Below, in pieces: positions 1 to 61,359 of a DNA stretch of 61,359 nt (position 1 is its first letter; the number at the start of each line of letters is the position of its first letter). Position numbers and translations under genes: made by a program. The DNA comes from a virus. The notes beneath the pieces were generated by a model that searched no databases, had not been told where the DNA came from, and saw nothing but the letters and a program-made list of their open reading frames with translations. The DNA is taken from the IMG/VR virus record IMGVR_UViG_3300044816_000008, positions 1 through 61,359 of that record. One strand, given 5' to 3'.

Positions 1-127
1 CATATAAGCCGCTGACCCCGTTTCCCACTGAATATTATTAATCGCTCCGGTGTAGCCACCAGTAGAGTAGTTCCTCATTGCCTGCTTACCAAAGGGCTTA
101 CCCAAAAGAAGAGGGTCACATACGCGG
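1..127. repeat. Terminal direct repeat, left copy
   Basis: Bases 1-127 are identical to 61233-61359. A perfect overlap of exactly 127 bases at the two ends is the usual mark of a circular assembly closed at a k-mer length of 127. It is more likely an assembly overlap than a biological terminal repeat. The repeat lies inside a coding region that stays open across the join, which supports circularity. Confidence 0.95.
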
Positions 128-555
128 CAAGGAAAATGGGTATCTGCTTTGGTGGGATGTCTTTGTGAATCCACAGCTAGAAACCTTGAGGTCAAGTAGT
201 AGACGGGAACCCCGTAGTTCTTCGCCGTCCCGATTTCAGCATCGAGTCCCTTAGATTTCCATTTTAGAGAGGGCTTAGGGATCACTGCTACTGTATCAGC
301 GTGGCGAACCTGCTCCAAATCCCACTTCATGGCAGCCTCTAGATCAAAGCCCGTCTCAGACATAGACTCCGATCCATCCCACCGGAAGGGGTTAAAACCG
401 CCCTCCATGTCGTGCTCAAGGGGGCTAACGACGTTATAACCGTACTTACGCAGGCGCGCAGCGTGCTTCTCGAACGCTTCAGCGTTGAAGTGCTTAATAC
501 CCGTCATGGGACCGGCTAAGTATACTACCGGGTCTGGATATACACGTGAATTCAT
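1..555 (-). CDS. DUF4406-like / dATP-dGTP pyrophosphohydrolase fusion, N-terminal part (gene split by window ends)
   Basis: Leftward reading from an ATG at 555-553, preceded by a strong Shine-Dalgarno sequence (AGGAGAGGAAG), is open to base 1 and continues in frame from the right end of the window (stop at 60753). The joined protein is 344 residues. Residues about 9-115 carry YLAGPMTG, a conserved NP at a strand end (here VVSPLE), a W-containing helix and SKGLDAEIGTAKNYGVPVYY. This is the pattern of DUF4406, a nucleoside 2-deoxyribosyltransferase-like fold. The C-terminal half, annotated at the right end, is a nucleotide pyrophosphohydrolase. The fusion suggests nucleotide-pool editing. The fold is recognised from motifs and the substrate is unknown. 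Confidence 0.85.
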   Translation of the reverse strand, partial: MNSRVYPDPVVYLAGPMTGIKHFNAEAFEKHAARLRKYGYNVVSPLEHDMEGGFNPFRWDGSESMSETGFDLEAAMKWDLEQVRHADTVAVIPKPSLKWKSKGLDAEIGTAKNYGVPVYYLTSRFLAVDSQRHPTKADTHFPCRVCDPLLLGKPFGKQAMRNYSTGGYTGAINNIQWETGSAAYM

Positions 556-580
556 AGGGCTTCCTCTCCTAGTACTAATA

Positions 581-609
581 ACGTTACAGGCTCAGGGGGC
601 TATTGTCAA
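581..609 (-). promoter_or_regulatory. Leftward sigma70-like promoter
   Basis: On the minus strand TTGACA (609-604) is followed after 17 bases by TAACGT (586-581). It lies 26 bases upstream of the start codon at 555 and would drive the leftward operon that crosses the genome join and runs to 57975. Confidence 0.6.
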
Positions 610-997
610 ATTCGGCGGTTTTACTAGGTTTGACGGTAGCCTTGCTGGGTTCTCGAGGGTATTGGGTAGGTATGACATTAACCTCAGCAGCTATTGGGGG
701 ATTTTAAAAATCTGGGAACTGATTTCGGCGCGAGAAGTAATGATACAGGCGATAGGGGAAAGGTAGGGGACTTTTTGTGCACATTTTGTCGCATACCTCC
801 AGCCCACCACACCAACGGGGGTAGACAGAACTTTCTGTTTTCTTTCCCCGCTCTCGTCAAGCTCTTGCCCTCGTGCCGCCGTCCTACGTACCACCACGCA
901 CCACGCACACGCGCGAGCAGTGCACTACCCCCTCTACCCCTGCATTGGGGGTACACACAGCCACGCACCACGCTGTATCACGCGTATACTGACGCAC
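610..997. other. Divergent intergenic region
   Basis: This stretch separates the leftward operon from the rightward arm. I see no ORF with a credible ribosome site. From about 880 the composition shifts to C-rich repeats of CACGCAC type, which continue into the next small gene. Rightward promoters probably lie here but no hexamer pair is convincing. Confidence 0.5.
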
Positions 998-1216
998 ATG
1001 AGCACATACACACGCACCACATACCCGCCGACCGACGCGCCCACATACGCGCCACGCGTGGAGCACCACGACGACGCGCGTAGTGCAGCCAGTGCCAGCA
1101 CATACGAGGCCATAGCCACTGAGCTAGAGGCCAGCGCGTACCAGTGGGCAGACGACACCACGCACACGCCCGACACATACGCCACCGAGGACTACCTCGA
1201 CGGCACCAAGCACTGA
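998..1216 (+). CDS. Small hypothetical protein, Thr/His/Tyr-rich N-terminus
   Basis: A 72-residue protein beginning MSTYTRTTYPPT. The reading is open further upstream, but the upstream part translates low-complexity sequence, so the ATG at 998 is preferred. No strong Shine-Dalgarno is visible. The C-terminal half is acidic and looks genuinely coding (ATELEASAYQWADD). Base composition is richer in C and G than the rest of the genome. Function unknown. Confidence 0.5.
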   Translation: MSTYTRTTYPPTDAPTYAPRVEHHDDARSAASASTYEAIATELEASAYQWADDTTHTPDTYATEDYLDGTKH

Positions 1217-1249
1217 CCACCCAATCACCACACCACGAAAGGCAACATC

Positions 1250-1495
1250 ATGACCACGTACACCATCACCGACATGACCACATCACGCACACTAGGCGAG
1301 GTCACAGCGACCACGGTTAGGGGTGCTCGTGTCAAGGCCGCGCGGGTCTTCAATACACGCTATGGGTGGGTTATGGCCTACCCCCAAACGGATGCAAGCG
1401 ACATCGAAGCATCACGCGCTGAGTCCGATTGGCTACCCTCAGGCAACGTGACTCTGTTGCCATCCGGTAACGTGACATGGATCGGGGGTGAATGA
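1250..1495 (+). CDS. Small hypothetical protein
   Basis: An 81-residue protein with an AAAGG site seven bases before the ATG. The N-terminal half has a beta-alpha feel (YTITDMTTSRTLGEVTAT, then ARVKAARVF), as in small actinophage proteins that act on the host early. The C-terminus holds a short duplication, LLPSGNVT after LPSGNVT. It shares the CACG-rich composition of the preceding gene. No family recognised. Confidence 0.6.
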   Translation: MTTYTITDMTTSRTLGEVTATTVRGARVKAARVFNTRYGWVMAYPQTDASDIEASRAESDWLPSGNVTLLPSGNVTWIGGE

Positions 1496-1496
1496 C

Positions 1497-1589
1497 ATGC
1501 GCGCAATCGTTGCAATCCGTGACCTAGCCATAGCAGTGCTAGCAGTGACCGCCACCATATGGCTTGCACTCGGAATCATCCCCCGATAA
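1497..1589 (+). CDS. 30-residue membrane peptide
   Basis: ATG at 1497 gives MRAIVAIRDLAIAVLAVTAT followed by IWLALGIIPR. It is a single hydrophobic helix with positive ends, so probably a one-pass membrane peptide. It starts two bases after the stop of the preceding gene and is followed at once by a terminator hairpin, so it closes the first small operon. Function unknown. Confidence 0.5.
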   Translation: MRAIVAIRDLAIAVLAVTATIWLALGIIPR

Positions 1590-1598
1590 CCGAAACCC

Positions 1599-1623
1599 GC
1601 CCCCTGTCGAACTGGCAGGGGGC
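1599..1623 (+). terminator. Terminator hairpin
   Basis: A perfect 8-bp stem, GCCCCCTG (1599-1606) with CAGGGGGC (1616-1623), has a 9-base loop and is followed by a weak ATTTCT tract. It lies ten bases after the stop of the membrane peptide. Confidence 0.65.
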
Positions 1624-1646
1624 ATTTCTATGTCCATCGACGCGCT

Positions 1647-1676
1647 ACGGGGTCGCCAGCGAGCTAACGGGGTCGC
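1647..1676. repeat. 10-bp direct repeat pair
   Basis: ACGGGGTCGC occurs at 1647-1656 and again at 1667-1676, so the two copies lie 20 bases (two helical turns) apart on the same face of the helix. A third partial copy (GGGTCGC) lies at 1819. Possible protein binding sites or iterons. Confidence 0.45.
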
Positions 1677-1855
1677 TTTGGTAGTGGGATGCCAACTAGG
1701 GGGTCCAACGCGTTAGACGGGCGCACAGAGCCGCAATGAGTAGAAACCGAATCCTACCCCCTTACTGGTGTCTTGTGCCCATTCGCAATCCATGGCAGTC
1801 TGGGACTTGTTCAACCGAGGGTCGCTCCGCTAGGGCCTCTCAACCGAACTGACTA

Positions 1856-1884
1856 TTGACATCACATCGATGTCATGCAATGAT
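1856..1884 (+). promoter_or_regulatory. Candidate promoter with operator-like inverted repeat
   Basis: TTGACA (1856-1861), 17 bases, then AATGAT (1879-1884). The spacer holds the inverted repeat TGACAT (1857-1862) and ATGTCA (1870-1875), which overlaps the -35 box. Any transcript would run through the gene-free region towards the gene at 2637. Confidence 0.45.
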
Positions 1885-2177
1885 TGGTTTTGTTCCACCC
1901 CGTAAGGCATTCGGGACTCGCATGAGTCGCCCTGTCGGTCGCTTTGGAACATGCTTGATCCGTTACGCGTTCCGGTACTACTCGATCCCGGCGCGTTGCA
2001 TTCCGGATATACCTTCGTGTGTGAGACGAGGCACACGTAACTAGCTAGGATTGTCAGAATTTCCTGCTAGGAGGGCAAAAGTTGGGCGTGCAGCAATGAG
2101 CGTCCACGACTAAGGCATAGGTTGCGATTGCTTCCCTAAGCTAGGAGACCGTCAAATTCTCCTCTTTTAGGTGGCAC

Positions 2178-2190
2178 GTAGTGACACTAC
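2178..2190. promoter_or_regulatory. 13-base palindrome
   Basis: GTAGTG-A-CACTAC is a perfect inverted repeat around one central base in the gene-free region. It is operator-like, but no promoter hexamers are clear beside it. Confidence 0.35.
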
Positions 2191-2503
2191 CCCCAAAGGA
2201 AATGAGACCGCTATTTTTGTCTCTAATCGAGAGTTAGTTGTAATAAGGCAATGGAATCTAACCGCGAGTAAGCGGGTCCCCTGCGCATTAGGATAACTAT
2301 GCATTCTCAACATTAGCGATAACTCTAAACTATTTCAACCATGAAAACTCTGTGCCAAAAGATAAAACTGGTAGCACATGACGCGATTATATTCTGATCT
2401 ATAGGACTGGACCCCACTCTTGACGGGGAGGTTCGCGCTTATTCACTTTGTAAGCGTCACGTAAAACTTAGCTAGTAATGGGCGAAATCTCTCTAAATAC
2501 ATG

Positions 2504-2562
2504 CGCGCTCACACAAGCGCGGGTCATATGTAATCGGGCAGAAACTATGCCCTCTTATGGGC
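2504..2562 (+). promoter_or_regulatory. Leader hairpins, possible alternative structures
   Basis: CGCGCT (2504) pairs with AGCGCG (2516). Next, GGGCA (2536-2540) can pair with TGCCC (2548-2552), while the same GCCC can pair instead with GGGC (2559-2562). The two pairings exclude each other, as in attenuators. The gene at 2637 starts 75 bases later. Confidence 0.35.
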
Positions 2563-2636
2563 GTGTTTATGTGAGTAGTAATGCTTCTAGCTTGGAATAT
2601 ATCTAGCAGTGTCACTACTCAAAGAAAGGGTGCATT

Positions 2637-2960
2637 ATGTACGGATCAACGCAACCCCGCGCACTCAAAGCGCGCCCCGTGGTCAACTACTCGACCGCGA
2701 ACAAGGCCACAAACAAGGGAGTATATTCGAATCTGGAATATGCTTTCCATGGTGCCTCAAAACGTGCCCGTAAGGATTCGAGTACAGATCACGTACTCTC
2801 CGGAGCGGATGAACTCATGCACCTTCTCGAAGGTCAGGAACTCATCGTGAAGCAAAACGTTATCGTTCGTGTTGCTTCCCTTGGATTCGTGCCACTCGTG
2901 CACGCCGTCCGTACCATCATCATTCAAGAATCGCAAAAGGCTGGATTCGGCCTCAAGTAA
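2637..2960 (+). CDS. Hypothetical protein, 107 aa
   Basis: The ATG is preceded by AAAGAAAGGG, a strong ribosome site. The protein is basic at the N-terminus, with an NYSTANKATNKG segment, then a helical and strand-rich C-terminal half ending VHAVRTIIIQESQKAGFGLK. It stands alone between the gene-free region and a strong terminator, so it is probably a single-gene unit made early and in quantity. No family recognised. Confidence 0.75.
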   Translation: MYGSTQPRALKARPVVNYSTANKATNKGVYSNLEYAFHGASKRARKDSSTDHVLSGADELMHLLEGQELIVKQNVIVRVASLGFVPLVHAVRTIIIQESQKAGFGLK

Positions 2961-2967
2961 CAAACTC

Positions 2968-3000
2968 CCCCGCTCTAGCTTTCATATAGCTAGGGCGGGG
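2968..3000 (+). terminator. Strong terminator hairpin
   Basis: A 13-bp stem (2968-2980 with 2988-3000, one G-T pair) has a 7-base loop and a GC-rich base. It follows the stop at 2960 closely. The T-tract is short (TT). Confidence 0.75.
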
Positions 3001-3042
3001 TTCCAACGCGCCATAAAATAATCCATCGATCAAGGGATAACC

Positions 3043-3159
3043 ATGTTCACTGTCATTACGTCGCACCGCGTTCTCCGCGTCAAGGCCAAATCGATCCAGC
3101 AACTCACGCAAGCGTTGCACGCTGCCAACATCGACTACCTCGCAATTGAAGAGGACTAA
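3043..3159 (+). CDS. 38-residue hypothetical protein
   Basis: MFTVITSHRVLRVKAKSIQQ continues to an acidic end (YLAIEED). The ATG has an AAGGGATAACC ribosome site. A strand, a basic helix and a terminal strand are suggested. A terminator follows nine bases after the stop, so this is a monocistronic small gene. Function unknown. Confidence 0.6.
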   Translation: MFTVITSHRVLRVKAKSIQQLTQALHAANIDYLAIEED

Positions 3160-3167
3160 TTAGCGAG

Positions 3168-3195
3168 CCCTGAAATTACGTCTGTAATTTTAGGG
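3168..3195 (+). terminator. Terminator hairpin
   Basis: CCCTGAAATTAC (3168-3179) pairs with GTAATTTTAGGG (3184-3195) with one G-T pair around a 4-base loop, followed by GTTTC. Confidence 0.65.
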
Positions 3196-3231
3196 GTTTC
3201 AATTTGGACACTAATTCACAGGAGGACTAAA

Positions 3232-3441
3232 ATGTCCCTAGCAACGAAAACCCGTAAGCCTGTCATTCAGACTAAGCGTGCCCTCAACAAGTATGCTCCC
3301 TATTGGGAGGACGATACGACCATGAATCCTACTCTGGTCAAGTTCGTCAGTGCTAAGGGTGACTGGATCGAAATCATCCTGCCCGATGGCACCCACAAGC
3401 AAGTGCACTGCCACACGCTCGGTATCTTTCGGACTTCGTAA
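3232..3441 (+). CDS. Hypothetical protein, 69 aa
   Basis: Strong ribosome site AGGAGG nine bases before the ATG. It has a basic N-terminus, then a strand-turn-strand segment (DWIEIILPDGTHKQVHCH). This is the first gene of a long run of overlapping small genes; its stop overlaps the next ATG by one base, which suggests coupled translation. No family recognised. Confidence 0.7.
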   Translation: MSLATKTRKPVIQTKRALNKYAPYWEDDTTMNPTLVKFVSAKGDWIEIILPDGTHKQVHCHTLGIFRTS

Positions 3442-3596
3442 TGTTCGTCGTCAAGTCTAAGGAAATGGAAAACCATATCCTTTACATGGCGTCCGAGGCT
3501 ACTTGTAACGAATTAGCGGATGAGTACAATACCATCTACCAAACAGACGCATATTATGTAGAACCCTACGATGAGGAAAGGTCGTGGTTTAAGTGA
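3441..3596 (+). CDS. Hypothetical protein, 51 aa
   Basis: Starts at the TAATG junction with the previous gene. The protein MFVVKSKEMENHILYMASEA continues with a Tyr-rich acidic end (DEERSWFK). It is helical and unrecognised. Its stop overlaps the GTG start of the next gene. Confidence 0.6.
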   Translation: MFVVKSKEMENHILYMASEATCNELADEYNTIYQTDAYYVEPYDEERSWFK

Positions 3597-3733
3597 AAAC
3601 TCCCTATTGGCGTGGCTGGGATGATTACTACACCGACGAGTTTTATAACCCCTACGACCTCGCCTCGGAATCCTACGTAGCCTATATCGCGGGGTGGTAC
3701 GATGCGCAAGCGGCAGACCTCTCCGTCAGCTAG
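3593..3733 (+). CDS. Hypothetical protein, 46 aa, Tyr/Trp-rich
   Basis: GTG start overlapping the previous stop. The sequence is rich in Tyr, Trp and Asp (TPYWRGWDDYYTDEFYNPYD) and ends with an AYIAGWYDAQ helix, like other very small actinophage proteins with a GxYDG-type helix. It overlaps the next gene by 32 bases, so one of the two starts may be further downstream. Confidence 0.5.
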   Translation: MKTPYWRGWDDYYTDEFYNPYDLASESYVAYIAGWYDAQAADLSVS

Positions 3734-3917
3734 TACGCCGCTGACTCAGTACCGCTCCGATACGATCTATGAGGACCAGTCTGGGTACTTTGTCGTCATA
3801 AAGGGAGAGCGGCTATGGTTTGATTCAATCTCTCTCGCTCAAGGTTCAAAGAAATACAAAAGGCTATTCGTCCTCTATAGCAACACACGACAGAACGGAC
3901 AGGAGTACCAATTATGA
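3702..3917 (+). CDS. Hypothetical protein, 71 aa
   Basis: MRKRQTSPSAS at the start is basic; the middle has a two-strand unit (SGYFVVIKGERLWFD). The stop overlaps the next ATG as ATGA. Function unknown. Confidence 0.55.
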   Translation: MRKRQTSPSASTPLTQYRSDTIYEDQSGYFVVIKGERLWFDSISLAQGSKKYKRLFVLYSNTRQNGQEYQL

Positions 3918-4378
3918 CGTTGCAACGTTATTGCATCCTTTGCAATTCACGTCATAACAGTATCATCTGTCCACCGGAAGAAGGACCAACTGTGACCAAA
4001 TACAAAGAGGGTGACATTCTCAAGCTCACTTCCAAAAAGGAGCCTACGAGTGTTGTCTACATGACGCTCCAGTTTGGGGTTGACCCGTCTCAATCGAACG
4101 CATGGTTCAAGGGAAAAATTGGCAGCGAAGACAGCGCTTTCCGTTCAAAGGAATTCGATGCGGAAATCTACATTCCACCACTGCCCTACAGACTTGGACA
4201 GATCGTCGTAACGCATCACGTTGTCAACCGACCACCGACAATTTTCGTTGCTGTTGAAGGTGGATACCGACGTATCGTAAATGAACCCAGTGAAGGTGGT
4301 TGGTTCAGCAGAGGCGAAGTTCAAGCATATGCCAAATCACAAGGCTACGAAATCCTATTTGAAGGGATTGATGGGTGA
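3914..4378 (+). CDS. Hypothetical protein with N-terminal zinc-knuckle-like cysteines, 154 aa
   Basis: Residues 7-19 contain CILCNSRHNSIIC, with spacing fit for a small metal site. A second possible start at residue 27 (TVTKYKEGDILKL) begins a beta-rich body that looks like an SH3-type barrel. The C-terminal part ends with a helix (RGEVQAYAKSQGYEI). It is translationally coupled to the gene before (ATGA). No family recognised. Confidence 0.6.
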   Translation: MTLQRYCILCNSRHNSIICPPEEGPTVTKYKEGDILKLTSKKEPTSVVYMTLQFGVDPSQSNAWFKGKIGSEDSAFRSKEFDAEIYIPPLPYRLGQIVVTHHVVNRPPTIFVAVEGGYRRIVNEPSEGGWFSRGEVQAYAKSQGYEILFEGIDG

Positions 4379-4709
4379 AATGTTCATCGACTACGCAAAG
4401 ATCAACAGGCGTGACGGCACGAGCTATGATACCGCCGCTGAGCCTGAAACGATTCTGATTCGAAACGGATCGTGGAAACCTGCTAACGTCATTTCATTCT
4501 CCGAACAGGGTGGAATTGACTTCGGCTACGGCTGGGGTGAGGAAAAGGCTCATATCAACGGGTGGATACTCAATCCCGACGAGGACCCACTCAAGTGCCC
4601 TGTCCTCCATACAGCACGAGGCTGGGTCATGCTCGATGATGAGTACCACATCACAGCAGCTTCACCGACACTCGTGCTGGATTGGTTGGAGTCTCATGCC
4701 CTTCTTTGA
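4371..4709 (+). CDS. Hypothetical protein, 112 aa
   Basis: The ATG at 4371 has GAAGGG upstream and overlaps the previous gene by 8 bases; the ATG at 4380 is an alternative. The protein is acidic and beta-rich, with repeated Trp (RNGSWKPANVISF, DFGYGWGEE, HINGWILNPDEDP) and a C-terminal helix. Function unknown. Confidence 0.6.
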   Translation: MGEMFIDYAKINRRDGTSYDTAAEPETILIRNGSWKPANVISFSEQGGIDFGYGWGEEKAHINGWILNPDEDPLKCPVLHTARGWVMLDDEYHITAASPTLVLDWLESHALL

Positions 4710-4989
4710 AGTACCACCGCCCGAACTCCCCAAAACTGCTCAAATCTACGTCGAGCAATCCGATGGTTCAATCCGTCTCGTTCAATCCGAGCTCCCGGTC
4801 AATAATTCCCCTGAGGAAGCTAACCTACGCTTTCAGCAATTAAAGGCCGCAGTTGACTCGTGGTACGCCGATAAGCGTAACTCTCAGGATCGTCTGATCA
4901 AACGTATCTGGTCCTACTACGACGGTAAGCCGATGTACTCCCGTAAACTCAATTGGGACTCCAAGGGGTCCTACTACTCAGGAAGCTAG
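4696..4989 (+). CDS. Hypothetical protein, 97 aa
   Basis: ATG at 4696 with GGAG upstream; the longer open reading frame upstream is a shadow of the previous gene. A proline-rich N-terminus (MPFFEVPPPELPK) is followed by a helical middle (NLRFQQLKAAVDSWYADK) and a Tyr-rich C-terminus. Function unknown. Confidence 0.6.
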   Translation: MPFFEVPPPELPKTAQIYVEQSDGSIRLVQSELPVNNSPEEANLRFQQLKAAVDSWYADKRNSQDRLIKRIWSYYDGKPMYSRKLNWDSKGSYYSGS

Positions 4990-4990
4990 C

Positions 4991-5323
4991 ATGGTCGACG
5001 GCACCTACTACATCAACCCGCTCACCGATGAGATCATCAACTACGGCGAGAAGTGGCAATACGGTTACTTCGTCGGCACGCAGACGGCATTCTCTGTTGG
5101 ACCCGAGTGGGAATACGACCTAGAGGATAATGTCCGTGATACTTCCTACGCCACGGGTTCAGCAATGGTCGGCGTGTGGACTTCCGACACGGGTACTACG
5201 TACTTCGATGCCGTTCAGCATGTCTCCGACCGCAACTCGGCTAAAGAGCTAGCGATTAAGTACAACCAAGAATACGTCTTCGATGCTTTCCTCCAAAAAT
5301 CAGTAAAGGTAGATGAACTATGA
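4991..5323 (+). CDS. Hypothetical protein, 110 aa
   Basis: Good AGGAAG ribosome site. Acidic and Tyr-rich, probably all-beta in the first 80 residues (GTYYINPLTDEIINYGEKWQ), ending with a helix (KELAIKYNQEYVFDAFLQ). Its stop overlaps the next ATG. Function unknown. Confidence 0.65.
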   Translation: MVDGTYYINPLTDEIINYGEKWQYGYFVGTQTAFSVGPEWEYDLEDNVRDTSYATGSAMVGVWTSDTGTTYFDAVQHVSDRNSAKELAIKYNQEYVFDAFLQKSVKVDEL

Positions 5324-5730
5324 TCACATACGAGCAGGCTCTCGGCACGCTGCAAGAACTCGTTGCCGAAAAAGGCGAGGACTTTGTCTATCGTTCCGCT
5401 GACGGCGCGTGTACCTACTCAACCGTCGAGGGTGAATCCTCTTGTGGAGTGGGTTATGTTATCGAAAAGCTGGACCGTCCCGTCTTCGACATGATTCGAG
5501 TCGCAGAGTGGGGCGAAGCTCCTTATCTTGAACACATTCCACATCAGTTCCCCGTGAGTGAAATCGAAGAGTACATTTCGTGGACAGACGAAGATGGTTC
5601 GCTCTACGACGACAAAGCCGCACATCTGTTGGCAGCATTCCAATCGCATCAGGACGTAAAGACACCCTATGGTCAAGCTCTCGAAGATGCTATCTCCGAC
5701 GTTTACAATGGAGACTCTCCTGATGTTTGA
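5320..5730 (+). CDS. Hypothetical protein, 136 aa, paralogue of the gene at 6731
   Basis: ATGA overlap with the previous gene. The core pattern is a helix (EQALGTLQELVAEKG), then Y-x-Cys-Y and a conserved serine-cysteine-glycine turn (GESSCGVGYVIEKL). The same order is seen in the protein at 6731 (EQEGYEHTAECTY, then SEPLCIASVALYPVL), so they look like diverged copies. Actinophages often carry this family, of unknown function. Confidence 0.7.
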   Translation: MITYEQALGTLQELVAEKGEDFVYRSADGACTYSTVEGESSCGVGYVIEKLDRPVFDMIRVAEWGEAPYLEHIPHQFPVSEIEEYISWTDEDGSLYDDKAAHLLAAFQSHQDVKTPYGQALEDAISDVYNGDSPDV

Positions 5731-5854
5731 CCAAGGCTTTGAAGATGGTTACTACGGACTTGCAAACAAGTATCCGGACGACTTCAACTACGAGTCTGGA
5801 TACCGTCAAGGTTGGTTCCAATGGCTAAAGGAAAACGAACCCTACGAGCTCTAG
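5723..5854 (+). CDS. Small hypothetical protein, 43 aa
   Basis: ATG at 5723 with GGAG ten bases upstream, overlapping the stop of the previous gene. MFDQGFEDGYYGLANKYPDD ends with GYRQGWFQWLKE. The G-x-x-D-G-Y ... Y-R-x-G-W pattern is typical of tiny helical phage proteins, but I cannot name one. It is the last gene before the AT-rich island. Confidence 0.6.
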   Translation: MFDQGFEDGYYGLANKYPDDFNYESGYRQGWFQWLKENEPYEL

Positions 5855-5861
5855 TCTATTA

Positions 5862-5897
5862 CTAGTCTATTACTACTGAAAACGAGTAATAAACTAG
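5862..5897 (+). terminator. Hairpin after the first small-gene operon
   Basis: CTAGTCTATTACT (5862-5874) pairs with AGTAATAAACTAG (5885-5897) with one mismatch. The left arm is directly repeated (also at 5851-5863), so two competing hairpins can form. No T-tract; it may be a terminator or an RNA end-protecting stem. Confidence 0.45.
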
Positions 5898-5926
5898 CTC
5901 ACCAAAATATCGATAGCCGCTACGTT

Positions 5927-5986
5927 CTCTCTATACGTATATTATTCTATATAGTAATATATATATATAGTGTATATATAAGAGAG
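5927..5986. other. AT-rich island with inverted ends, candidate origin
   Basis: About 45 bases of almost pure TA steps are bounded by CTCTCT (5927) and AGAGAG (5981) inverted arms; ATCGAT copies lie on both sides (5909 and 5994). The whole 5855-6191 gap holds no gene. Easily melted DNA with flanking inverted repeats fits a DNA unwinding element. No initiator gene is recognised beside it. Confidence 0.4.
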
Positions 5987-6094
5987 TGTTAGGATATCGA
6001 TTTTCTCTACCCCCCTCTTTCCCAGTCATAGCCTCAATTTGCAAAACCGCTAAAACTCCTGTATAGTCAAACCTAGTTATAGACTAGCGTTTTT

Positions 6095-6148
6095 ACTGGG
6101 TAGCACCACCATATATTCTTACAAGGAACCCTAGTGGGTTTACCCAGT
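6095..6148 (+). promoter_or_regulatory. Nested inverted repeats in leader of gene at 6192
   Basis: ACTGGGTA (6095-6102) is the exact inverse of TACCCAGT (6141-6148). Inside lies AACCC-TAGT-GGGTT (6127-6140). The outer arm is followed by GTTTTG. This could be a structured leader or terminator in the 337-base gap before the next gene. Confidence 0.4.
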
Positions 6149-6191
6149 GTTTTGCCTAGTCTATCTCCAGTTCTGACATGATAGGGAAAAT

Positions 6192-6416
6192 ATGGACTTT
6201 GAACACGGCACACTTTCGGGCTACAATAATCACCGTTGCAGGTGTGAATTATGCACTCGTGCTAAGAACAATTGGTCGCTCTGGAATCGCATGGATTTGA
6301 AAGCGACGGAGCTCACCATTTACCAACACGGTACCCCCAATTCCTACTATAACTACAAGTGCCGTTGTCGCTTCTGTAAGGACGCTGCCAAAGCCTATCG
6401 AAAGAGGAAGAAATGA
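6192..6416 (+). CDS. Tandem CRC-type mini zinc-finger protein
   Basis: A 74-residue protein made of two copies of one unit: HGTLSGYNNHRCRCELC and HGTPNSYYNYKCRCRFC, about 40 residues apart. Each has H-G-T, an aromatic, then C-x-C-x-x-C, enough for a small metal site, followed by a basic helix. Actinophage and actinobacterial small proteins often carry one such unit. Nucleic-acid binding is likely but not shown. It has a short A/G-rich ribosome site and its stop overlaps the next ATG. Confidence 0.7.
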   Translation: MDFEHGTLSGYNNHRCRCELCTRAKNNWSLWNRMDLKATELTIYQHGTPNSYYNYKCRCRFCKDAAKAYRKRKK

Positions 6417-6622
6417 ACTGGCCCTTGATCCTGACCTTTTGGTCCTTTGTATTCGTCGTTGCTGCCCTCGTTGGTTGGACTTGGCTCATCATTCTTTTGC
6501 TCGATGCAAACGGTTACGGCAACTATCGCAAAGAGGGCTGGCGCAAGGTTGGCGTAGCAGCGTGGTACGTCATTTCAATCGGCGCATTAACGCTACTACT
6601 CGGACTCGTTCCTCAACATTAA
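6413..6622 (+). CDS. Two-helix membrane protein, 69 aa
   Basis: Residues about 5-30 and 46-66 are strongly hydrophobic, joined by a basic loop (NYRKEGWRKVG). ATGA coupling to the zinc-finger gene. It could be an inner-membrane protein acting on the host. No family recognised. Confidence 0.7.
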   Translation: MNWPLILTFWSFVFVVAALVGWTWLIILLLDANGYGNYRKEGWRKVGVAAWYVISIGALTLLLGLVPQH

Positions 6623-6631
6623 GGAAGTAAC

Positions 6632-6717
6632 ATGACCAAATATCGTTTCACACATGGTGAAAATACATTGCCCACGACTTTGACACCGCCAACGCTACCC
6701 TCAAAATCCTAGACTAA
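6632..6717 (+). pseudogene. Small gene interrupted by a frameshift in an A-run
   Basis: ATG at 6632 (ribosome site AAGGAAG) gives MTKYRFTHGE and then runs into low-quality sequence to a stop at 6712. Shifting back one base at the GAAAATAC run gives K-YIAHDFDTANATLKILD and a stop at 6717. The shifted reading looks like a normal 28-residue protein. Either one A is missing (mutation or sequencing error) or the ribosome slips here; the run is not a classical slippery heptamer. Confidence 0.55.
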
Positions 6718-6730
6718 ACCGGAGGTTTAC

Positions 6731-7099
6731 ATGACCATCACAATTGACGCTGATAAGGCGTTGGAACTACTGCGTGCCGCTGTCGAGCAGGAGGGCTACG
6801 AGCACACCGCTGAGTGTACGTATATCGACTCCAGTACGAGTGAGCCACTGTGTATCGCCAGTGTGGCGCTTTACCCAGTATTGGGTGCTGAGCTTCTTAG
6901 TAGGCTGGATAGTGGTTTTGGTTCATTCCGAATGAACACTCGTAAAATGTTCACCCACATTACGGGGGTTGTAATGACTGCGAAGGCTTACGCAATGTTC
7001 GCAGCAGCGCAAGCCGAGCAGGATTCAGGCACGTACAGAGTATGGGGACGGGCTCTGGTCGAAGCGGAGCGTGTGTACGATGCTTATTCAGGCTCATGA
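6731..7099 (+). CDS. Hypothetical protein, 122 aa, paralogue of the gene at 5320
   Basis: Very good GGAGG ribosome site. Order: helix (DKALELLRAAVEQEG), Cys-Tyr strand, the SEPLCIASVAL turn, then a long Ala-rich helix (AKAYAMFAAAQAEQDSGT) and a C-terminal helix. The match to the gene at 5320 is in the first 60 residues. Widespread small actinophage family of unknown role. It overlaps the next gene by 20 bases. Confidence 0.7.
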   Translation: MTITIDADKALELLRAAVEQEGYEHTAECTYIDSSTSEPLCIASVALYPVLGAELLSRLDSGFGSFRMNTRKMFTHITGVVMTAKAYAMFAAAQAEQDSGTYRVWGRALVEAERVYDAYSGS

Positions 7100-7301
7100 G
7101 CTAGAGATAGGGGACTCGATCCTATCCCCTAATGGTAAGCGATTCGTCGTGACTGCTGTGCTAGAGCCGTTGGATCAGGTCATTGTGAACACGCTCACGG
7201 AAATCCACTTCGGTTCCCAGAACGAAAAGCTAGGGTGGGATATGAAACGGTTCGTTTTCAGCCCTAAAGACATGGTGAAAGTTGAGGTCGCATCGGAATG
7301 A
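7080..7301 (+). CDS. Small beta-barrel-like protein, 73 aa, possible relative of the LPG array
   Basis: ATG at 7080 (a GTG at 7071 is an alternative). MLIQAHELEIGDSILSPNGK is followed by a VTAVLEP strand. The layout (an L-x-x-GD turn near the start, then a strand ending V-x-A/E-V) resembles the nine LPG proteins directly downstream, so it may be a distant first member. It lacks the LPG motif. Its stop overlaps the next ATG. Confidence 0.6.
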   Translation: MLIQAHELEIGDSILSPNGKRFVVTAVLEPLDQVIVNTLTEIHFGSQNEKLGWDMKRFVFSPKDMVKVEVASE

Positions 7302-7513
7302 TAGTCCTCCCCGGTTTGAAGCTGACGAAAATAGATTCCCCCTATGAAGACAATTCGTTAAGGATACTTGAAGTCAACTACGCCGCTGAATCTCGAAGCC
7401 AATGCCGGTGGAGTGGAGAGTGGGTCGGTTCCCATCCGGATTGGGCATCAATCTGGACGGTTCATGCTTGGTTGAGAAATGGTTGGGTGCCAAATGATTA
7501 TCCTGCCCGGTGA
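7298..7513 (+). CDS. LPG-motif paralogue 1
   Basis: First of nine tandem genes that share one design: start M-(I/F)-x-LPG, a strand ending in V-(D/N)-Y or similar near residue 25-30, an aromatic R/Y-x-W strand near residue 40, and a C-terminal W-x-x-GW helix. Here the protein is 71 residues: MIVLPGLKL, LEVNYA, WLRNGWVP. The size and pattern suggest a small barrel. The genes overlap by 4 to 50 bases, so they are translated from one message. Function unknown. Confidence 0.75.
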   Translation: MIVLPGLKLTKIDSPYEDNSLRILEVNYAAESRSQCRWSGEWVGSHPDWASIWTVHAWLRNGWVPNDYPAR

Positions 7514-7712
7514 TTACACCTCTCCCCCCGAATCGGATCGTACTCCTATTCGCATTACGGTTCTGGACCTAAGCAACACGCAGGTCATGCCGTTCGTTCG
7601 TTATCGGTTTGTTAATGGGGATAACTACGTAAACTATGAAGACACCCACTTTGCTTATTCGCTAATGTCCGAACACTTTATCCGTTTTCACTTCACGGCG
7701 GTGGATTCATGA
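7494..7712 (+). CDS. LPG-motif paralogue 2
   Basis: MIILPGDYTS opens a 72-residue protein; the ATG at 7494 is chosen because it puts the LPG motif at the N-terminus as in the other copies. ITVLDLSN and FVRYRFVNGDN match the array's two core strands. The usual GW end is replaced by FIRFHFTAVDS, so the C-terminus has diverged. It overlaps copy 1 by 20 bases. Confidence 0.7.
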   Translation: MIILPGDYTSPPESDRTPIRITVLDLSNTQVMPFVRYRFVNGDNYVNYEDTHFAYSLMSEHFIRFHFTAVDS

Positions 7713-7906
7713 TCCTGTTACCCGGCCAGAAGTGGGATAATCCCTCCTTCACTTCAAATGGTTCCTGCTTGATAACGGCAGTGGACTATGCAATCCTCGA
7801 AAATGTGGAATACGAGTGGACCTCCAGACCACAACTTAATCTTAATCCCTGTGGGGTTTCGCGCTTTAAAGAATGGCTACGTGGTCAGAGAATGGTGAGA
7901 GTATGA
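7709..7906 (+). CDS. LPG-motif paralogue 3
   Basis: A 65-residue copy: MILLPGQKW, then ITAVDYA and VEYEWTS core strands, and a C-terminal FKEWLRGQRMVRV helix where the second Trp is lost. ATGA overlap with copy 2. Confidence 0.7.
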   Translation: MILLPGQKWDNPSFTSNGSCLITAVDYAILENVEYEWTSRPQLNLNPCGVSRFKEWLRGQRMVRV

Positions 7907-8127
7907 TCCTTCTTCCCGGTATGCGCTTTCGCTCTCCGTATGGTGGTGCTGACGATTTTCTTGTCACGGAAATTAACCTCGGCTTGGAGCGATATTCTTA
8001 TCGGCGTTTAGGTGTCCACGATGGTTACGTGGGTTCTGTCGAGCACGAAAGGTTTGGTAGCGCACAAATCCTCTTCCTAAGAAACTTTCACCAGATCAGG
8101 GGACTCAATCATGTTCCTACCCGGTGA
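7903..8127 (+). CDS. LPG-motif paralogue 4
   Basis: A 74-residue copy starting MILLPGMRF at the ATGA overlap with copy 3. Core strands VTEINLG and YSYRRLG. The C-terminus (QILFLRNFHQIRG) has lost both Trp residues. Confidence 0.7.
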   Translation: MILLPGMRFRSPYGGADDFLVTEINLGLERYSYRRLGVHDGYVGSVEHERFGSAQILFLRNFHQIRGLNHVPTR

Positions 8128-8347
8128 GACTTATAAGCGTTCTATTGACTCTGCTTTCTATGTAACGATTACAGAGTTCGACGCTGCCCCTAACGAAGAG
8201 TTCGATCCTAATGATAGTGCCATAATCCGCTATCAATGGAACGATTCTCCCTTTAATCATTTGGACACGCAACGGCACATGATGGGAGAAGATTGGTATG
8301 CCTATAATCCTGCCGGGGACCATGCTCAGACACCGACACGAAACTGA
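8111..8347 (+). CDS. LPG-motif paralogue 5
   Basis: MFLPGETYK opens a 78-residue copy with ITEFDAA and IIRYQWND strands and MGEDWYAYN near the end. After that it runs 12 residues into the next gene in another frame (50-base overlap). The normal stop seems to have been lost, so the tail is probably new sequence. Confidence 0.65.
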   Translation: MFLPGETYKRSIDSAFYVTITEFDAAPNEEFDPNDSAIIRYQWNDSPFNHLDTQRHMMGEDWYAYNPAGDHAQTPTRN

Positions 8348-8501
8348 CTACGTCATCATCGAATTAGTTGACTACAACGAGTATGAAACTATGGACTACG
8401 GGCTCTATAGTAGACGCAATAGGCGTGAGCGCGGTAATAAAGGTATTCCTATGAGTTGGATACACTCATGGGGGCAGAGCGGTTGGCGGGTGAGCGAATG
8501 A
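8298..8501 (+). CDS. LPG-motif paralogue 6
   Basis: A 67-residue copy starting MPIILPGTML, with one extra residue before the motif. IIELVDYN and YGLYSRRN strands; the end, WIHSWGQSGWRVSE, keeps the full W-x-x-x-GW helix. Confidence 0.7.
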   Translation: MPIILPGTMLRHRHETDYVIIELVDYNEYETMDYGLYSRRNRRERGNKGIPMSWIHSWGQSGWRVSE

Positions 8502-8719
8502 TAATTCTACCGGGGGCAATACTTGATCGTGATGGTCATGGTTATCACGTGTTCGTAACAGAGGTCGATTACGGGCGTGGATTCGTGGGTGCTTTTCGAT
8601 ACGACATGCGTAGCAATATAACTAATCAGTGCGCTCTTAATCTCTCTAATAGGAACGATTCCTACCCTATGGATTATATTGAGAGTTGGACTCAGGATTC
8701 GGGGTGGCGTATCCGATGA
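8498..8719 (+). CDS. LPG-motif paralogue 7
   Basis: A 73-residue copy: MIILPGAIL, VTEVDYG, GAFRYDM, and the C-terminal MDYIESWTQDSGWRIR. Closest in layout to copy 6. ATGA overlap at both ends. Confidence 0.72.
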   Translation: MIILPGAILDRDGHGYHVFVTEVDYGRGFVGAFRYDMRSNITNQCALNLSNRNDSYPMDYIESWTQDSGWRIR

Positions 8720-8916
8720 TAATCCTCCCCGGACTTAGGCTCAATGACAGTAGCAATTATAATTTCCTAACGATTATTGCAGTCGACTATGCCCAATATA
8801 TCCCTCTGATTCAGTACCGTGGTAGCTGGCATTCTGCTGATTATATTGCCCACCACGTTGATCTTGAAGATGTACATGAGTGGTTAAAGGAGGGTTGGCA
8901 TGTTTCTACCCGGTGA
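8716..8916 (+). CDS. LPG-motif paralogue 8
   Basis: A 66-residue copy: MIILPGLRL, IIAVDYA, LIQYRGSW and DVHEWLKEGWHVSTR. This copy and copy 1 best represent the consensus. It overlaps copy 9 by 17 bases. Confidence 0.72.
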   Translation: MIILPGLRLNDSSNYNFLTIIAVDYAQYIPLIQYRGSWHSADYIAHHVDLEDVHEWLKEGWHVSTR

Positions 8917-9163
8917 CTTTGTAGACGACTCCTACCATATGGGCGTTGTTGACTTTATGGATATGCGGCAGGGTTTTGGTGAATGGTACGTACAGTGGAC
9001 AGATGGCTGTAACGAAACCTTTACCTCCCCCGGTATCTTGACCTATAGCGAAAATGAACTATCTCACGTCAACCTTCAACACCTTAATTTTTATGAGCGC
9101 GCCGAAATGCGCGCCCTGCATCGTCAAGTAAGCAATGGACCCCCACCGCTTTTACCGTTCTAA
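8900..9163 (+). CDS. LPG-motif paralogue 9, extended
   Basis: The last and longest copy, 87 residues: MFLPGDFVD, MGVVDFMD, WYVQWTDG. The C-terminus is different: a helix (RAEMRALHRQV) and a proline-rich end (NGPPPLLPF). The amidoligase gene starts 42 bases later, and the two probably share a transcript. Confidence 0.68.
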   Translation: MFLPGDFVDDSYHMGVVDFMDMRQGFGEWYVQWTDGCNETFTSPGILTYSENELSHVNLQHLNFYERAEMRALHRQVSNGPPPLLPF

Positions 9164-9204
9164 TAACTGAATATAGTCACGTTTAACCTTTACAAGGGAG
9201 AGTT

Positions 9205-10767
9205 ATGCCTGAATACGAATATGATGTTCCCGCTGTAGCAATTAGGGAATATTTTAAGCGGTTCGATCTGCCGTTGAGGATTTCACTGGCGGACATGCCA
9301 GAGGCGTCCGTTATGCGGAAAGTCCGTTACCGCGCCGCCCAGCTTGAGGAGCGTTGGAATGCGTTGCTCAAGGGCCTCACAATTCACGAAATCCTGATCC
9401 CCGAGGGTAAGATCGTCGTGGATCGCCGTAATCAGTTCAAGATCGTGCCGGGTGACTACACGCTTCTCGCTCAGGAGACGTTGCTGACTGAGTTGCGTTC
9501 CGTGAATATCAACAACGTAGCTGTGGACACTGTAGCTGCTGAGGTTGAGCCGCTGCTTGCTCCGCGATTCACGCTCAATATTTCCAACAATCCCGTCCGG
9601 ATCACGACAAAGAACGAATCACGTCGGGCTGCTGCTGAAGAGATTCTCGCTAAGGAATACAACAACCGACACGCCCCACAAGCGAACGGTGGCACGATCA
9701 CGGTTAGTGATGCCAGCAAGTTGCTCACAGTGGCGAAGGATGTGCATACTCGTCAGTTGGTCCTCTACCGCGCTATCTTGAAGCAGGGCATGATCGTGAG
9801 CTACGCTAAGCCAATCGTTCGGCACGACACGTCCGCAAATCTGGAGCGCTACCTGTCCAAGCGTAAGGGTGACTTGAAGTGGGATGTGGTCAGGGATGAT
9901 GTCATTTCGACGCTTCCTATCGCGGAACACGGCACAAAGTCCTCCCGAACGTGGGGCATCGAAGTTGAGTCCGGTGGCGCTCGTGGTATCGGCGCTCCCG
10001 AGTACTGGGACCGTAAGGGTGATGGTTCACTCTATTCGGCCTACAGTGACAGCGACGATGAATATGACGACTACGATGAGGACGGCGGCGGTGATTGCGG
10101 TGAGTTTGTTTCGCCCATCCTGCACTCGTTCCATTCACGAGGGTTGGAGACGCTTGTCGAAAAGCTCCAGACGCAGCCTCAGAACGATTCGGCGGGTATC
10201 CACGTCCACGTTGGCGCTAAGGACCTGACGGCGCGACAGATCGGCGGTTTGGTATTCGCCTACGAAATGATCGAGCCCCTGATCGAGACGAGCTACATGC
10301 GTGAGAATCGTGAGTATTGCAAGAATCGTCGCATTGATGAGACGATGGCTATCTTGAAGGCGTCCAAGTCCACGAAGTACAAGACGTACAACGAGTGGCA
10401 GCAGTCAGAGGATTATGACCGCAATGAAGGCTCATCGTACTCTCGCAACTCCAACGGGCACTACATTCCTGCCGGTGATCGTTACGTTTCGCTGAATCTG
10501 CACGCTCTCGATGCTCACAAGACGGTCGAGTTTCGTGCTATGGGACCAAGATACGACTACCTTCCTCTGATACAATGGAGTTACTTCTGCCGAGAAATGG
10601 TAAACTGTGCTAAGGCGGACACACCGTCCAAGCTTTGGAGCAGCGTTAGGCAGTTCTCCGATGTTCTTGAAATTTTCAAGGCATATGGTAGTGAATCTGC
10701 GGGTAACGTAGATCACGAACTCCACAACATGACCGCTCGGGAATTGGAGTTGGTCGAAGAAATCTAA
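9205..10767 (+). CDS. Amidoligase-family enzyme (COOH-NH2 ligase, GCS-like fold)
   Basis: A 520-residue protein with a good GGGAGAG ribosome site. The C-terminal 270 residues carry the amidoligase_2 pattern: WGIEVES (about 250-256), DRKGDGSL (about 270-277), an acidic insert (SDDEYDDYDED), CGEFVSPIL (about 298-306), AGIHVHVGA (about 330-338) and HKTVEFRAMG (about 439-448). Family members join an amine or ammonia to a carboxylate using ATP. Residues 1-240 match nothing I know and may bind the substrate. An amidotransferase gene lies 1.4 kb downstream and could supply ammonia. The family call is firm; the substrate is unknown. Confidence 0.82.
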   Translation: MPEYEYDVPAVAIREYFKRFDLPLRISLADMPEASVMRKVRYRAAQLEERWNALLKGLTIHEILIPEGKIVVDRRNQFKIVPGDYTLLAQETLLTELRSVNINNVAVDTVAAEVEPLLAPRFTLNISNNPVRITTKNESRRAAAEEILAKEYNNRHAPQANGGTITVSDASKLLTVAKDVHTRQLVLYRAILKQGMIVSYAKPIVRHDTSANLERYLSKRKGDLKWDVVRDDVISTLPIAEHGTKSSRTWGIEVESGGARGIGAPEYWDRKGDGSLYSAYSDSDDEYDDYDEDGGGDCGEFVSPILHSFHSRGLETLVEKLQTQPQNDSAGIHVHVGAKDLTARQIGGLVFAYEMIEPLIETSYMRENREYCKNRRIDETMAILKASKSTKYKTYNEWQQSEDYDRNEGSSYSRNSNGHYIPAGDRYVSLNLHALDAHKTVEFRAMGPRYDYLPLIQWSYFCREMVNCAKADTPSKLWSSVRQFSDVLEIFKAYGSESAGNVDHELHNMTARELELVEEI

Positions 10768-10776
10768 GGACATGCA

Positions 10777-11448
10777 TTGAGTAGAGCGCTTTGTAAGGTT
10801 GAGAACTGCGATAGGCAACGTCGGTCGAAGTTAGGCTATTGTCAATTGCATTACAAGCGTTCTCTCAGGGGTGGTGACATGACCGCTCCAGTGCAGGGCC
10901 CCCATCAGTGGACATGTTCAGTGCCTGACTGTAATCGAGTTAATGCTCTAAGAGGATATTGTGAACCACATTCCAGAAGGATGAGACTGGGGCTCCCACT
11001 AGATACCCCAATTAGAGTTGTGCAACCCGGTAGAACCTGTTCACATCCGGGCTGTGATAAGCCTTATGCGGCTAATGGTTATTGTCGTTTGCACAATGAA
11101 CGAAACCAAAGTGGTCGTGATATGGATCGTCCTATTCGTCCAAACCCGGATGAGTGGACTGATTTTTATCTGAATAAGGATGGCTACATTCAAAGGCACC
11201 GTCGTCATAACGGTAAGACTCAGATTGAGATTCAGCATCGACTAGTTATGGAAGGTCACCTAGGTCGCAAGCTTTATCCCGGCGAGAACGTGCATCATAT
11301 CAACGGGATAAGGAATGATAATGATATTGAGAATCTGGAGCTCTGGATTTCTACTCAACCAAGCGGCCAAAGGGTGAGTGATCTTATCAAGTGGGCGGAG
11401 AAACTATTGATGAGGTACGCACCCGACCGTTTGACAACTCGCATCTGA
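10777..11448 (+). CDS. HNH homing endonuclease with three zinc-knuckle repeats
   Basis: TTG start with AAGGA upstream. Residues 6-110 hold three C-x(4)-C...GYC-x-x-H units (CKVENC...GYCQLH, CSVPDC...GYCEPH, CSHPGC...GYCRLH). Then comes an HNH core: HRLVMEGHLGR, ENVHHINGIRNDN, IENLELW. The N-terminal fingers probably direct DNA binding. It sits between the amidoligase and the next gene as a likely mobile insertion. The protein at 47933 is a one-finger relative with the same core and the same QPSGQRV tail. Confidence 0.85.
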   Translation: MSRALCKVENCDRQRRSKLGYCQLHYKRSLRGGDMTAPVQGPHQWTCSVPDCNRVNALRGYCEPHSRRMRLGLPLDTPIRVVQPGRTCSHPGCDKPYAANGYCRLHNERNQSGRDMDRPIRPNPDEWTDFYLNKDGYIQRHRRHNGKTQIEIQHRLVMEGHLGRKLYPGENVHHINGIRNDNDIENLELWISTQPSGQRVSDLIKWAEKLLMRYAPDRLTTRI

Positions 11449-11475
11449 TCATATAGAATTATTAGGAGGATTATA

Positions 11476-12135
11476 TTGGAAAGCGTTATCGATTTTAAAG
11501 ACATCAAAAAGGGTGATCGCTTAAAGATTGGGATTCAGGGGCTAACGGGCTTAACTTCATTCTATCGTTACGCTACCGCCTTTCAGGATACGCTGGTCAC
11601 TGGCAGGTATGCCGAGAATCCTGCGTCCCAGTATGTCAACGTGCGCTTTGACGATCCGAAACGCCCCTATAACGACGCTCCCTACAAGGATTCGCCTCAC
11701 CCTAATGACTCGCTTTATGGTCCTTATCATTCGACGCTATCGCATCGGATTGATGAGCGAAGCGCTGAATTCAGGGGCAGAGAACGGAGTCAATCATGGA
11801 CAATCATTTACAAAATAACGGAGGAAACAGTGACAACACAAATCGAACAGGCTCAGGCCGACATTAAGGCAGCAGAGAACCTCTTGAGGAACGCTCAGGA
11901 CAATCTCGCTAAGGCAACGGCACCGAAGGTTAGTAAGCGTCAAGAGTTTGTTGACAAGCTCAACGTTATTCCAACCGGGTCACTTATCACGTTTGGATCA
12001 ACCGTTGTTCTTATGAAAGCGTATGGTGCAACCAATACGTGGATTAAGGACACGGGCCGAACAAGGACTGCGGCAGAATTATTTGACGATGGATACTCGC
12101 ACCGCAATCTAAAGGTTCTGTACGAAAACAAGTAA
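11476..12135 (+). CDS. Hypothetical protein with coiled coil, 219 aa, nested internal start
   Basis: TTG start with AGGAGG upstream. Residues 1-115 form a beta-rich domain starting with an SH3-like IKKGDRLKI turn. Residues about 116-155 are a coiled coil (TQIEQAQADIKAAENLLRNA). The C-terminal 65 residues are a second beta domain (PTGSLITFGSTVVLMKAYG). At 11830 an in-frame GTG follows a perfect CGGAGGAAACA site, so a 101-residue C-terminal protein may also be made. It lies between the amidoligase and amidotransferase and may belong to their system. No family recognised. Confidence 0.7.
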   Translation: MESVIDFKDIKKGDRLKIGIQGLTGLTSFYRYATAFQDTLVTGRYAENPASQYVNVRFDDPKRPYNDAPYKDSPHPNDSLYGPYHSTLSHRIDERSAEFRGRERSQSWTIIYKITEETVTTQIEQAQADIKAAENLLRNAQDNLAKATAPKVSKRQEFVDKLNVIPTGSLITFGSTVVLMKAYGATNTWIKDTGRTRTAAELFDDGYSHRNLKVLYENK

Positions 12136-12208
12136 CGGCTCTTAACTAGAGCGGTTTAATAGCAATAACTAAATAGCGCAGCAATAAGGCTGCAAGAAGG
12201 AGAATATC

Positions 12209-13456
12209 ATCTGCGGTGTAGGCGGCTTTTCATTAAGCGAAAGAAGCACGGTTAATTCTAGGGAATTAGCACACAAACTATTAGGCGAACTGGTCTGGCG
12301 CGGGAACATGGCTTCAGGCTATGCGTACAGCGACGACAAGGGCAAGATCGGCTACTACAAGGATGCACTGCCCGGTGGGCAGCTTCCACTTAAGGGACTT
12401 CCGCGTGGGGCAAAGACCGTCATTCTTCACACGAGGTTGACGACTCACGGCACGGAGCGGAATAACGACAACAATCACCCCGTTATTTCGCCCAATAACA
12501 AGCTGGCGCTCACTCACAACGGAGTTATCTGGAACGAGCAGGAAATCCGTAACGATGTCCTGATCGGCGTTGATCTACCAGAGGTTGATACCTCGGTGAT
12601 CGGTGCTCTCATTCAGAACTTTGGGATTGAGGGTGTCGGTGAGCTTTCGGGTGATGCGGCAATCGCGTGGCTTGAATCGGGTAAGGGCGACGAGCTCAAC
12701 ATTGCGCGGCTTGAATCTTCTCCGCTGTGCTACACATGGTTGCTGGACGGTTCGTTCGTCTATGCGTCCACTCCGAGACTCCTGATGGATGCTCTGGATG
12801 AAATGAAGCTGGATTATGGTGCGGTCTTCATTATGGACGAGCGTGTCTACTTCAAGGTGGTCAACGGTATCATCATGGAATTTGAAGAGACGCCCAAGCT
12901 CAAGTCCTACACGTACAACTGGGATTCCTACCGGACCCGTCAGCTTACGAACGGAGGAAGTCAGTCGAAGAGTTTCCGGAACATTTACGATCCCAACACG
13001 CAAACGTGGTCATTCGAAGAGTTCCCGCCCAAGGACGAGGATGAGTATGACTACGATGGTGACGAGCAGAAGGCTATCACGGCTGCCGAGCAGGCGAAGG
13101 TTCTTGTCTCAGGGGACACAGACGACGACACTGACGAGTTTGACGAGAGTGACGATGTGTACTACACGGTCGATCAGGACGGCGACTTCCAGACCTACGC
13201 CACGTTGGACAAGCTTGAGAACGAGTTGAAGTGGTACGCCGCGTTGCACTCTGGCGAGGATCAGTACGGAGCAACCGGAATGGTTCGCTGGATCGAGCAC
13301 TTCATCGATGTCGGCGCGTTCGAGCTTGACGGTAAGACTTCCGTGAGTTGGGTCGATGATCCCAATGAGGTCTACATCCACGAAGACCCGGACGGCGAGA
13401 GCCTGTCCTATATCCGCGAGGGTATCGGATACCTTCAGCGTGCGATTGGAGCCTAA
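12209..13456 (+). CDS. Class II glutamine amidotransferase, AUC start codon
   Basis: Read from ATC at 12209 the 415-residue protein begins (M)CGVGGFSLS. Cys2 is the N-terminal nucleophile of the family after Met removal. The other key residues are in place: RLTTHG (76-81), NHP (89-91), THNGVIWN (102-109), DTS (127-129). Counted from the Cys, Arg75, His79, Asn103, Gly104 and Asp126 match Arg73, His77, Asn98, Gly99 and Asp123 of GlmS. No ATG, GTG or TTG lies between the upstream in-frame stop (12185) and the Cys, while AAGGAG sits six bases before the ATC. The C-terminal 180 residues hold an acidic insert like that in the amidoligase. It should release ammonia from glutamine for a partner synthetase. 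Confidence 0.85.
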   Translation: MCGVGGFSLSERSTVNSRELAHKLLGELVWRGNMASGYAYSDDKGKIGYYKDALPGGQLPLKGLPRGAKTVILHTRLTTHGTERNNDNNHPVISPNNKLALTHNGVIWNEQEIRNDVLIGVDLPEVDTSVIGALIQNFGIEGVGELSGDAAIAWLESGKGDELNIARLESSPLCYTWLLDGSFVYASTPRLLMDALDEMKLDYGAVFIMDERVYFKVVNGIIMEFEETPKLKSYTYNWDSYRTRQLTNGGSQSKSFRNIYDPNTQTWSFEEFPPKDEDEYDYDGDEQKAITAAEQAKVLVSGDTDDDTDEFDESDDVYYTVDQDGDFQTYATLDKLENELKWYAALHSGEDQYGATGMVRWIEHFIDVGAFELDGKTSVSWVDDPNEVYIHEDPDGESLSYIREGIGYLQRAIGA

Positions 13457-13662
13457 TGGCTGAATACACTCCCACGACAAAGAATATCGAAGACTGCTAT
13501 CTTTACTTAGCTGAGACTCTTTCGTGGCAGGCGCTGGCAGAATTTAACCGCTGGCTGGATTCAGTGAAGCATGAAGCGTGGGATCAGGGTGCGACTGCGG
13601 CAACATACTCAATTAGTGCAACTCACCACTACGCCAATAATCCCTATAAGGACTCCTTATGA
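13456..13662 (+). CDS. Hypothetical protein, 68 aa
   Basis: Starts one base inside the stop of the amidotransferase (TAATG), so translation is coupled. Mainly helical (EDCYLYLAETLSWQALAEFN), then a His/Tyr-rich end. Not recognised; its coupling makes it a possible accessory of the amidotransferase. Confidence 0.6.
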   Translation: MAEYTPTTKNIEDCYLYLAETLSWQALAEFNRWLDSVKHEAWDQGATAATYSISATHHYANNPYKDSL

Positions 13663-14024
13663 GTGAACTTGCCTATCAGGATTTCCTAGCCCTACCCGTG
13701 AATGCACTGTTTACCAGCAGCGCTGAATGGGGAGAGAGTGATGCTTTCATTAAGGTGGACGCGGAGCGCTACCGTCGCGCCTACGATTACATCACATGGA
13801 AGGCTGCGGAAATTACGTATGGCGTGGGTATTCGTGGTAGCTACGCTAAGAATGGGGTTGACCTCTGGCCCGGTATTCGCGTCATGGATGAAGTTCCTCA
13901 ATGGATCAGTCACAACCCACCATTGACCGAGGAACAGTGTCGTGAACACGAGCGCGCTGATTATAAGCGTGTTCGGGAGTATATTGAGAAAACTGGCGAA
14001 CTGCCGGAAATGGGGTTTTGGTGA
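13659..14024 (+). CDS. Hypothetical protein, 121 aa
   Basis: ATGA overlap with the preceding gene. N-terminal segment LAYQDFLALPVNALFTSSAE, a helix (AERYRRAYDYITWKAAEITY), then a Trp/Pro-rich section (VPQWISHNPPLTEEQ) and a charged C-terminal helix. No family recognised. Confidence 0.65.
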   Translation: MSELAYQDFLALPVNALFTSSAEWGESDAFIKVDAERYRRAYDYITWKAAEITYGVGIRGSYAKNGVDLWPGIRVMDEVPQWISHNPPLTEEQCREHERADYKRVREYIEKTGELPEMGFW

Positions 14025-14281
14025 GTAACATTGAAAAGATAGCAGACGCTCTTAACGAGTGGGAAACTGATATCCTCTCAATAGAGGGCGAGTGGGGTAG
14101 GGGTCGTTCCATTGAGCAATTACGAGAAGCGAAAGCTGGATCAGTAGTTATGTTGGACGAGGCACGCGAAGCTCTGGCGGAACTTGCTAAGCTCCAAGCT
14201 AAGCATGATGCTCTGGAGATACACAAAGGGCTACAAAAGCTCCCACCGTTGCAAGCGATTCCGGGGTTCCTTAATGGTTGA
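14021..14281 (+). CDS. Hypothetical helical protein, 86 aa
   Basis: GTG at 14021 with GGGG upstream (TTG at 14018 is possible). Two long amphipathic helices (EKIADALNEWETDIL; LDEAREALAELAKLQAKHDA), probably a coiled-coil hairpin. It overlaps the genes on both sides. Its N-terminus resembles the next small protein (ALNEWETD versus ELRDWRGGTD). Confidence 0.6.
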   Translation: MSNIEKIADALNEWETDILSIEGEWGRGRSIEQLREAKAGSVVMLDEAREALAELAKLQAKHDALEIHKGLQKLPPLQAIPGFLNG

Positions 14282-14426
14282 CATCACTAAACTAATCGAT
14301 GAATTACGCGATTGGCGTGGGGGGACAGATTCCGAATTCCACTTGCGGGTTCGCGCCGCTGATGCTCTCGAAATTCTTCAAGCCAAGATCGATGAACTCA
14401 ACGAGGATAGGGAGCTAGAAGGATAA
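14274..14426 (+). CDS. Small helical protein, 50 aa
   Basis: ATG at 14274 overlaps the previous stop. MVDITKLIDELRDWRGG is followed by a second helix (AADALEILQAKIDELNEDRE). It resembles actinophage small coiled-coil proteins; function unknown. One-base overlap with the next start. Confidence 0.6.
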   Translation: MVDITKLIDELRDWRGGTDSEFHLRVRAADALEILQAKIDELNEDRELEG

Positions 14427-14923
14427 TGACTGACTATCTCAATAGGGTCAAAGAAGCTGCGAACACGGCACGCAACAATGCCGCACAGCTAGAAGCCCGT
14501 CTCAAGGCTCAGATTAAGGCAGAATTGGCTAAGGATGCAACCGCTGTGGATATTGCAGCAGCAGAAGCATTCCGATCCGGCCACTCAAAGACGGCCATTG
14601 GCCGCTATATGGGCACCAAGGATTTCAACACTTATAACGATGCTATCCAGCGCGGACTCCGCTTACTTGGTAACAACGCCCCCAGTGGACTCTCCATTAT
14701 GCATGACGGTAGCGGCTTTTATACCATTGAGCGCGACGGCGAGAAGGCTATGTTCAGTGCGAACTATGTCGACGGTGAGCGCACTATGTTCTTCGCTGAA
14801 ACCCCCCTCTGGGATGAAACGTATTCTGTAAGAAACACCCTCGTTGCAGAACTGGACCAAGTGCAAATTGGTAGCCTCTATAACGAAGTAATGAAGTGGA
14901 TGAAGACACATGAAAAGACTTAG
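14426..14923 (+). CDS. Hypothetical protein with possible HTH, 165 aa
   Basis: Residues 1-45 form a long helix (ARNNAAQLEARLKAQIKAEL). Next comes AEAFRSGHSKTAIGRYMGTK, which has the spacing of a helix-turn-helix. The C-terminal half is beta-rich (GFYTIERDGEKAMFSANYV). DNA binding is plausible from the middle segment only. Confidence 0.6.
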   Translation: MTDYLNRVKEAANTARNNAAQLEARLKAQIKAELAKDATAVDIAAAEAFRSGHSKTAIGRYMGTKDFNTYNDAIQRGLRLLGNNAPSGLSIMHDGSGFYTIERDGEKAMFSANYVDGERTMFFAETPLWDETYSVRNTLVAELDQVQIGSLYNEVMKWMKTHEKT

Positions 14924-15209
14924 TAAGTACGACCTCTATCACGGTTCGCTGTATGCGACTGTGGGTTTTATGGTGGGATCATTGATCGCCATGCCGTTCC
15001 TTATCTCCAACTCTGTTGAGCTCGGAGAACAGAAAGCCCATACTCAGGCGTGTGCTTCGCAGTCCTATGCCTACTCGCAGGCTACGCACCACACGGCGCT
15101 TGCGGGTTCCGCGTATGTTGATAGCGATTACACTACGGCGCAGGTTGAAATCGACAACGCCCAGAACTGGTTGGATAAGGCCGAGAAGATTGAGTGTAAT
15201 AAGCCATGA
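14910..15209 (+). CDS. Single-pass membrane protein, 99 aa
   Basis: A hydrophobic helix at about residues 14-33 (ATVGFMVGSLIAMPFLIS) follows a short basic N-terminus. The rest is an Ala/His/Tyr-rich helical outer or inner domain with two Cys. Could be an N-in membrane anchor. Overlaps its neighbours by 14 and 4 bases. Confidence 0.65.
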   Translation: MKRLSKYDLYHGSLYATVGFMVGSLIAMPFLISNSVELGEQKAHTQACASQSYAYSQATHHTALAGSAYVDSDYTTAQVEIDNAQNWLDKAEKIECNKP

Positions 15210-15412
15210 CTACACAACGAGAGTTTGCAGATAGAGTCCGACCCTGTGATCTTACGGAGAGTCCGGGATTAAGCCTTCATTTTGTTCCGACAAGTTGGGG
15301 TAGTGAAAGCTTTGTTGTGGTGGAGGCTATTCGTGACGAGAAAACTATAATGCAATTCGTCTTCTCTCGCAAGGAGTGGCGTAAGGTCAAAAGGGGAATG
15401 GGGCGCTGGTGA
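15206..15412 (+). CDS. Hypothetical protein, 68 aa
   Basis: ATGA coupling to the membrane protein. A strand-rich middle (SESFVVVEAIRDEKTIMQFV) and a basic end (RKEWRKVKRGMGRW). No family recognised. Confidence 0.6.
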   Translation: MTTQREFADRVRPCDLTESPGLSLHFVPTSWGSESFVVVEAIRDEKTIMQFVFSRKEWRKVKRGMGRW

Positions 15413-15579
15413 GAACTAAGCATGCTCGGAAGATTCGGGCCGGTATCTTGATGGCCCGACAGGTCCAGCAGAAAGAACGCTTAGGGAATGTCTATAGGGA
15501 TGAGTCATTATTTTCTCGTGCGTATTATCACACCATTAAGAATTGGCCTAAGAATAAGGTGGGGTTTAGACATGATTAA
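15409..15579 (+). CDS. Small basic protein, 56 aa
   Basis: GTG start overlapping the previous stop. VRTKHARKIRAGILMARQVQ is strongly basic and helical, and the C-terminus is also basic (YHTIKNWPKNKVGFRHD). Nucleic-acid contact is possible. It overlaps the next ATG by 8 bases. Confidence 0.5.
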   Translation: MRTKHARKIRAGILMARQVQQKERLGNVYRDESLFSRAYYHTIKNWPKNKVGFRHD

Positions 15580-15652
15580 GTTCTTCACGGTTGTGGGCTA
15601 TATCCTCATTGTCGTCGGTCTAATCCTCTTGGTTATCGGGGCAGTATTGTGA
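15572..15652 (+). CDS. 26-residue membrane peptide
   Basis: MIKFFTVVGYILIVVGLILL, ending VIGAVL. A single hydrophobic helix with one Lys at the start. It lies in a tight run of overlapping genes, which supports its reality. The role could be membrane perturbation or anchoring. Confidence 0.5.
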   Translation: MIKFFTVVGYILIVVGLILLVIGAVL

Positions 15653-15780
15653 CGAGCACCCTGCAAATATTCCTACTCTTCTTGATCCGCTATAAGGTGA
15701 TTCCTTTTATCGGTCCCGCCTTAATCGGTGGAGCTCTCGGTGGGGGTATTGTTCTTCTAAGTAGAAAGCTAAGGAAATGA
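15649..15780 (+). CDS. 43-residue membrane protein, Gly-rich
   Basis: GTG start overlapping the previous stop. Hydrophobic throughout with a small Gly-rich stretch (GPALIGGALGGGIVLLS) and a basic end (RKLRK). Probably one or two membrane passes. Confidence 0.5.
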   Translation: MTSTLQIFLLFLIRYKVIPFIGPALIGGALGGGIVLLSRKLRK

Positions 15781-15986
15781 AGCATTGGATTCGCACATGG
15801 GGACGTTCTCTCAGTCTCGAAGATCAGCTTAGGTTTGAAAAGCGTAAGCGACAAGCTGCGGAAGATTATGCGCTACTTGCTGGTCAGACAGCGGAGAACT
15901 TTAAGAACACTCTGGACTCGACGCTAGCCTTGTTAGTAGAGGCACGCGCAGAGCAGTGTAAGTGTGGAGGTCAGGCTCATGGCTGA
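15777..15986 (+). CDS. Hypothetical coiled-coil protein, 69 aa
   Basis: ATGA coupling. A long basic-to-acidic helix (EDQLRFEKRKRQAAEDYALL) ends in a C-x-C-GG motif (QCKCGGQAHG). It follows two membrane peptides in the same message. Function unknown. Confidence 0.6.
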   Translation: MKHWIRTWGRSLSLEDQLRFEKRKRQAAEDYALLAGQTAENFKNTLDSTLALLVEARAEQCKCGGQAHG

Positions 15987-16140
15987 CGAGAAGATTAATT
16001 ATCAAGCTATCGCGAACGAGTTACGGATTGGTTACTCGACCCCGAGTGCATATTCGATGTCACCTGCTGAGTATATGGTGACATTGGGTATCCACGAACT
16101 AGCGAACGCTATTGAGAGAGTGGGCCGCGCGCAGGATTAG
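15979..16140 (+). CDS. Hypothetical protein, 53 aa
   Basis: ATG at 15979 overlaps the previous stop and has GGAGG 13 bases upstream. MADEKINYQAIANELRIGYS continues with a helix (IHELANAIERVGRAQD). Not recognised. Last gene before a new promoter. Confidence 0.55.
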   Translation: MADEKINYQAIANELRIGYSTPSAYSMSPAEYMVTLGIHELANAIERVGRAQD

Positions 16141-16143
16141 GGC

Positions 16144-16172
16144 TTGCGAATGTCCTACCAATCGGGTAGACT
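16144..16172 (+). promoter_or_regulatory. Sigma70-like promoter
   Basis: TTGCGA (16144-16149), 17 bases, TAGACT (16167-16172). It lies just after the stop of the previous gene and before the small Cys protein, the structured region and tRNA-Gln. Confidence 0.5.
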
Positions 16173-16206
16173 AGAATCTTCAACTGCAACAAAGAGGACG
16201 CGAAAA

Positions 16207-16293
16207 TTGGATCAAGAAACTGAAGAAGTAGTAGACGGATTTGTCTGTCTCATCGACCCGAGCGATGCTACAATTTGCGAAGCTTGCTCATAA
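16207..16293 (+). CDS. 28-residue acidic peptide with three Cys
   Basis: TTG start with GAGGA upstream. LDQETEEVVDGFVCLIDPSD ends in TICEACS. The ending C-x-x-C plus an earlier Cys could bind a metal. It is the only ORF in this interval with a ribosome site; a very short gene, so confidence is modest. Confidence 0.4.
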   Translation: MDQETEEVVDGFVCLIDPSDATICEACS

Positions 16294-16324
16294 GCTCACC
16301 TTAGGATGGGTGAATCGGTGAACA

Positions 16325-16430
16325 AGGGCTTGTAGTAGCCGTCCCGTAATCCTGAAGCCCTGCGGCCTGATAAAAAAGGGCCAAGACCCACGACCCGGAC
16401 TCCGGGCGGTTGTAGCAGTTTAGGCGGGAC
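16325..16430 (+). ncRNA. Structured intergenic segment, possible RNA with pseudoknot
   Basis: AGGGCTT (16325-16331) pairs with AAGCCCT (16355-16361). The loop contains GTCCCG (16341-16346), whose exact complement CGGGAC lies downstream at 16425-16430, which would make a pseudoknot. Between them CCCGG-ACT-CCGGG forms a small hairpin. It lies between a promoter and tRNA-Gln. No known RNA family recognised and no tRNA fold fits. Confidence 0.35.
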
Positions 16431-16444
16431 ACATAATTAAATAA

Positions 16445-16518
16445 TCCTGAGTGCTGTACTGGCATTGGCGACAAGGCTCTGAACCTTGTTTTTGTGGGTT
16501 CGATTCCTACCTCAGGAG
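16445..16518 (+). tRNA. tRNA-Gln (anticodon CTG)
   Basis: The acceptor stem TCCTGAG/CTCAGGA is perfect, the anticodon stem CAAGG/CCTTG holds loop CTCTGAA, and the T arm is GTGGG-TTCGATT-CCTAC. 74 bases without an encoded CCA. Reads CAG codons. Confidence 0.9.
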
Positions 16519-16543
16519 CTCTTACGTAAAGCTGGGAGGCATA

Positions 16544-16834
16544 ATGACGATGGTCGACTCCGATCTGGAGCTCATTCTGCTGGAAGACATTGCCACTGAG
16601 AAGATGTGCGAGTCCAAGCACCACCCTCTCGGTCAATACGGGCATAGGGACAGTGACTTAGTGTACGTCCGGTTCCCGACCTGCCTCTGTGCCGAAATCG
16701 GTGTGACTATTCGATGCCGAGCGTGGATTGAAACTACCAAACTTTCCAATTACTGGATGTGCGCTACATGCGGAACGTCTCAAGTGAAAACCTCCGAGTG
16801 GTATAGGGAACTTGGTCCGGTAGAGAAGGCTTAA
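16544..16834 (+). CDS. Cysteine-rich protein, possible zinc binding, 96 aa
   Basis: ATG at 16544 with GGGAGG upstream; the longer reading would run through tRNA-Gln. MTMVDSDLELILLEDIATEK is followed by C-x(3)-H-H, TCLCAEIG, and WMCATCGTS. The last C-x-x-C with the earlier pair could form a zinc ribbon. Resembles small actinophage zinc-finger proteins. A terminator follows. Confidence 0.7.
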   Translation: MTMVDSDLELILLEDIATEKMCESKHHPLGQYGHRDSDLVYVRFPTCLCAEIGVTIRCRAWIETTKLSNYWMCATCGTSQVKTSEWYRELGPVEKA

Positions 16835-16838
16835 TGGA

Positions 16839-16873
16839 TAAACCTTAGTATGGAGTTTGTATACTAAGGTTTA
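16839..16873 (+). terminator. Perfect 13-bp hairpin
   Basis: TAAACCTTAGTAT (16839-16851) pairs exactly with ATACTAAGGTTTA (16861-16873) around a 9-base loop. It starts four bases after the stop of the previous gene. AT-rich with no long T-tract, so it is either a weak terminator or an operator-like palindrome before the next gene. Confidence 0.55.
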
Positions 16874-16900
16874 GATTTGACACGAGGGAGTAAAAGCGGT

Positions 16901-17068
16901 ATGATTGTCAGACGCAAAGAAGGCGTGTACGCAGTACAGCTTGTCAATGAACGCCAGAATTCTAAGGTAGCTATCACGTTGCAGGACCAACGCTTTGAGG
17001 TCCCGTCGAGTATTGCCGAGGATATTGCGGCAGCTATCGAAGAAGTAATCTATGCTAGAGGAACGTAA
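16901..17068 (+). CDS. Hypothetical protein, 55 aa
   Basis: ATG at 16901 with GGGAG upstream; a TTG at 16877 is the alternative. Three strands (VRRKEGVYAVQLV, KVAITLQDQRFEV) then a helix (SIAEDIAAAIEEVIYA). Coupled to the next gene by TAATG. Function unknown. Confidence 0.6.
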   Translation: MIVRRKEGVYAVQLVNERQNSKVAITLQDQRFEVPSSIAEDIAAAIEEVIYARGT

Positions 17069-17232
17069 TGGATATTAGGATTACGATTACACAGTCAAGT
17101 CACTTCCCAAACGAGGATCGCTTGGCGCTGGCTGATCGTTACGACGAACGCGGCGCATACGCAATCGATCGCCGCGACCGGGATGCCTACTATGCAGAAG
17201 CTGACCGTATTCGGCGTGAGGAATTGCGATAA
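17068..17232 (+). CDS. Hypothetical protein, 54 aa, Arg/Asp/Tyr-rich
   Basis: Starts and ends at TAATG junctions. MDIRITITQSSHFPNEDRLA continues to a highly charged helix (RRDRDAYYAEADRIRREELR). Probably a small charged coiled coil. Not recognised. Confidence 0.6.
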   Translation: MDIRITITQSSHFPNEDRLALADRYDERGAYAIDRRDRDAYYAEADRIRREELR

Positions 17233-17477
17233 TGACTGAACGTATCATCAATACCACCGGTCAAGGCGGTCAGAGGATCAACTCAAACCGTCAGGGACGC
17301 CCCACGAGGGCTGAACGTGAACAACTCTATGCCCAAATGTGGTACTACTACGTTAAGGGCTACAGCGACCTGCGTATAGCCGAAGAAGTGGGCGTGTGTG
17401 ACAGGACCGTTCGTCGGTGGAGGTTCCGCGAGCATCTTCAGAACGTTTATGGTCGATTCCCCACGTATGGAGGCTGA
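17232..17477 (+). CDS. Helix-turn-helix protein, 81 aa
   Basis: Residues 32-72 form a HTH: AQMWYYYVKGYSDLRIAEEV then GVCDRTVRRWR. The pattern matches resolvase/Hin-type HTH domains that read DNA or regulate transcription. The N-terminus is Gly/Gln-rich and probably disordered. Coupled to the gene before. Candidate regulator of the replication block. Confidence 0.75.
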   Translation: MTERIINTTGQGGQRINSNRQGRPTRAEREQLYAQMWYYYVKGYSDLRIAEEVGVCDRTVRRWRFREHLQNVYGRFPTYGG

Positions 17478-17479
17478 GC

Positions 17480-17611
17480 GTGACTATCACCATTAAGGCC
17501 GAGTGTCATATTTGTGGATGGTATTTTGTCAACTACGACAATAGGTCTTATCCGGACGTAGTACGTAAGATGGATGAACATATGGAAACGGAGCATCCCA
17601 ATTATGACTAA
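17480..17611 (+). CDS. C2H2-type mini zinc finger, 43 aa
   Basis: GTG start with GGAGG upstream. CHICGWYF at residues 9-16 and H-M-x-x-x-H near the end give a C-x-x-C ... H-x(4)-H finger. Small nucleic-acid or protein binding unit. ATGA coupling to the next gene. Confidence 0.65.
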   Translation: MTITIKAECHICGWYFVNYDNRSYPDVVRKMDEHMETEHPNYD

Positions 17612-17780
17612 CGGACCCGCTCCGCTACAACAGCGTGATGCTTACTGGCAGGGGCGTATTGACCTCATGCAAAAGATACACCTAAAGGAAATCCAGCTAA
17701 CTAAGGCCCAGACCCTTAGACAAGTAATCAATCTTCTAATTGGTGTAGCTAACAGTTATGAGAAGTACTATGGAGATTGA
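17604..17780 (+). CDS. Hypothetical protein, 58 aa
   Basis: ATG at 17604 overlaps the previous stop. MTNGPAPLQQRDAYWQGRID is followed by one long helix ending ANSYEKYYGD. Not recognised. Confidence 0.6.
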   Translation: MTNGPAPLQQRDAYWQGRIDLMQKIHLKEIQLTKAQTLRQVINLLIGVANSYEKYYGD

Positions 17781-17922
17781 GTACACCCAAACGATATCAC
17801 CCTATACGCATTGGACTTGCCCTGATTGTGGTGCGCTGGTTGGCAATCAAGCTCAGCACACCCTCTGGCATAATGACCTCGTTAAGGCTTTTGAGGAAGT
17901 ACTCAAGCTAGTAGGTGGATAA
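17770..17922 (+). CDS. Zinc-finger-like protein, 50 aa
   Basis: MEIEYTQTISPYTHWTCPDC with C-x-x-C followed by H-x(3)-H (QHTLWH) makes a C2H2 finger, then a C-terminal helix. Overlaps the preceding gene by 11 bases and the next ATG by one base. Confidence 0.6.
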   Translation: MEIEYTQTISPYTHWTCPDCGALVGNQAQHTLWHNDLVKAFEEVLKLVGG

Positions 17923-18041
17923 TGGACACCAACGAGTGGATTCATTCCTTGAACGCTAAAGCATGGGCATTGTGGCTTGGTTGGTATTTTATTGAAAAGG
18001 ATTTAGATGAGAGCATTACCTCAAACGGAGAAGATTCTTAA
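17922..18041 (+). CDS. 39-residue hypothetical protein
   Basis: MDTNEWIHSLNAKAWALWLG continues WYFIEKDLDESITSNGEDS. Trp-rich helix and acidic end. It overlaps the HTH gene by 35 bases, so it may act mainly in coupling; a modest call. Confidence 0.45.
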   Translation: MDTNEWIHSLNAKAWALWLGWYFIEKDLDESITSNGEDS

Positions 18042-18690
18042 GCTAGCGGCTTCGGGACATACTGTCGCTGAAGCTGCTCAGGAAACTGGCCTTAAGTCAG
18101 GAAACTTGCGGCGTTGGGCTTCTCGTCATGGTGTCATTTTTGTACAAGATGAGAGACATCTGATTCCAGAAGAGAAAAAGGCGCGTATTGCTGAACTTGC
18201 AGAGGCGGGTTATAGCAAGCGCCAAGCAGAGCGAGAGCTCGGTGTGGGACACGGGAGTCTGACATTACACGCGGAGAAGTCTGGGATTATTTTTTCTCAG
18301 GCATTCGGACCGGGTTCAAGGCTGAAGAATGCGCACTCACCTTGGTATGAAAATTATGCTGAGGTTATTCGTCTGAGTAAGCTGAATTATTCACGGCAAC
18401 GTATTGCTCGCATCACGGGCGTTTCAATTAGAACCGTTGAACGTTATCGTGCTATGGAAAATCTTTCTAAGCCAGCCAAGCCCTCACCCACCGAAGAGCA
18501 GCTTGCGGAAATGAAGCGATGGCTTGATGATGGCGCAAGCTATGCAGAGACGGGTCGTACTGTAGGATACAGTGGCACGGCGGTCCAAAGGTATTTTCCC
18601 GGACACGGCATGAGTGCGCAAGAGCGTGGACAAATGGCTAACGCAATACGTCGAGCGAATCAGAAGATGAAGAGGCTGGGACTTGAATGA
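18007..18690 (+). CDS. Tandem helix-turn-helix DNA-binding protein, 227 aa
   Basis: Four HTH-like units follow one another: ASGHTVAEAAQETGLKSGNL (about 15-35), AEAGYSKRQAERELGVGHGS (about 66-86), KLNYSRQRIARITGVSIRTV (about 125-145) and DDGASYAETGRTVGYSGTAV (about 173-193). Each ends in a short recognition helix. It has no catalytic domain. A string of HTH units suggests binding to a repeated or long DNA site, for example at an origin or promoters. It overlaps the helicase gene by 8 bases. Confidence 0.75.
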   Translation: MRALPQTEKILKLAASGHTVAEAAQETGLKSGNLRRWASRHGVIFVQDERHLIPEEKKARIAELAEAGYSKRQAERELGVGHGSLTLHAEKSGIIFSQAFGPGSRLKNAHSPWYENYAEVIRLSKLNYSRQRIARITGVSIRTVERYRAMENLSKPAKPSPTEEQLAEMKRWLDDGASYAETGRTVGYSGTAVQRYFPGHGMSAQERGQMANAIRRANQKMKRLGLE

Positions 18691-20098
18691 CCGACAAACT
18701 CCCCTTCCCTATCAGGAACACGATATTCGGGAAATCATTAAGCATGATGGCTCAGCGCTCATCGTTTCATCTGTGGGTGGACGAAAGACTCTTGTCGCAG
18801 TCGAAGTGGGTGTCCGAATGCGACCCGGTGCTATCATGGTCATTTGCCCAAGAAATACCATTCCGTCGTGGGCCGAAACGATTCTCCGGCAGGACCCAGA
18901 CGCCAAGATCGCTCGACTAGATTCCAGCAAGAAGGGTAAGACTGCCCTTGCTAATTTGACATGGGGTCAAGAGGGCTGGTACATCTGTACGCCCCAGTGG
19001 TTCGCTTTGAGGAAATGGAACACTGTCGTTCCTGACCTTGCAATTTTTGATGAGATTCACACGGCGTGTAACTACACGAATCGTTCTCGTGCCGCTATGC
19101 ATCAGCTACAGGCGAAGCGTAGGATCGGCATGAGTGGTACCCCACTGCGTAACAAGTGGGAGAATATCTGGGCATTGATCCGGTGGATTTGGCCGCACCT
19201 TATGACCGAAACCTATTGGATTTGGCGACGCAAGCAGGACGGTAAGTACGATCCCTTCGCCCTCCAGAACTGGAAGGTTACAGGAGAAAAGAATCCGGGG
19301 CAGCTTGTCAATAGCTTGCCGTGCTACATCCAGCACCTTCAGCGCGAACGGTGCTGTGACTTTCACCCCAATGGGTTCCTTGACCTTGACGAACCGACCA
19401 TGTACGTCAACAAGATCGAGCTTAGTCTTAAGCAGAAGATTTTCTACAAGCAGATGGAGAAGGACTATGTGGCCTGGCTTACAACCCCTGACAGTAACGG
19501 AAAGCTTCCCATCGTTGCATCGCTACCCATCGTGGCCCGTGGTATGTTACGAACCTGTTCCCTCGCTCTACCCTCCATCGATGCCGCAACGGGAAAGCTC
19601 TACTTCGAAGACAGGTGCGAAAGCCCCAAGCTCGACGCAGAGAACGGACTCCTAGCCACACTAGCCAAGCTTGACGGATCACCAGTTATCGTATATACTC
19701 ACGATAAGCGGTTCACTAAGGTTTTGGTCAAGCGAATTACCAAGGCTGGCTATCGTACTGTTGAGTGGTCCGGCGACGTGTCGGAGGCTAAGCGTAAGGT
19801 AATCAAGGAAGCTTTCATTAAGGGAGAAATAGATGTCCTCGTGGCGGTTATCGGTGCAATCAGTACCGGCACAGATGGTATTCAGTACGCCAGTAACACA
19901 GAGCTATGGATATCAGAATCCGACGACGGAACGGACAATGAGCAGGGTCGAGGGCGCTTGGATCGCCCCGGACAGCGCACTCAGGTTCTACGCATTTATT
20001 TCAGGGGAGTGGGTACTATGGATGAAGGTATAACGTCCAAGCAAATCCAAGAAGCCCTAGCTCGCAATAAGTCACTGAGGAAGAGACAAAAAATATGA
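18683..20098 (+). CDS. SNF2-like superfamily 2 helicase/ATPase
   Basis: TTG start with AGAGG upstream; 471 residues. Motifs in order: PYQEHD near the start, Walker A-like SSVGGRKT (29-36, GGRKT in place of GxGKT), FDEIH (motif II, about 118-122), MSGTPLRNKWENIWAL (motif III), IVYTHDKR and WSGDVSEAKR in the C-terminal lobe, and EQGRGRLDRPGQ (motif VI). It acts as an ATP-driven DNA translocase or helicase in replication or recombination. Actinophages carry it beside MazG and recombination genes, as here. Confidence 0.9.
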   Translation: MNDRQTPLPYQEHDIREIIKHDGSALIVSSVGGRKTLVAVEVGVRMRPGAIMVICPRNTIPSWAETILRQDPDAKIARLDSSKKGKTALANLTWGQEGWYICTPQWFALRKWNTVVPDLAIFDEIHTACNYTNRSRAAMHQLQAKRRIGMSGTPLRNKWENIWALIRWIWPHLMTETYWIWRRKQDGKYDPFALQNWKVTGEKNPGQLVNSLPCYIQHLQRERCCDFHPNGFLDLDEPTMYVNKIELSLKQKIFYKQMEKDYVAWLTTPDSNGKLPIVASLPIVARGMLRTCSLALPSIDAATGKLYFEDRCESPKLDAENGLLATLAKLDGSPVIVYTHDKRFTKVLVKRITKAGYRTVEWSGDVSEAKRKVIKEAFIKGEIDVLVAVIGAISTGTDGIQYASNTELWISESDDGTDNEQGRGRLDRPGQRTQVLRIYFRGVGTMDEGITSKQIQEALARNKSLRKRQKI

Positions 20099-20469
20099 TC
20101 TATGAACTAGCTGAAAGTGCTGTAGCAGAAGACGTTTGGTCCGAGAAGAAGCGCCAGATCGAGAAGTGGGGCATTCAGTCTCACCCTGATGGTACCGGAC
20201 CTAAGTTTCATCCTCTTGGTCGCGGAGAAGACCTTACATATAGCGAACTGGCCGACCTCTATAAGGCAGAGTTTGAGGTAACACACCTCGACAAGCTTGA
20301 GACATGGGCAGACATTCTCCTAGAGGAAGTTTTTGAAGCCTTGGCTGAGAGTAATCCCGTGAATCTTTACGCCGAACTTTATCAGGTTGCTGCTGTAACA
20401 GAGTCATGGATGCGAGACATCTTAATGCACATGGATCAAAGGATGGATGGAAATGCCACTAGCAGTTGA
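20095..20469 (+). CDS. MazG-like nucleotide pyrophosphohydrolase
   Basis: A 124-residue protein. KKRQIEKWGIQSHPDGTGP near the N-terminus and the helix pair WADILLEEVFEALAES...YAELYQVAAVTESWM carry the E-E-x-x-E and E-x(2)-Q acidic pattern of all-alpha NTP pyrophosphatases. It likely hydrolyses (d)NTPs to monophosphates to shape the nucleotide pool. ATGA coupling to the helicase. A second, unrelated pyrophosphohydrolase spans the genome join. Confidence 0.8.
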   Translation: MIYELAESAVAEDVWSEKKRQIEKWGIQSHPDGTGPKFHPLGRGEDLTYSELADLYKAEFEVTHLDKLETWADILLEEVFEALAESNPVNLYAELYQVAAVTESWMRDILMHMDQRMDGNATSS

Positions 20470-20719
20470 AATCAATATCAACGGCGTTTCAATTAGCGAA
20501 ATCTATATCGGTCGTCTAGAAGGTGGTACAAGTCCAGACGACGAGAATACCTACAAGGTTCTTTATAATCCTACACGCGGCATGTCCAATGCGCACTACG
20601 GTATTCCCCGTGGAGACTGGCACAATGGCGTGAGCTTTACACATCGATACGGTGATGGTGCCGAGATTTGTGCGATGAAAGCTATCGCCGCACTACAGGA
20701 AGCGGGCGCTCTTAAGTGA
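20447..20719 (+). CDS. Hypothetical protein, 90 aa
   Basis: ATG at 20447 (or 20453). Strand-rich N-terminus (AVEININGVSISEIYIGRLE), then YKVLYNP and a C-terminal helix (EICAMKAIAALQEAGALK). Common small protein next to actinophage replication genes; no role known to me. Confidence 0.65.
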   Translation: MEMPLAVEININGVSISEIYIGRLEGGTSPDDENTYKVLYNPTRGMSNAHYGIPRGDWHNGVSFTHRYGDGAEICAMKAIAALQEAGALK

Positions 20720-21231
20720 GCGATGAGCCCGAGCGCTGTCGTCAGGGTCACATTCGTACGCCTGAGTCAACTATGTATGAACGCCTAAAGAATGGGAAGA
20801 TTCGTAGGCGCTGTCGCACGTGTAGGAACTTGCGCAACAACAAGTCGCACACCAATAGCGATCAGATCATTATCGGTGGCACGCACCTACTCGACAGGAC
20901 CATGTACGATAAGTCCTCGCTCACTATTGACGATCATATCAAACTTATTAAGTTTGACAAAGCATTGGATTTGATAGATACTAAGTGTAAGGGAAACCCC
21001 GCCAGCTTTGTTGACTGGGACGCATCAGAGGATGATGTCAGTCAGGTTCCTTCGCCCGAGTACGCGGAGGAAATGTGTAAGGGTTGCCCAGTCTTTGAAC
21101 TGTGTGACAAGGCAGCAAAGGTAGCGCCCCCGGCGTGGGGAGTCCGCGCTGGTAAGGTCTACATCTTCGGTAATTTATTTGATAAGGGAGAATATAACGG
21201 TGACAACAACAGCACCAGCAACACCCGCTAA
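20716..21231 (+). CDS. WhiB-family iron-sulfur transcription factor, N-terminally extended
   Basis: GTG start overlapping the previous stop; 171 residues. Residues about 90-150 give the WhiB pattern: TKCKGN, then EEMCKGCPVFELCDKAAKV and WGVRAG in the place of the usual GVWGG turn. Four Cys can hold a [4Fe-4S] cluster. An N-terminal segment has CRQGH ... CRTC, which could be a separate zinc knuckle. WhiB proteins are limited to actinobacteria and their phages, so this points to the host. It may redirect host sigma factor use or block host WhiB partners. Confidence 0.85.
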   Translation: MSDEPERCRQGHIRTPESTMYERLKNGKIRRRCRTCRNLRNNKSHTNSDQIIIGGTHLLDRTMYDKSSLTIDDHIKLIKFDKALDLIDTKCKGNPASFVDWDASEDDVSQVPSPEYAEEMCKGCPVFELCDKAAKVAPPAWGVRAGKVYIFGNLFDKGEYNGDNNSTSNTR

Positions 21232-21961
21232 GGCAACGCCCAAGGCGACAGTCAAGACAAGCAAGATTCTGGAAGCGATCAATCTCATTCAGGCCGAGGT
21301 TGGTAAGATCGAGAAGAACGGAGTCATGGACTTTGGTAAGACCAAGTACAACTTCGTTAAGAACGACGACATTATCGAGACGGTGACCAAGCAGCTTCAG
21401 GAGAACAACGTTGTAACCCGTGTCCGCACGGTGAGCAGGGACGTGGAGAACCGTGACCTTGGTTCCACTCGTGTCTTCCCAATGGTTTCGGTTGAAATCA
21501 TGGTGACCTACGTGTCGGCCATTGATGGGTCCGAGTTTGAAGCGGGTCCGTTCTGGGGCGAAGGTGCGGGTAACGACGACAAGGGACTGCGTAAGGCGTA
21601 CACCACAGCGCAGAAGATTGCCAACCTGCTCACGTTCAACATCGCAACAGGTGAGCCTGATCCTGACGAGTACTACACCAAGGACGCCAACCTACCAGCA
21701 AGTGCAATCGGTACGCCAGCACCACCAAGCCGCACCGAGAAGACGATCACTGGTGCAGCACAGACTCACGAGGCTCAAATCAAGAGGCTTCAGGGTCAGG
21801 TCAAGGCGGCAGCGGGAGCTATTGGATTCGACGGATCGCAGATCAATGCTATCGGTGCAGGATTTGGTGGAGAGGACTTCATCATGAACCCCACCGCCCT
21901 CCAGCAGACCTATGATGCACTCGTGAAGATTGCTAAGGACCAGCAAGTTCAGGAGGCGTAA
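21200..21961 (+). CDS. erf: ERF-family single-strand annealing recombinase
   Basis: GTG at 21200 with GGGAG upstream; 253 residues. An Ala/Thr/Lys-rich start precedes the ERF core: KILEAINLIQAEVGKI, KYNFVKNDDIIETV, FWGEGAGNDDKGLRKAYTTA, QKIANLLTFNIATG, and the acidic EPDPDEYY. The C-terminal domain (HEAQIKRLQGQVKAAAGAIG) is a helix bundle. It anneals complementary single strands, working with the exonuclease (22179) and SSB (23261) of the same operon. Confidence 0.88.
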   Translation: MTTTAPATPAKATPKATVKTSKILEAINLIQAEVGKIEKNGVMDFGKTKYNFVKNDDIIETVTKQLQENNVVTRVRTVSRDVENRDLGSTRVFPMVSVEIMVTYVSAIDGSEFEAGPFWGEGAGNDDKGLRKAYTTAQKIANLLTFNIATGEPDPDEYYTKDANLPASAIGTPAPPSRTEKTITGAAQTHEAQIKRLQGQVKAAAGAIGFDGSQINAIGAGFGGEDFIMNPTALQQTYDALVKIAKDQQVQEA

Positions 21962-22182
21962 TGTTTCGCTTCGACATGCTGTACTATCCAGTCAATCGCA
22001 ACTCTGATTATGGCAAGCCTATTACCGTGCTAGCGGAGACGGAGCAAGAGGCGATCAATAAGGCGGCTGTTGTTATCGGGGATACACGCGGTGACTATCA
22101 GTACTTGATCAAGTCCATTAATGAAGAGAGCCCAAGAAATATGAATATAGTTCAGACTCTTGCTGAATATGGACTGCTGTGA
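21961..22182 (+). CDS. Hypothetical protein, 73 aa
   Basis: TAATG coupling to the ERF gene. MFRFDMLYYPVNRNSDYGKP, then TVLAETEQEAINKAAVVIG, a beta-alpha unit seen in small proteins that sit near recombination genes. Function unknown. Confidence 0.65.
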   Translation: MFRFDMLYYPVNRNSDYGKPITVLAETEQEAINKAAVVIGDTRGDYQYLIKSINEESPRNMNIVQTLAEYGLL

Positions 22183-23051
22183 CACAACCAGAACTAGCAG
22201 TACGAGCGTCCGGCAGCGGCGGACGTGGATACGCACACCCACACACTAAAGAGGTGGTGCCCTCAGTTACGACCGTCCTAAAGATGGCGGCGCAACCGGG
22301 TATCGTACAGTGGGCGGTAGATCAAACGGCAGCGTATGCCGTGGCGAATATTGACGCCCTACTCAGTAAGACGGAAACGCAGGGATGGAACTCTCTACGG
22401 TGGTACTGGAAGCGCTCGCCGCTACCACTAGAAAAGGGTTATGATATCCGCAACTATCATCTGGGCGTGCTCAACGACGCAGCCGAACTCGGCACGAGCA
22501 TGCACGAATGGATCGAAGCAGATATTGATCCCTCGTTTTCGTATCCTAACACAACTCTAGAGCCCGAAGCATTCTGGGAAATGGTATCTGTTTGGGCCGA
22601 CTGGTTTGCTCAGCACGAGATTGAACCAAAGCATACCGAACTCACGGTGTGGAATCATACGCTGGGATACGCCGGAACACTGGACCTAGACTGCATCATC
22701 GACCGGGAACGTTGGTTGATCGACGCCAAGACATCCCGTGCTCTCTGGCCTGAGCATAGCATGCAGCTTTCCGCACTAAGGTTTGCGGAAACGATGCTAC
22801 TCAAGCAGGAGGACGGGACTTACGTAGAAGAGGAATGGAAATCAGATGAGTGGTTTGATAACTACGGTTTCCTCCATGTACGACCGAACGATGTGGACAA
22901 TAAGGGAAATCCAGTCCCAGCGTACGTCGAGCTCGTTGAGGCAATGGACATGGAAGAGCACTTTGAATGGTTTCAGGGTCTTCTTACGGCAAAGAAATCC
23001 GAAATCAAAATCGGTAAGCTCCAAAGAGAGAGGCTAGCTATTGATAACTAG
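22179..23051 (+). CDS. PD-(D/E)XK exonuclease (Cas4/RecB-like)
   Basis: GTG start overlapping the previous stop; 290 residues. Motifs: VPSVTTVLKM near the start, GTSMHEWIEADI (the conserved H), HTELTVW (E), GYAGTLDLDCIID (D), WLIDAKTS (D-x-K) and HSMQLSAL (Q). This is the RecB-type nuclease used by phages to resect double-strand ends for annealing. Operon with ERF and SSB. Confidence 0.87.
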   Translation: MTQPELAVRASGSGGRGYAHPHTKEVVPSVTTVLKMAAQPGIVQWAVDQTAAYAVANIDALLSKTETQGWNSLRWYWKRSPLPLEKGYDIRNYHLGVLNDAAELGTSMHEWIEADIDPSFSYPNTTLEPEAFWEMVSVWADWFAQHEIEPKHTELTVWNHTLGYAGTLDLDCIIDRERWLIDAKTSRALWPEHSMQLSALRFAETMLLKQEDGTYVEEEWKSDEWFDNYGFLHVRPNDVDNKGNPVPAYVELVEAMDMEEHFEWFQGLLTAKKSEIKIGKLQRERLAIDN

Positions 23052-23259
23052 TGAAGATGTAGGCGTAGGTGGAACGGTCATTAAGGACGAAACGGGGTAC
23101 ACGGTTGCTCACGTGCAGCCAATGGAGTTTGATCCACTGACTCCGGTTCTTGTGTCCTTGAAAAACTACGATGTCTATGCTAACCTTAGTGTAGAGGAAA
23201 CAGAGGCGCTGATTGATGCGCTTAATCTTGCGCTTATGGCGCTTGGAATGGGAGAATAA
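23041..23259 (+). CDS. Hypothetical protein, 72 aa
   Basis: TTG start with AGAGG upstream. GGTVIKDETGYTVAHVQPME, then a strand and the helix VEETEALIDALNLALMALG. It resembles small proteins encoded with phage SSBs. Not recognised. Confidence 0.6.
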   Translation: MITSEDVGVGGTVIKDETGYTVAHVQPMEFDPLTPVLVSLKNYDVYANLSVEETEALIDALNLALMALGMGE

Positions 23260-23260
23260 T

Positions 23261-23638
23261 TTGTCCAGATTTAATGCAACGTTCGATGGTGGAGTAGTCG
23301 CCGAGCCGGAGCGTATTGGCAAGGATGGCAACGGTCTAAAGTTGGTCGTCTATGTCAATGAGGAACGCAAGAACAAGGACACCGGAGACTACGAGAAGAC
23401 GGGTAACGTCTCGAAGATTCAGGTAGCACTCTGGGGTGACCTCGCAAATGAGGACGTTCGCTATGGCGACCTTGTTGAAGTTGACGCCAGCCTGACTGAG
23501 CATGAGTACGAGAAGCAGGACGGCTCTAAGGGTCGCCAGCTTCAAACCACATGGGTCAATTCCATCGTCGTTAAATGGCGGAAGGGCGAGGGCGCAGTTG
23601 CAGCCAGTAGCAGCGCTGATAGCGGTCTTCCTTGGTAG
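23261..23638 (+). CDS. ssb: Single-stranded DNA-binding protein
   Basis: TTG at 23261 with GGGAG upstream gives 125 residues. SRFNATFDGGVVAEPERIGK, VVYVNEERKNKDTG, VSKIQVALWGDLANE and YGDLVEVDASLTEHEYE follow the OB-fold pattern. The C-terminus (SADSGLPW) recalls the SSB tip that docks partners. It protects single strands for replication and annealing. Confidence 0.83.
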   Translation: MSRFNATFDGGVVAEPERIGKDGNGLKLVVYVNEERKNKDTGDYEKTGNVSKIQVALWGDLANEDVRYGDLVEVDASLTEHEYEKQDGSKGRQLQTTWVNSIVVKWRKGEGAVAASSSADSGLPW

Positions 23639-23653
23639 TACCCCGGTGAACTA

Positions 23654-23672
23654 GCCACTAATCGGGAGTGGC
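23654..23672 (+). terminator. Hairpin after ssb
   Basis: GCCACT (23654-23659) and AGTGGC (23667-23672) form a perfect 6-bp stem with a 7-base loop. No T-tract. It could also help process the adjacent tRNA. Confidence 0.4.
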
Positions 23673-23678
23673 ACCAAT

Positions 23679-23748
23679 CCCCAGTACTAATTGAGTAGCG
23701 GTTGCGAAGGTCCAAACTTCGTCCGATGGTTCGACTCCATTGCTGGGT
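23679..23748 (+). tRNA. tRNA-Trp (anticodon CCA)
   Basis: Acceptor CCCAGT/GCTGGG with one G-T pair, anticodon arm CGAAG-GTCCAAA-CTTCG, and T arm GATGG-TTCGACT-CCATT. The D arm is weak (TAAT/GGTTG). About 70 bases, no encoded CCA in the standard place. It sits between ssb and the primase gene. Confidence 0.75.
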
Positions 23749-23791
23749 ACCAATAAAATATAAAGCTATATATAAAGCCGAGGGAGCGCCC

Positions 23792-26050
23792 GTGCCAAAT
23801 GAGGCCGTACAAAAGAAAACCCTACGGACATTCTATGAAAGCATCTGGGCTGAAATGTCCGGCAACGTTATCGTGGGACTACGGGACCGACCGGGACCAC
23901 GTGGTAAAGTCAACCGCTTTGAGGACTTTAAGTATCCAGAGCAGCTTGACGAAATCATCCAGTGGACAATGGACCACCGCAATGAGGATGTCTACGCTTC
24001 GCCCCTGATCTATGGGGACGAGCGTGGAGAGAGTGGTAAGCTTCGCCGCATTCCAGAGAATGCCCTGTGGAGCCAGACCGCCTATCAGGACTCGGATACG
24101 TGCGAGCCACAAAACTTTAGGTTCCGTCCGTCCGTTCACATTCAGTCCTCTGCTGGACGCTATCAGGATTACTGGATGCTAACTGAGCCAGTCCCCGCAC
24201 ACGAGGCATCCCAGATCAGTCGCAAGATTGCTATCGCCCACCGGGATCAGGGTTCAGACCCTAGCTCGTGGTCAGCGAACAAGGTTCTTCGCGTGCCGCT
24301 TACGACCAATCATTCTCATGGCTATCCTGAGGATGTTACGGTTACGTTCTCGGGTGATATGTACGACGCTAAGGACCTCAGTGGGGGCTACGACGACATA
24401 GAACTGGTAGACCGGGCAATTATCCGTCTGCCACCGGACGTGTCTTACGAGTCGATTGAGGACCTCCCAGACTATGCTGACGCACTCGACAAGCTGCCCG
24501 AGGGTTTCGATGTTGAGACGCTGACGAAAGAGGTACCCGCTGATGTTGACCGCTCACGGATGCGTTACCGTCTTCTCTGTGACCTGTTCCGTACAGGAAC
24601 GCTTGACTTTGAGGACGTACTCAGTTTGGCGTGGCACGCTCCCGCTAGCCAGAAGTGGCGAGACGACCCCCGTAACCTACGCGGCCTGATTCAGGAAGCA
24701 CTCAAGGCTCAGGGCGAGGTTGCGTATGAGACTGGCGAGGGTATTAGCGGGCCGGAAGTACCTAAGGTAGGACAGTTCGATCTGTCTCTGCTCTCGGACG
24801 ACGAGCGCGCCTCTGTTGCTGGCGAGGATAACTGGCTCAAGCGTTGGGACGAGTGGAACCGCTCGAAGCTAGGGCGTGTATATAACGCACCCTACGTGGA
24901 AATGAACGGCTTGTCCATTCTTTCCGAGGCGTTTAGTGACTGCGTGTATCTGCCAATGTCCAATGGTGAAGAGAACACGAATCTCTACCTTATGGGGGTT
25001 GGCGACTCTGGCTCCGGTAAGACTTCGCACTTGAAGTTGTGGCGCGCCATGATGGACGAGCTCCACGAAGATTCGTCATGGTCTATCGGTACTAACGCTA
25101 GCCCGAACGCGCTCCACGAGGCGTTGCTTGGTCGTGACCGCAAGACTAGCGTGCTGAATGCTGATGAGGCTCACGGTTGGTTTGCTCAGCTTAACGCCGG
25201 GAGCCAGAACTGGACCGCAGGTATCTTGGAAATGCTGGCACAGTACTATGACGGATATGTTCCGCCTATGCTGCGTACTGGCAACAGAGATATCAGTGGT
25301 AAGAGTGCTAGGACGTACTTCAACATTCATCTGCTCGGCACGAGGAAGGGCAAGCTGTCGATCACGAACGTTCTCACGGACGACATGATCTACTCTGGCT
25401 TCCTTGCTCGATTCATTTGGTACATCGGTGAGGACCGCGAGGTTTCCGAAGACTCGATGGACGTGAACATGGCGAACGGTGCTGACTATGTGCAGCTAGG
25501 CTATGAGCCTATGTGTCGCCAGTGGTCGGCTGAGTTTGCGAACACGAAGAAGTTGCTGAAGGTCAAGTACAAGAAGACACGCTTTGGTATTCCGTGGGAT
25601 CGTGATGCCATTGCTCGTGTTGGGCAGATGAAGTGGGTAATCGATAGGGCGTTCCGCAAGAAGCACCCGAAGTGGGAGCTACTTGATCCTTCGATCCGTC
25701 GTCTTGGTCCAAACATGATGCGCGTTGCTGCGTTGTTGGCTGCTGAAGAGGCTGCTGATAGCGTCACGTTGCACCACGTTCTGGTAGCTATCCAGATGTG
25801 TGAAGCGTGGTTGCATAATCTTGTGGCTATGACCGAGGGCATTAGTGCGTCGGACTGGAAGCGTTCATGCGACCAGATTCTTGAGTTCGTTGCGAGCAAG
25901 GGTGTCAAGGTTCGTCGCGAGGTTGTGCTTCGTAAGTTCTCCGACCGTAAGGGACGTGAGCTTGGTGAGCAGATCAACGATCTTATGATGCAGGGACTGC
26001 TACAAGAGACGCAGGACAAGGGAGTGAAATGGCTGGTGTTGAAGGAGTAG
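23792..26050 (+). CDS. Primase-helicase fusion protein
   Basis: GTG at 23792 with GAGGGAG upstream; the longer reading would run through tRNA-Trp. 752 residues. The N-terminal half resembles RepB/AEP-type primases (SVHIQSSAGRYQDYWMLTEP, DPSSWSANKVLRVPLTTNHS). The C-terminal half has Walker A GDSGSGKTS, Walker B-like SVLNADEAHGW and GFLARFIWY, as in DUF3987-type helicases. It should prime and unwind DNA for phage replication. No phage DNA polymerase accompanies it. Confidence 0.82.
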   Translation: MPNEAVQKKTLRTFYESIWAEMSGNVIVGLRDRPGPRGKVNRFEDFKYPEQLDEIIQWTMDHRNEDVYASPLIYGDERGESGKLRRIPENALWSQTAYQDSDTCEPQNFRFRPSVHIQSSAGRYQDYWMLTEPVPAHEASQISRKIAIAHRDQGSDPSSWSANKVLRVPLTTNHSHGYPEDVTVTFSGDMYDAKDLSGGYDDIELVDRAIIRLPPDVSYESIEDLPDYADALDKLPEGFDVETLTKEVPADVDRSRMRYRLLCDLFRTGTLDFEDVLSLAWHAPASQKWRDDPRNLRGLIQEALKAQGEVAYETGEGISGPEVPKVGQFDLSLLSDDERASVAGEDNWLKRWDEWNRSKLGRVYNAPYVEMNGLSILSEAFSDCVYLPMSNGEENTNLYLMGVGDSGSGKTSHLKLWRAMMDELHEDSSWSIGTNASPNALHEALLGRDRKTSVLNADEAHGWFAQLNAGSQNWTAGILEMLAQYYDGYVPPMLRTGNRDISGKSARTYFNIHLLGTRKGKLSITNVLTDDMIYSGFLARFIWYIGEDREVSEDSMDVNMANGADYVQLGYEPMCRQWSAEFANTKKLLKVKYKKTRFGIPWDRDAIARVGQMKWVIDRAFRKKHPKWELLDPSIRRLGPNMMRVAALLAAEEAADSVTLHHVLVAIQMCEAWLHNLVAMTEGISASDWKRSCDQILEFVASKGVKVRREVVLRKFSDRKGRELGEQINDLMMQGLLQETQDKGVKWLVLKE

Positions 26051-26388
26051 TAGTACCCCTGTGTATCTACCCACTTGAAAAGCTCTCAGAAGCCGATCTA
26101 AGCCCTTTAAAAAAAGCCTTCGAGTCCTTACACCTACCCATGCACGTTAGGCCCTCCAGAGCGCTGCCAGCGTCTCCTGGCACCATATTAGCGGTGGGCG
26201 AGACGCCTAACTTTCTATGTCGGTACATTTACGTGGCATCAGTGGACTCACCGGGGTTGGCTGACGCTATCAAGACCGTGTTGTTGAACCTAGACGACCC
26301 ATGGATAGTGGATGAACTTGACATGCTGAACATGATTTCTGGCGGGGGCTATAAGGAAATAGATGAGACTATCGAAGAGGAAGTCTAG
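26029..26388 (+). CDS. Hypothetical protein, 119 aa
   Basis: Overlaps the end of the primase-helicase by 22 bases. Order: PLCIYPLEKLSEADLSPLKK, HVRPSRALPASPGTILAVGE, then YIYVASVDSPGLADAIKTV. Alternating strands and helices suggest a compact alpha/beta fold. The acidic C-terminus ends DETIEEEV. No family recognised. Confidence 0.65.
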   Translation: MAGVEGVVVPLCIYPLEKLSEADLSPLKKAFESLHLPMHVRPSRALPASPGTILAVGETPNFLCRYIYVASVDSPGLADAIKTVLLNLDDPWIVDELDMLNMISGGGYKEIDETIEEEV

Positions 26389-26542
26389 CCTTTCTTGCTT
26401 TGGACACACCGGCAAGGCTAAGATGAGATTCACTAGTGAGCAAGCTGCTTACGACTGGATCAACGAGAACCACCACAAGGGAATGAAAGTCTATCGATGC
26501 CCGGATTGTAAGGGTGTCCACATTGCGCACGGGAGGAACTAG
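26363..26542 (+). CDS. Zinc-ribbon-like small protein, 59 aa
   Basis: ATG at 26363. MRLSKRKSSLSCFGHTGKAK, then AYDWINENHHKGMKVYRCPD with CPDC-KGVHIAH. C-x-x-H plus C-x-x-C near the end fits a zinc ribbon; this fold (a Tyr-rich helix between two knuckles) is common in actinophages. It overlaps the previous gene by 26 bases and its stop shares one base with the next start. Confidence 0.6.
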   Translation: MRLSKRKSSLSCFGHTGKAKMRFTSEQAAYDWINENHHKGMKVYRCPDCKGVHIAHGRN

Positions 26543-26805
26543 TGCCCATTCAATATACTGACGAATACCTCAGACGACAGGACGCCTCTGACACTGTCAA
26601 CTGGGCTACGGCGTTACGTCAAGTAGTAACTAGCACCGAAGATGCAGCTGACAGCTTTCGTTATATGAATCAAGCGCTTGGAGAAATGTATGCTAGACCA
26701 GTTGGTGCTAGGGAATACGCACCGCGTAACCAAAGGGTCGCCCTTCGTCGTAAGTTCGGCAAGCTCGCCTACAACTTCTACTTCAGGGAGACGGCTCACT
26801 ACTAA
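26542..26805 (+). CDS. Hypothetical protein, 87 aa
   Basis: GTG start, coupled to the zinc-ribbon gene, with GGGAGG upstream. Helical (DTVNWATALRQVVTSTEDAA), with a basic end (QRVALRRKFGKLAYNFYFRE). Coding potential continues past its stop in the +1 frame (see the next gene). Confidence 0.6.
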   Translation: MPIQYTDEYLRRQDASDTVNWATALRQVVTSTEDAADSFRYMNQALGEMYARPVGAREYAPRNQRVALRRKFGKLAYNFYFRETAHY

Positions 26806-26875
26806 TCCGCATGCTACATACGGACCCGGAGACGGGCGCGACTGGCACCAGTGGGCGCAGGACCTCAAGGCTGAA

Positions 26876-27265
26876 ATGGCTACGGCTGCTCAGGTTGAAG
26901 AGGATATCGATACTGAGCCACAGATTCTCATCAAGGCCGAAGACGCTAAACCGGAAATCTATCTCGATACGCCAGCAGAAAAACTGTGTGCTCTCGCAGA
27001 AAAGCATGGCTGGGAGACGCGGCTAGGGTACTCTAAATCCTTCACCGAGGGCGGCACGATCAAGACCGGCGACAAGGTTGGGCAGTCTCACCCAGACGTA
27101 ACGCGAGAACAGCTATGGTTGCTAGCTCGCAAGCAAGGCTCAGGCACCATTGAAATCATGTACGCTCGACGTAACGGTGGCAAGTGGGTCCGCGAGTGGG
27201 GCGCTCGACGTGGTGTCCTACACATGATGAGCGACACAGAAATGAAGGAGTACATCAAAGCATGA
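26876..27265 (+). CDS. Hypothetical protein, 129 aa, start uncertain
   Basis: ATG at 26876 with AAGG upstream gives MATAAQVEEDIDTEPQILIK and a C-terminal domain with GWETRLGYSKSFTEGG and TIEIMYARRNGGKWVREWG. However, the same frame has sensible sequence (YGPGDGRDWHQWAQDLKAE) back to about 26805 with no start codon, so the true N-terminus could come by frameshift from the previous gene or from a far upstream TTG at 26678. Function unknown. Confidence 0.55.
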   Translation: MATAAQVEEDIDTEPQILIKAEDAKPEIYLDTPAEKLCALAEKHGWETRLGYSKSFTEGGTIKTGDKVGQSHPDVTREQLWLLARKQGSGTIEIMYARRNGGKWVREWGARRGVLHMMSDTEMKEYIKA

Positions 27266-27579
27266 ATGATCTAACCCCCGTCTTTATAGTGCTATTTCTT
27301 ATCGCCTGCATGGCTGTAGTCGCAGCGGGATATGCACTTCTCGACTGGCGCATAAAGCGGATCGTAGCGCGTGATAAAAAGGATGAGGGGCTTACTCTTG
27401 AGGATCGTATCCGTATTTCTTACATAACGACAGGGCGATACTTGGGGGTACCTGAATACTGGATGAACCTATGGCTCCAAGAGCTTCACAAGCTACCGGG
27501 AATCCCAATCGAAACGGCCTCCCTACGTATCATGGAGTTCACAGAAAGGTTCCTACGTGAGCACGATAACAGGGAGTGA
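27262..27579 (+). CDS. N-terminally anchored membrane protein, 105 aa
   Basis: ATGA coupling. Residues 5-28 are a membrane helix (VFIVLFLIACMAVVAAGYAL). The cytoplasmic part is helical (LTLEDRIRISYITTGRYLGV, ELHKLPGIPIETASLRIMEF). Overlaps the resolvase gene by 23 bases. Role unknown. Confidence 0.65.
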   Translation: MNDLTPVFIVLFLIACMAVVAAGYALLDWRIKRIVARDKKDEGLTLEDRIRISYITTGRYLGVPEYWMNLWLQELHKLPGIPIETASLRIMEFTERFLREHDNRE

Positions 27580-28021
27580 TCCCGGTGTAGCTACGGGTTG
27601 GGCGTGGGGAGACTACTCAGATACGCAACCTTTTGAACTAGAAGGTGCTTGGATTACTGCCGACTTCAAAAAATCATGTAGCTACTGGCATGATGAGTAT
27701 GGAGACGAACTGGTGGTAGAGCGATTCGTCCTGCGTAATCGGGGGTTCGTGCCGAATATCGAAGGCGTCAAGCTTGAAGGTGTTATTGAGGATACATGGG
27801 AACAGCACTTCAAGGATATCTACTGGCAGACGCCGAGCTTCAAAGGCAAAGCCGGAGAAATGGACGCAGTTCTCAAGCGTATCGGGATGTGGCAGACAGG
27901 TAAGATGGTCGGTCACAAGGACGGACGAGATGCAAATGATGCTATTATCCACATCCTCAAGCGCATGATTATCAAGCGGCACATACCTACGCTCGAAGCC
28001 TACTTCCCGGATTTGATCTAG
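27557..28021 (+). CDS. RuvC-like Holliday junction resolvase
   Basis: GTG start, 154 residues. RNase H-fold acidic residues are visible: GSDPGVATGWAW (D), VVERFVLRN (E), LEGVIEDTW, and HKDGRDANDAIIHILK (D-x(2)-D-A). This is the small RuvC-like family in phage replication operons. It should cut branched DNA before packaging. Its C-terminal codons overlap the holin promoter. Confidence 0.8.
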   Translation: MSTITGSDPGVATGWAWGDYSDTQPFELEGAWITADFKKSCSYWHDEYGDELVVERFVLRNRGFVPNIEGVKLEGVIEDTWEQHFKDIYWQTPSFKGKAGEMDAVLKRIGMWQTGKMVGHKDGRDANDAIIHILKRMIIKRHIPTLEAYFPDLI

Positions 28022-28041
28022 TCCAACTAATAGTGTAGAAT
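28013..28041 (+). promoter_or_regulatory. Promoter for the holin-like gene
   Basis: TTGATC (28013-28018), 17 bases, TAGAAT (28036-28041). It overlaps the end of the resolvase gene and lies 26 bases before the ATG at 28067. Confidence 0.6.
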
Positions 28042-28066
28042 AATAACATCCAAAAGAAAGGCACGC

Positions 28067-28420
28067 ATGGCAACGACAATTTCAACACCTGTTTCCCCGA
28101 AGATTAAGTGGGGAGCTATCTGGGGTGTACTAGCTGGTTTGGGTTCGGCGGCAGTTATGGCTGCGGTTGGCGCACTAGACCCGCACGTCTTCGATAGTCT
28201 AGGCGCATTCGGACCCCTGATCTACTCGGCCATTGTCGCCGGGGCCGCTACCCTCGCTGGTTATCTTGCAAAGGATAAGCTGCGCGAAATCGGACAGGCA
28301 ACAATTATCTCCGCATCACAGCCGAACAACACGGTAGTGAATGGTGGAGGAACCGTTGCGCCCGGTGGTACTTTTGGTGATCCTTCGACAGGTAATCCAC
28401 CCGAGAGTCTCATCCAGTAA
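28067..28420 (+). CDS. Holin-like two-helix membrane protein
   Basis: A 117-residue protein with AAAGG upstream. Two hydrophobic helices (GAIWGVLAGLGSAAVMAAVG; GPLIYSAIVAGAATLAGYLA) are joined by a short DPHVFDSLGAF turn. The C-terminus is a Gly/Pro/Asn-rich tail (NTVVNGGGTVAPGGTFGDP). This resembles holins of actinophages. It has its own promoter and terminator but lies far from the endolysin gene at 56109. Confidence 0.65.
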   Translation: MATTISTPVSPKIKWGAIWGVLAGLGSAAVMAAVGALDPHVFDSLGAFGPLIYSAIVAGAATLAGYLAKDKLREIGQATIISASQPNNTVVNGGGTVAPGGTFGDPSTGNPPESLIQ

Positions 28421-28489
28421 CGCTTCCTCTTAGCCCCAAGTGATTTTATCCCACGTGGCCGAGAGGTAGGTGACTTATCTAATAGTTGA

Positions 28490-28521
28490 GCACCCTGCAT
28501 ATATCGGCAGGGTGCTTTTCT
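28490..28521 (+). terminator. Rho-independent terminator
   Basis: GCACCCTGC (28490-28498) and GCAGGGTGC (28507-28515) form a perfect 9-bp stem, followed by TTTTCT. The clearest rightward terminator in the window. Confidence 0.85.
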
Positions 28522-28530
28522 ATGCCCAGT

Positions 28531-28559
28531 TTGACAAGTCGGACATGATGTAGTATGGT
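28531..28559 (+). promoter_or_regulatory. Strong sigma70-like promoter
   Basis: TTGACA (28531-28536), 17 bases, TATGGT (28554-28559). It lies just after the terminator and 20 bases before the start of the exonuclease gene. Confidence 0.7.
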
Positions 28560-28578
28560 AAGTACAGGAAAGGGAGCT

Positions 28579-29487
28579 ATGCAAAAGATTACTTATGCAA
28601 TGCTGAAGTCCGTTGATGGACTCTCGTCTAGGGATGCCGGGATTAAACTCGGTGTCGGAAAGTCTTCCATTAACAACGCACGCGAGAAGGTTCGCAAGGG
28701 CAAGTTCTTTGAATATGATACACCAGCTACACGTAGCGTAGAGGGTGCTCGTATTCTTACTATCGATATTGAATCAAAACCCATTACCGCATGGGTATGG
28801 GGACTCTGGGATCAGAACGTAGGGATTACCCAGATCAAGGAGAACGGTGGCATGATCTGTTTCGCTGCCAAGTGGCTAGACAGTGAAGAGATTCTCTTCT
28901 ACTCCACGTACAAGGATGGGTACCACGCAATGGTGCGCGCTGCTCACGACCTGCTCTCTGAGGCTGACTTTGTGGTGGGTTACAATAGTGTCCGATATGA
29001 CATGCGACGTATCAATAACGAGTTCCTTGCAGAAGACTTGGGACCCGCTAAGCCGTATAAGAATATCGACATCATGAAGATCAATAAGGTACAGTTCGAT
29101 CTTCCCTCACGTAAGCTTGACTACCTCGCTCAGTTCACCGGCGAAGGCGCGAAGCTAGAGCACACTGGATTCCAGCTTTGGGTAGATTGCATGAATGACG
29201 ACCCGGACGCTTGGGCACTCATGGAAGAGTATAACAAGCAGGACGTGATCATTACCGAGAAGACATATCTACACCTTCTCCCGTGGCTCACCAATGCACC
29301 GCACCTTGGGCTCTATGGCATGATCGATGATTGCTGCCCGTATTGTGGTGGCACTGAGCTCGTTGAGTCTGGGCTCACGCATACTAATGTCCAGAGCTAC
29401 GACCTGTTCAAGTGCTCGAACTGTAGGGCATGGGTACGCGGCACGAAGACACGCGGACAGACACTGACCACGAGGGCTGTCCGCTAG
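28579..29487 (+). CDS. DnaQ-like 3'-5' exonuclease with HTH and zinc ribbon
   Basis: ATG at 28579 (AAAGGGAG upstream); 302 residues. N-terminal HTH (GLSSRDAGIKLGVGKSSINN). Middle: the DEDDy exonuclease pattern LTIDIES (D-x-E), GYNSVRYDMRR (D), and YNKQDVIITEKTYL (Y-x(3)-D). C-terminus: zinc ribbon CPYCGG ... FKCSNCRAW. It could trim or proofread DNA ends; the HTH and ribbon suggest it is targeted. It is the last rightward gene and has its own promoter. Confidence 0.82.
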   Translation: MQKITYAMLKSVDGLSSRDAGIKLGVGKSSINNAREKVRKGKFFEYDTPATRSVEGARILTIDIESKPITAWVWGLWDQNVGITQIKENGGMICFAAKWLDSEEILFYSTYKDGYHAMVRAAHDLLSEADFVVGYNSVRYDMRRINNEFLAEDLGPAKPYKNIDIMKINKVQFDLPSRKLDYLAQFTGEGAKLEHTGFQLWVDCMNDDPDAWALMEEYNKQDVIITEKTYLHLLPWLTNAPHLGLYGMIDDCCPYCGGTELVESGLTHTNVQSYDLFKCSNCRAWVRGTKTRGQTLTTRAVR

Positions 29488-29849
29488 AATGGTGACGGTG
29501 GAGCGCCCGGAGGATTCGGGATAAGCTTCTTGAGCGTTTCAATATAGTTACGCATCAGAGCTTCACGAGCTTCCTGATTATTGACCCGCGCCTCTAGCGA
29601 CTCCACCTTATGCTCAAGCTTGCTGAGAGCAATGTTCTGAACACGATTCTGCTCAACGAAACCGTCGATGATAGCAGTAAAGTAACTCGTCTCTGAATTA
29701 CGCTCATCCACGTCCACCCTTCTATTCTGAAAAGTAGCTGTTAGCTGATTGTCTTTCTTGGTTCGATTATTCGCAATGATAGCGACAAGAAGACCAGCAG
29801 CGGGACCGATAACCAGAGCGGCAATGGAAATAATGAGTGACCAATTCAT
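29484..29849 (-). CDS. Membrane-anchored coiled-coil protein (spanin/holin-like candidate)
   Basis: A 121-residue protein with an N-terminal helix (LIISIAALVIGPAAGLLVAI) and a coiled coil (LSKLEHKVESLEARVNNQEA), ending proline-rich (PNPPGAPPSPF). It resembles DUF2746-type actinophage proteins. Its stop codon shares a CTAG with the stop of the convergent exonuclease gene. ATG overlaps the gene upstream. Confidence 0.65.
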   Translation of the reverse strand: MNWSLIISIAALVIGPAAGLLVAIIANNRTKKDNQLTATFQNRRVDVDERNSETSYFTAIIDGFVEQNRVQNIALSKLEHKVESLEARVNNQEAREALMRNYIETLKKLIPNPPGAPPSPF

Positions 29850-30331
29850 TACTTCCTCGTTAGTTTACGCAGTACCCTAATGCGCTCTGTTAGGTGGAAG
29901 ATACGCCACGTTGGGAACACAAGAAAGAATGCTGTAATAGCAAAGGACGCAATTGTTGTAGCGGAGAGCCCTTCGGTAAAGATTGCGACACCACGAAGTA
30001 GCGTTACAACACTCAGCGTGCCGGTCAACATGCTCAGGGTAATGAGCTCTATTGATTCCTTGATGATCATACTGATGCGATTCAAGCCCACCATTGTACT
30101 AGCAGCAGCGATGCCAGCAATAAGGCCAAATAGACCAAGAGACAATCCCCATGGCAGACTATAATCCTGACCAGCGACGCGAGTAATAATGGTTTGCTGC
30201 GCTACAGCAGAAGCAACTCCCCAAACACCAATGAGAATCCAGCTAATTGCCGCAGCAATATCTAGTCTGCGGTCGCTCAGTACCGGTTCGCGTAGTCGGT
30301 CACGAATCTTATCCCAAGGCTTCTTAAACAT
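29849..30331 (-). CDS. Four-helix membrane protein, 160 aa
   Basis: Hydrophobic stretches at about residues 25-45, 60-82, 95-115 and 122-142, with a charged N-terminus (KKPWDKIRDRLREP) and a basic C-terminus (RIRVLRKLTRK). Next to a coiled-coil membrane protein at the end of the tail operon, it may belong to the lysis or host-envelope set. No family recognised. Confidence 0.65.
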   Translation of the reverse strand: MFKKPWDKIRDRLREPVLSDRRLDIAAAISWILIGVWGVASAVAQQTIITRVAGQDYSLPWGLSLGLFGLIAGIAAASTMVGLNRISMIIKESIELITLSMLTGTLSVVTLLRGVAIFTEGLSATTIASFAITAFFLVFPTWRIFHLTERIRVLRKLTRK

Positions 30332-30332
30332 A

Positions 30333-31013
30333 TTAAACCTTAGGCGCTAGAGCGGTTACAACAATAGAACACTCTTTGTTCGTTATCGCTGACGCGACGG
30401 CTGTATTAGTGCGAGCAGTATATGTATGAATACCAGCAGTGGGAGTACGAAATACATTCATGTTAGTAGTCGAAACCTGAGTGTTAACAAATCCGACAAA
30501 CCAGTCACGTGAAATACCAATCGCAGTTCCATCCTCATAGACCTGAACAGAAACTTCACGATTAGCTCCAGAACCAGTGTTCTCGAAGAGTGCCTCAAAC
30601 GCAATCTTTACTGGAGTGCCGGGGCAATATGTAGTCGCCGATAGTCCAGCAATCGCCGTTACTCCAGTGACGACGAGAGAGTTTGGTAGAGCCTGATTAG
30701 ACCCGAGAATAGTACCCGGCAACGGATACCACCCAGCAACCGCAGCGCCACCTTTATTAGTAGAGGGATCATACGTCGCTAGGTATACTTCAATGTATCC
30801 CTTGTCTGGGCGATTGGCAAGGTTTCCCTGTACCGGCGAAGGGAACACTGAAGTACGCTGGGCGTCGCTCGTGATCTGACGAGGCGCTCCCGCAAGACCA
30901 CTAACGAGAGCACTATCTACCGCGTTCGCGACATCAGCAAACTTGTCCTGTAGTGGGGTTAGTGACGTAGTTCCATCAGGATATGGAATCGCAAAGTTCG
31001 GGGTAGTAGGCAT
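30333..31013 (-). CDS. Minor tail protein, 226 aa
   Basis: The N-terminal segment (TPNFAIPYPDGTTSLTPLQD, then a helix) is a recurrent start of actinophage minor tail and fibre proteins. The C-terminal half is beta-rich (VSVQVYEDGTAIGISRDWF) and lectin-like. GGAA ribosome site. Likely at the tail tip, in receptor contact. Confidence 0.7.
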   Translation of the reverse strand: MPTTPNFAIPYPDGTTSLTPLQDKFADVANAVDSALVSGLAGAPRQITSDAQRTSVFPSPVQGNLANRPDKGYIEVYLATYDPSTNKGGAAVAGWYPLPGTILGSNQALPNSLVVTGVTAIAGLSATTYCPGTPVKIAFEALFENTGSGANREVSVQVYEDGTAIGISRDWFVGFVNTQVSTTNMNVFRTPTAGIHTYTARTNTAVASAITNKECSIVVTALAPKV

Positions 31014-31028
31014 TAGATTTCCATTCTA

Positions 31029-31790
31029 TCAGACCTGATAAGTAATACGGAGCCGTGGGGAAAGTGGCTTACCAACACCATGAAAGATAGCCGACTGTGG
31101 GTTACTGGCACCGAAGCCACCGACAGACAGGCCCTTGAATGTTCCGTTAGAAAATCCGGTATACAGTACTGGTGGAATACTTGCATACTTACCCTGTCCC
31201 TCACCCCAACCAACATCGAATCCGTTGGAGCGATTAGGCTTTCCAGAAGGAGGGCCGCTATATTGGTGCGTGCCAAAACCAGCGATACCACCAGAGCTAT
31301 ATGGGTATTGGCTATTCTGAAGAAAAACCTGCATATCAACAATGTTCCTGCCATAAGCAGACCCCATGTCAATTCCCCAGATACCAATCTTATTCTCGGA
31401 AGAACCCTGATAGAGCATCTGTGAATCTGTATAAACTCCACCACCGGCGTAGGGAGCACCCGTATAGCTACCCCACGTCCTCGACCATGTAGCAGCAGTT
31501 TCAATAACGGTATATGAAGGCGTAGCGGGTGGCGCAGCAGGAGTGCTAGCAACTGGAGGGTAGACATTCCCCGTCAGGGTGTAAAGAGTTTTAAGCTGAT
31601 CTTGTAGCGTACCAATTGGTCCAACCATCAATTGAGCATAAAGCGCAGCCATGCCACCATCAGAATTTGACAGTCGATCTAGTTCAGCGAGAATGTTAGC
31701 AATAGCAGCGGCATTGGTTTCGTCCTGCTGTTCCTGATAACGCCTCCACGTTTGGGATTGCGGCGGCAGATTAGAATCGGGCTTCGACAT
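31029..31790 (-). CDS. Minor tail protein, 253 aa
   Basis: The first 60 residues are helical (NAAAIANILAELDRLSNSDG). The rest is Gly/Tyr/Ser-rich beta sequence (GSYTGAPYAGGGVYTDSQML, NIVDMQVFLQNSQYPYSSGG) typical of phage fibres and glycan-binding jelly rolls. Overlaps the upstream gene by 20 bases. Confidence 0.65.
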   Translation of the reverse strand: MSKPDSNLPPQSQTWRRYQEQQDETNAAAIANILAELDRLSNSDGGMAALYAQLMVGPIGTLQDQLKTLYTLTGNVYPPVASTPAAPPATPSYTVIETAATWSRTWGSYTGAPYAGGGVYTDSQMLYQGSSENKIGIWGIDMGSAYGRNIVDMQVFLQNSQYPYSSGGIAGFGTHQYSGPPSGKPNRSNGFDVGWGEGQGKYASIPPVLYTGFSNGTFKGLSVGGFGASNPQSAIFHGVGKPLSPRLRITYQV

Positions 31791-34098
31791 TTTCTACTGG
31801 AGCTCCCTTCAGGTATGGATAAACCGCATGGTCATTAAAGTTGGACCCTGCGTAAACGGTATTAAAAGTAGTCATGGTCGGGTTGTTCGATACGGCGTTG
31901 AACTGGTCCATCGTCTGTGTTGGATACGTAGAATTAAAAGATGTAAAAGTAAGACCAGCATATGTGGCATTAAACTCGTTGAAGATCATAGCAAAAAGGT
32001 TTGTTAGATCATCGAAGCTCACGTCCATGACATAGTTCATGGAAATACCCTTACGAGCAATCGTAGCATCAGTGATCAAGTAGATACCGGCACCAGCGTA
32101 GAAGCGCGACCCTGCAATATTACCGAACTCCTGACCGCCCGAGTCTGGGTCGAAAGGAAATGTTCCACTACCGGAAACACTTACACCACCGCGCTCATCT
32201 GCTGAGAAAGTTCCACGATCATGAGCGTGGGTGATATCCCCGAGGAATGGATTATCTACTACTGGGGACTGGTCCTGAGTCTGCGTATTGACGGAAGTGC
32301 CCGTAACAATAGACACGACCTCTTTCCTAGAGAAGACTCCGCTACCTGTAATATAGAGAGCAGGTACATCAGTGTCAGCAACATCCATTGCCATGCGGAA
32401 TGGTGCTTCATAATTAGGGATCACATTAGGGGCATGCACGCTGACAAGAATGTTATTGTTGTTATTCGGATCGAGCATGACAGAAAGACTTCCACCAGCC
32501 GCAGTCCAGTCGGCAGGGTTGACAGCGTTGTTCTTGCTATCGGTGATAACGTATTGTCCCGTGCCGGAAGTGTAAGGTAGCGGAGCGATAGCAGCTACGC
32601 AGATGGGGTTATTCACCGAAACGAGGGAATCGTCCGTAGAAAGGGAGAAGTTGTTAGAGGCAGCTACAGTAATAGAGTACACATTATCAGGAGCCGCCGT
32701 CACGGAGTCCGTCAGCCACTGGTTGTTGTAATTGTTAACGAGCACTTCACGCACGGAACCCTGAGCCGTAACGGTCTGGGAGATGGTGTCGGTATTCTCA
32801 ATACGGATAACATTCTTGCGTGGCTTCTGTACCTGAATAACTTCGTTCACAATGAAGAAAATAGCACCCTCGGCAGAGCACATCATCTTCAAGTGGTCAA
32901 GAAGATTGCCTTCCCAACTACGGTAAGAGACAAAGACATCTTCTAGGGCTGGATCAATACTGATAGCTGTTGCAGGAACGCTAGCTAGCGAGGCATAGTA
33001 TCGAAAAGCATTACCAAAGGTAGCATCATAGCCAGTGGGCTGAGCAATGGTGATCGCGATGGTTGAGCTCGAAGCATCAGGAGTACCGTTCCAGAAGTTA
33101 TTGGTACCGTTACCATCCCCATAGGGATACATGACCGTACCCTGAGTAATCATTACTCCATCAGTTTCAAGAATGTTACCAATTGCCCATTGATGAAAAC
33201 CTGATCCAATAGTGTAATTGAACATACGAACCTGCGCTTGTGTAGCCGTAGCCGGAGCAGTCAATCCAACAGCATCAAATTCCTGCCACACTCCCGAAGG
33301 AAGCGTTACCCCACCAATAAGTACGGGCGATCCCACGGCAGCACTGGCAGCATTGAGCCACTGAATACTCATCTGCATAGCCTGATCTGTGTTCGACTTG
33401 GCTTGCATACTAAAGGTATAGAAACCGCCAGTAAGAATACCTGTATGAAGGTAGATCAATCCACCAACACCAGTTGCGGCAACACTCCACGTTAGCTTGG
33501 TTGTTTTGGTACCAGCATATGCCCCCGTTGCACCCTGAGTAATGGCGGCAGTTCCTCCGGTACCAGCCTGAACCGAGTAGTTCGTTGTAGCGCTAACTTC
33601 GCTCGAAGGATTGGTTGCTTGGTTGACAATATACGTGGTGATTGTGGAGTCACGGCTACGTCCAAAGTACGGCTTAGCGGTCTTGTTGACGTTGAGCTTG
33701 CTCAAGAGGGAGTCAACGGAGAAGGTGATCCTGTTTCCGGCACGAGAGGCCTGAGAGATAGTACCAGTCCATGTACCGCGCCCACGAAATGCCGTATCCT
33801 CAATGCCCTGCGTATCAACGAGGGTGATCTTCTGGTCAATGCACGATAGGTAGCGGTGAAGAAGGTCGGAATCCTCATCAGCCTTGATCACAATACTCAT
33901 AGAAGAAGTGCCGCCTGTAGTGTCGTCTGGGGCGTAACGATTGATCGACGCCTGAACACTATAGTCAACGACCTGTAGGACTCGTGACCGATTCTCGATA
34001 TATGCCACCAACGGGGAGTTGGATGCTGGCATAGGCATCCCAGACTCGCCCGGAAAAGTGGACGCGCTAGGGAAAGTGGTGGAATCGGGAAAGAGCAT
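31771..34098 (-). CDS. Large minor tail / baseplate protein with CBM-like domain, 775 aa
   Basis: Residues 1-145 and 370-460 look like a baseplate hub (YSVQASINRYAPDDTTGGTS; EDVFVSYRSWEGNLLDHLKM). Residues about 160-335 form a carbohydrate-binding-type beta sandwich (TWSVAATGVGGLIYLHTGIL, LPSGVWQEFDAVGLTAPATA). The C-terminus repeats a FN-x-T/S-Y pattern (MIFNEFNATYAGLTFTSFNS, TMTTFNTVYAGSNFNDH). It probably anchors fibres and binds cell-wall sugar. Confidence 0.7.
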   Translation of the reverse strand: MLFPDSTTFPSASTFPGESGMPMPASNSPLVAYIENRSRVLQVVDYSVQASINRYAPDDTTGGTSSMSIVIKADEDSDLLHRYLSCIDQKITLVDTQGIEDTAFRGRGTWTGTISQASRAGNRITFSVDSLLSKLNVNKTAKPYFGRSRDSTITTYIVNQATNPSSEVSATTNYSVQAGTGGTAAITQGATGAYAGTKTTKLTWSVAATGVGGLIYLHTGILTGGFYTFSMQAKSNTDQAMQMSIQWLNAASAAVGSPVLIGGVTLPSGVWQEFDAVGLTAPATATQAQVRMFNYTIGSGFHQWAIGNILETDGVMITQGTVMYPYGDGNGTNNFWNGTPDASSSTIAITIAQPTGYDATFGNAFRYYASLASVPATAISIDPALEDVFVSYRSWEGNLLDHLKMMCSAEGAIFFIVNEVIQVQKPRKNVIRIENTDTISQTVTAQGSVREVLVNNYNNQWLTDSVTAAPDNVYSITVAASNNFSLSTDDSLVSVNNPICVAAIAPLPYTSGTGQYVITDSKNNAVNPADWTAAGGSLSVMLDPNNNNNILVSVHAPNVIPNYEAPFRMAMDVADTDVPALYITGSGVFSRKEVVSIVTGTSVNTQTQDQSPVVDNPFLGDITHAHDRGTFSADERGGVSVSGSGTFPFDPDSGGQEFGNIAGSRFYAGAGIYLITDATIARKGISMNYVMDVSFDDLTNLFAMIFNEFNATYAGLTFTSFNSTYPTQTMDQFNAVSNNPTMTTFNTVYAGSNFNDHAVYPYLKGAPVENVEARF

Positions 34099-34592
34099 TA
34101 GGAGATTTCGTACATAAAGTCGATGTTAATCTTGTCACCCGTCGCCCACGTGAAAGGAGCGGTTGCTGAAGTCGCAGCGAGCAACCCGGATGCTGATGTA
34201 TGAATTCCAGCAAGTGCTGTTGTGGATGTAAGGATACATACACCCGCATAGTACTGTGTTGCAGATGTATCAAAGAATATTACTTTAGCAGACCGGCCGC
34301 CCGTGGCATTCAGGGGTGCGTTCACGGGTGGCAGGGTGAATGTTGGAATTCCTACCATTGTTGTAGTTGACCCCAAGGTACATTCGATCATTCCGTTGAC
34401 GGTCTTTCCGACCAGCCGATACCTTCCTAGAACCGTGCCATTGCCGAGCGTGATACCAGTTACGGTTGGAGTATACGCCGCCCACGCGGAGTAAATCTGG
34501 GAAACACCTGTCTCCACATTGTTCAGCTTCGCAGCGGTAATAGGGGTAGCTCCCGCTGGCCCGTCTGCGAATGTATCTGGTACAAAGGTCAT
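34098..34592 (-). CDS. Tail fibre-like protein, 164 aa
   Basis: Helical N-terminus (GATPITAAKLNNVETGVSQI) as in many fibre tips, then a Thr/Gly-rich beta domain (VTGITLGNGTVLGRYRLVGK). Resembles short receptor-binding proteins of siphophages. Position between the hub protein and the distal tail protein supports a virion role. Confidence 0.65.
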   Translation of the reverse strand: MTFVPDTFADGPAGATPITAAKLNNVETGVSQIYSAWAAYTPTVTGITLGNGTVLGRYRLVGKTVNGMIECTLGSTTTMVGIPTFTLPPVNAPLNATGGRSAKVIFFDTSATQYYAGVCILTSTTALAGIHTSASGLLAATSATAPFTWATGDKINIDFMYEIS

Positions 34593-34611
34593 GTCTTAAG
34601 TCCTTTTCTCA

Positions 34612-35514
34612 TTATAGCCAACCGCCCACTTCTTCAAGAGTAACGGCAGCCGATACGTAGCGTCGAGGGTAGGGTCCGACTTCATCAAGGAACTCATAAG
34701 CCATAGTTGGATCACTAGCAAACTTCATGCCGGTATGACCGCGCCCTTCCATGTGGTTGCCAGTCAGAACGGGAGTGACGCCGAGAGTAGTGTAGTAAGC
34801 GTCCCCTGAATCCATTGTAACGTATGAGGTACCAGAGACGGTGGACGTTAGGTAGACCTTGATGGCACTGTACGTTGCCCCACTGAAAGATTTGTTCATG
34901 CGGGTTGTACCGGAAGCAGAAAGAGCCGTGAAGTCCTGAGTAGCCGCAAGCGTTCCATCGATATTGATCGGCTGGATACGAATCACAGCACCATTGACTA
35001 CAGAGAAGCTGAATCCGATGTTGATCTGCATAGTCGGTGGGATCAGGAGAACCAACGCCCTATCTGGAACCGTGTTAATCGGAGTAGAGAGTGTGTACTT
35101 AGCCGAGTAGATAGGCTGGTTGTTCAGAAGGCTTGTAGCAGCAACGATGTCAGGAATGTTACCTGCACCAATATGAGAAGGCCAACCAGAAGCGCTCAGG
35201 AACGGCGCTGCCCAGTGCGGAGGAAGCGCGTTGTAGTACGAAGCATAGGGGTCGATCCAGTACAGGAGCCCCGTGCCGTAGAGCCCCTGACGGTAGTTGA
35301 AAAGGAACTGAAGGTCTTCGATCTGCTTAGTCTTCCAACTCCAACCGAACTTACGATGCACGGCGGCGGAAGGGTTGTCGAATGCTCCACCACTACTGAA
35401 CTGCATACCATCGATGGCTCCGGTAAAATCAGCGTTGAGTCCAGCACCGGGCGCAAGAACGAAACCTGCCTTACGAATGTTTCCGAAATAGATCGTTGGA
35501 TCGCCAGTGGCCAT
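34612..35514 (-). CDS. Distal tail-like minor tail protein, 300 aa
   Basis: Follows the tape measure gene, where siphophages place the distal tail protein. It starts MATGDPTIYFGNIRKAGFVL and has WSWKTKQIEDLQFLFNYRQG, LLYWIDPYASYYNALPPHWA, and a C-terminal beta domain (RRYVSAAVTLEEVGGWL). Its start overlaps the stop of the tape measure gene. Confidence 0.7.
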   Translation of the reverse strand: MATGDPTIYFGNIRKAGFVLAPGAGLNADFTGAIDGMQFSSGGAFDNPSAAVHRKFGWSWKTKQIEDLQFLFNYRQGLYGTGLLYWIDPYASYYNALPPHWAAPFLSASGWPSHIGAGNIPDIVAATSLLNNQPIYSAKYTLSTPINTVPDRALVLLIPPTMQINIGFSFSVVNGAVIRIQPINIDGTLAATQDFTALSASGTTRMNKSFSGATYSAIKVYLTSTVSGTSYVTMDSGDAYYTTLGVTPVLTGNHMEGRGHTGMKFASDPTMAYEFLDEVGPYPRRYVSAAVTLEEVGGWL

Positions 35515-38500
35515 TAGTTCTGTCCTCCATAAGCAATCTCAGTATTACCACGTGCTGCGGTTTCAGCAATAACTCTATCAGTCGTGTAGAGGAAGATGGG
35601 CCTATTAGCTAGAGCCATAATGGCTTGCAAGCTTTGGGCATCCAGTGCGGTGAAGTTGCCAGCACCAACCATACCGCCCTCGGCGTAACTCATGCGTGGC
35701 GCGCTAGTTGCGCCCCTAGAGTTTCGCATCATAGCATAAAGCTGTGGAATACCAATGCGGTTGACTGCTTCCTGTGGGAACACGAACTCACCAGCGTGTA
35801 CGATACCGGTAGGCTGGTACTTTGTGCCATAACCAGTAAAACCACCAGACGCGTATCCCTTACCGCTAGCATAAATGTTTGCCTGAATTTGTGCATTAGC
35901 AACGGCACGCTGGAACGCTGAGAGGTTCGCAATAACTGCAATTGTAACACTTGGGTATGGAATCGAAGTAAGCCGTATAATCTCGTTCTTTGCAGGGTCA
36001 ATATTAGCTTTTGGAGTCGCCGGATTTGCACCAAACTCAAGGTTAAAGTGCTTCATGATATCAGCAGGACTAAAGCCAGCAAGAAGCATTTGACCAATCT
36101 GCCTCGCCGTGTCCTGTCCAACGCGCGCACCACTACCAACAACGTGTAGCTGTCCAGCGGAGATCAATGCTTCACCAGTAGCAACCGCTGCCGTCTCTGC
36201 GGCGGTTGTCTGGGCGGCGATGTAGGCGGCAGCCTGTGCGGGAGTGGCGTCTACAAGCTGTTGAAGGATTGATGCGCTTGTTGCGGTGTAACCTGCTCGA
36301 ATGAAGATATCCGCAGCAGCGGTGCCATACTGAGCAGCAACAGTAATGACATTCTGGAACCATGTGGCCTGAGTGGCATTGTTCGCTTCAAGCTGAGCGG
36401 TAAATTGCGCAAGGCTAACAGATACACCATCGTAATAGGTCTTGGCATTATCTTTACCTGCTGATAGTGCTGCCTGCTGTGTGGCGGCAGCCTGTAGACC
36501 ATCCTGTACCTGCTTAACTACAGAGTTGAAGTCAGTTAGTGGCGAGATACTCTTCTGGTACGATGCGCCATAATCATCAATGTTCTTCTGCGTCAATCCA
36601 GTGACTTCGAGCAGTCCAGTCTGGAAGTCGCGCTGACGCTTAATCTCGTCAGTAAGAACCCGAGCCTTGCCAGCGGTACTAAGCATACCGTCGCCAACAC
36701 CACCATAGGCAAGTTTAAGGATATTCTGTTCATTGATCGTATCCTTGGATACATTCAACTGTCGAATAAGCTCATCACGGTAAGCAGGCATGGAACTGAT
36801 AAGTCGCCATAGTTCCTGCTTAGTTCCATCAGTCTTACCAGCAAGCTGAGCGAAACCATTCTGGGCGGCGGGTAGGTCCGACTGAGCAAGCTTACCTAGC
36901 TGATCACCAATATCCCTTAGGGCACTGAAGGCTCCAAAATGAGTCTGATCGAAGCGTGCAAACAGATTAGAGGACTGATCGGCGGCAGCCTTAAGAACGG
37001 TTGAAAGATGTCCTAGGTCCTTAGTTGTGTCGCCAACGAACCTGCCAGTCTGAGCGCTACCAGCCGCTCCAAGAATCGCACCGCCACTAGCTCCTGTGAC
37101 AATCTTGTTGGTCAGCTTGGACATGTCAACGTTATGAACCCTGTCAAGCTGATCTGTTAGAAGAGTCAGTCCCACTGTAGCCGCAATCATTGCTAGACCC
37201 CACGGCCCGGTCATGAACGCGGCGAAGCGCTGGAACTTGGACATACCAGTGATACTGGCAGCGGCGGAAGCGGCCTGCGCAGCGTCAAAGCGAACAAGAG
37301 CGGCAGTCAAGCCGGTGTATGCAACGTTGGCAGCCAGTACGCCACCAACAATATTGGCTAGCGCAGCACTCATAAGAAGAAGCACACCGAGCGCCACGGC
37401 AAGACCCGCTGCCCAGATAAGGGCATTCTGTCCGGCATTGGTGCTACCGAATGCAATCAAGCCACCCACCATATCGGTTAGGCTCTTGGTAACATCCTTA
37501 AGTGGTCCGGTAGAGGCGCTACCAACCTGATTAAGGAACTTGCCGAAGGTGTTACCGAGCTCGATAAGCTTAGATACCAAGGTGTCGTTGATCTTCGCAT
37601 AGTGCTGCGTAAGAATAGTAGTATCATTCCAGCCAGCGTTGGCTAGATCGATGCTACTACGGAGCACCTTCCAACCAGAAGCAAGGTTGAGTAGGAGCGG
37701 TACCTGACGAATAGATGTAACACCGATTTCAGCGAGGATTGCGTTAGCGTTTCCGCCCGACTTCTGTACCTTGTCAAGCCCCTCGAAGAACTTAGTGAAT
37801 ACGCCTGCGAACTTGTCCGTGCCGAAAGCGTTCTGTACTGTTGCAGCCGATACACCTGCGGTCTTGGCGAACGCCTCAAGTGCAGGACCACCGCTTTCTA
37901 CAGCTAGCTGCATCTTTGTAACGAACTGGGTAAGAGTACCTCGACCAAGCTCTACACCAACGCTAGATACCGACGCCAGCGCACCAGCAATACCAACGAT
38001 CTGTGGAACCGTGAAACCAGCCTGCTTACCGATACCAACGATCTGAGTACCAAGCTTGGCAATCTGCATTTCTGTCGCGGCAGTATGAACACCAACGTTT
38101 AGGATAGTGGAAGCTAGGTTATTGAAGTTCTTAGGGTCAACACCGGCAATAACCTTGAATTTACCAAGGAAGTTCTGGGCAGCCTCGGCAGAGAGGTTGG
38201 TTGTGGCTGTCAGCATGGCAACAACGCGAGTGAAGTTTACGAGTCCAGAAGGATCGATACCCAACTGCGCACCAGCAGCGGCGATATTAGTAATTGCCTT
38301 AAATGAAATAGGGACCTGTGTAGATAGGTCAATAAGGCTGGACTTAAGTGCCTTGGCCTGAGCGCCAGCAACCAGAGTAGCACGCTCAACAGTGGCGAAA
38401 TCTCGCTCATAAGCTGTTGCAAGGACAGCAGAGGCAATAGGAATTGCTAGAAGACCAAGTCCGATAGTCCTAGCAGCTTGCGCAACGGCGTACAGCGCAA

Positions 38501-39002
38501 AGCGGGTTCTGCTGGCGGAGGCCGTAAGATCGTTGAGAGCTACCTTACCAGCGTTTGCTCCACTGCTAACATTTTGAATTTCATTGTTAGTATTAAGGAA
38601 GCTACCGGAGCTTTTGATTCCGGCACCACTCTGAATTGCCTGTAGAGCGCGCGCCTTAACAAGGGCCTGATCGAGCTCGGCATTAGAGATAAACTGACCG
38701 GCAGGATTGATGGCCTTACCAGCAGAGTTAATCTGGATACCATTGATGCGCTTAAGCTGGGCTTCGTAACCAGCGGCGGCGCGCGAAGCACCGACCATGG
38801 CGGCAGCACTAGTCTGCGTAGACCCGGTGAGAGCACCAAGACCCGTCGCTAGTTTGGCGGCAGTACGTTCAAGACTCTGAGTCTCTTTATTGCCGAGCGA
38901 AGTCTGAGTGTTGAACTTCTCTAGCGCTGCGGTGATGCGATTTGCGGGGCCACTCGTTTCATCCCGAAGGGTGACGATGAGGGTTGCATCATCTACAGAC
39001 AA
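35514..39002 (-). CDS. Tail tape measure protein, 1162 aa
   Basis: By far the longest gene. N-terminal helices (AAKLATGLGALTGSTQTSAA), hydrophobic segments (TIGLGLLAIPIASAVLATAY; AGLAVALGVLLLMSAALANI), a TP901-type core (IDPSGLVNFTRVVAMLTATT, VPQIVGIAGALASVSSVGVE) and an Ala/Gln-rich helical rest. It sets tail length: 1162 residues at about 0.15 nm each predict a tail near 170 nm. It follows the two chaperone frames. Confidence 0.93.
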   Translation of the reverse strand: MSVDDATLIVTLRDETSGPANRITAALEKFNTQTSLGNKETQSLERTAAKLATGLGALTGSTQTSAAAMVGASRAAAGYEAQLKRINGIQINSAGKAINPAGQFISNAELDQALVKARALQAIQSGAGIKSSGSFLNTNNEIQNVSSGANAGKVALNDLTASASRTRFALYAVAQAARTIGLGLLAIPIASAVLATAYERDFATVERATLVAGAQAKALKSSLIDLSTQVPISFKAITNIAAAGAQLGIDPSGLVNFTRVVAMLTATTNLSAEAAQNFLGKFKVIAGVDPKNFNNLASTILNVGVHTAATEMQIAKLGTQIVGIGKQAGFTVPQIVGIAGALASVSSVGVELGRGTLTQFVTKMQLAVESGGPALEAFAKTAGVSAATVQNAFGTDKFAGVFTKFFEGLDKVQKSGGNANAILAEIGVTSIRQVPLLLNLASGWKVLRSSIDLANAGWNDTTILTQHYAKINDTLVSKLIELGNTFGKFLNQVGSASTGPLKDVTKSLTDMVGGLIAFGSTNAGQNALIWAAGLAVALGVLLLMSAALANIVGGVLAANVAYTGLTAALVRFDAAQAASAAASITGMSKFQRFAAFMTGPWGLAMIAATVGLTLLTDQLDRVHNVDMSKLTNKIVTGASGGAILGAAGSAQTGRFVGDTTKDLGHLSTVLKAAADQSSNLFARFDQTHFGAFSALRDIGDQLGKLAQSDLPAAQNGFAQLAGKTDGTKQELWRLISSMPAYRDELIRQLNVSKDTINEQNILKLAYGGVGDGMLSTAGKARVLTDEIKRQRDFQTGLLEVTGLTQKNIDDYGASYQKSISPLTDFNSVVKQVQDGLQAAATQQAALSAGKDNAKTYYDGVSVSLAQFTAQLEANNATQATWFQNVITVAAQYGTAAADIFIRAGYTATSASILQQLVDATPAQAAAYIAAQTTAAETAAVATGEALISAGQLHVVGSGARVGQDTARQIGQMLLAGFSPADIMKHFNLEFGANPATPKANIDPAKNEIIRLTSIPYPSVTIAVIANLSAFQRAVANAQIQANIYASGKGYASGGFTGYGTKYQPTGIVHAGEFVFPQEAVNRIGIPQLYAMMRNSRGATSAPRMSYAEGGMVGAGNFTALDAQSLQAIMALANRPIFLYTTDRVIAETAARGNTEIAYGGQN

Positions 39003-39035
39003 GAGTTTCTCCTAGTGGTTACTGGCCCAAGTCTA

Positions 39036-40099
39036 TCAGTCAACACCTTGGATGGGCAGGTCAACCCATTCCTCTTTAGGCGGCATACTACTCTTTTGTC
39101 CGCGAGCTAGCGCCTGCTTTTCAAGGAAATCTCGCATAGTTGGTAGGGGCTCACCATTACGCGTACCCTTAATAGTCGCGTAGAATTTCTTACCCTTGGT
39201 TCCACCGCTTTTTTGATCCTTTTCCTGAGCATCTTCAATGACGGCTTCAGATCGTGACACGAAGGACTTCGACTCGAACCATACGTTCTCATCCCGATCT
39301 AGCCAGACAGGGAAGTTACCGCTCATGAAGCCCTGCTTAAGGTGGTACGCCTTGATCAGACGGTAATCCCAAACGGTCCATTCCTTATGGGAAGGATCGC
39401 TCAGGATCACCGCTGTCGGTGGCTGATTAGACTCGATAGCCGCCTTGATAAAAATCTCAATGAACGACTGGTCTTCCCACGTTAGGGCTTGACTAAAAAA
39501 TCCTCATCCTCAGCGTACTCGATCCACTCGCTACCCATGCGGACCTTCTCAATGGTGAGGCCGACATGCTGAAGCGCATTCAACGGACCAAGACGACGGA
39601 ACATTTCGACAAATTCACTGTTAATACTCTCATCGAAAGAACCGTCAGCGTACTCAACCTTACGAATAACCTTTGCCCAAAGAGCGTTGGTAAAATACTC
39701 ATTACGCTTATCGCTATTGATAGGCTCCTGAGTTTTCTTTCCAGTCCAAGGATCGACAGTCTCTTCATACTCGTAAGGAACCTGCTCAGCGGCCTCATCT
39801 ACAAGCTTGTCGTAGTCCTCATTGGAAATACCCTCAATGTGAAAGATGTACTTGTCAGGAGCGAGCTCGACAAGAATGGCGTCGATCTTCTCTTGGATTG
39901 CAGCAAGCTCTTCTGCACTAAGAGTTGGGGTGTCTTTAATTTGTGCTTTCAATTCGGCAAGCTTGTAGCCAAGTTCCTCGTTCAGGTAGATAGCAACATC
40001 ATCTTTGGCGTAGTTGCGCCCACGTAGACGCTCAATAAAGCTGAATGTACCGGGCTCACGGGCTGTAGCCGCAAGTTCCTCGGGCGTAGCGTTAGACAT
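39036..40099 (-). CDS. Tail assembly chaperone, -1 frameshift product (GT-like)
   Basis: Translation starts at 40099, slips back one base at T-TTT-TTA (39500-39494) and continues as SQALTWEDQSFIEIFIKAAI, ending at 39036 (354 residues). The second frame alone has no good start or ribosome site. This is the lambda G/GT arrangement: the long form bridges the tape measure and tail tube proteins. Confidence 0.87.
39482..40099 (-). CDS. Tail assembly chaperone, unshifted product (G-like), 205 aa
   Basis: MSNATPEELAATAREPGTFS starts the frame; helical middle (ELGYKLAELKAQIKDTPTLS), acidic end (EYAEDEDFLVKP). GGAGG before the start. It lies between the tail tube and tape measure genes, as the G gene does, and ends just after the slippery site. 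Confidence 0.85.
   Translation of the reverse strand: MSNATPEELAATAREPGTFSFIERLRGRNYAKDDVAIYLNEELGYKLAELKAQIKDTPTLSAEELAAIQEKIDAILVELAPDKYIFHIEGISNEDYDKLVDEAAEQVPYEYEETVDPWTGKKTQEPINSDKRNEYFTNALWAKVIRKVEYADGSFDESINSEFVEMFRRLGPLNALQHVGLTIEKVRMGSEWIEYAEDEDFLVKP
39494..39500 (-). promoter_or_regulatory. -1 ribosomal slippery site TTTTTTA
   Basis: Minus strand T TTT TTA fits X-XXY-YYZ in the G frame (GAT-TTT-TTA-GTC). It is ten bases before the G stop codon. The two frames overlap correctly only for a -1 shift. Confidence 0.88.
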
Positions 40100-40144
40100 G
40101 TTTCCTCCGTAGTTTCTTCCTCTGACCTAAAGTCTACCAGTAGA

Positions 40145-40179
40145 AGACAAAGGCCCCCGATCCCGAAGGACCGAGGGCC
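40145..40179 (-). terminator. Terminator after the tail tube genes
   Basis: Minus strand: GGCCCTCGGTCC-TTCG-GGATCGGGGGCC forms a 12-bp stem with two G-T pairs and a stable UUCG loop, followed by TTTGTCTTC. It separates the abundant tail tube message from the chaperone and tape measure genes. Confidence 0.85.
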
Positions 40180-40197
40180 ATGCGTCTGCCGCAAGTA

Positions 40198-41013
40198 CTA
40201 TGTGATTGTAATAACCAACGGAGCCGTAGAAAGCGTGTTAGTTTCTGGGTGGGTTGCCGTAATATTCACCGTGCCAGCAGTAGCGCCGGGAATGATAGTC
40301 CAGACACCATTATTCGACACCGTTACCTTAGCGGTATTGGCAGAAGTCCACTTGACTCCACGCGTATACTTACGCGTGTTGACAGTGGCAGCAGCGGCAC
40401 CCTTAGCTCCGGCAGAGCCAACGCCAGTTCCGGTAAGAGGTAGGATTGCAACAGCAGGAGCAGCGGCAGAGGCGCGAACCACCGTGTAGACGTTAAGCTG
40501 ACCCTGAGACACGAAGTTGATCGTGTAACGGAAAGCATCCTCGCCCTTAATCATGTCGGTCCACGAGTCCGTAGTGACCTTCATGACATGAACAAGATCA
40601 TTGGCAGTTGCGGCAATTGCGGGCTGAGAAGCTGTAGCAGCACCCGAGGTAAGAATCTCGCCATCTACACGAATAACAAGGTAGCCAGTTGTACCCGGTA
40701 CGTTGAGTAGAGAGTAAACGGTTGCGTAGTTGTTAGAACCATCGCCGAATACGGCTGGGTAGTAGAAGCTAATTGGACCACCAAAGGCCGAAGCTCCACG
40801 AACGTTCACCTTGTTCTTTGCGGAAACAGCGGGGTCGCTCTTGACAGCAGACGCCTGAATGCCAACACCATAGTCATTCCACGAGATAGCATCCCCAAGG
40901 AATACACCCGCGTTAATTTCAGGAGCGGTCGGAGACTGCCAGTTGACGAATCCAGAAGTAGGAACCCACCACAGGGAAACGTTACCGTTAGAATTGAGTT
41001 TCAAGTCAGTCAT
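40198..41013 (-). CDS. Major tail tube protein with Ig-like C-terminus
   Basis: A 271-residue protein. MTDLKLNSNGNVSLWWVPTS and a PTAPEINAGVFLGDAISWND segment mark a tail tube monomer. The last 85 residues (VKWTSANTAKVTVSNNGVWT, then GTVNITATHPETNTLS) are a BIG_2-type Ig domain, often displayed on the tail surface. The gene ends before a strong terminator, in keeping with high expression. Confidence 0.8.
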   Translation of the reverse strand: MTDLKLNSNGNVSLWWVPTSGFVNWQSPTAPEINAGVFLGDAISWNDYGVGIQASAVKSDPAVSAKNKVNVRGASAFGGPISFYYPAVFGDGSNNYATVYSLLNVPGTTGYLVIRVDGEILTSGAATASQPAIAATANDLVHVMKVTTDSWTDMIKGEDAFRYTINFVSQGQLNVYTVVRASAAAPAVAILPLTGTGVGSAGAKGAAAATVNTRKYTRGVKWTSANTAKVTVSNNGVWTIIPGATAGTVNITATHPETNTLSTAPLVITIT

Positions 41014-41016
41014 GTC

Positions 41017-41532
41017 TTAGGCCACCAATGTGTAGTTCCAGTTAATCGCGTTATTGAGACTGAAGTTCTGCTGCAAGAACACGCTTGCGTCAGCGGCTAG
41101 AATGTCCTGAGGATTATCAGACTTAACCTGCACGAGACGAATAATATCACCAACAGCAAAGGCTGTAGTATTTGGCTTACCGAGACGCTCAATGGCGTAG
41201 AAGTCGATGTCAGGGAATGCAAGGTGATCGAACGCAAGGTTGAACACACCAGCAGCAACGCGATCCTTATCCCTCAGGGCCTTGTAGGTAATAGTCGCGT
41301 TCTTGGTCGTCAGCGTAGTATCACCAGCATTGGAGCAGAAGGTGAGTCCATTATCGGTATCGGAATCTCCGAGTGTGAACTCCGTGCCATCTTCCCAGAG
41401 TGCGCAAGTAAGGTCCTTGACATATGTGGCGTTATTAAGTTCGGTACTAGTCGGCGTAGCGTAGTTAGCAAACGCCTCTAGATATGCAAGACCCAGAAAT
41501 ACATCCGGGCGGTACATGCGGTCATTGGACAT
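41017..41532 (-). CDS. Second tail tube-like protein, 171 aa
   Basis: RPDVFLGLAYLEAFANYATP, then PTSTELNNATYVKDLTCALW, an order like that in the following gene (PTSGF...PTAPEINAG). The body is beta-rich (TTLTTKNATITYKALRDKDR, DIIRLVQVKSDNPQDILAAD). It lacks the Ig domain. Two adjacent tube-like genes could form the tube together or at different positions. Confidence 0.7.
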   Translation of the reverse strand: MSNDRMYRPDVFLGLAYLEAFANYATPTSTELNNATYVKDLTCALWEDGTEFTLGDSDTDNGLTFCSNAGDTTLTTKNATITYKALRDKDRVAAGVFNLAFDHLAFPDIDFYAIERLGKPNTTAFAVGDIIRLVQVKSDNPQDILAADASVFLQQNFSLNNAINWNYTLVA

Positions 41533-41750
41533 TACTTATCCTCGATCTTCTTATCGCCATCCGGAGTAACGACGGGCTCAGCATGCGCCTCTTCGAACTC
41601 GTCAACAGTTCCCGGCTTGAACATTCCGGGCTGCAAGGGCTTGGTACCCTCGGGTACTTCCTTAAGGTATTTGCCCAATACGACGTGGTTGATCACGTGT
41701 TCGGGCTGGAAATCCACGATCCCAGTTAGAGTATTGAGTGCGTACGGCAT
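41532..41750 (-). CDS. Hypothetical structural-operon protein, 72 aa
   Basis: MPYALNTLTGIVDFQPEHVI and an acidic C-terminus (EEAHAEPVVTPDGDKKIEDK). A frequent small gene between tail completion and tube genes in actinophages. TAATG coupling to the tube gene. No function known. Confidence 0.6.
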   Translation of the reverse strand: MPYALNTLTGIVDFQPEHVINHVVLGKYLKEVPEGTKPLQPGMFKPGTVDEFEEAHAEPVVTPDGDKKIEDK

Positions 41751-41804
41751 TTAGATGATTTTCCAATCCAAAGTTGACAATCCTTATCTTATCAGCTTTA
41801 TACT

Positions 41805-42296
41805 TTAGGGGGCTGGCGGCACCATATGCGCGCCGACATTAGCGCCATTGACGCCGAAGCGTAGACGCACAGATGAGACGAACGCAGCAGGACGACCCTG
41901 ATCGTTCATGATGGTGAAATTATCAGGCAGTCCCTCAACGGTCATTTCCTGTACACCGTCAGGCTTGAACCCTAGTAGCGCATCGACGGCAACATCGAGC
42001 ATCTGCCTCGCCATGCGACCCTTGGGAGCAACGCAACTAATGTCTACCGTTGAGTAGTACTCATCATACCGCGTACCAGCAATAGCGAATCCCAGTGGAC
42101 GACGACGAATGGAGCCATAGCGTGGCACGATGTAGGGCACCAAGACTCCACCGATTCCATCATTCGTGTTAGGCGTGCGGATCAAGTTCTGATCATCAAG
42201 AATGCCGTCCTCTTCAACAAGAGTATTTGGCATGATGAGCTTGATCTTGGCAGTGATAGCATCCTCGTAGGGGACGATCTGTAGTCCATCTACCAT
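41805..42296 (-). CDS. Tail terminator-like protein, 163 aa
   Basis: Positioned just before the tail genes. It has YEDAITAKIKLIMPNTLVEE, VPYIVPRYGSIRRRPLGFAI and TVDISCVAPKGRMARQMLDV. The strand-helix order is that of gpU-type tail terminators that cap the tail. Assignment rests on position and pattern. Confidence 0.65.
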   Translation of the reverse strand: MVDGLQIVPYEDAITAKIKLIMPNTLVEEDGILDDQNLIRTPNTNDGIGGVLVPYIVPRYGSIRRRPLGFAIAGTRYDEYYSTVDISCVAPKGRMARQMLDVAVDALLGFKPDGVQEMTVEGLPDNFTIMNDQGRPAAFVSSVRLRFGVNGANVGAHMVPPAP

Positions 42297-42298
42297 CG

Positions 42299-42754
42299 TT
42301 ATCTACCACCAGTAATGAGCATAGAGAGCTCTCGAAGAATCTTTGGTCCGAGTGCGAGCATCTTATCTCGTGCTGTTGTTGCCGCGTCTCGCAGGGCGTA
42401 CATAGGCTCGACAGAAGCGCCGCCCACGTGCCTGAACCCACGCTCCTGAAAACCAAAGTAACTTAGAAAACCATTAACCCAACCAAATTCCCATGAAAAA
42501 ACAAAAGCACTAGTGTTAGGATTCGGACGGTGAGAAACGGCATCGTACATAGCGCTTGACTCAATACGTCCCGCACGTCCCTGTGAACGAGAGTAGGAAG
42601 TACCGCGACTGGCGATATATTGCTTCATTTCTTCTTCACCTGTTGCGCTGATCTGCTCTAGGTAAAAATCGGCTTTACTAACAGCACCGGGAACAGCGTG
42701 AATTCGAGCTTGCCAGTCCTGAATAATTGCAGCACGAGAGAACCTGACGCCCAT
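42299..42754 (-). CDS. HK97 gp10-like neck protein, 151 aa
   Basis: MGVRFSRAAIIQDWQARIHA, YLEQISATGEEEMKQYIASR, then GTSYSRSQGRAGRIESSAMY and FGFQERGFRHVGG. The order (long helix, T/S-rich turn, strand, aromatic loop) is that of gp10-type head-tail joining proteins. Confidence 0.72.
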   Translation of the reverse strand: MGVRFSRAAIIQDWQARIHAVPGAVSKADFYLEQISATGEEEMKQYIASRGTSYSRSQGRAGRIESSAMYDAVSHRPNPNTSAFVFSWEFGWVNGFLSYFGFQERGFRHVGGASVEPMYALRDAATTARDKMLALGPKILRELSMLITGGR

Positions 42755-43203
42755 TAGATGATCGTTCCAGTATCGGCCTCTGCTTCAAACTCACGAGTGA
42801 ATGCTAGGTCGGCAGTGATGGCACTGGTAATTGTAAACTGGTACTTCAAGAGCTCGGGCACATTCTTGCACGCGGTGATGCGGACCTGAAACCCTTCACG
42901 TACAGAGATAGTGGGATCAGCGTCGCTGGAAGTAAACCTAATCCTACGCATCTGCGTGACAGAACCCACGGGCATGAACGTATTGATAGCCTGACGGAAG
43001 ACCTGAACCTGTCCCTTGCCGGACCACACCACAACGCCCTTGTTCGTGAACACGTTAGTAAACGGGTTGAAGTCAGTACCCAGTCCAATTGTCTCTGCGT
43101 TAGGATCAATGATACTAATGGTGCATGTTTGGAATCCCGTTAGCGCAGAACCCGCATGCTCAGTCCACCGAGGATGTACGCTACTACGCGCATTTAGCCC
43201 CAT
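42754..43203 (-). CDS. Head-tail stopper-like protein, 149 aa
   Basis: Start at 43203 is chosen because it overlaps the previous stop by only 10 bases. MGLNARSSVHPRWTEHAGSA, then beta sequence (NKGVVVWSGKGQVQVFRQAI, VSVREGFQVRITACKN-like). DUF6093-type proteins of actinophages have this start and position. Likely part of the neck. Confidence 0.68.
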   Translation of the reverse strand: MGLNARSSVHPRWTEHAGSALTGFQTCTISIIDPNAETIGLGTDFNPFTNVFTNKGVVVWSGKGQVQVFRQAINTFMPVGSVTQMRRIRFTSSDADPTISVREGFQVRITACKNVPELLKYQFTITSAITADLAFTREFEAEADTGTII

Positions 43204-43652
43204 GTTCCACCGCCACCCCAAGGGTAGTATCCGATCTGCCTACGTGGGAATCCATGACGCCAGATCGGGAACCCGCCCGTCTCGCCTTCCATGATGCTGT
43301 TGTCTTCTGCCATAGCGTCGATAATATCAAAGTAGTCTAGTGCGTCGAGTCCGAGCTCTGCCGTGGCGCGGTCAAGCATTTCGCGACCCATGGCAAGAAA
43401 CTGCTTAGCGAGGGATGCACCGTCAGTCTTGGTCTCGTAGTTGGTGACAACCTTGAGGATGAGTGCTTCACTCGTGCCGATAATAATCTTGGCAAGACCC
43501 GCAGCATAGAGCGTGCTGGAATGACCATCAAGGTAGAGGTCTTCTACATCCTGATCGGTAAAGAGGTACTCATCACTAGCCGCACCATAGATAGCATCCT
43601 TGTCAGGAATGAGATTACGCACCCTGCGGATGATACTCGCATCAAGACTCAC
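43194..43652 (-). CDS. Head-tail connector (gp6-like), 152 aa
   Basis: First gene after the capsid terminator. SIIRRVRNLIPDKDAIYGAA, FTDQDVEDLYLDGHSSTLYA and AAGLAKIIIGTSEALILKVV are the helical pattern of gp6/gp15-type connectors that sit on the portal. Gly/Trp-rich end. Confidence 0.75.
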   Translation of the reverse strand: MSLDASIIRRVRNLIPDKDAIYGAASDEYLFTDQDVEDLYLDGHSSTLYAAGLAKIIIGTSEALILKVVTNYETKTDGASLAKQFLAMGREMLDRATAELGLDALDYFDIIDAMAEDNSIMEGETGGFPIWRHGFPRRQIGYYPWGGGGTWG

Positions 43653-43764
43653 TATGAACTCCTTTTGTAGCGGATGATGGCGGAGTCAGCGCCTCGACGC
43701 CACCACCCGCTTCTGGCCTACGGGATAAGGGAGGAAGCCCGTCTGCTAGTCCAATACTACCAGC

Positions 43765-43805
43765 AAAAAAGAAAACCCCTGAGCCCAATAGGCTCAGGGG
43801 TTTTC
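43765..43805 (-). terminator. Strong terminator after the capsid gene
   Basis: A perfect 15-bp stem (43771-43785 with 43791-43805), 5-base loop, and on the minus strand a CTTTTTT tract at 43770-43765. Placed directly after the major capsid stop, it would keep capsid mRNA abundant relative to the connector genes. Confidence 0.92.
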
Positions 43806-43819
43806 TTAGGGGATAGAAC

Positions 43820-44995
43820 TTACGAGGCGTTGATTGCGCCGGTTCCTGCCGAGTAGAAGATTGGGTACTTGTTAACTACACCAGCACCACCAACCTGACG
43901 AACGCGCATGTCGAAGACATCCGTGTCGAAGGAGCCCGACGTGAACGGCAGGGCCGAACCGTTAGGAGTGTAACCCGCAAGGCCGCTGACGCGAACCTCA
44001 GGAGCCTCTTCACCAGCAAGGAAGGCCGTAACAACAGCGGTTTCAGCAACTCCACCCGTACCGTGCAGTGGCGAAAGAATCCACGCGGTAGTGTTACCCG
44101 TGTAGTAAGCCATGAAGCGGTTCGGAACGATGGTAATATTACCAAGGTTGTAGTTACTCTGAGTCTCCGTGTAGTTGTTCAGACCGGAGCCTGTAGAAAC
44201 ACGAGACACGAGGCTGGACTGCTTGAGAATCCACTGCGCCGTAGGCACCATCGAAGGATCAATAGAGAGAGCAAGCTGATCGAAGGTAACGTAGTTACCG
44301 TAGGTGTCCTTGGTCAGAGAAAGCTGAAGCTGAGCCGTGATCAGGGCGGCGTAAGACAAAGCCGACTCTGCACTGATCGAAGGAAGGCCGTTAGCTGTAG
44401 CGGCAGCCGCAAGGTGAGTGTTGGCCTGAGCAGCAACAACAAGAGCGCGAGTAGCGTTATCATCGAGCGTGTTCTGGGCCGACTTCGCCATGAGCGATGG
44501 GATGCGACGAACCGTGTTGTACGGATCGTTTACGAATGCTTCCCATGTGAAGCCGATCTGAGCACCGTACTTCTTAACACTGAATCCACTGATCAGGTTC
44601 TGTGTTAGGTTGAAGCTCTGGTACTTCTCGCCTTCAGCTACTTCCGGAAGAGTACCGCCATAGATACCGGCGTTACCACGCACGGTGCCCTTGTTAGCAG
44701 CCTTCTCGGTAGAAACTGTATCGACGTAGAAGCTCAGCCAAGAGATTGTACGGAAGTCCTGAACGATGCTACGCTCAGAAATCTGCGGCCAGATCGCGGT
44801 GGCGAAGCTGTCAGCATAGTTCTTCTGAAGGTAGACGTTAGTCAGGTTGGCAAACGCGAAGACGCCATCTGTGGTACCAAGACGCTCAAGGAGGATTTCC
44901 TTCTTGATGCGCTCACCAGCAATGGTCGCCTCAACGAGGGAGGCAATTTCCTTAAGAGCAGCGGGATGCGCGTTCTCATAAATATTACGGGGCAT
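43820..44995 (-). CDS. Major capsid protein, 391 aa
   Basis: ATG at 44995; the longer frame upstream overlaps the decoration gene. MPRNIYENAHPAALKEIASL begins an HK97-fold protein: an N-terminal helical arm, YADSFATAIWPQISERSIVQ, EVAEGEKYQSFNLTQNLISG, WEAFVNDPYNTVRRIPSLMA and a C-terminal FDTDVFDMRVRQVGG. Order (protease, decoration, capsid, terminator) fits. No scaffold segment is attached. Confidence 0.88.
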   Translation of the reverse strand: MPRNIYENAHPAALKEIASLVEATIAGERIKKEILLERLGTTDGVFAFANLTNVYLQKNYADSFATAIWPQISERSIVQDFRTISWLSFYVDTVSTEKAANKGTVRGNAGIYGGTLPEVAEGEKYQSFNLTQNLISGFSVKKYGAQIGFTWEAFVNDPYNTVRRIPSLMAKSAQNTLDDNATRALVVAAQANTHLAAAATANGLPSISAESALSYAALITAQLQLSLTKDTYGNYVTFDQLALSIDPSMVPTAQWILKQSSLVSRVSTGSGLNNYTETQSNYNLGNITIVPNRFMAYYTGNTTAWILSPLHGTGGVAETAVVTAFLAGEEAPEVRVSGLAGYTPNGSALPFTSGSFDTDVFDMRVRQVGGAGVVNKYPIFYSAGTGAINAS

Positions 44996-44999
44996 TGTC

Positions 45000-45434
45000 T
45001 TAGCTCGCAATCGCGTTGGAAATGCGGACACCCATGACGGTAGCAGCATTGACGGGACCGGGCTCATCGGCGTAGCCGTAGAGCGTGTTACCAGCAGAAA
45101 CGTTGGTTAGCAGGTTACCGGATGTGATGTAGATCGGGTCGTTCTCCTTGAGAGCGGTTGTCACGACGTTGACCGCCGCAACAATAACACCGTCGAGAGC
45201 GAGCATTGCACGACCAACAGGAACGCCAACGCCACCCGAGTACTGGTTAGTAGCAAGGCCAGCAGCGATCTGCCACGCCGTACCAGAAACGGCAGCACCG
45301 GTTCCCCAGAGATTTACAGCATTGACTCCACGGTCATGTACCGGGTCGTTCGCCTTACCACCAGCAGTACCGGCAGCAGGGATAGCGTCCGAGCTAATGA
45401 CTGTGTTCTTAAATGGGATACGCCACTTTGACAT
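45000..45434 (-). CDS. DUF2190-type capsid decoration protein, 144 aa
   Basis: Between protease and capsid, where decoration proteins lie. GGVGVPVGRAMLALDGVIVA and NDPIYITSGNLLTNVSAGNT are the beta pattern of this family; the end (ATVMGVRISNAIAS) also fits. It should stabilise the expanded shell. Confidence 0.72.
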   Translation of the reverse strand: MSKWRIPFKNTVISSDAIPAAGTAGGKANDPVHDRGVNAVNLWGTGAAVSGTAWQIAAGLATNQYSGGVGVPVGRAMLALDGVIVAAVNVVTTALKENDPIYITSGNLLTNVSAGNTLYGYADEPGPVNAATVMGVRISNAIAS

Positions 45435-45437
45435 GGG

Positions 45438-45827
45438 TTACCATCCCTTCACAGTTGTTGGTTCGTTATTAGCAGCCGGAGCTCCGAGCCTGTAGTTCTC
45501 ACTTAGCGGGTCGATGCGTGACGCTGCGGCCTGAGCCTCAGCGAGCACTTCCTCGCGAATAGCAAGAGCAGATTCGATAGCAGGCTGAACGTTGTAGTCG
45601 CCAGCAGCGATTGCCGAGTGGAGAGATTCCTTGATCTTCTCAGGGAGCTCTGCGTCATTCACTGCGCGAGTAGCCGCAACTGCGGACTCAACGGCTGAGG
45701 AAGCGTCCACCTTGGAGGCGTCAACTTCGGCCTCGTGTGTCACCAAGGACTCACGTGCAGTAGTTAGCTCGGAAATTGCGCTCTGGACAACCGAGATAAG
45801 GCTTTTGACCTCGTCCTCAAGTGCCAT
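45438..45827 (-). CDS. Scaffold protein from internal start (nested), 129 aa
   Basis: In the protease frame, an ATG at 45827 follows AGAAGGAAACGAAAAC. The product MALEDEVKSLISVVQSAISE is a coiled, acidic scaffold. This copies the lambda C/Nu3 plan, where extra scaffold comes from an internal start. Shown by the ribosome site only. Confidence 0.6.
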   Translation of the reverse strand: MALEDEVKSLISVVQSAISELTTARESLVTHEAEVDASKVDASSAVESAVAATRAVNDAELPEKIKESLHSAIAAGDYNVQPAIESALAIREEVLAEAQAAASRIDPLSENYRLGAPAANNEPTTVKGW

Positions 45828-46370
45828 GTTTTCGTTTCCTTCTTTTATTGACTGACGTGATTCGTCAGAGATATCGAGTGCCGACTCTAGGAGTGACTCT
45901 GCGAAGTGTCCACCGCGACCGGCGTACGAGACCAAGTCTACAGTATTCTGGATATTGGGGAGAAGGCGCTCGACCATGAAAACCTTTTGGCCGTCTACCT
46001 CTTCTTCAAGACCCTCGCCCTCAGCGTAAATGCTCAACCCGGTATAGGGAGCAACCTCTTCTACGAAGTCCTTATAATGCTTCATCGGCTTGAACCGTGA
46101 AACCAGACCAGTACCCTCTTCGTAATGAGCCGCTTCGGTATAGATACCAAGGAGCTTCTCTACAGAACGACCGGGAGCCGCCTCGGTAGGGTGGTCAACG
46201 TAGGAGTGAGTCCCCGCTGGGAACGCCTGAGGACCAGACTCGCGCAGCATGCTCTCAGAATAGAAGCCGCTGGTACCATTACCGGGTGAGATAAGCACTA
46301 CATTGTAGGTGCCGTCCCCGTTGGGCTTGAGTCCACCGGCATGTGACTCATTAAGAAGCTTCTGCGTCAT
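45438..46370 (-). CDS. Capsid maturation protease with scaffold domain, 310 aa
   Basis: Residues 1-160 form the protease: LKPNGDGTYNVVLISPGNGT, FPAGTHSYVDHPTEAAPGRS, LSIYAEGEGLEEEVDGQKVF. The His in the SYVDHP segment and a downstream Ser are likely catalytic. Residues about 180-310 are acidic and helical (VKSLISVVQSAISELTTARE) as in scaffolds. An internal start at 45827 could give the scaffold alone. Confidence 0.8.
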   Translation of the reverse strand: MTQKLLNESHAGGLKPNGDGTYNVVLISPGNGTSGFYSESMLRESGPQAFPAGTHSYVDHPTEAAPGRSVEKLLGIYTEAAHYEEGTGLVSRFKPMKHYKDFVEEVAPYTGLSIYAEGEGLEEEVDGQKVFMVERLLPNIQNTVDLVSYAGRGGHFAESLLESALDISDESRQSIKEGNENMALEDEVKSLISVVQSAISELTTARESLVTHEAEVDASKVDASSAVESAVAATRAVNDAELPEKIKESLHSAIAAGDYNVQPAIESALAIREEVLAEAQAAASRIDPLSENYRLGAPAANNEPTTVKGW

Positions 46371-46397
46371 GATATTCCCAGCATACTATACTAGGGA

Positions 46398-47918
46398 TTA
46401 ATTTGGTCGGCCCCCAGTGCCGCGAAGATCGTTGACACCATAGCTTGGTTTCTTGGTAGCGGGAGTCTGCTTAGTGCCGACACCCTGCCGAGCGGGGCTA
46501 GCTCCACCGGGAGAAGGTGCTGGCGCGTTCGGATCGACAGCAGGATCAATGGCCTTAAGCTGCCACGAAGCTGCATTATTAGGCAGCAAGTAGCCCTCGG
46601 GTACGCTGTCGTGCTGAAGAGTAAGGTGCGCAAGATCAGCAAGAGCCTCGCGGTACTCGTCAGGCCAGAAGGCACCAGTAGCGATAGCCTCGGTCATAGT
46701 CTGCATTTCGCGGTAATCCGCATCGGGGTTCATCTTCTCCCAAACAATCTTGGGGTCCTTGATGCCGATGAGTCGCAGGCAGCGCTCTAGGAAGCGGCCG
46801 TTCTGGCGCTGGCGTGCAAGCAACGTACGCGTGGAGGGGTCGGTCAAAGTGTTCGCCGTAGCGTATGCTCCACCAGTTCCGGGGTCAGAGAGCAGGATGA
46901 TAACAGAAAGGCCCAACGAGCTCGCAACCTGAGCAGCAAGAGGGCGTCCCGTGTTCAAATCAACAGCATTGGCACGCGGCAAAGACTGCATATCCATATC
47001 CGTGACGGCAGTACCAGCAACGCCAGCAGCAGACTTAATGCGCTCACCAGCAGCGTCCGCACCAGACTTGGTTTTTGGAGTCAGCTTCCACGCGAACTCA
47101 GCAAGAGCAGCAAGAACCTTCGAGCCATCCTTAAGGTACGCACTATATGCCAATGCCCACGGTGCGGCGGTGAAGGAGTCTGGAATACCCCAAATATGTC
47201 CAGCGTGTACGTTAACCAAGTCATCAACGATAACAATATCCTTCTCCACTGGATCGTCAATGATCTTCGTGACCTTCGGGGCATATGTAGCATCTGCTGT
47301 GTCAGTTCGGTACCACACGCGTTCGGACTCAGAGTCGAGCATTCCCGTGCGGGGGTTGAGAACCTGCGTGGTCCATGTGCGCTGATAGAACCATTTGATC
47401 GCCGGGTTATCGGGATCGGTGATTACGCGGGTGATCTGCCAAAGAGGAATCTGTTGGAAGACGTTTGTTTTCTTGTCATAGAGCAGGAACACACCAGCAT
47501 CGGTGTATCGGTTCCGCTCCATATTCTTGAGGGCTTCCTCACTAAAAACAGTATTCTGGTTAATATCTTTGTCGATGATCGTCTGGATGCGCTGACTAAT
47601 CTTTGTCGTAGCTCCGGTCGTTTCAACCTCGTAGCCACCGCCAAACATATAATCACAGCGGATATCCCAACCACGGAACAAAAGCGGATTGGTGTCAGTC
47701 CACTCCCTAAGCTGACGGGCGACTTCCTTAAGCTGCTCAATATCGAAACCCTCGGTGACTTCAAGCCCCGAGTACAGGTTCCAGCCGACATTATCCATCG
47801 CAAGCATGGCACGAACAGCGTCCCCATACTGTTCTTTAACCATATCTAGCTCGTTTTCAACGATAGCTAGACGGTTTTCAGACTCTTCTGAGACGTTTTT
47901 GTAGTAGTATTCACCCAT
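46398..47918 (-). CDS. Portal protein, 506 aa
   Basis: The fold pattern of a portal is clear: NPLLFRGWDIRCDYMFGGGY, TVFSEEALKNMERNRYTDAG, VFLLYDKKTNVFQQIPLWQI, VHAGHIWGIPDSFTAAPWAL and the C-terminal RQRQNGRFLERCLRLIG. Twelve copies form the DNA gate. A Pro/Ala/Ser-rich tail follows. It lies between large terminase (with an HNH gene inserted) and the protease. Confidence 0.88.
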   Translation of the reverse strand: MGEYYYKNVSEESENRLAIVENELDMVKEQYGDAVRAMLAMDNVGWNLYSGLEVTEGFDIEQLKEVARQLREWTDTNPLLFRGWDIRCDYMFGGGYEVETTGATTKISQRIQTIIDKDINQNTVFSEEALKNMERNRYTDAGVFLLYDKKTNVFQQIPLWQITRVITDPDNPAIKWFYQRTWTTQVLNPRTGMLDSESERVWYRTDTADATYAPKVTKIIDDPVEKDIVIVDDLVNVHAGHIWGIPDSFTAAPWALAYSAYLKDGSKVLAALAEFAWKLTPKTKSGADAAGERIKSAAGVAGTAVTDMDMQSLPRANAVDLNTGRPLAAQVASSLGLSVIILLSDPGTGGAYATANTLTDPSTRTLLARQRQNGRFLERCLRLIGIKDPKIVWEKMNPDADYREMQTMTEAIATGAFWPDEYREALADLAHLTLQHDSVPEGYLLPNNAASWQLKAIDPAVDPNAPAPSPGGASPARQGVGTKQTPATKKPSYGVNDLRGTGGRPN

Positions 47919-47932
47919 TTGACCAGTTTATC

Positions 47933-48349
47933 CTACGCTAGGGCAGATGGGTCATATTGAGATAGAATCTCTTTTGCCCATGCAACTTTATCTTCTACTC
48001 GCTGTCCGCTGGGTTGACTGACTACCCAAAGCTCTAGGTTAACGAGACGGTTATCATCCTTCACACCATTAATGTGATGCACATTTTCGTTATGTAATAA
48101 TTTACGGCGAAGATGCCGCTCCATGACTAGGCGATGCTCATATATAATTGATTGTTTGCCGTTCTCTCTTCGAGCACGAGCGACATAGCCCTTCGCTGTC
48201 TGAAACCAAGGTCCCCAAGTGGTGAATTCCTTAGGAGCACCTATTGGTCTATCATCGACTACTCGACCAGTGTGCCATCGAGTATAATGGCCCTCGCAAT
48301 ACTTAAGACGCCGAGCCGGTCTATCACATGAATCTACTTTGCATTTCAT
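47933..48349 (-). CDS. HNH endonuclease between terminase and portal
   Basis: 138 residues: one zinc knuckle (CKVDSCDRPARRLKYCEGHY), then HRLVMERHLRRKLLHNENVH-HINGVKDDN and LVNLELWVVSQPSGQRV. It is a shortened relative of the enzyme at 10777. Inserted within the terminase-portal pair, as free-standing homing endonucleases or packaging-associated HNH proteins are. Either is possible. Confidence 0.85.
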   Translation of the reverse strand: MKCKVDSCDRPARRLKYCEGHYTRWHTGRVVDDRPIGAPKEFTTWGPWFQTAKGYVARARRENGKQSIIYEHRLVMERHLRRKLLHNENVHHINGVKDDNRLVNLELWVVSQPSGQRVEDKVAWAKEILSQYDPSALA

Positions 48350-48371
48350 GTACTAATTCTATCATACACCC

Positions 48372-50129
48372 CTACCAACTATAATCGTGGGTGTACCAAC
48401 CGCTCGTGAGTATCTGATCATAGGGCTGCGTGACAATAGTACCGGGGTCCATGCCAGCAAATGGTGAGTTAATAAGGTCGTCCAACTCACACGAGGCATA
48501 CCACGCAGCGTCGGCAGCGTCCGGAGACTTGACGCCACGCTTCTTCATGGAGTCCTTAGACTCAATCAGCATTCCACCACTCGTGATACTGAATTCGTAC
48601 TGAATTCCACCGAGCTCATCGATCAGTTCCTCATCGGTTCCATCGATATCAATGAGTCCTTGGAAGCAACGGCGACGCAGTTCACTGTAATGATACGCGC
48701 GCTTGTTGTGGTACGCACGACGGTCAGGAGAAGAAGCCGATCCGTAGATTTCTACGATCAGGTATCGTCCTCGGCACAGAACATACAGCGGGTCAATGAC
48801 ACCGGAACCCATACCAGAGGCGTCGATCCGAACCTCTTTAGCACCGAGAGCGAGGGCATATTCGTGGATACGTTCTGTCGTTCCTTGGATAGTTCGTTCG
48901 AGCCCATCCTTGAACTCCGAGCGCGACACGAATGGGGCACCCTTCCAAGAGTCAACATATCGCAGACGACCACCGCGTAGAGGTTCAAGAGTTTCCTCAC
49001 TTAATAGATCAGTGCCAAGTGGCTCATTGGTCACAGGGTCGGTTGCTTGTACGGTTCCACGTTCGTAACTGTAGACAAAGGTCGAGTCGTTACCGAGCCG
49101 CGCAATATCGACGCCGAGCACGAGATACGGGTTCTCCAAATCTGGGAATACCAAGGCATTGCGTGCCTGAGCCAAGTCATATTCGCTGAACAGTGTATTG
49201 CCCGCATCGTATGCGAACTCACCCAGCACGCGAGACACAAACCGTGCCGAATCTTCGCCGTATTCTTTCTTCTTGTTTTCAACGTACTCTTCGTCCGTTA
49301 GTTTATCAAGAGCGTCTTGTGGCATGCCGAGGCCAAGGGGCTCATAGAAGTGGCATGTGCAGCGACGATCACCGTGGAAGTTAGGCGAGTCCATAACACT
49401 GATCGTGTGCAGACTCCATGCGCCAGTGTCTTCCCGGAAAATCTTTCCGAAGTGGGACAATGGATTCGTGGGGTTACCAATCAGTACACGACGAGAATTA
49501 TTGTTCGTCGTAATGTTGTCAAGTCCTTCAATCATGGACTCGCTCAACCCGCACGCCTCATCACCAATGGCGAGAACATAGCCATCGTGGAAACCCTGAA
49601 AGGCGTCGTCTGCCTTGTTGTCCGGTGGTTTACGGCCCTGAGCAACAAGGTTGCCAACATCGTCTTTCCACTGGTTCTGCTGAGTAATGTATCCGGGTAG
49701 TGGATGATCGGGCAATCCCTTCGTGTCCTGACCAAGCTTAACCTTCTTGAGGTACTCCTTGTAGAGCGCGTGCGAAAGCTGATGGACCCTGCGAATTTCT
49801 CGCCAGAGAATACCAGAAACCTGATCGGCGCTGGGGGCCGTCGTCGCCGCGAACACCTTATTAATGGGGCGAGTGTCAATCCACCAGCACACCATGATGG
49901 ACGCCCAGAACGACTTGCCAACACCGTGCCCAGCTTTGACCGCGACGTTAGCATTACTAACTACGGCGTAGGAAATCTCTTCCTGCTTCCAGTAGAATGT
50001 AATACCAAGGCGATCTTTCGCCCAGAGAACCGGGTCGTTGAAGTAACGAGCATTGAGTTCCTCTAGCTCAAGTTGCTCTAGATAGCCGTCGATAACTCCC
50101 GGTAGGTTGCTAATGTCCTTATCCGTCAC
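48372..50129 (-). CDS. Terminase large subunit, 585 aa
   Basis: ATPase domain: Walker A VKAGHGVGKSFWAS (about 63-76), Walker B VLAIGDEACGL, coupling motif VLIGNPTNP. Nuclease domain: VLGVDIARLGNDSTFVYSYE, EVRIDASGMGSGVIDPLY, and DAADAAWYASCEL near the end. It cuts concatemers and drives DNA into the prohead. The start overlaps the small terminase gene by 11 bases. Confidence 0.94.
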   Translation of the reverse strand: MTDKDISNLPGVIDGYLEQLELEELNARYFNDPVLWAKDRLGITFYWKQEEISYAVVSNANVAVKAGHGVGKSFWASIMVCWWIDTRPINKVFAATTAPSADQVSGILWREIRRVHQLSHALYKEYLKKVKLGQDTKGLPDHPLPGYITQQNQWKDDVGNLVAQGRKPPDNKADDAFQGFHDGYVLAIGDEACGLSESMIEGLDNITTNNNSRRVLIGNPTNPLSHFGKIFREDTGAWSLHTISVMDSPNFHGDRRCTCHFYEPLGLGMPQDALDKLTDEEYVENKKKEYGEDSARFVSRVLGEFAYDAGNTLFSEYDLAQARNALVFPDLENPYLVLGVDIARLGNDSTFVYSYERGTVQATDPVTNEPLGTDLLSEETLEPLRGGRLRYVDSWKGAPFVSRSEFKDGLERTIQGTTERIHEYALALGAKEVRIDASGMGSGVIDPLYVLCRGRYLIVEIYGSASSPDRRAYHNKRAYHYSELRRRCFQGLIDIDGTDEELIDELGGIQYEFSITSGGMLIESKDSMKKRGVKSPDAADAAWYASCELDDLINSPFAGMDPGTIVTQPYDQILTSGWYTHDYSW

Positions 50130-50655
50130 TGGACACCGACTCTTCTAGCTTCTTCTTGGCGGCTTGCATTCCGGCTTTCTTGGCAGCGCGAATCTCGTCG
50201 TCTGTAATATCGGGATGATTCTCCATCAGGAGTTCCATACCAATATCCCAAGCGTGGTTATAGGACTGCCCATAGATACGAGACTGCGCCAGAGTAATCT
50301 CATGGATATCAATCTCAATAGCCTTACGCATCGCATCGAAGCGCTCGCCAATAGTCTTCATGCCACGTACGACGGCATTCAAGATGGGAGCGTAATCTTC
50401 GTCGCTTGCGTGGGGGAGGCGCTTGCGCGCGTCGCGGAGAACTTCCTGCATCTGGTGAATGAGGACGAGTTCTTTCTGGCGTAGAGTCAGCCAGCCATCA
50501 CTATCGTCTAGGAAGTCAATGAGGCGACGGGCAACCTCGATAGGAGCGAAACCGGTCTTCTTGGAAATCTCATTCGGGCTATAGTCTGCCCAGTCGAGCA
50601 GCATCTGGATACTGATGCTCGGCTTCTCAATCGGTTCTAGCTCTGTCCCTGTCAT
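50119..50655 (-). CDS. Terminase small subunit-like protein, 178 aa
   Basis: Directly upstream of the large subunit and overlapping it. LLDWADYSPNEISKKTGFAP is HTH-like; then a long helical middle (RQKELVLIHQMQEVLRDARK, NAVVRGMKTIGERFDAMRKA) fit for oligomerisation, and a basic/acidic end. It should recognise the packaging site. Confidence 0.7.
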   Translation of the reverse strand: MTGTELEPIEKPSISIQMLLDWADYSPNEISKKTGFAPIEVARRLIDFLDDSDGWLTLRQKELVLIHQMQEVLRDARKRLPHASDEDYAPILNAVVRGMKTIGERFDAMRKAIEIDIHEITLAQSRIYGQSYNHAWDIGMELLMENHPDITDDEIRAAKKAGMQAAKKKLEESVSSDG

Positions 50656-50672
50656 ACTGACAAGTCTATACC

Positions 50673-50954
50673 CTAGATAACGGTGAGGTTACCGGCCTTC
50701 TCAACGGGCGTATCGGAACCATCAACCCATTTGGCGTAGATAGAATAAACACCCGGCACGAGGGAAGGAAGCTGACGAAATCCCACGTCTGGTCCCTGAG
50801 TAACCACGGCGGTCCATGCAGAGTCTGGAATAGCGTCAGGACGGATGGTCGAAGCAACGATGGCATACTGCTGGGCGACGGCAGCTACACCATTCTTCAT
50901 GGCACGGATAGCAACGAAGCGGTTAGCCTCACGCTGTAGTGTTACATCCTTCAT
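50673..50954 (-). CDS. Hypothetical virion-associated protein, 93 aa
   Basis: The N-terminal half is helical (MKDVTLQREANRFVAIRAMK); the C-terminal half looks like an Ig strand set (PGVYSIYAKWVDGSDTPVEK). Its ATG overlaps the stop of the repeat protein, so the two are co-translated. Confidence 0.6.
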   Translation of the reverse strand: MKDVTLQREANRFVAIRAMKNGVAAVAQQYAIVASTIRPDAIPDSAWTAVVTQGPDVGFRQLPSLVPGVYSIYAKWVDGSDTPVEKAGNLTVI

Positions 50955-52918
50955 GACAACGCCTCAATCGTGCTCGTATAGTTATCGATGTGCAAATCAG
51001 CGACATCCTTATTCAAGTATAGCGTAGCAGTAATGTCGGCAATGTAGAGCGATGCGCCGGTCTTGATCGCACCCTGCAATGGTCCCATTGTGATAACAGG
51101 AACACCCAGTAGTTCTGCTGAAGCGATTCCATCAGGAGAACTAGTAAGTGTTGTCGCTACTGTCGGTACACCGAAAGCTTCTACCGAGCTTGTGCCATTG
51201 GGCGTGACGATAAGCAGGAAGGTCACCGTTGGTGTACCCATTGCCCCGCCGGATGCGATACCACTTGGGGATACAGTGAGCGCCCCGGTTACGGTAGGTA
51301 CACCGAATGTTTCAGCACTAGCAATCCCACCCGGAGAAGTGGTCAGCGCACCACTAACTACAGCAGTACCAAACGCTTCAGCACTAGCAATCCCTGTGGG
51401 GGAAGTGGTTAGGGCACCACTGACAACAGGAGTACCAAATGCAGCAGCAGACGCAATACCAGTCGGCGTGACGATACCAGCAGTGACAATAGTTGGAACA
51501 CCGAACGTCTCGCCACTAGCGATTCCACTTGGCGAGACGGTTAGAACACCCAGCGTAACTACAGGAGTTCCGAATGCCTCACTGCTAGCGATACCAGTTG
51601 GCGAGCTCGTAAGGGTTGCCGTAATGACAGGAACGCCGAATGCACCGCCTGTTGCAATCCCCGTAGGAGATACAGTTAGCGTCAGGGTAACGGTAGTGCT
51701 ACCAAAGATTTCAGAGCTAGCGATCCCAGTAGGAGATACTGTGAGTAGCTGCGATACTACCGTCGTGCCGAACGCACCAGCGCTAGCGATTCCAGTGGGA
51801 GATACAGTAAGCAGATTGGTTACTGTGGGTACGCCGAATGCTTCAGCAGAGGCAATGCCCGTAGGAGACGCCGTGAGTGGCGTACTAATTACAGCAGTAC
51901 CGAACGCTTCAGAAGAGGCAATGCCCGATGGAGAAACGGTAAGTGCTCCGCTAACAACAGTAGTGCCAAACGCCTCAGCACTAGCGATACCAGTAGGGAC
52001 TACCGGTCCACCAGCCATCGTGATAGCAGGAGTACCAAACGCCTCTGCTGTTGCAATCCCCGTAGGAGACACGGTAAGAGCACCACTTGCGGCGACTGTT
52101 CCAAATGCTTCAGCACTAGTGATTCCCGTAGGGGAGCTAGTAAGCACTCCGCTGGCGGTCGGATTACCAAAGGCGTCAATAGCAAGGCTCAGTACCAGCA
52201 TGCCTCGGAAGAAGCCAAGAGAAGAAGCACCAATGCCCGCTGGGGATGCAGTAGTGGCAGCCGCTGCCGGTGCATTAAGCGCCCACGTCAGGGTCTCTTT
52301 CGAGCCACCGCCCGAGTAGGTGAGGTTTCCTGTCGGCGTGAACGAAGTAACAGCAGACTGGTCACCAAATCCGAGAGAGTAACCGTAACCATCTGTTGTA
52401 GAGAAAACTACAGACGTATCTGTGAGCTTGGTAGGGGTTGGAGTACCGCTCCACGTTACGCCAGTGTAAGTAACACCGGTAGGCAGAACAATACCTACAG
52501 CGCCGAACAAGTCGTTAGTACCCGTTAGTGCCGTGATTGCAGGGTTGGCTGCGGCTATCGCAACAGCCGTCGCCGTTGACGCCTTGACGAAAGTAGTACC
52601 CGCTGGGTACTCGAAAATTTCAAATACCAATGGATAGTTAGAACCATTGGCAGTAGTCGTGAACGTATCGGAACCGGCAGCAGTTCGATACCAAATGTAA
52701 AGGCCACCGATATTGATGGCGGAACCGTTAGTTGGTAGTGTCCATCCAGCGGGCGTGGTGGAAGTTACAGCACCGTATGCAACGACAAGGAGAAAGCGTC
52801 CGGCAGTAGGGACAAAGTTCGTACCAGAGACAACAACGCCACCGTTAGGGTCTACTGTATGACTTGTTGAAGCGTTGCGGGGTGCCGCAATTACTACCCT
52901 ATTGAGGTACTGAGCCAC
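50951..52918 (-). CDS. Repeat-rich surface or fibre protein, 655 aa
   Basis: Residues 1-235 form a beta domain (VVVSGTNFVPTAGRFLLVVA, YPLVFEIFEYPAGTTFVKAS). Then come about 16 tandem copies of a 22-residue unit with the core SPTGIASAEAFGTPVVSGAL, and a last 40 residues without repeats (GASLYIADITATLYLNKDVA). The copies vary at several positions, so they diverged after amplification. Such strings often form extended fibres or head decorations. It sits upstream of the terminase genes with three other virion-like genes. Confidence 0.7.
   Translation of the reverse strand: MAQYLNRVVIAAPRNASTSHTVDPNGGVVVSGTNFVPTAGRFLLVVAYGAVTSTTPAGWTLPTNGSAINIGGLYIWYRTAAGSDTFTTTANGSNYPLVFEIFEYPAGTTFVKASTATAVAIAAANPAITALTGTNDLFGAVGIVLPTGVTYTGVTWSGTPTPTKLTDTSVVFSTTDGYGYSLGFGDQSAVTSFTPTGNLTYSGGGSKETLTWALNAPAAAATTASPAGIGASSLGFFRGMLVLSLAIDAFGNPTASGVLTSSPTGITSAEAFGTVAASGALTVSPTGIATAEAFGTPAITMAGGPVVPTGIASAEAFGTTVVSGALTVSPSGIASSEAFGTAVISTPLTASPTGIASAEAFGVPTVTNLLTVSPTGIASAGAFGTTVVSQLLTVSPTGIASSEIFGSTTVTLTLTVSPTGIATGGAFGVPVITATLTSSPTGIASSEAFGTPVVTLGVLTVSPSGIASGETFGVPTIVTAGIVTPTGIASAAAFGTPVVSGALTTSPTGIASAEAFGTAVVSGALTTSPGGIASAETFGVPTVTGALTVSPSGIASGGAMGTPTVTFLLIVTPNGTSSVEAFGVPTVATTLTSSPDGIASAELLGVPVITMGPLQGAIKTGASLYIADITATLYLNKDVADLHIDNYTSTIEALS
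51100..52170. repeat. About 16 tandem 66-base coding repeats
   Basis: Each unit encodes 22 residues with a SPTGIAS-AEAFG core. Copies differ by base and residue changes. The opposite strand is also open for 418 codons over the same stretch, because the repeated codons never make a stop in that frame. Confidence 0.88.
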
Positions 52919-52963
52919 GGTCCACCGCCTTACGGATTAGGAAACTAGCATTAGTCTACGAGA

Positions 52964-53626
52964 CTAAGGTAGGTACTCTTCCCAGGCGCAGTTGACGGTC
53001 CACGAGTCTGTAGTCGCGTTGGCGGATGCGTTTGTGTAGTCGAGAAATACTACCAAGCCCTCTAGAGCTCGTAGGGTAATTGTCTCCAAGGAATCTGTAA
53101 GGAACGCAATCTGATTAGATGCAACCTGACCCACGGCGGTAACGAGTAGAGGAGCAAAAGCTTCTGCCACAACCGTTCCGGCAGGCAGTGTAGCGGTTAG
53201 AGTTGTACCCGATCCAGTACCGTCAGCGCTAGCGTCTCCCAGCACGGTAACAGAGGATGAGGTTGCCGTTCCGCCGGTATCGTCAGCCACCTTAGTCAGG
53301 GCGGTGCCGTTAGTTGGTAGGACGGTTACTTTCCAGAGTCGGATGATGGGGGGGATAACAGTAACTGCGGTAACGACCGTTTGGCTGTGACCGACAATAA
53401 GCTTATGAATATCAACAGCAATGGTTGAACCTGTCGCGTTGTGAATTGAGAAAATCTTCTGACCTGTTGTTCCAGCACGACCCGGAGTGCGAAACGTTGA
53501 AACGTGCCCAGAGTATCCACCCTTGTTATCCGAGATAACTACTTGGCGGTGATCACCATTGGGCGCGGTGATCGTATCAATATTTGCTCCGCTACCGGGG
53601 GTGACGGCTACGCTACTATCAGCCAT
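52964..53626 (-). CDS. Hypothetical beta-rich virion protein, 220 aa
   Basis: MADSSVAVTPGSGANIDTIT, then strands (RQVVISDNKGGYSGHVSTFR; TIAVDIHKLIVGHSQTVVTA) and a C-terminal domain ending SWTVNCAWEEYLP. Resembles decorations or fibres in other actinophages. Position between the beta-helix and the repeat protein supports a virion role. Confidence 0.6.
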   Translation of the reverse strand: MADSSVAVTPGSGANIDTITAPNGDHRQVVISDNKGGYSGHVSTFRTPGRAGTTGQKIFSIHNATGSTIAVDIHKLIVGHSQTVVTAVTVIPPIIRLWKVTVLPTNGTALTKVADDTGGTATSSSVTVLGDASADGTGSGTTLTATLPAGTVVAEAFAPLLVTAVGQVASNQIAFLTDSLETITLRALEGLVVFLDYTNASANATTDSWTVNCAWEEYLP

Positions 53627-53639
53627 ACTGTTCCTTTAG

Positions 53640-54665
53640 CTAGAGTGCTGCACCTGTTGTGTAGTCGACGTTGCCCGAGATAACGTTACCCGTTCCGGCA
53701 GGAGGCTCGTAAGCGATCCAGCCCCAGTAACCATACTTAGGGTAGAACTTCTTGGAGAACTTGTTGTTGATAACTCGCGTGTTGGTAACCGGACCATTGC
53801 TGTTACCGGGACCATAGATGCAGTATCCTGCACCGGCTAGGAGATTATCTTCAACGAGCACGTTGTTGAACGTTCCGGTAACGCCACCCCAGCGAGTGAT
53901 TGTGACACACGAGGTCTGCCCAGCATTAACTTCGACCGTGTTGTGCTTTACGGTCATGTTGCTGTTGCCCTCGAAGTCGATACCGTCGTTGTGCGTGCTA
54001 GAGCTCACATAGAGATTATGCACGTAGTTGTCGAACGCTCCTGAATTGTCAGACCCTCGGATTCCATCGGGAGAGCCAGAGACATCACAGTTCCTGATGT
54101 TAGCATTCGATACTTCAACTGAACACTGAGAGCTAGGTCCTGTAGTAAACGTACAGTTCGTAACGAGTCCCGGAGCTCCTGCTCGTCCAGTGATTCGGAG
54201 AGGCCAGTATGTCGTGGACGTGAACTTACAGTTACGAATAATAACGTTCGCACCAGAAACAACCAAGTCTCCATTACCGAATACAAGGTTCTCTAGTATT
54301 ACGTTATCGCCCGTAACATTCCATGGTCCAGTGTAGAGAGCCTGTGTACCGCGAGCACCCGTGTTGGTGGCGTCAGGGTAGCCCGTAGAAGGTGTGGGCG
54401 TAGGAGTTGGGGTTGGAGTAGGAGTGGGCGTAGGTACTGGGTCTGGAACTGGTGTGGGGTCTGGTACCGGCGTAGGCGTAGGAACCGGGTCTGGTACTGG
54501 GACCGGAGTGGGGACGGGCTTTGCCAGCGCGTCTACCTTAACAATCAATGCATCTGTTCGAGCCGTCTGGGTGGCTAGATTAGTCTTGAGTACATCGATC
54601 TGAGACTGGAGGGCGGCGCGCGCAGCAACGAGCTCCGCAGCGGTAACAAGGTTGAAGATAGCCAA
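53640..54665 (-). CDS. Right-handed beta-helix protein with Pro-rich linker (tail spike-like)
   Basis: TTG start at 54665 with AGGAG upstream; an ATG at 54716 would overlap the preceding gene. 341 residues: a coiled coil (AARAALQSQIDVLKTNLATQ), a P-T/V-P/D-P linker (about residues 52-95, coded by simple GT-rich repeats on the plus strand), then a pectate-lyase-type helix (NVILENLVFGNGDLVVSGAN, VIIRNCKFTS, NIRNCDVSG, NMTVKHNTVEVNAG). Such helices bind or cut surface sugars. Confidence 0.8.
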   Translation of the reverse strand: MAIFNLVTAAELVAARAALQSQIDVLKTNLATQTARTDALIVKVDALAKPVPTPVPVPDPVPTPTPVPDPTPVPDPVPTPTPTPTPTPTPTPSTGYPDATNTGARGTQALYTGPWNVTGDNVILENLVFGNGDLVVSGANVIIRNCKFTSTTYWPLRITGRAGAPGLVTNCTFTTGPSSQCSVEVSNANIRNCDVSGSPDGIRGSDNSGAFDNYVHNLYVSSSTHNDGIDFEGNSNMTVKHNTVEVNAGQTSCVTITRWGGVTGTFNNVLVEDNLLAGAGYCIYGPGNSNGPVTNTRVINNKFSKKFYPKYGYWGWIAYEPPAGTGNVISGNVDYTTGAAL

Positions 54666-54675
54666 GAGTTTACTC

Positions 54676-55107
54676 CTAAAGCTTGAAGATTTTGTTCGCG
54701 CCGTTATCCCATGCAACTGTTACGTCGCCGCCGTTTGGCACGATGGGGAGGTTGGTGCCCGTGTCGATCCACGCGATGAGCCTCTGTGCGGTTGCCGCAA
54801 CGTCAGCACCACCAGTGACAGCAGATGCCTGAAAGATCAAAAGCGAATGGTTAGAGGCGTTTGATGTAACGGCTGTGTATGTCTTATCCGCTGCGTCCGC
54901 AACACCGCTGGTCGCTGTTTGAGAAGCGAGAGCAGACGAGGTTACATGCAAGACACCCGATGCGGTTGTCACGTCAGACACAAACTTATGAGCGGCTGAG
55001 AAGGTATATGCGCGCACAAGCGCTACCTTAATAACCGCAGTTCCGTCCCATCGGATGGTTCCGTCGAGGAATCCTTCGCGACCCGGATCGAATAGTGCGT
55101 TGGTCAT
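54676..55107 (-). CDS. Hypothetical virion protein, 143 aa
   Basis: MTNALFDPGREGFLDGTIRW is a common start in actinophage structural genes (N-A-L-F-D/N-x-GR-x-x-FL-x-G-x-I-x-W). The rest is beta-rich with Ala/Thr runs. It is the first gene after the terminator at 55155. Confidence 0.7.
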   Translation of the reverse strand: MTNALFDPGREGFLDGTIRWDGTAVIKVALVRAYTFSAAHKFVSDVTTASGVLHVTSSALASQTATSGVADAADKTYTAVTSNASNHSLLIFQASAVTGGADVAATAQRLIAWIDTGTNLPIVPNGGDVTVAWDNGANKIFKL

Positions 55108-55154
55108 ATTTCTCCTAGGGTAGTACCTACGAGTTTAACATTGAGCGGGCAAAG

Positions 55155-55187
55155 AAAAAGCCCCACTAATCCGTGAGGACAGTGGGG
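55155..55187 (-). terminator. Leftward terminator between tRNAs and virion genes
   Basis: CCCCACT (55161) and AGTGGGG (55181) form a 7-bp stem; on the minus strand it is followed by CTTTTTC. It ends the tRNA segment. Confidence 0.75.
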
Positions 55188-55192
55188 AGCAA

Positions 55193-55267
55193 TGGTTGCT
55201 AGGGTCGGATTCGAACCGACAGCGTGGAATTTATGAGACTCCTGTGTTACCGTTACACCACCCAGCT
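55193..55267 (-). tRNA. tRNA-Met (anticodon CAT), CCA encoded
   Basis: Minus strand: acceptor GCTGGG/CCTAGC (one G-T; first pair A-A), D arm GTGT/ACAC, anticodon arm GGAGT-CTCATAA-ATTCC, T arm GTCGG-TTCGAAT-CCGAC, followed by A-CCA. Could also serve as tRNA-Ile with a modified C34. Confidence 0.85.
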
Positions 55268-55272
55268 TTACG

Positions 55273-55345
55273 AGCCCCTACGAGGAATCGAACCCCGATT
55301 TGCTGTTTACAGGACAGCAGCCTTAAGCCGTTAGACGATAAGGGC
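55273..55345 (-). tRNA. tRNA-Thr-like (anticodon TGT, unusual C33)
   Basis: Minus strand: acceptor GCCCTTA/TAGGGGC, D arm GTCT/AGGC, anticodon arm GCTGT-CCTGTAA-ACAGC, T arm CGGGG-TTCGATT-CCTCG. All four stems are good. Position 33 would be C rather than the near-universal U, so the anticodon reading (TGT) is provisional. Confidence 0.75.
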
Positions 55346-55433
55346 ACAGATAGGGCGCAGCCCGGAATGGAGGCTGTCGTTTAATGGGTAGCAATCCCTT
55401 GCTACAATCCACCCCACGTATTAAGTTATATTG

Positions 55434-55504
55434 CAGAGAATGTAGGAGTCGAACCCACGCCAGCGAGGTTGGAGCTCGCTAGCTTACCATCAGCTTCACA
55501 ACCC
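55434..55504 (-). tRNA. tRNA-Trp-like (anticodon CCA), poor acceptor stem
   Basis: Minus strand: D arm AGCT/AGCT, anticodon arm GCGAG-CTCCAAC-CTCGC and T arm GTGGG-TTCGACT-CCTAC are good, but GGGTTGT and ATTCTCT pair badly. A second tRNA-Trp lies at 23679. It may be a decayed or atypical tRNA. Confidence 0.55.
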
Positions 55505-55506
55505 AA

Positions 55507-56046
55507 TTACGGCCTAAATACAGCGAACAGCACGGCACCAATAACACTGATAAACGAGAGTCCTACGCCAGCAACCGCTACGGCGACACCAATCCACATC
55601 CCACGGCTACCCGACTGTGAAGTGGATTCGACAATCTGAGTCTTCGATCCCACACCCTCGTACTGCACGCGGCGCAAATCCGCAATATCCTTCTGTACCG
55701 GCTCTAGTGCTGCTGACAGAGCAATGGTCTGTGCTGATGCTGTCGCCGCTACCTGAGTCCTTAGTGCTTCAGCAGAAACGACGACCTGATTCGCAAGTGC
55801 CGTTGCCTTCACGTCCGCTACTTCAGCCGCGCGCTGAACGGCAGCTACATCAACTGCACGAATAGCATTGATGCGCTCCGCTTCCTTCTCCCGTAGCTCC
55901 TTCTCATGAGCCATGTTGACATTGCTGATCATGAGAAGATAGCGCTCGGACTGCTCTCGAAGATCGTCCTGACGACGGATTGCGGCATTAACAAGATCGA
56001 GAACGTTGGCAGTGGGGTCCTTTACCGGGATACTGCTCTCATCCAT
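55507..56046 (-). CDS. Coiled-coil protein with C-terminal membrane helix (holin/spanin candidate)
   Basis: 179 residues: a long helix (AHEKELREKEAERINAIRAV, AEVADVKATALANQVVVSAE), then SGSRGMWIGVAVAVAGVGLS leading into a C-terminal membrane helix (residues about 150-175). Directly follows the endolysin, where lysis partners lie. Many actinophages have such a gene next to lysin. Confidence 0.65.
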   Translation of the reverse strand: MDESSIPVKDPTANVLDLVNAAIRRQDDLREQSERYLLMISNVNMAHEKELREKEAERINAIRAVDVAAVQRAAEVADVKATALANQVVVSAEALRTQVAATASAQTIALSAALEPVQKDIADLRRVQYEGVGSKTQIVESTSQSGSRGMWIGVAVAVAGVGLSFISVIGAVLFAVFRP

Positions 56047-56108
56047 AATGCTCCTTACGATGGAGCGATGTGGGAGAGGGGACTTCTGCCAATCCGTTAC
56101 ACCGCTAG

Positions 56109-57011
56109 TTATTTAGTAGCAGCGTCCGCAAGAACCTTACGAACTGCGAGCTCTGCCGCATCACTAACCTGCTGCGCAGTTAGCTCCGTGCCGCCAGAAG
56201 CAGCAATAGCAGCGGTGATACCCGGTAGAAGCGCATCTGCGATAGCCTTAGGGTCACTAGTGGCACTAGCTGAAACCTTTGCATAAGCTGCTCCACGAGC
56301 GTTAGCCGCGTTGACGATAGTCGTAAGCTGGTCACCAGTCAGGTTCTTAGAAATTGGAGTACCCCACGCTGCCATATTTGTGAGGTAGTTAAAGTCAGTG
56401 ACACTGGTCCACACGATTGCGAACGTCTCACCGATGGTGACGATGGTTCCGTTGTTGTTCCAGTTCTGGGGCATATCAAAATCCGTTTCCTGTGTTGGTG
56501 TTGGTGCTGCTGTTCCTGAAGCGATCTGATTGGCTCGATTTACGATCCAGTCCATATTCAATCCACCGGGGCAAGCAGTTGAATAACCTACTCCATACCT
56601 AGAGTATACCTCACGGTGCCCGAGAATATTCGTACGATTAATGGCAATCCCGTAGCGCTGACAAATATCAGCCACAACCTTTGCTGTAGCCTCATGAGCG
56701 GCGGAAGAAACGGGCCACGAGCCTCCAAGTGCTTCGTTCTCGATTTCAAACGTAATACTCTTCGAGTCAAAAGCTGCATTGGCTAGTGACCATGAGCGCA
56801 AATCCTCATCGACAGCACCAATAATCTGACCCTCATTGCCAATGGCATAGTTCGCTGAACCCTGTCGAGTCGCGTTAATCCACATACTTAGCACGCCGTC
56901 AAGAGATGTGCTCGCCATGTGGTGAAGGACGATAGTCGTTACCTTCGTGCCATTGCGGCTACTCTTATAGGGCGTATTGATCGTGCGTTGTGTGTACTTA
57001 CTGAATCCCAT
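56109..57011 (-). CDS. Endolysin: N-acetylmuramoyl-L-alanine amidase
   Basis: 300 residues. Amidase_2 domain: TTIVLHHMASTSLDG (zinc His), SITFEIENEALGG, TNILGHREVYSRYG (His), and STACPGGLNMDWIV (Cys zinc ligand). The linker ASGTAAPTPTQETDF is followed by a C-terminal part ending in helices (KAIADALLPGITAAIAASGG; QVSDAAELAVRKVLADAATK) that may bind the wall or partners. It cuts the stem-peptide bond of peptidoglycan. Confidence 0.9.
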   Translation of the reverse strand: MGFSKYTQRTINTPYKSSRNGTKVTTIVLHHMASTSLDGVLSMWINATRQGSANYAIGNEGQIIGAVDEDLRSWSLANAAFDSKSITFEIENEALGGSWPVSSAAHEATAKVVADICQRYGIAINRTNILGHREVYSRYGVGYSTACPGGLNMDWIVNRANQIASGTAAPTPTQETDFDMPQNWNNNGTIVTIGETFAIVWTSVTDFNYLTNMAAWGTPISKNLTGDQLTTIVNAANARGAAYAKVSASATSDPKAIADALLPGITAAIAASGGTELTAQQVSDAAELAVRKVLADAATK

Positions 57012-57030
57012 GATACGTCCATTCTAACAG

Positions 57031-57102
57031 AGGTAGCTGTCGGAATCGAACCGACCTATATGACGTTTGCAGCGCCAAGCCTAGCCGATCAGCCAAGCCA
57101 CC
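57031..57102 (-). tRNA. tRNA-Cys (anticodon GCA)
   Basis: Minus strand: acceptor GGTGGCT/AGCTACC, anticodon arm TGGCG-CTGCAAA-CGTCA, T arm GTCGG-TTCGATT-CCGAC. No encoded CCA. One base from the next tRNA. Confidence 0.88.
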
Positions 57103-57103
57103 G

Positions 57104-57176
57104 TGGAGCCCGAGAGATTCGAACTCTCACTGGACGGTTTCTAAGACCGTTTTCTCTACCGTTGGAATAGAGAGCC
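57104..57176 (-). tRNA. tRNA-like, anticodon TAG (Leu), short variable arm
   Basis: Minus strand: anticodon arm ACGGT-CTTAGAA-ACCGT and T arm GAGAG-TTCGAAT-CTCTC are perfect. The acceptor GGCTCTC/GGGCTCC has two mismatches, and there is no long variable arm as expected for tRNA-Leu. The codon CUA would be read. Confidence 0.6.
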
Positions 57177-57182
57177 AAGTGC

Positions 57183-57224
57183 GGATGAGTAGGTCATGGG
57201 AGTTTGTGCTCCTGCTACTCACCC
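57183..57224 (-). other. Hairpin between the Leu and Pro tRNA-like genes
   Basis: A 10-bp stem (57183-57192 with 57215-57224, one G-T pair) with an inner GGAG/CTCC stem. Not a tRNA. It could be a processing or stability element in the tRNA transcript. Confidence 0.45.
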
Positions 57225-57228
57225 TGCG

Positions 57229-57300
57229 TCAGTTATCTCGGTTCCGCCCCGAGTGTCTCTCGCTTCCAAGGCGAGCGGATTGCTATTTTCCCAATAACTG
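57229..57300 (-). tRNA. tRNA-Pro-like (anticodon TGG), atypical T loop
   Basis: Minus strand: acceptor CAGTTAT/ATAACTG and anticodon arm CTCGC-CTTGGAA-GCGAG are perfect, T stem CTCGG/CCGAG too, but the T loop is GGCGGAA rather than TTCGANT. Its 5' end overlaps the last codons of the HNH gene at 57283. Confidence 0.65.
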
Positions 57301-57726
57301 TTGTGAATTTTGCCACCAATTAAACTGCTGGCTAGTCCTAATCATATGACAATTCGCACATCGAATCTCACACTTTTTAATCTCATTTTCAATTGTACTC
57401 CATGCTAGCCCCCGGCGCAACATGGTTCCTACATTAGCAATTTTCTCTTCTGGATTTAGATGATCAAACTGTAAAACCCGGATATCTAAATTGCCACAAT
57501 CTACACATCCACTTTTAAAGTATTCAGAAATTTTATGGCGGTTTTCGGTAACGTGCTTTTTTGTGTTAGCCCTTACGCTATGCGGTCGGTCTGTAGTTAG
57601 ATATCGATTACGATCATAAGCTTTAGAGCAATCTCGGCACCAAACATTATACAGCCTACGAGACTTATCCCGCCAAGCAAAGCTCTCTTCTGGCTTTGCA
57701 ATTAAGCACTTTCCGCAGGTCTTCAT
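57283..57726 (-). CDS. HNH endonuclease with paired zinc knuckles, 147 aa
   Basis: C-x-x-C pairs: CGKCLIAK, CRDCSKAY, CVDCGN, and C-x-x-C-H (CANCHMIRT). QFDHLNPEEK holds the catalytic DH; the last H-containing strand completes the betabetaalpha-metal fold. A different HNH type from the other two. It is the first gene of the leftward late region and its end overlaps a tRNA, so it may be a homing insertion at a tRNA. Confidence 0.82.
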   Translation of the reverse strand: MKTCGKCLIAKPEESFAWRDKSRRLYNVWCRDCSKAYDRNRYLTTDRPHSVRANTKKHVTENRHKISEYFKSGCVDCGNLDIRVLQFDHLNPEEKIANVGTMLRRGLAWSTIENEIKKCEIRCANCHMIRTSQQFNWWQNSQQLLGK

Positions 57727-57787
57727 CTAGATAGTCTATCATACTTGAAACGCTTGGTCAACTTCCAAATACAAGCCACAAAGTTTT

Positions 57788-57825
57788 GCCCCCCGCGTAA
57801 ATCGTTTCCGATCTAGTTGGGGGGC
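57788..57825 (-). promoter_or_regulatory. 5' mRNA hairpin with GAAA tetraloop
   Basis: Minus strand: GCCCCCC, AACT, AGATCG-GAAA-CGATTT, ACGC, GGGGGGC. A 7-bp GC stem and a 6-bp stem closed by a GNRA loop are separated by a symmetrical 4x4 internal loop. It begins within a few bases of the start site predicted for the promoter at 57835-57864, so it would cap the 5' end of the late message. Confidence 0.55.
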
Positions 57826-57834
57826 GATAAGACT

Positions 57835-57864
57835 ATACTAGCACGCTGGCAAGCAGCATGTCAA
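57835..57864 (-). promoter_or_regulatory. Leftward promoter P2
   Basis: Minus strand TTGACA (57864-57859), 18 bases, TAGTAT (57840-57835). Faces the HNH, tRNA, lysis and virion genes. Confidence 0.6.
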
Positions 57865-57927
57865 GCTCATCTTCAAGTGATAGTGGGTTATCAACCTGTA
57901 GCTCGCTGGTCGTAGGCGCGAGACCCT

Positions 57928-57972
57928 CTTGAGTTGCTTGACTATCTTATCACAACTCAAGTCGGGATGCAA
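57928..57972 (-). promoter_or_regulatory. Leftward promoter P1 with 9-bp inverted repeat
   Basis: Minus strand TTGCAT (57972-57967), 17 bases, TAAGAT (57949-57944). CTTGAGTTG (57928-57936) and CAACTCAAG (57953-57961) are exact inverse copies that flank the -10 box. This is the layout of a repressor-controlled promoter. It may be silent until late expression. Confidence 0.6.
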
Positions 57973-57974
57973 GC

Positions 57975-58274
57975 CTATTCGAACAGCTTTGGATCGTCGT
58001 TGGTCTTCTCTTCTTTAGCCTTGAGTAGTCCATACCACCACTGCGTCAAGGAATTATTAGAGACACTAAGATCATCAATAGAGTCCTGAAGCTCATCGTC
58101 TTCGCTCATGATATCTCGGTTGACCATAATAAGCTGTGTCATTGCCATGACAGAAGCATTACTCATCATGATCAGTTCGGCGAGCTCAAGATTGGTTGGC
58201 TGGCGCATGTTGTTCTCATCGATGAGGATGATCTTTCCGTCGAAGTCGGGCTTCCCCTTCTCGCTCTCGGTCAT
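57975..58274 (-). CDS. Hypothetical protein, 99 aa
   Basis: Last gene of the leftward small-gene operon. Acidic, helical: NLELAELIMMSNASVMAMTQ, DELQDSIDDLSVSNNSLTQW. Resembles small phage proteins that act as adaptors, but is not recognised. ATGA coupling upstream. Confidence 0.6.
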   Translation of the reverse strand: MTESEKGKPDFDGKIILIDENNMRQPTNLELAELIMMSNASVMAMTQLIMVNRDIMSEDDELQDSIDDLSVSNNSLTQWWYGLLKAKEEKTNDDPKLFE

Positions 58275-58459
58275 GGTGTGAGTCCTTCGATGATTTTCCG
58301 AAAGGGTGGGCGGTTTGGGATATACGTAACATCCCCCGTCCAGACTAGGTAGCTTGCATCACCAGCTTGCTGGATATTGTTCAGGAAGGCTACAATCTCA
58401 TTAATCTTCTGAGTCTGTGCAACGGGACCGGGTAGCGGTGGTAGCGGATCAATCGGCAT
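58271..58459 (-). CDS. Hypothetical protein, 62 aa
   Basis: Pro-rich start (MPIDPLPPLPGPVAQTQ) then a helix (NEIVAFLNNIQQAG) and two strands. Overlaps its neighbours at both ends. Not recognised. Confidence 0.55.
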   Translation of the reverse strand: MPIDPLPPLPGPVAQTQKINEIVAFLNNIQQAGDASYLVWTGDVTYIPNRPPFRKIIEGLTP

Positions 58460-58637
58460 TCTTCGTCCCCAGTTCTGTTGTTAGAGGGTAGGTGAAGAGA
58501 CTATACGCCATGCCGCCTACTGGACCCCTAGCTTTCACGACTAGCATTCGGTCCGCAGCAGTAACGCTTATTACGTGTGGAATATCAAGACCTAGACCCT
58601 GAACAATCTCGTCAAGCTTATCAAGAATCGTTGGCAT
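58449..58637 (-). CDS. Hypothetical protein, 62 aa
   Basis: MPTILDKLDEIVQGLGLDIP, then strands (RMLVVKARGPVGGMAYSLF). A short helix followed by a beta hairpin. Overlaps both neighbouring genes by 11 to 17 bases. Confidence 0.55.
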   Translation of the reverse strand: MPTILDKLDEIVQGLGLDIPHVISVTAADRMLVVKARGPVGGMAYSLFTYPLTTELGTKNAD

Positions 58638-58875
58638 TCTTAGCCTTCTTCTGTAGTCCGTTAATCAGTTCGGTGATATGGGGAAAGTGGAACGGTTGAG
58701 AAGTGTCATTGTCCTCTGGTACATCCTCCGCGAGGAAGCGTACTTCAGGATCAATAATCTCCACGTCTAGTTCCTCTATCTCGAATTCCTGTGTATAGGC
58801 AGCGACCATAATCTTAGCGGCAACCTCATTCTCAGTCTCGCCCTGCACGATGGCATCAACCCTATAGCGGTTCAT
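58621..58875 (-). CDS. Hypothetical acidic protein, 84 aa
   Basis: MNRYRVDAIVQGETENEVAA begins a strand-helix unit; EELDVEIIDPEVRFLAEDVP is acidic. A C-terminal helix is basic. Not recognised. ATGA coupling with the gene upstream. Confidence 0.58.
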   Translation of the reverse strand: MNRYRVDAIVQGETENEVAAKIMVAAYTQEFEIEELDVEIIDPEVRFLAEDVPEDNDTSQPFHFPHITELINGLQKKAKNANDS

Positions 58876-59075
58876 CGGTTCGCCTTCCTGCTCGCCTTAG
58901 CTACTTTGTTCTTTCTACGACGGTCAGCTTTGACCTTCTCTGTGACGGTTCCGGCGTAGGAGTGCTTCACTCGTGCCGCCGTTAAGATGGACCATGACAG
59001 CCAACGCTTTTCGCTCTCAGTCTGGACCCTACCGGGGATATGGAAATCTCCGCCTTCTCTAGGCTCGTGATTCAT
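58872..59075 (-). CDS. Hypothetical basic protein, 67 aa
   Basis: N-terminus MNHEPREGGDFHIPGRVQTE, then a helix and a very basic end (KADRRRKNKVAKASRKANR). DNA or RNA contact is possible. Its start shares a base with the previous stop. Confidence 0.58.
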   Translation of the reverse strand: MNHEPREGGDFHIPGRVQTESEKRWLSWSILTAARVKHSYAGTVTEKVKADRRRKNKVAKASRKANR

Positions 59076-59263
59076 CAGACATCCACCCCACTAAGCTGTA
59101 GGAGCGCTTCTCGCTTCTCAATCTCACGCCAGAGGGTATTTACCCGTGCCGTATCATTTGACCGCGTACGGTACAAGCTAGCGAGCTCTCCGTGGAGTTG
59201 CTTCGCCTCCCACAGGATGTTGATCAAGTACTGATCATTATCCCTGAATGTTTCGTCTTCCAT
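59075..59263 (-). CDS. Hypothetical coiled-coil protein, 62 aa
   Basis: Two helices, DQYLINILWEAKQLHGELAS and ARVNTLWREIEKREALLQL, suggest a helical hairpin or dimer. Shares one base with each neighbour. Role unknown. Confidence 0.58.
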   Translation of the reverse strand: MEDETFRDNDQYLINILWEAKQLHGELASLYRTRSNDTARVNTLWREIEKREALLQLSGVDV

Positions 59264-59511
59264 TAGTCACTCCCATTAGCTTGTTCCACCGGATCAACCA
59301 GCTTGACTCTCTCAATACGAGCGTATTCCGCCCCTCGCCATACGACAAGACTTCCATCCCCGCTGGCGTAAGTATCTGGTCCCAAGACTAAAAAAGTAAA
59401 CTTTCCGTCTTCGTCCTTGGCTTCATAAGGGTAGATAACATGAGCTTCATCGCGTTTGGCTTCTGCCTTAAGCTCATAGTTGGGCTTGTTGATATCTCCT
59501 ACGCAACTCAT
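59263..59511 (-). CDS. Hypothetical protein, 82 aa
   Basis: ATG at 59511 overlaps the previous stop; an ATG at 59532 is the alternative. MSCVGDINKPNYELKAEAKR, then beta hairpins (GKFTFLVLGPDTYASGDGSL, VVWRGAEYARIERVKLVDP). Not recognised. Confidence 0.55.
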   Translation of the reverse strand: MSCVGDINKPNYELKAEAKRDEAHVIYPYEAKDEDGKFTFLVLGPDTYASGDGSLVVWRGAEYARIERVKLVDPVEQANGSD

Positions 59512-59735
59512 GATGTTAGAATCGCCTCGCATCGATCCCGCAATTGTCTTGCATACTCCTTAAGACCGTGCTGTAGTGTCATACTGTGATAGGTACTATC
59601 GTTATCAGAGTGAATCGTAACCGCGACGGTAAGGTGTGTGCGATTAGCAAATCTATACTCGACAATACCCAGATCAGAGTTTACATTCTGCTGTACTTCG
59701 AAACCTTCAGCTAAAGGTAGAACATCGTTCATCAT
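59508..59735 (-). CDS. Hypothetical protein, 75 aa
   Basis: ATGATG at 59735-59730 with GGGG upstream. Strands (LGIVEYRFANRTHLTVAVTI) and a helix (LQHGLKEYARQLRDRCEAIL). Function unknown. Confidence 0.55.
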   Translation of the reverse strand: MMNDVLPLAEGFEVQQNVNSDLGIVEYRFANRTHLTVAVTIHSDNDSTYHSMTLQHGLKEYARQLRDRCEAILTS

Positions 59736-59911
59736 AACCAACCCCTATACTCCGCATAAATACGCTGCGCATCTTCAACCTGCTTGCGTGACGCACCGTG
59801 ATCGATAGAGACAAGACGACCATCGAGATACATCTTGCCTTCAAACTTAAAGCCACCGGAGTGCTCTGTCTCTTCAACCATACGAGCTAATCCGCCGACT
59901 CCTGCAAACAC
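59732..59911 (-). CDS. Hypothetical protein, 59 aa, start uncertain
   Basis: GTG at 59911 with GGAG upstream is preferred; TTG at 59929 is also possible. A Gly-rich start, then MVEETEHSGGFKFEGKMYLD and a helix (ASRKQVEDAQRIYAEYRGWL). Longer upstream reading overlaps another gene. Confidence 0.5.
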   Translation of the reverse strand: MFAGVGGLARMVEETEHSGGFKFEGKMYLDGRLVSIDHGASRKQVEDAQRIYAEYRGWL

Positions 59912-59915
59912 ACCT

Positions 59916-60104
59916 TCATTCTCCGACAAGAGTGTTATACCTCCAAATAATGTCTTCTGCTTGTTCGAGAATCTCATCAGCGTCAATCCTGATGGTACCC
60001 TGCCCAACCATAATCCGACCAGTAGCCACACCGAGTCGCCAAAGAATGGAATTAATCCACTCGTCTTGAGGCTGGTCAGCGAGCTTGGTGTTGTAAATAT
60101 CCAC
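59916..60104 (-). CDS. Hypothetical protein, 62 aa
   Basis: MDIYNTKLADQPQDEWINSI, LWRLGVATGRIMVGQGTIRI and an acidic helix (DADEILEQAEDIIWRYNTLV). One-base overlap with the gene upstream. Not recognised. Confidence 0.55.
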   Translation of the reverse strand: MDIYNTKLADQPQDEWINSILWRLGVATGRIMVGQGTIRIDADEILEQAEDIIWRYNTLVGE

Positions 60105-60397
60105 TACTTGACCAACTGCTTAGCTTCGAAAAGGCGGTCGCCCCAAATGGCGGCATCGGTGACCGGCACGACAGGAATAGACAACTCCATCGCCTTAATA
60201 GAGTCCTCCACCGCTTCCGGCAACGTATAGTCCGCTCCACGACCATCAACCATCACCACATCGGCAGTAAAGCTCTGTGCAATCTCCGCCACCATTGAGC
60301 ACAAATCTGCACTGTTGATCCGCCCCGTGAAGATGAGCTCCAACCGCGAGCCACCATCATACGCGTGATCCACTGTGAGGATCGTCCTATTTGTCAT
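60104..60397 (-). CDS. Hypothetical alpha/beta protein, 97 aa
   Basis: TILTVDHAYDGGSRLELIFT, a helix (SADLCSMVAEIAQSFTADVV), then VVMVDGRGADYT and another helix and strand (IPVVPVTDAAIWGDRLF). Alternating strands and helices suggest a small Rossmann-like or STAS-like fold. No motif proves a function. Confidence 0.6.
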   Translation of the reverse strand: MTNRTILTVDHAYDGGSRLELIFTGRINSADLCSMVAEIAQSFTADVVMVDGRGADYTLPEAVEDSIKAMELSIPVVPVTDAAIWGDRLFEAKQLVK

Positions 60398-60584
60398 GAG
60401 CCTGTTCCTTCCGGTTTAGTTCTTGTGCCAACTTTATCATGTCATTAGACCAACCGGTTGCAAAGTGTCGAATGAAAAACTCATCCTCTTCCTTGTAGTC
60501 AGTCGCTCCCACGTAACCAAACGCTGTCTTGAATATAGTGGCATCGCGATCACCAGGTTCGTGCACTACATAGTACTTACTCAT
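60387..60584 (-). CDS. Hypothetical protein, 65 aa
   Basis: ATG at 60584 overlaps the previous stop. MSKYYVVHEPGDRDATIFKT, then EDEFFIRHFATGWSNDMIKL. Compact alpha/beta, not recognised. Confidence 0.58.
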   Translation of the reverse strand: MSKYYVVHEPGDRDATIFKTAFGYVGATDYKEEDEFFIRHFATGWSNDMIKLAQELNRKEQAHDK

Positions 60585-60756
60585 CAATGGGCTCCCATGT
60601 TGTTACTGAACGGTGTTCGATTCTCACGACGACATCACCCTGTTCGGGTCCTGCAAAGTTCTCTGCCCGTTCAATAGTCGCAAGAGCCCTTGACCGCATC
60701 CTAATCCTCGAACCCTTAGGGTAGTAGATAACGCTGTATTCATCGTGCAGAATCAT
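60577..60756 (-). CDS. Hypothetical protein, 59 aa
   Basis: MILHDEYSVIYYPKGSRIRM, a basic helix (RSRALATIERAENFAG), then DVVVRIEHRSVTTWEP. Start and stop overlap both neighbours (ATGA upstream), so it is a good small gene. Confidence 0.6.
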   Translation of the reverse strand: MILHDEYSVIYYPKGSRIRMRSRALATIERAENFAGPEQGDVVVRIEHRSVTTWEPIDE

Positions 60757-61359
60757 GACGTGAACCTGTCGTCAAAGTCGGGGTGCTCGTCATAGAAGGT
60801 GAGCAATGTCAGTGCGTGCCATGCGACAGCCGCAAGATGATTCGAGCCTGTCTCTTCATCGAAGTCTTCCCCGCTCCAGAACTCAGTGGCATGACGCTGG
60901 AGTGCCGCGTAGGATTTAGACCATTCGTAACCTTTACGCCACTGGTTATCATCATACTTCTCAGCACCCCTTCCGTAATGCTCGGCAAGCTGTCTAAGAG
61001 CTCCTGTTGGAATGAGGTCGTAGCGGGCGGATTTAACACCCTTTTGTCCACCAGTACTTGAAGTAGTTCGTACCTCTTCAACCACTCCCGTGCTTCGTCC
61101 GTCTCCTGTTGAGGATGGTGTTCCTGAGCTCTTTTTTTCCAGTCCATCTATTTTTCTCTCCAAGATGTCTAACTTATCCTTAGCCGACAGAGTGTTATAT
61201 GTAGTCGGATAACTCATATAGTCGATCTTTCCCATATAAGCCGCTGACCCCGTTTCCCACTGAATATTATTAATCGCTCCGGTGTAGCCACCAGTAGAGT
61301 AGTTCCTCATTGCCTGCTTACCAAAGGGCTTACCCAAAAGAAGAGGGTCACATACGCGG
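60753..61359 (-). CDS. DUF4406-like / dATP-dGTP pyrophosphohydrolase fusion, C-terminal part
   Basis: This is the continuation of the gene that starts at 555 on the other side of the join. After a coiled-coil linker (SAKDKLDILERKIDGLEKKS) and a Ser/Thr/Gly segment comes the PF18909-like domain: YDLIPTGALRQLAEHYGRGA, EKYDDNQWRKGYEWSKSYAA, LQRHATEFWSGEDFDEETGS, NHLAAVAWHALTLL. The pattern K-Y...NW-K...RH...G-E-D-x-D-x-E-x-G-x-x-H is complete. It should remove pyrophosphate from purine dNTPs. It is one gene with the left-end part. Confidence 0.88.
   Translation of the reverse strand, partial: RVCDPLLLGKPFGKQAMRNYSTGGYTGAINNIQWETGSAAYMGKIDYMSYPTTYNTLSAKDKLDILERKIDGLEKKSSGTPSSTGDGRSTGVVEEVRTTSSTGGQKGVKSARYDLIPTGALRQLAEHYGRGAEKYDDNQWRKGYEWSKSYAALQRHATEFWSGEDFDEETGSNHLAAVAWHALTLLTFYDEHPDFDDRFTS
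61233..61359. repeat. Terminal direct repeat, right copy
   Basis: Exact copy of bases 1-127. The reading frame of the fusion gene continues through it to base 1 of the window and on to 555 without a stop, which supports circular joining at this repeat. Confidence 0.95.

Follow-up and report, generated by a model that had tools for sequence, protein, structure and literature searches.

The locus described here occupies positions 7298–13456 of a 61,359-nucleotide viral DNA (IMG/VR record IMGVR_UViG_3300044816_000008, analysed over its whole length and referred to below as the window). It comprises, on one strand, an array of nine small open reading frames, the genes for an amidoligase and a class II glutamine amidotransferase, and, between these two, genes for an HNH endonuclease and a 219-residue protein (Table 1). 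A preliminary description of the locus had recognized both enzymes but overlooked the HNH gene.

Table 1 Genes and features of the amidoligase–amidotransferase locus (positions in the window)
Feature	Position	Strand	Length	Basis	Remark
LPG protein 1	7298..7513	+		LPG motif	not in sister phage
LPG protein 2	7494..7712	+		LPG motif	not in sister phage
LPG protein 3	7709..7906	+		LPG motif	in sister phage
LPG protein 4	7903..8127	+		LPG motif	in sister phage, 52% identical
LPG protein 5	8111..8347	+		LPG motif	in sister phage
LPG protein 6	8298..8501	+		LPG motif	in sister phage
LPG protein 7	8498..8719	+		LPG motif	sister phage: LPG 7 start joined to LPG 8 body
LPG protein 8	8716..8916	+		LPG motif	AlphaFold2 model
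LPG protein 9	8900..9163	+		LPG motif	in sister phage
Amidoligase, Amidoligase_2 (GS-like carboxylate-amine ligase)	9205..10767	+	520 aa	PF12224, conserved residues	
Acidic loop of amidoligase	10039..10098	+		alignment, Cys counts	approximately residues 279–298
HNH endonuclease	10777..11448	+	223 aa	HNH_3 (E 2e-9), PHROG HNH (E 2e-22)	
219-aa protein	11476..12135	+	219 aa	ORF	no assigned family
AAGGAG, Shine-Dalgarno-like site	12197..12202	+		sequence	6 nt 5' of ATC
Class II glutamine amidotransferase	12209..13456	+	415 aa	GATase_6, PHROG 14519, catalytic residues	

The amidoligase matches Pfam PF12224 with an E-value of 1e-14 and 55.3 bits, against a curated cutoff of 22. Its catalytic domain spans approximately residues 245–500, while a search with the N-terminal ~240 residues gave a recognizable match in the sister phage only. 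Alignments revealed that the conserved set is kept in full (R248, GIEVE at 251–255, D273, S275, E300, HVH at 333–335), together with Y371, N431 and, within TVEFR at 440–444, T440, E442 and R444, so that the GxExE, E, HxH and ExR elements of the GS-like ligase site are all present; the loss of ATP-site residues that the preliminary description had named as counter-evidence does not tell against its proposal. An AlphaFold2 model placed most of the catalytic domain above a pLDDT of 85, the N-terminal 200 residues being of low confidence. The best structural matches of this model in Foldseek were YbdK, glutamine synthetases and glutamate-cysteine ligases; the top nine are all GS-fold ligases and all weaker than an E-value of 0.001, in part because of the poorly modelled N-terminal region. 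Compared with the sister phage, residues 1–465 have a dN/dS of 0.10, and the gene is thus under purifying selection. The product is best read as an ATP-dependent carboxylate-amine ligase, an activity predicted from these conserved features.

The amidotransferase matches GATase_6 (E 5e-19, 69 bits, cutoff 27) and PHROG 14519 (E 5e-24) over a catalytic domain of approximately residues 1–235, which is followed by an acidic C-terminal tail. The glutamine-site residues Cys2, Arg76, His90, Asn104-Gly105 and Asp127 are invariant in the alignment, and the catalytic residues match those of the glutaminase domain of GlmS (1XFF), the closest solved structure by sequence. Unlike GlmS, the window protein has no isomerase domain; its partner would be the separate ligase gene. 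Residues 1–173 have a dN/dS of 0.05 against the sister phage, again denoting purifying selection, and glutaminase activity is the best reading of the predicted protein. Its start codon is unusual: codon 1 is ATC in both the window and the sister phage and is followed directly by the TGC of the catalytic cysteine, whereas the start codon in 52 homologous loci is ATG. ATC is apparently the start site, and the Shine-Dalgarno-like site lies 6 nt before it; open reading frame callers instead place the start at 12308, which removes the catalytic cysteine. The apparent ATC start raises some doubt as to whether the amidotransferase is synthesized at a useful level.

The acidic inserts that the preliminary description had seen in both enzymes do exist as acidic stretches, but they are of different kinds. 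In the ligase the stretch is a variable loop, at the position where many relatives carry a zinc-knuckle-like insert that is both Cys-rich and acidic. Those of the amidotransferase fall beyond its catalytic domain, in the C-terminal tail, and by alignment the Arthrobacter and LUZ24 homologues do not share them.

If both enzymes are active, the N-terminal cysteine of the amidotransferase would split glutamine to release ammonia, the amidoligase would activate a carboxylate at the expense of ATP, the presumed intermediate being an acyl phosphate by analogy with glutamine synthetase-fold ligases, and the ammonia would be joined to the activated carboxylate as an amide. Such a pair has previously been recognized in phages of Arthrobacter and in the LUZ24-like group. 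Salgado (gp98/gp99) and Ottawa (65/66), both infecting Arthrobacter, encode the same two families in the same order and on the same strand, adjoining a helicase region as in the window, at about 31–34% identity for the amidotransferase and 22–24% for the ligase. They differ in having a gamma-glutamyl cyclotransferase just upstream, a helix-turn-helix-like segment in the ligase N-terminus, an ATG start for the amidotransferase and no LPG array. In LUZ24-like Pseudomonas phages an amidoligase (gp18) is likewise followed by a class II amidotransferase (gp19), within a larger module that adds a COOH-NH2 ligase (gp16), a RimK-like ATP-grasp protein (gp21) and a cyclotransferase (gp22); tblastn with LUZ24 proteins found no ATP-grasp, second COOH-NH2 ligase or cyclotransferase in the window. 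The gamma-glutamyl cyclotransferase is frequent, but not universal, near the pair in LUZ24- and Arthrobacter-type modules. In the window, tblastn with three phage cyclotransferases (from Arthrobacter, LUZ24 and Bacillus phages) gave nothing significant, and GGACT was not among the 25 of 29 Pfam families listed for the 89 window proteins.

A phage amide ligase with a proven target is found in the CmoA-CmoX-CmoY system of Synechococcus phage S-B43, which acts on carboxymethylcytosine in DNA, and a cluster of relatives of this ligase carries a glutamine-hydrolysing domain (PMC12783734). Like the S-B43 system, the window pair is predicted to carry out phage-encoded ATP-dependent amide formation, and, both here and in many relatives, it is located upstream of a helicase. 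One could therefore envisage a modified nucleobase of the phage DNA as the target, with the pair amidating a carboxyl group on that base as an ammonia-using counterpart of CmoX/CmoY. We consider this unlikely: CmoY belongs to an asparagine synthetase-like, AMP-forming ligase family rather than to Amidoligase_2, and the S-B43 system requires CmoA and a cytosine carboxymethyltransferase, neither of which was seen among the 25 of 29 Pfam families listed for the 89 window proteins. No DNA methyltransferase of any kind was among those families, nor was one listed for 96 neighbours of related loci.

The case for a joint function is carried by the conservation of the pairing. When viral loci were gathered with amidotransferase sequences alone as the query, leaving the sister phage out, an amidoligase adjoined the amidotransferase within about 1.3 kb in 48 of 51 loci, some of which are redundant (L019–L021, for instance, are near-identical). 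Two of the three unpaired loci end at a contig edge, with 116 (L022) and 195 (L037) bases of upstream DNA. The amidoligase lies upstream on the same strand in 22 of the 48 pairs, on the opposite strand in 24 and downstream on the same strand in two. In the window the ligase comes first on the same strand, and the two enzymes are about 1.4 kb apart because the HNH and 219-residue genes intervene. The converse association is weaker, an amidotransferase being present in 39 of 80 amidoligase-first loci and absent from the other 41, a pattern that fits a one-way dependence, in which the amidotransferase needs the ligase but the ligase can do without it; 14 Arthrobacter records were common to both tblastn searches. 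A first scan of bacterial genomes, led by the window alignment, returned no match, and in a second, which kept 80 loci, the two genes adjoined each other only in a Microthrixaceae MAG contig that is possibly phage.

These neighbourhood data amount to association rather than a shared reaction, and the two enzymes might have unrelated jobs and be neighbours merely through a shared gene-exchange neighbourhood. The relatives are indeed phages with mosaic genomes, and amidoligases often occur on their own. Yet adjacency persists in at least three layouts, divergent transcription included, and across phages whose hosts range from Arthrobacter to Pseudomonas, while most of the flanking genes differ from one related locus to the next, all of which makes coincidental proximity quite improbable. 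Both family assignments, the intact active sites, the purifying selection and the very strong adjacency across layouts together support an amidation pair, as the preliminary description had proposed, and we think it likely that the region encodes a two-protein, glutamine-dependent phage amidation system composed of a glutaminase and an ATP-dependent carboxylate-amine ligase. That each protein is active, and that they work together, is what we infer from this pattern.

The preliminary description had gone further and proposed a four-part system that also included the LPG array and the 219-residue protein, an extension that finds no support here. The array is present just before the amidoligase, ending 41 bases (not 42) before its ATG on the same strand. 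It consists of tandem, mostly overlapping frames that begin M-(x0-3)-LPG; the only other ATG-started frame with this motif in the whole window is one of 31 codons at 49418. LPG proteins are modelled as small β-barrels, the AlphaFold2 model of LPG 8 being a compact one of five strands with one helix. Fold searches with LPG proteins gave no match below an E-value of 0.001, the weak matches of LPG 8 being to small uncharacterized phage proteins, and a resemblance to T7 gene 4.5 (E about 1) was dismissed. That the LPG proteins are the amidation substrates of such a system is highly improbable: the proximity of the array to the ligase and an N-terminal motif invariant in 15 paralogues speak for it, but none of the approximately 50 pair loci apart from the window and the sister phage has an array, the copy number differs between these two (nine against six), the C-termini are unconserved, LPG 8 is modelled as a compact barrel, the LPG genes, unlike the enzymes, are diverging rapidly (dN/dS from about 0.25 to more than 1), and the sister phage has the pair without the 219-residue protein. 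As regards the LPG part, these are findings of the kind that the preliminary description itself had named as refuting the system. The LPG proteins are neighbours outside the enzyme system.

The same holds for the genes between the enzymes. The 219-residue protein, which had no convincing family match and no homologue in the sister phage or in the GATase loci examined, was rejected as a third component; the frame itself is confirmed, and the 'coiled-coil' label given to it is a reading of a Gln/Ala-rich segment. The HNH gene probably encodes a free-standing homing endonuclease that is likewise outside the system. The sister phage has an unrelated HNH gene at the same place, and UFV-P2 also has an HNH endonuclease between its amidoligase and amidotransferase (PMC3890496). 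The array, the HNH gene and the 219-residue gene would thus be neighbours gained and lost independently. Further downstream, a 165-residue helix-turn-helix protein (14426–14923), present at 21 of the loci examined, was rejected as a third component as well: it occurs twice in Clavibacter phage CN1A, where neither enzyme was found. An Rfam search of positions 6500–15500 returned no match.

What the glutamine-dependent pair would amidate is a matter of judgement; the open-access literature searched yielded no biochemistry for any phage member of the pair and no report of the amidated target, even though phages of several host groups keep the two genes together. We tentatively place a peptidoglycan or envelope precursor first, with a small metabolite or free peptide as the next possibility; a protein side chain seems rather unlikely, and a nucleobase or some other target more unlikely still. 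The counts given above (48 of 51 amidotransferase loci paired, half of the pairs on opposite strands, the ligase commonly alone) make a direct test worthwhile and indicate that the neighbouring genes can be omitted from it. A more speculative and rather unlikely view is that the pair is a widespread phage amidation system with a chemistry of its own, in which many ligases carry in their catalytic domain a Cys-rich, probably metal-binding insert that would help to set the substrate. The lineage of the window would then have diverged from this type and changed its target, its insert having decayed to the acidic loop and its glutaminase being throttled by the ATC start. The Cys-rich insert of the ligases and the ATC start of the window lineage provide concrete new handles on the pair.

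The amidoligase and class II amidotransferase, which the preliminary description had noted as close neighbours, form a genuine pair that phages conserve and that belongs to an already described kind, with some local details that are unusual. Both match their families (see the table), and the evidence on the pair is nearly all comparative and drawn from partly redundant viral loci. When IMG/VR was searched using only amidotransferase sequences, 51 loci were recovered besides the one close relative found for this phage (the sister, contig IMGVR_UViG_3300043472_000004, 61,723 bases, whose aligned blocks are ~87-100% identical to the window). An amidoligase adjoins the amidotransferase in 48 of these 51 (near-duplicate contigs make the independent cases fewer than this count suggests), and two of the three exceptions have less than 200 bases of upstream DNA. 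In the 48 loci the ligase gene lies upstream on the same strand in 22, often a few bases away, upstream on the opposite strand in 24 and downstream in two; the amidotransferase directly follows the ligase in, for example, L015, L016, L024, L045 and L047. Divergent transcription of the two genes characterizes 24 related viral loci (the L018-L044 group). The pair is carried, among other named phages, by Salgado and Ottawa of Arthrobacter and LUZ24 of Pseudomonas. When loci were instead collected by their amidoligase (80, some truncated), an amidotransferase was present in 39, a gamma-glutamyl cyclotransferase in 29, both in 19 and neither in 31. The amidotransferase is thus seldom found without the amidoligase, whereas the amidoligase often occurs without the amidotransferase, an asymmetry that fits a role of the latter as ammonia donor serving the ligase.

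Coordinates and principal observations for features of the window
Feature	Position	Strand	Observation
LPG array	7298 to 9163		Nine small ORFs, each opening with M-(x)-LPG; most overlap head to tail
Amidoligase	9205-10767	+	520 aa; Amidoligase_2, E 1.2e-14; PHROG amidoligase family, E 3e-15
HNH endonuclease gene	10777-11448	+	Between the two enzymes; absent from the preliminary description
Promoter-like site	11431-11459		Immediately precedes the 219-aa gene; agrees with the consensus at 11 of 12 bases, by consensus match alone
219-aa protein	11476-12135	+	
Amidotransferase	12209-13456	+	Frame from 12209; 415 aa; GATase_6, E 4.5e-19; PHROG glutamine amidotransferase family, E 5e-24
165-aa helix-turn-helix-like protein	14426-14923		Conserved at 21 of the loci examined
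tRNA-Trp call (ARAGORN)	23680-23748		Overlaps the primase ORF start (23702)
Second HNH-type frame	47936-48352	-	48% identical over the matching part to the HNH gene at 10777-11448
66-base tandem repeats	51311-51439, 51833-51978		Within minus-strand ORF 50951-52918

The conserved residues of the ligase, loss of which at the ATP site would have counted against the proposal, are all present: across 29 sequences there is no variation at R248, E253, E255, D273, S275, G331, H333, H335, Y371, T440, E442 and R444, and E300 is nearly invariant in a set of 12. An AlphaFold2 model was mostly confident for residues 240-500 and mostly poor for residues 1-210, and its top structural neighbours, none reaching E 0.001, were all ATP-dependent ligases of the glutamine synthetase fold, namely YbdK, glutamine synthetases and glutamate-cysteine ligases. 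Against the sister, dN/dS is 0.10 for the ligase (residues 1-465) and 0.05 for the amidotransferase (residues 1-173), for which the phage proteins compared all share Cys2, Arg76, His90, Asn104-Gly105 and Asp127, residues that align, by family profile, with their catalytic counterparts in the GlmS glutaminase domain (1XFF). In Arthrobacter phages the ligase itself has an N-terminal segment that is helix-turn-helix-like.

With families and catalytic residues observed, we infer coupling, activity and substrate: most likely, the N-terminal Cys of the amidotransferase would serve to free ammonia from glutamine, and the ligase would activate an acid with ATP and capture the ammonia as an amide. For related enzymes, PMC10580990 quotes two suggestions, a cell-wall target blocking superinfection in phage phiEco32 and secondary-metabolite synthesis in mycobacteriophage Marvin; we found no test of either suggestion in the open-access literature. 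CmoX/CmoY provide a recent precedent for a DNA target (PMC12783734), but of the window's 29 families the 25 that were listed include no DNA methyltransferase. Around the related loci we found no further enzyme recurring in a way that would name the substrate.

The start of the amidotransferase is unusual. The stop before its open frame lies at 12185, and the frame contains no ATG, GTG or TTG upstream of the catalytic Cys, and the start at 12308 set by ORF callers would drop this residue. The best reading is that translation starts at the ATC of ATC-TGC (12209-12214), since AAGGAG lies six bases upstream, ATG immediately precedes the Cys codon in 52 of 56 loci (ATC occurs in the window and sister only; pattern search did not place the start in the remaining two, distant loci), and the DNA upstream differs between window and sister, shared sequence beginning at the ATC itself. 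Only in the sister could translation instead begin at an ATG further upstream, with the leader then cleaved off. The first 33 codons (12209-12307) are identical in DNA between the two phages, the 173 comparable codons having 27 silent and 4 amino-acid differences; either recent co-conversion or constraint on the translation start might explain this identity.

The proposal that the LPG array and the 219-aa protein belong with the pair in a four-part amide-forming system is not supported. The array does lie close upstream of the amidoligase, at 41 rather than 42 bases, but no other locus with the pair, beyond window and sister, has one of this kind, and it has nine copies in the window against six in the sister, one of the six fusing the beginning of LPG 7 with the body of LPG 8. 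Of the loci compared for it, the window alone has the 219-aa protein. Elsewhere in the window, ATG-started frames include a single M-(x)-LPG, of 31 codons, at 49418. For the LPG genes dN/dS ranges between about 0.25 and > 1 (small samples), and LPG 8 was modelled (pLDDT 86) as a small five-stranded barrel with one helix. Structure searches gave it weak matches only, most of which, in the viral library, were small proteins still uncharacterised.

The junction between the enzyme genes holds different HNH genes in the two phages (window 10604-12209; sister, L001, 9391-10102), the sister's 144-aa protein having insignificant similarity to that of the window, and the adjacent 3' end of the amidoligase is unusually divergent. 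Separate, repeated homing-endonuclease insertions with co-conversion would leave such traces and probably account for them. Pseudomonas phage UFV-P2, like the window, carries an HNH gene between amidoligase and amidotransferase (PMC3890496).

The acidic Asp/Tyr insert of the amidoligase is present. In 17 related loci (L019, L024, L045 and L047 among them) the catalytic-domain loop that runs from the DGS motif to the conserved Glu bears a Cys-rich stretch, CxCxCxxC...HC...C, that is also rich in Asp/Glu and, judging by its spacing, possibly binds metal. The window's loop (about 10039-10098) keeps the acidic residues with one Cys only, so the best reading is that it has diverged from the usual form of this variable family loop; the sister's is three residues shorter.

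The 61,359-base virus record encodes a primase, portal protein, terminase, tape measure protein and endolysin, as in tailed phages. Its host is likely an actinobacterium, because its primase is closest, among named phages, to that of Clavibacter phage CN1A (48% identity), and most of the weaker matches are phages that infect actinobacteria such as Gordonia, Microbacterium and Arthrobacter. CN1A carries the 165-aa helix-turn-helix-like protein twice, and neither pair enzyme was found in it. The tRNA-Trp call at the primase start may be false, or the primase start may be misplaced.
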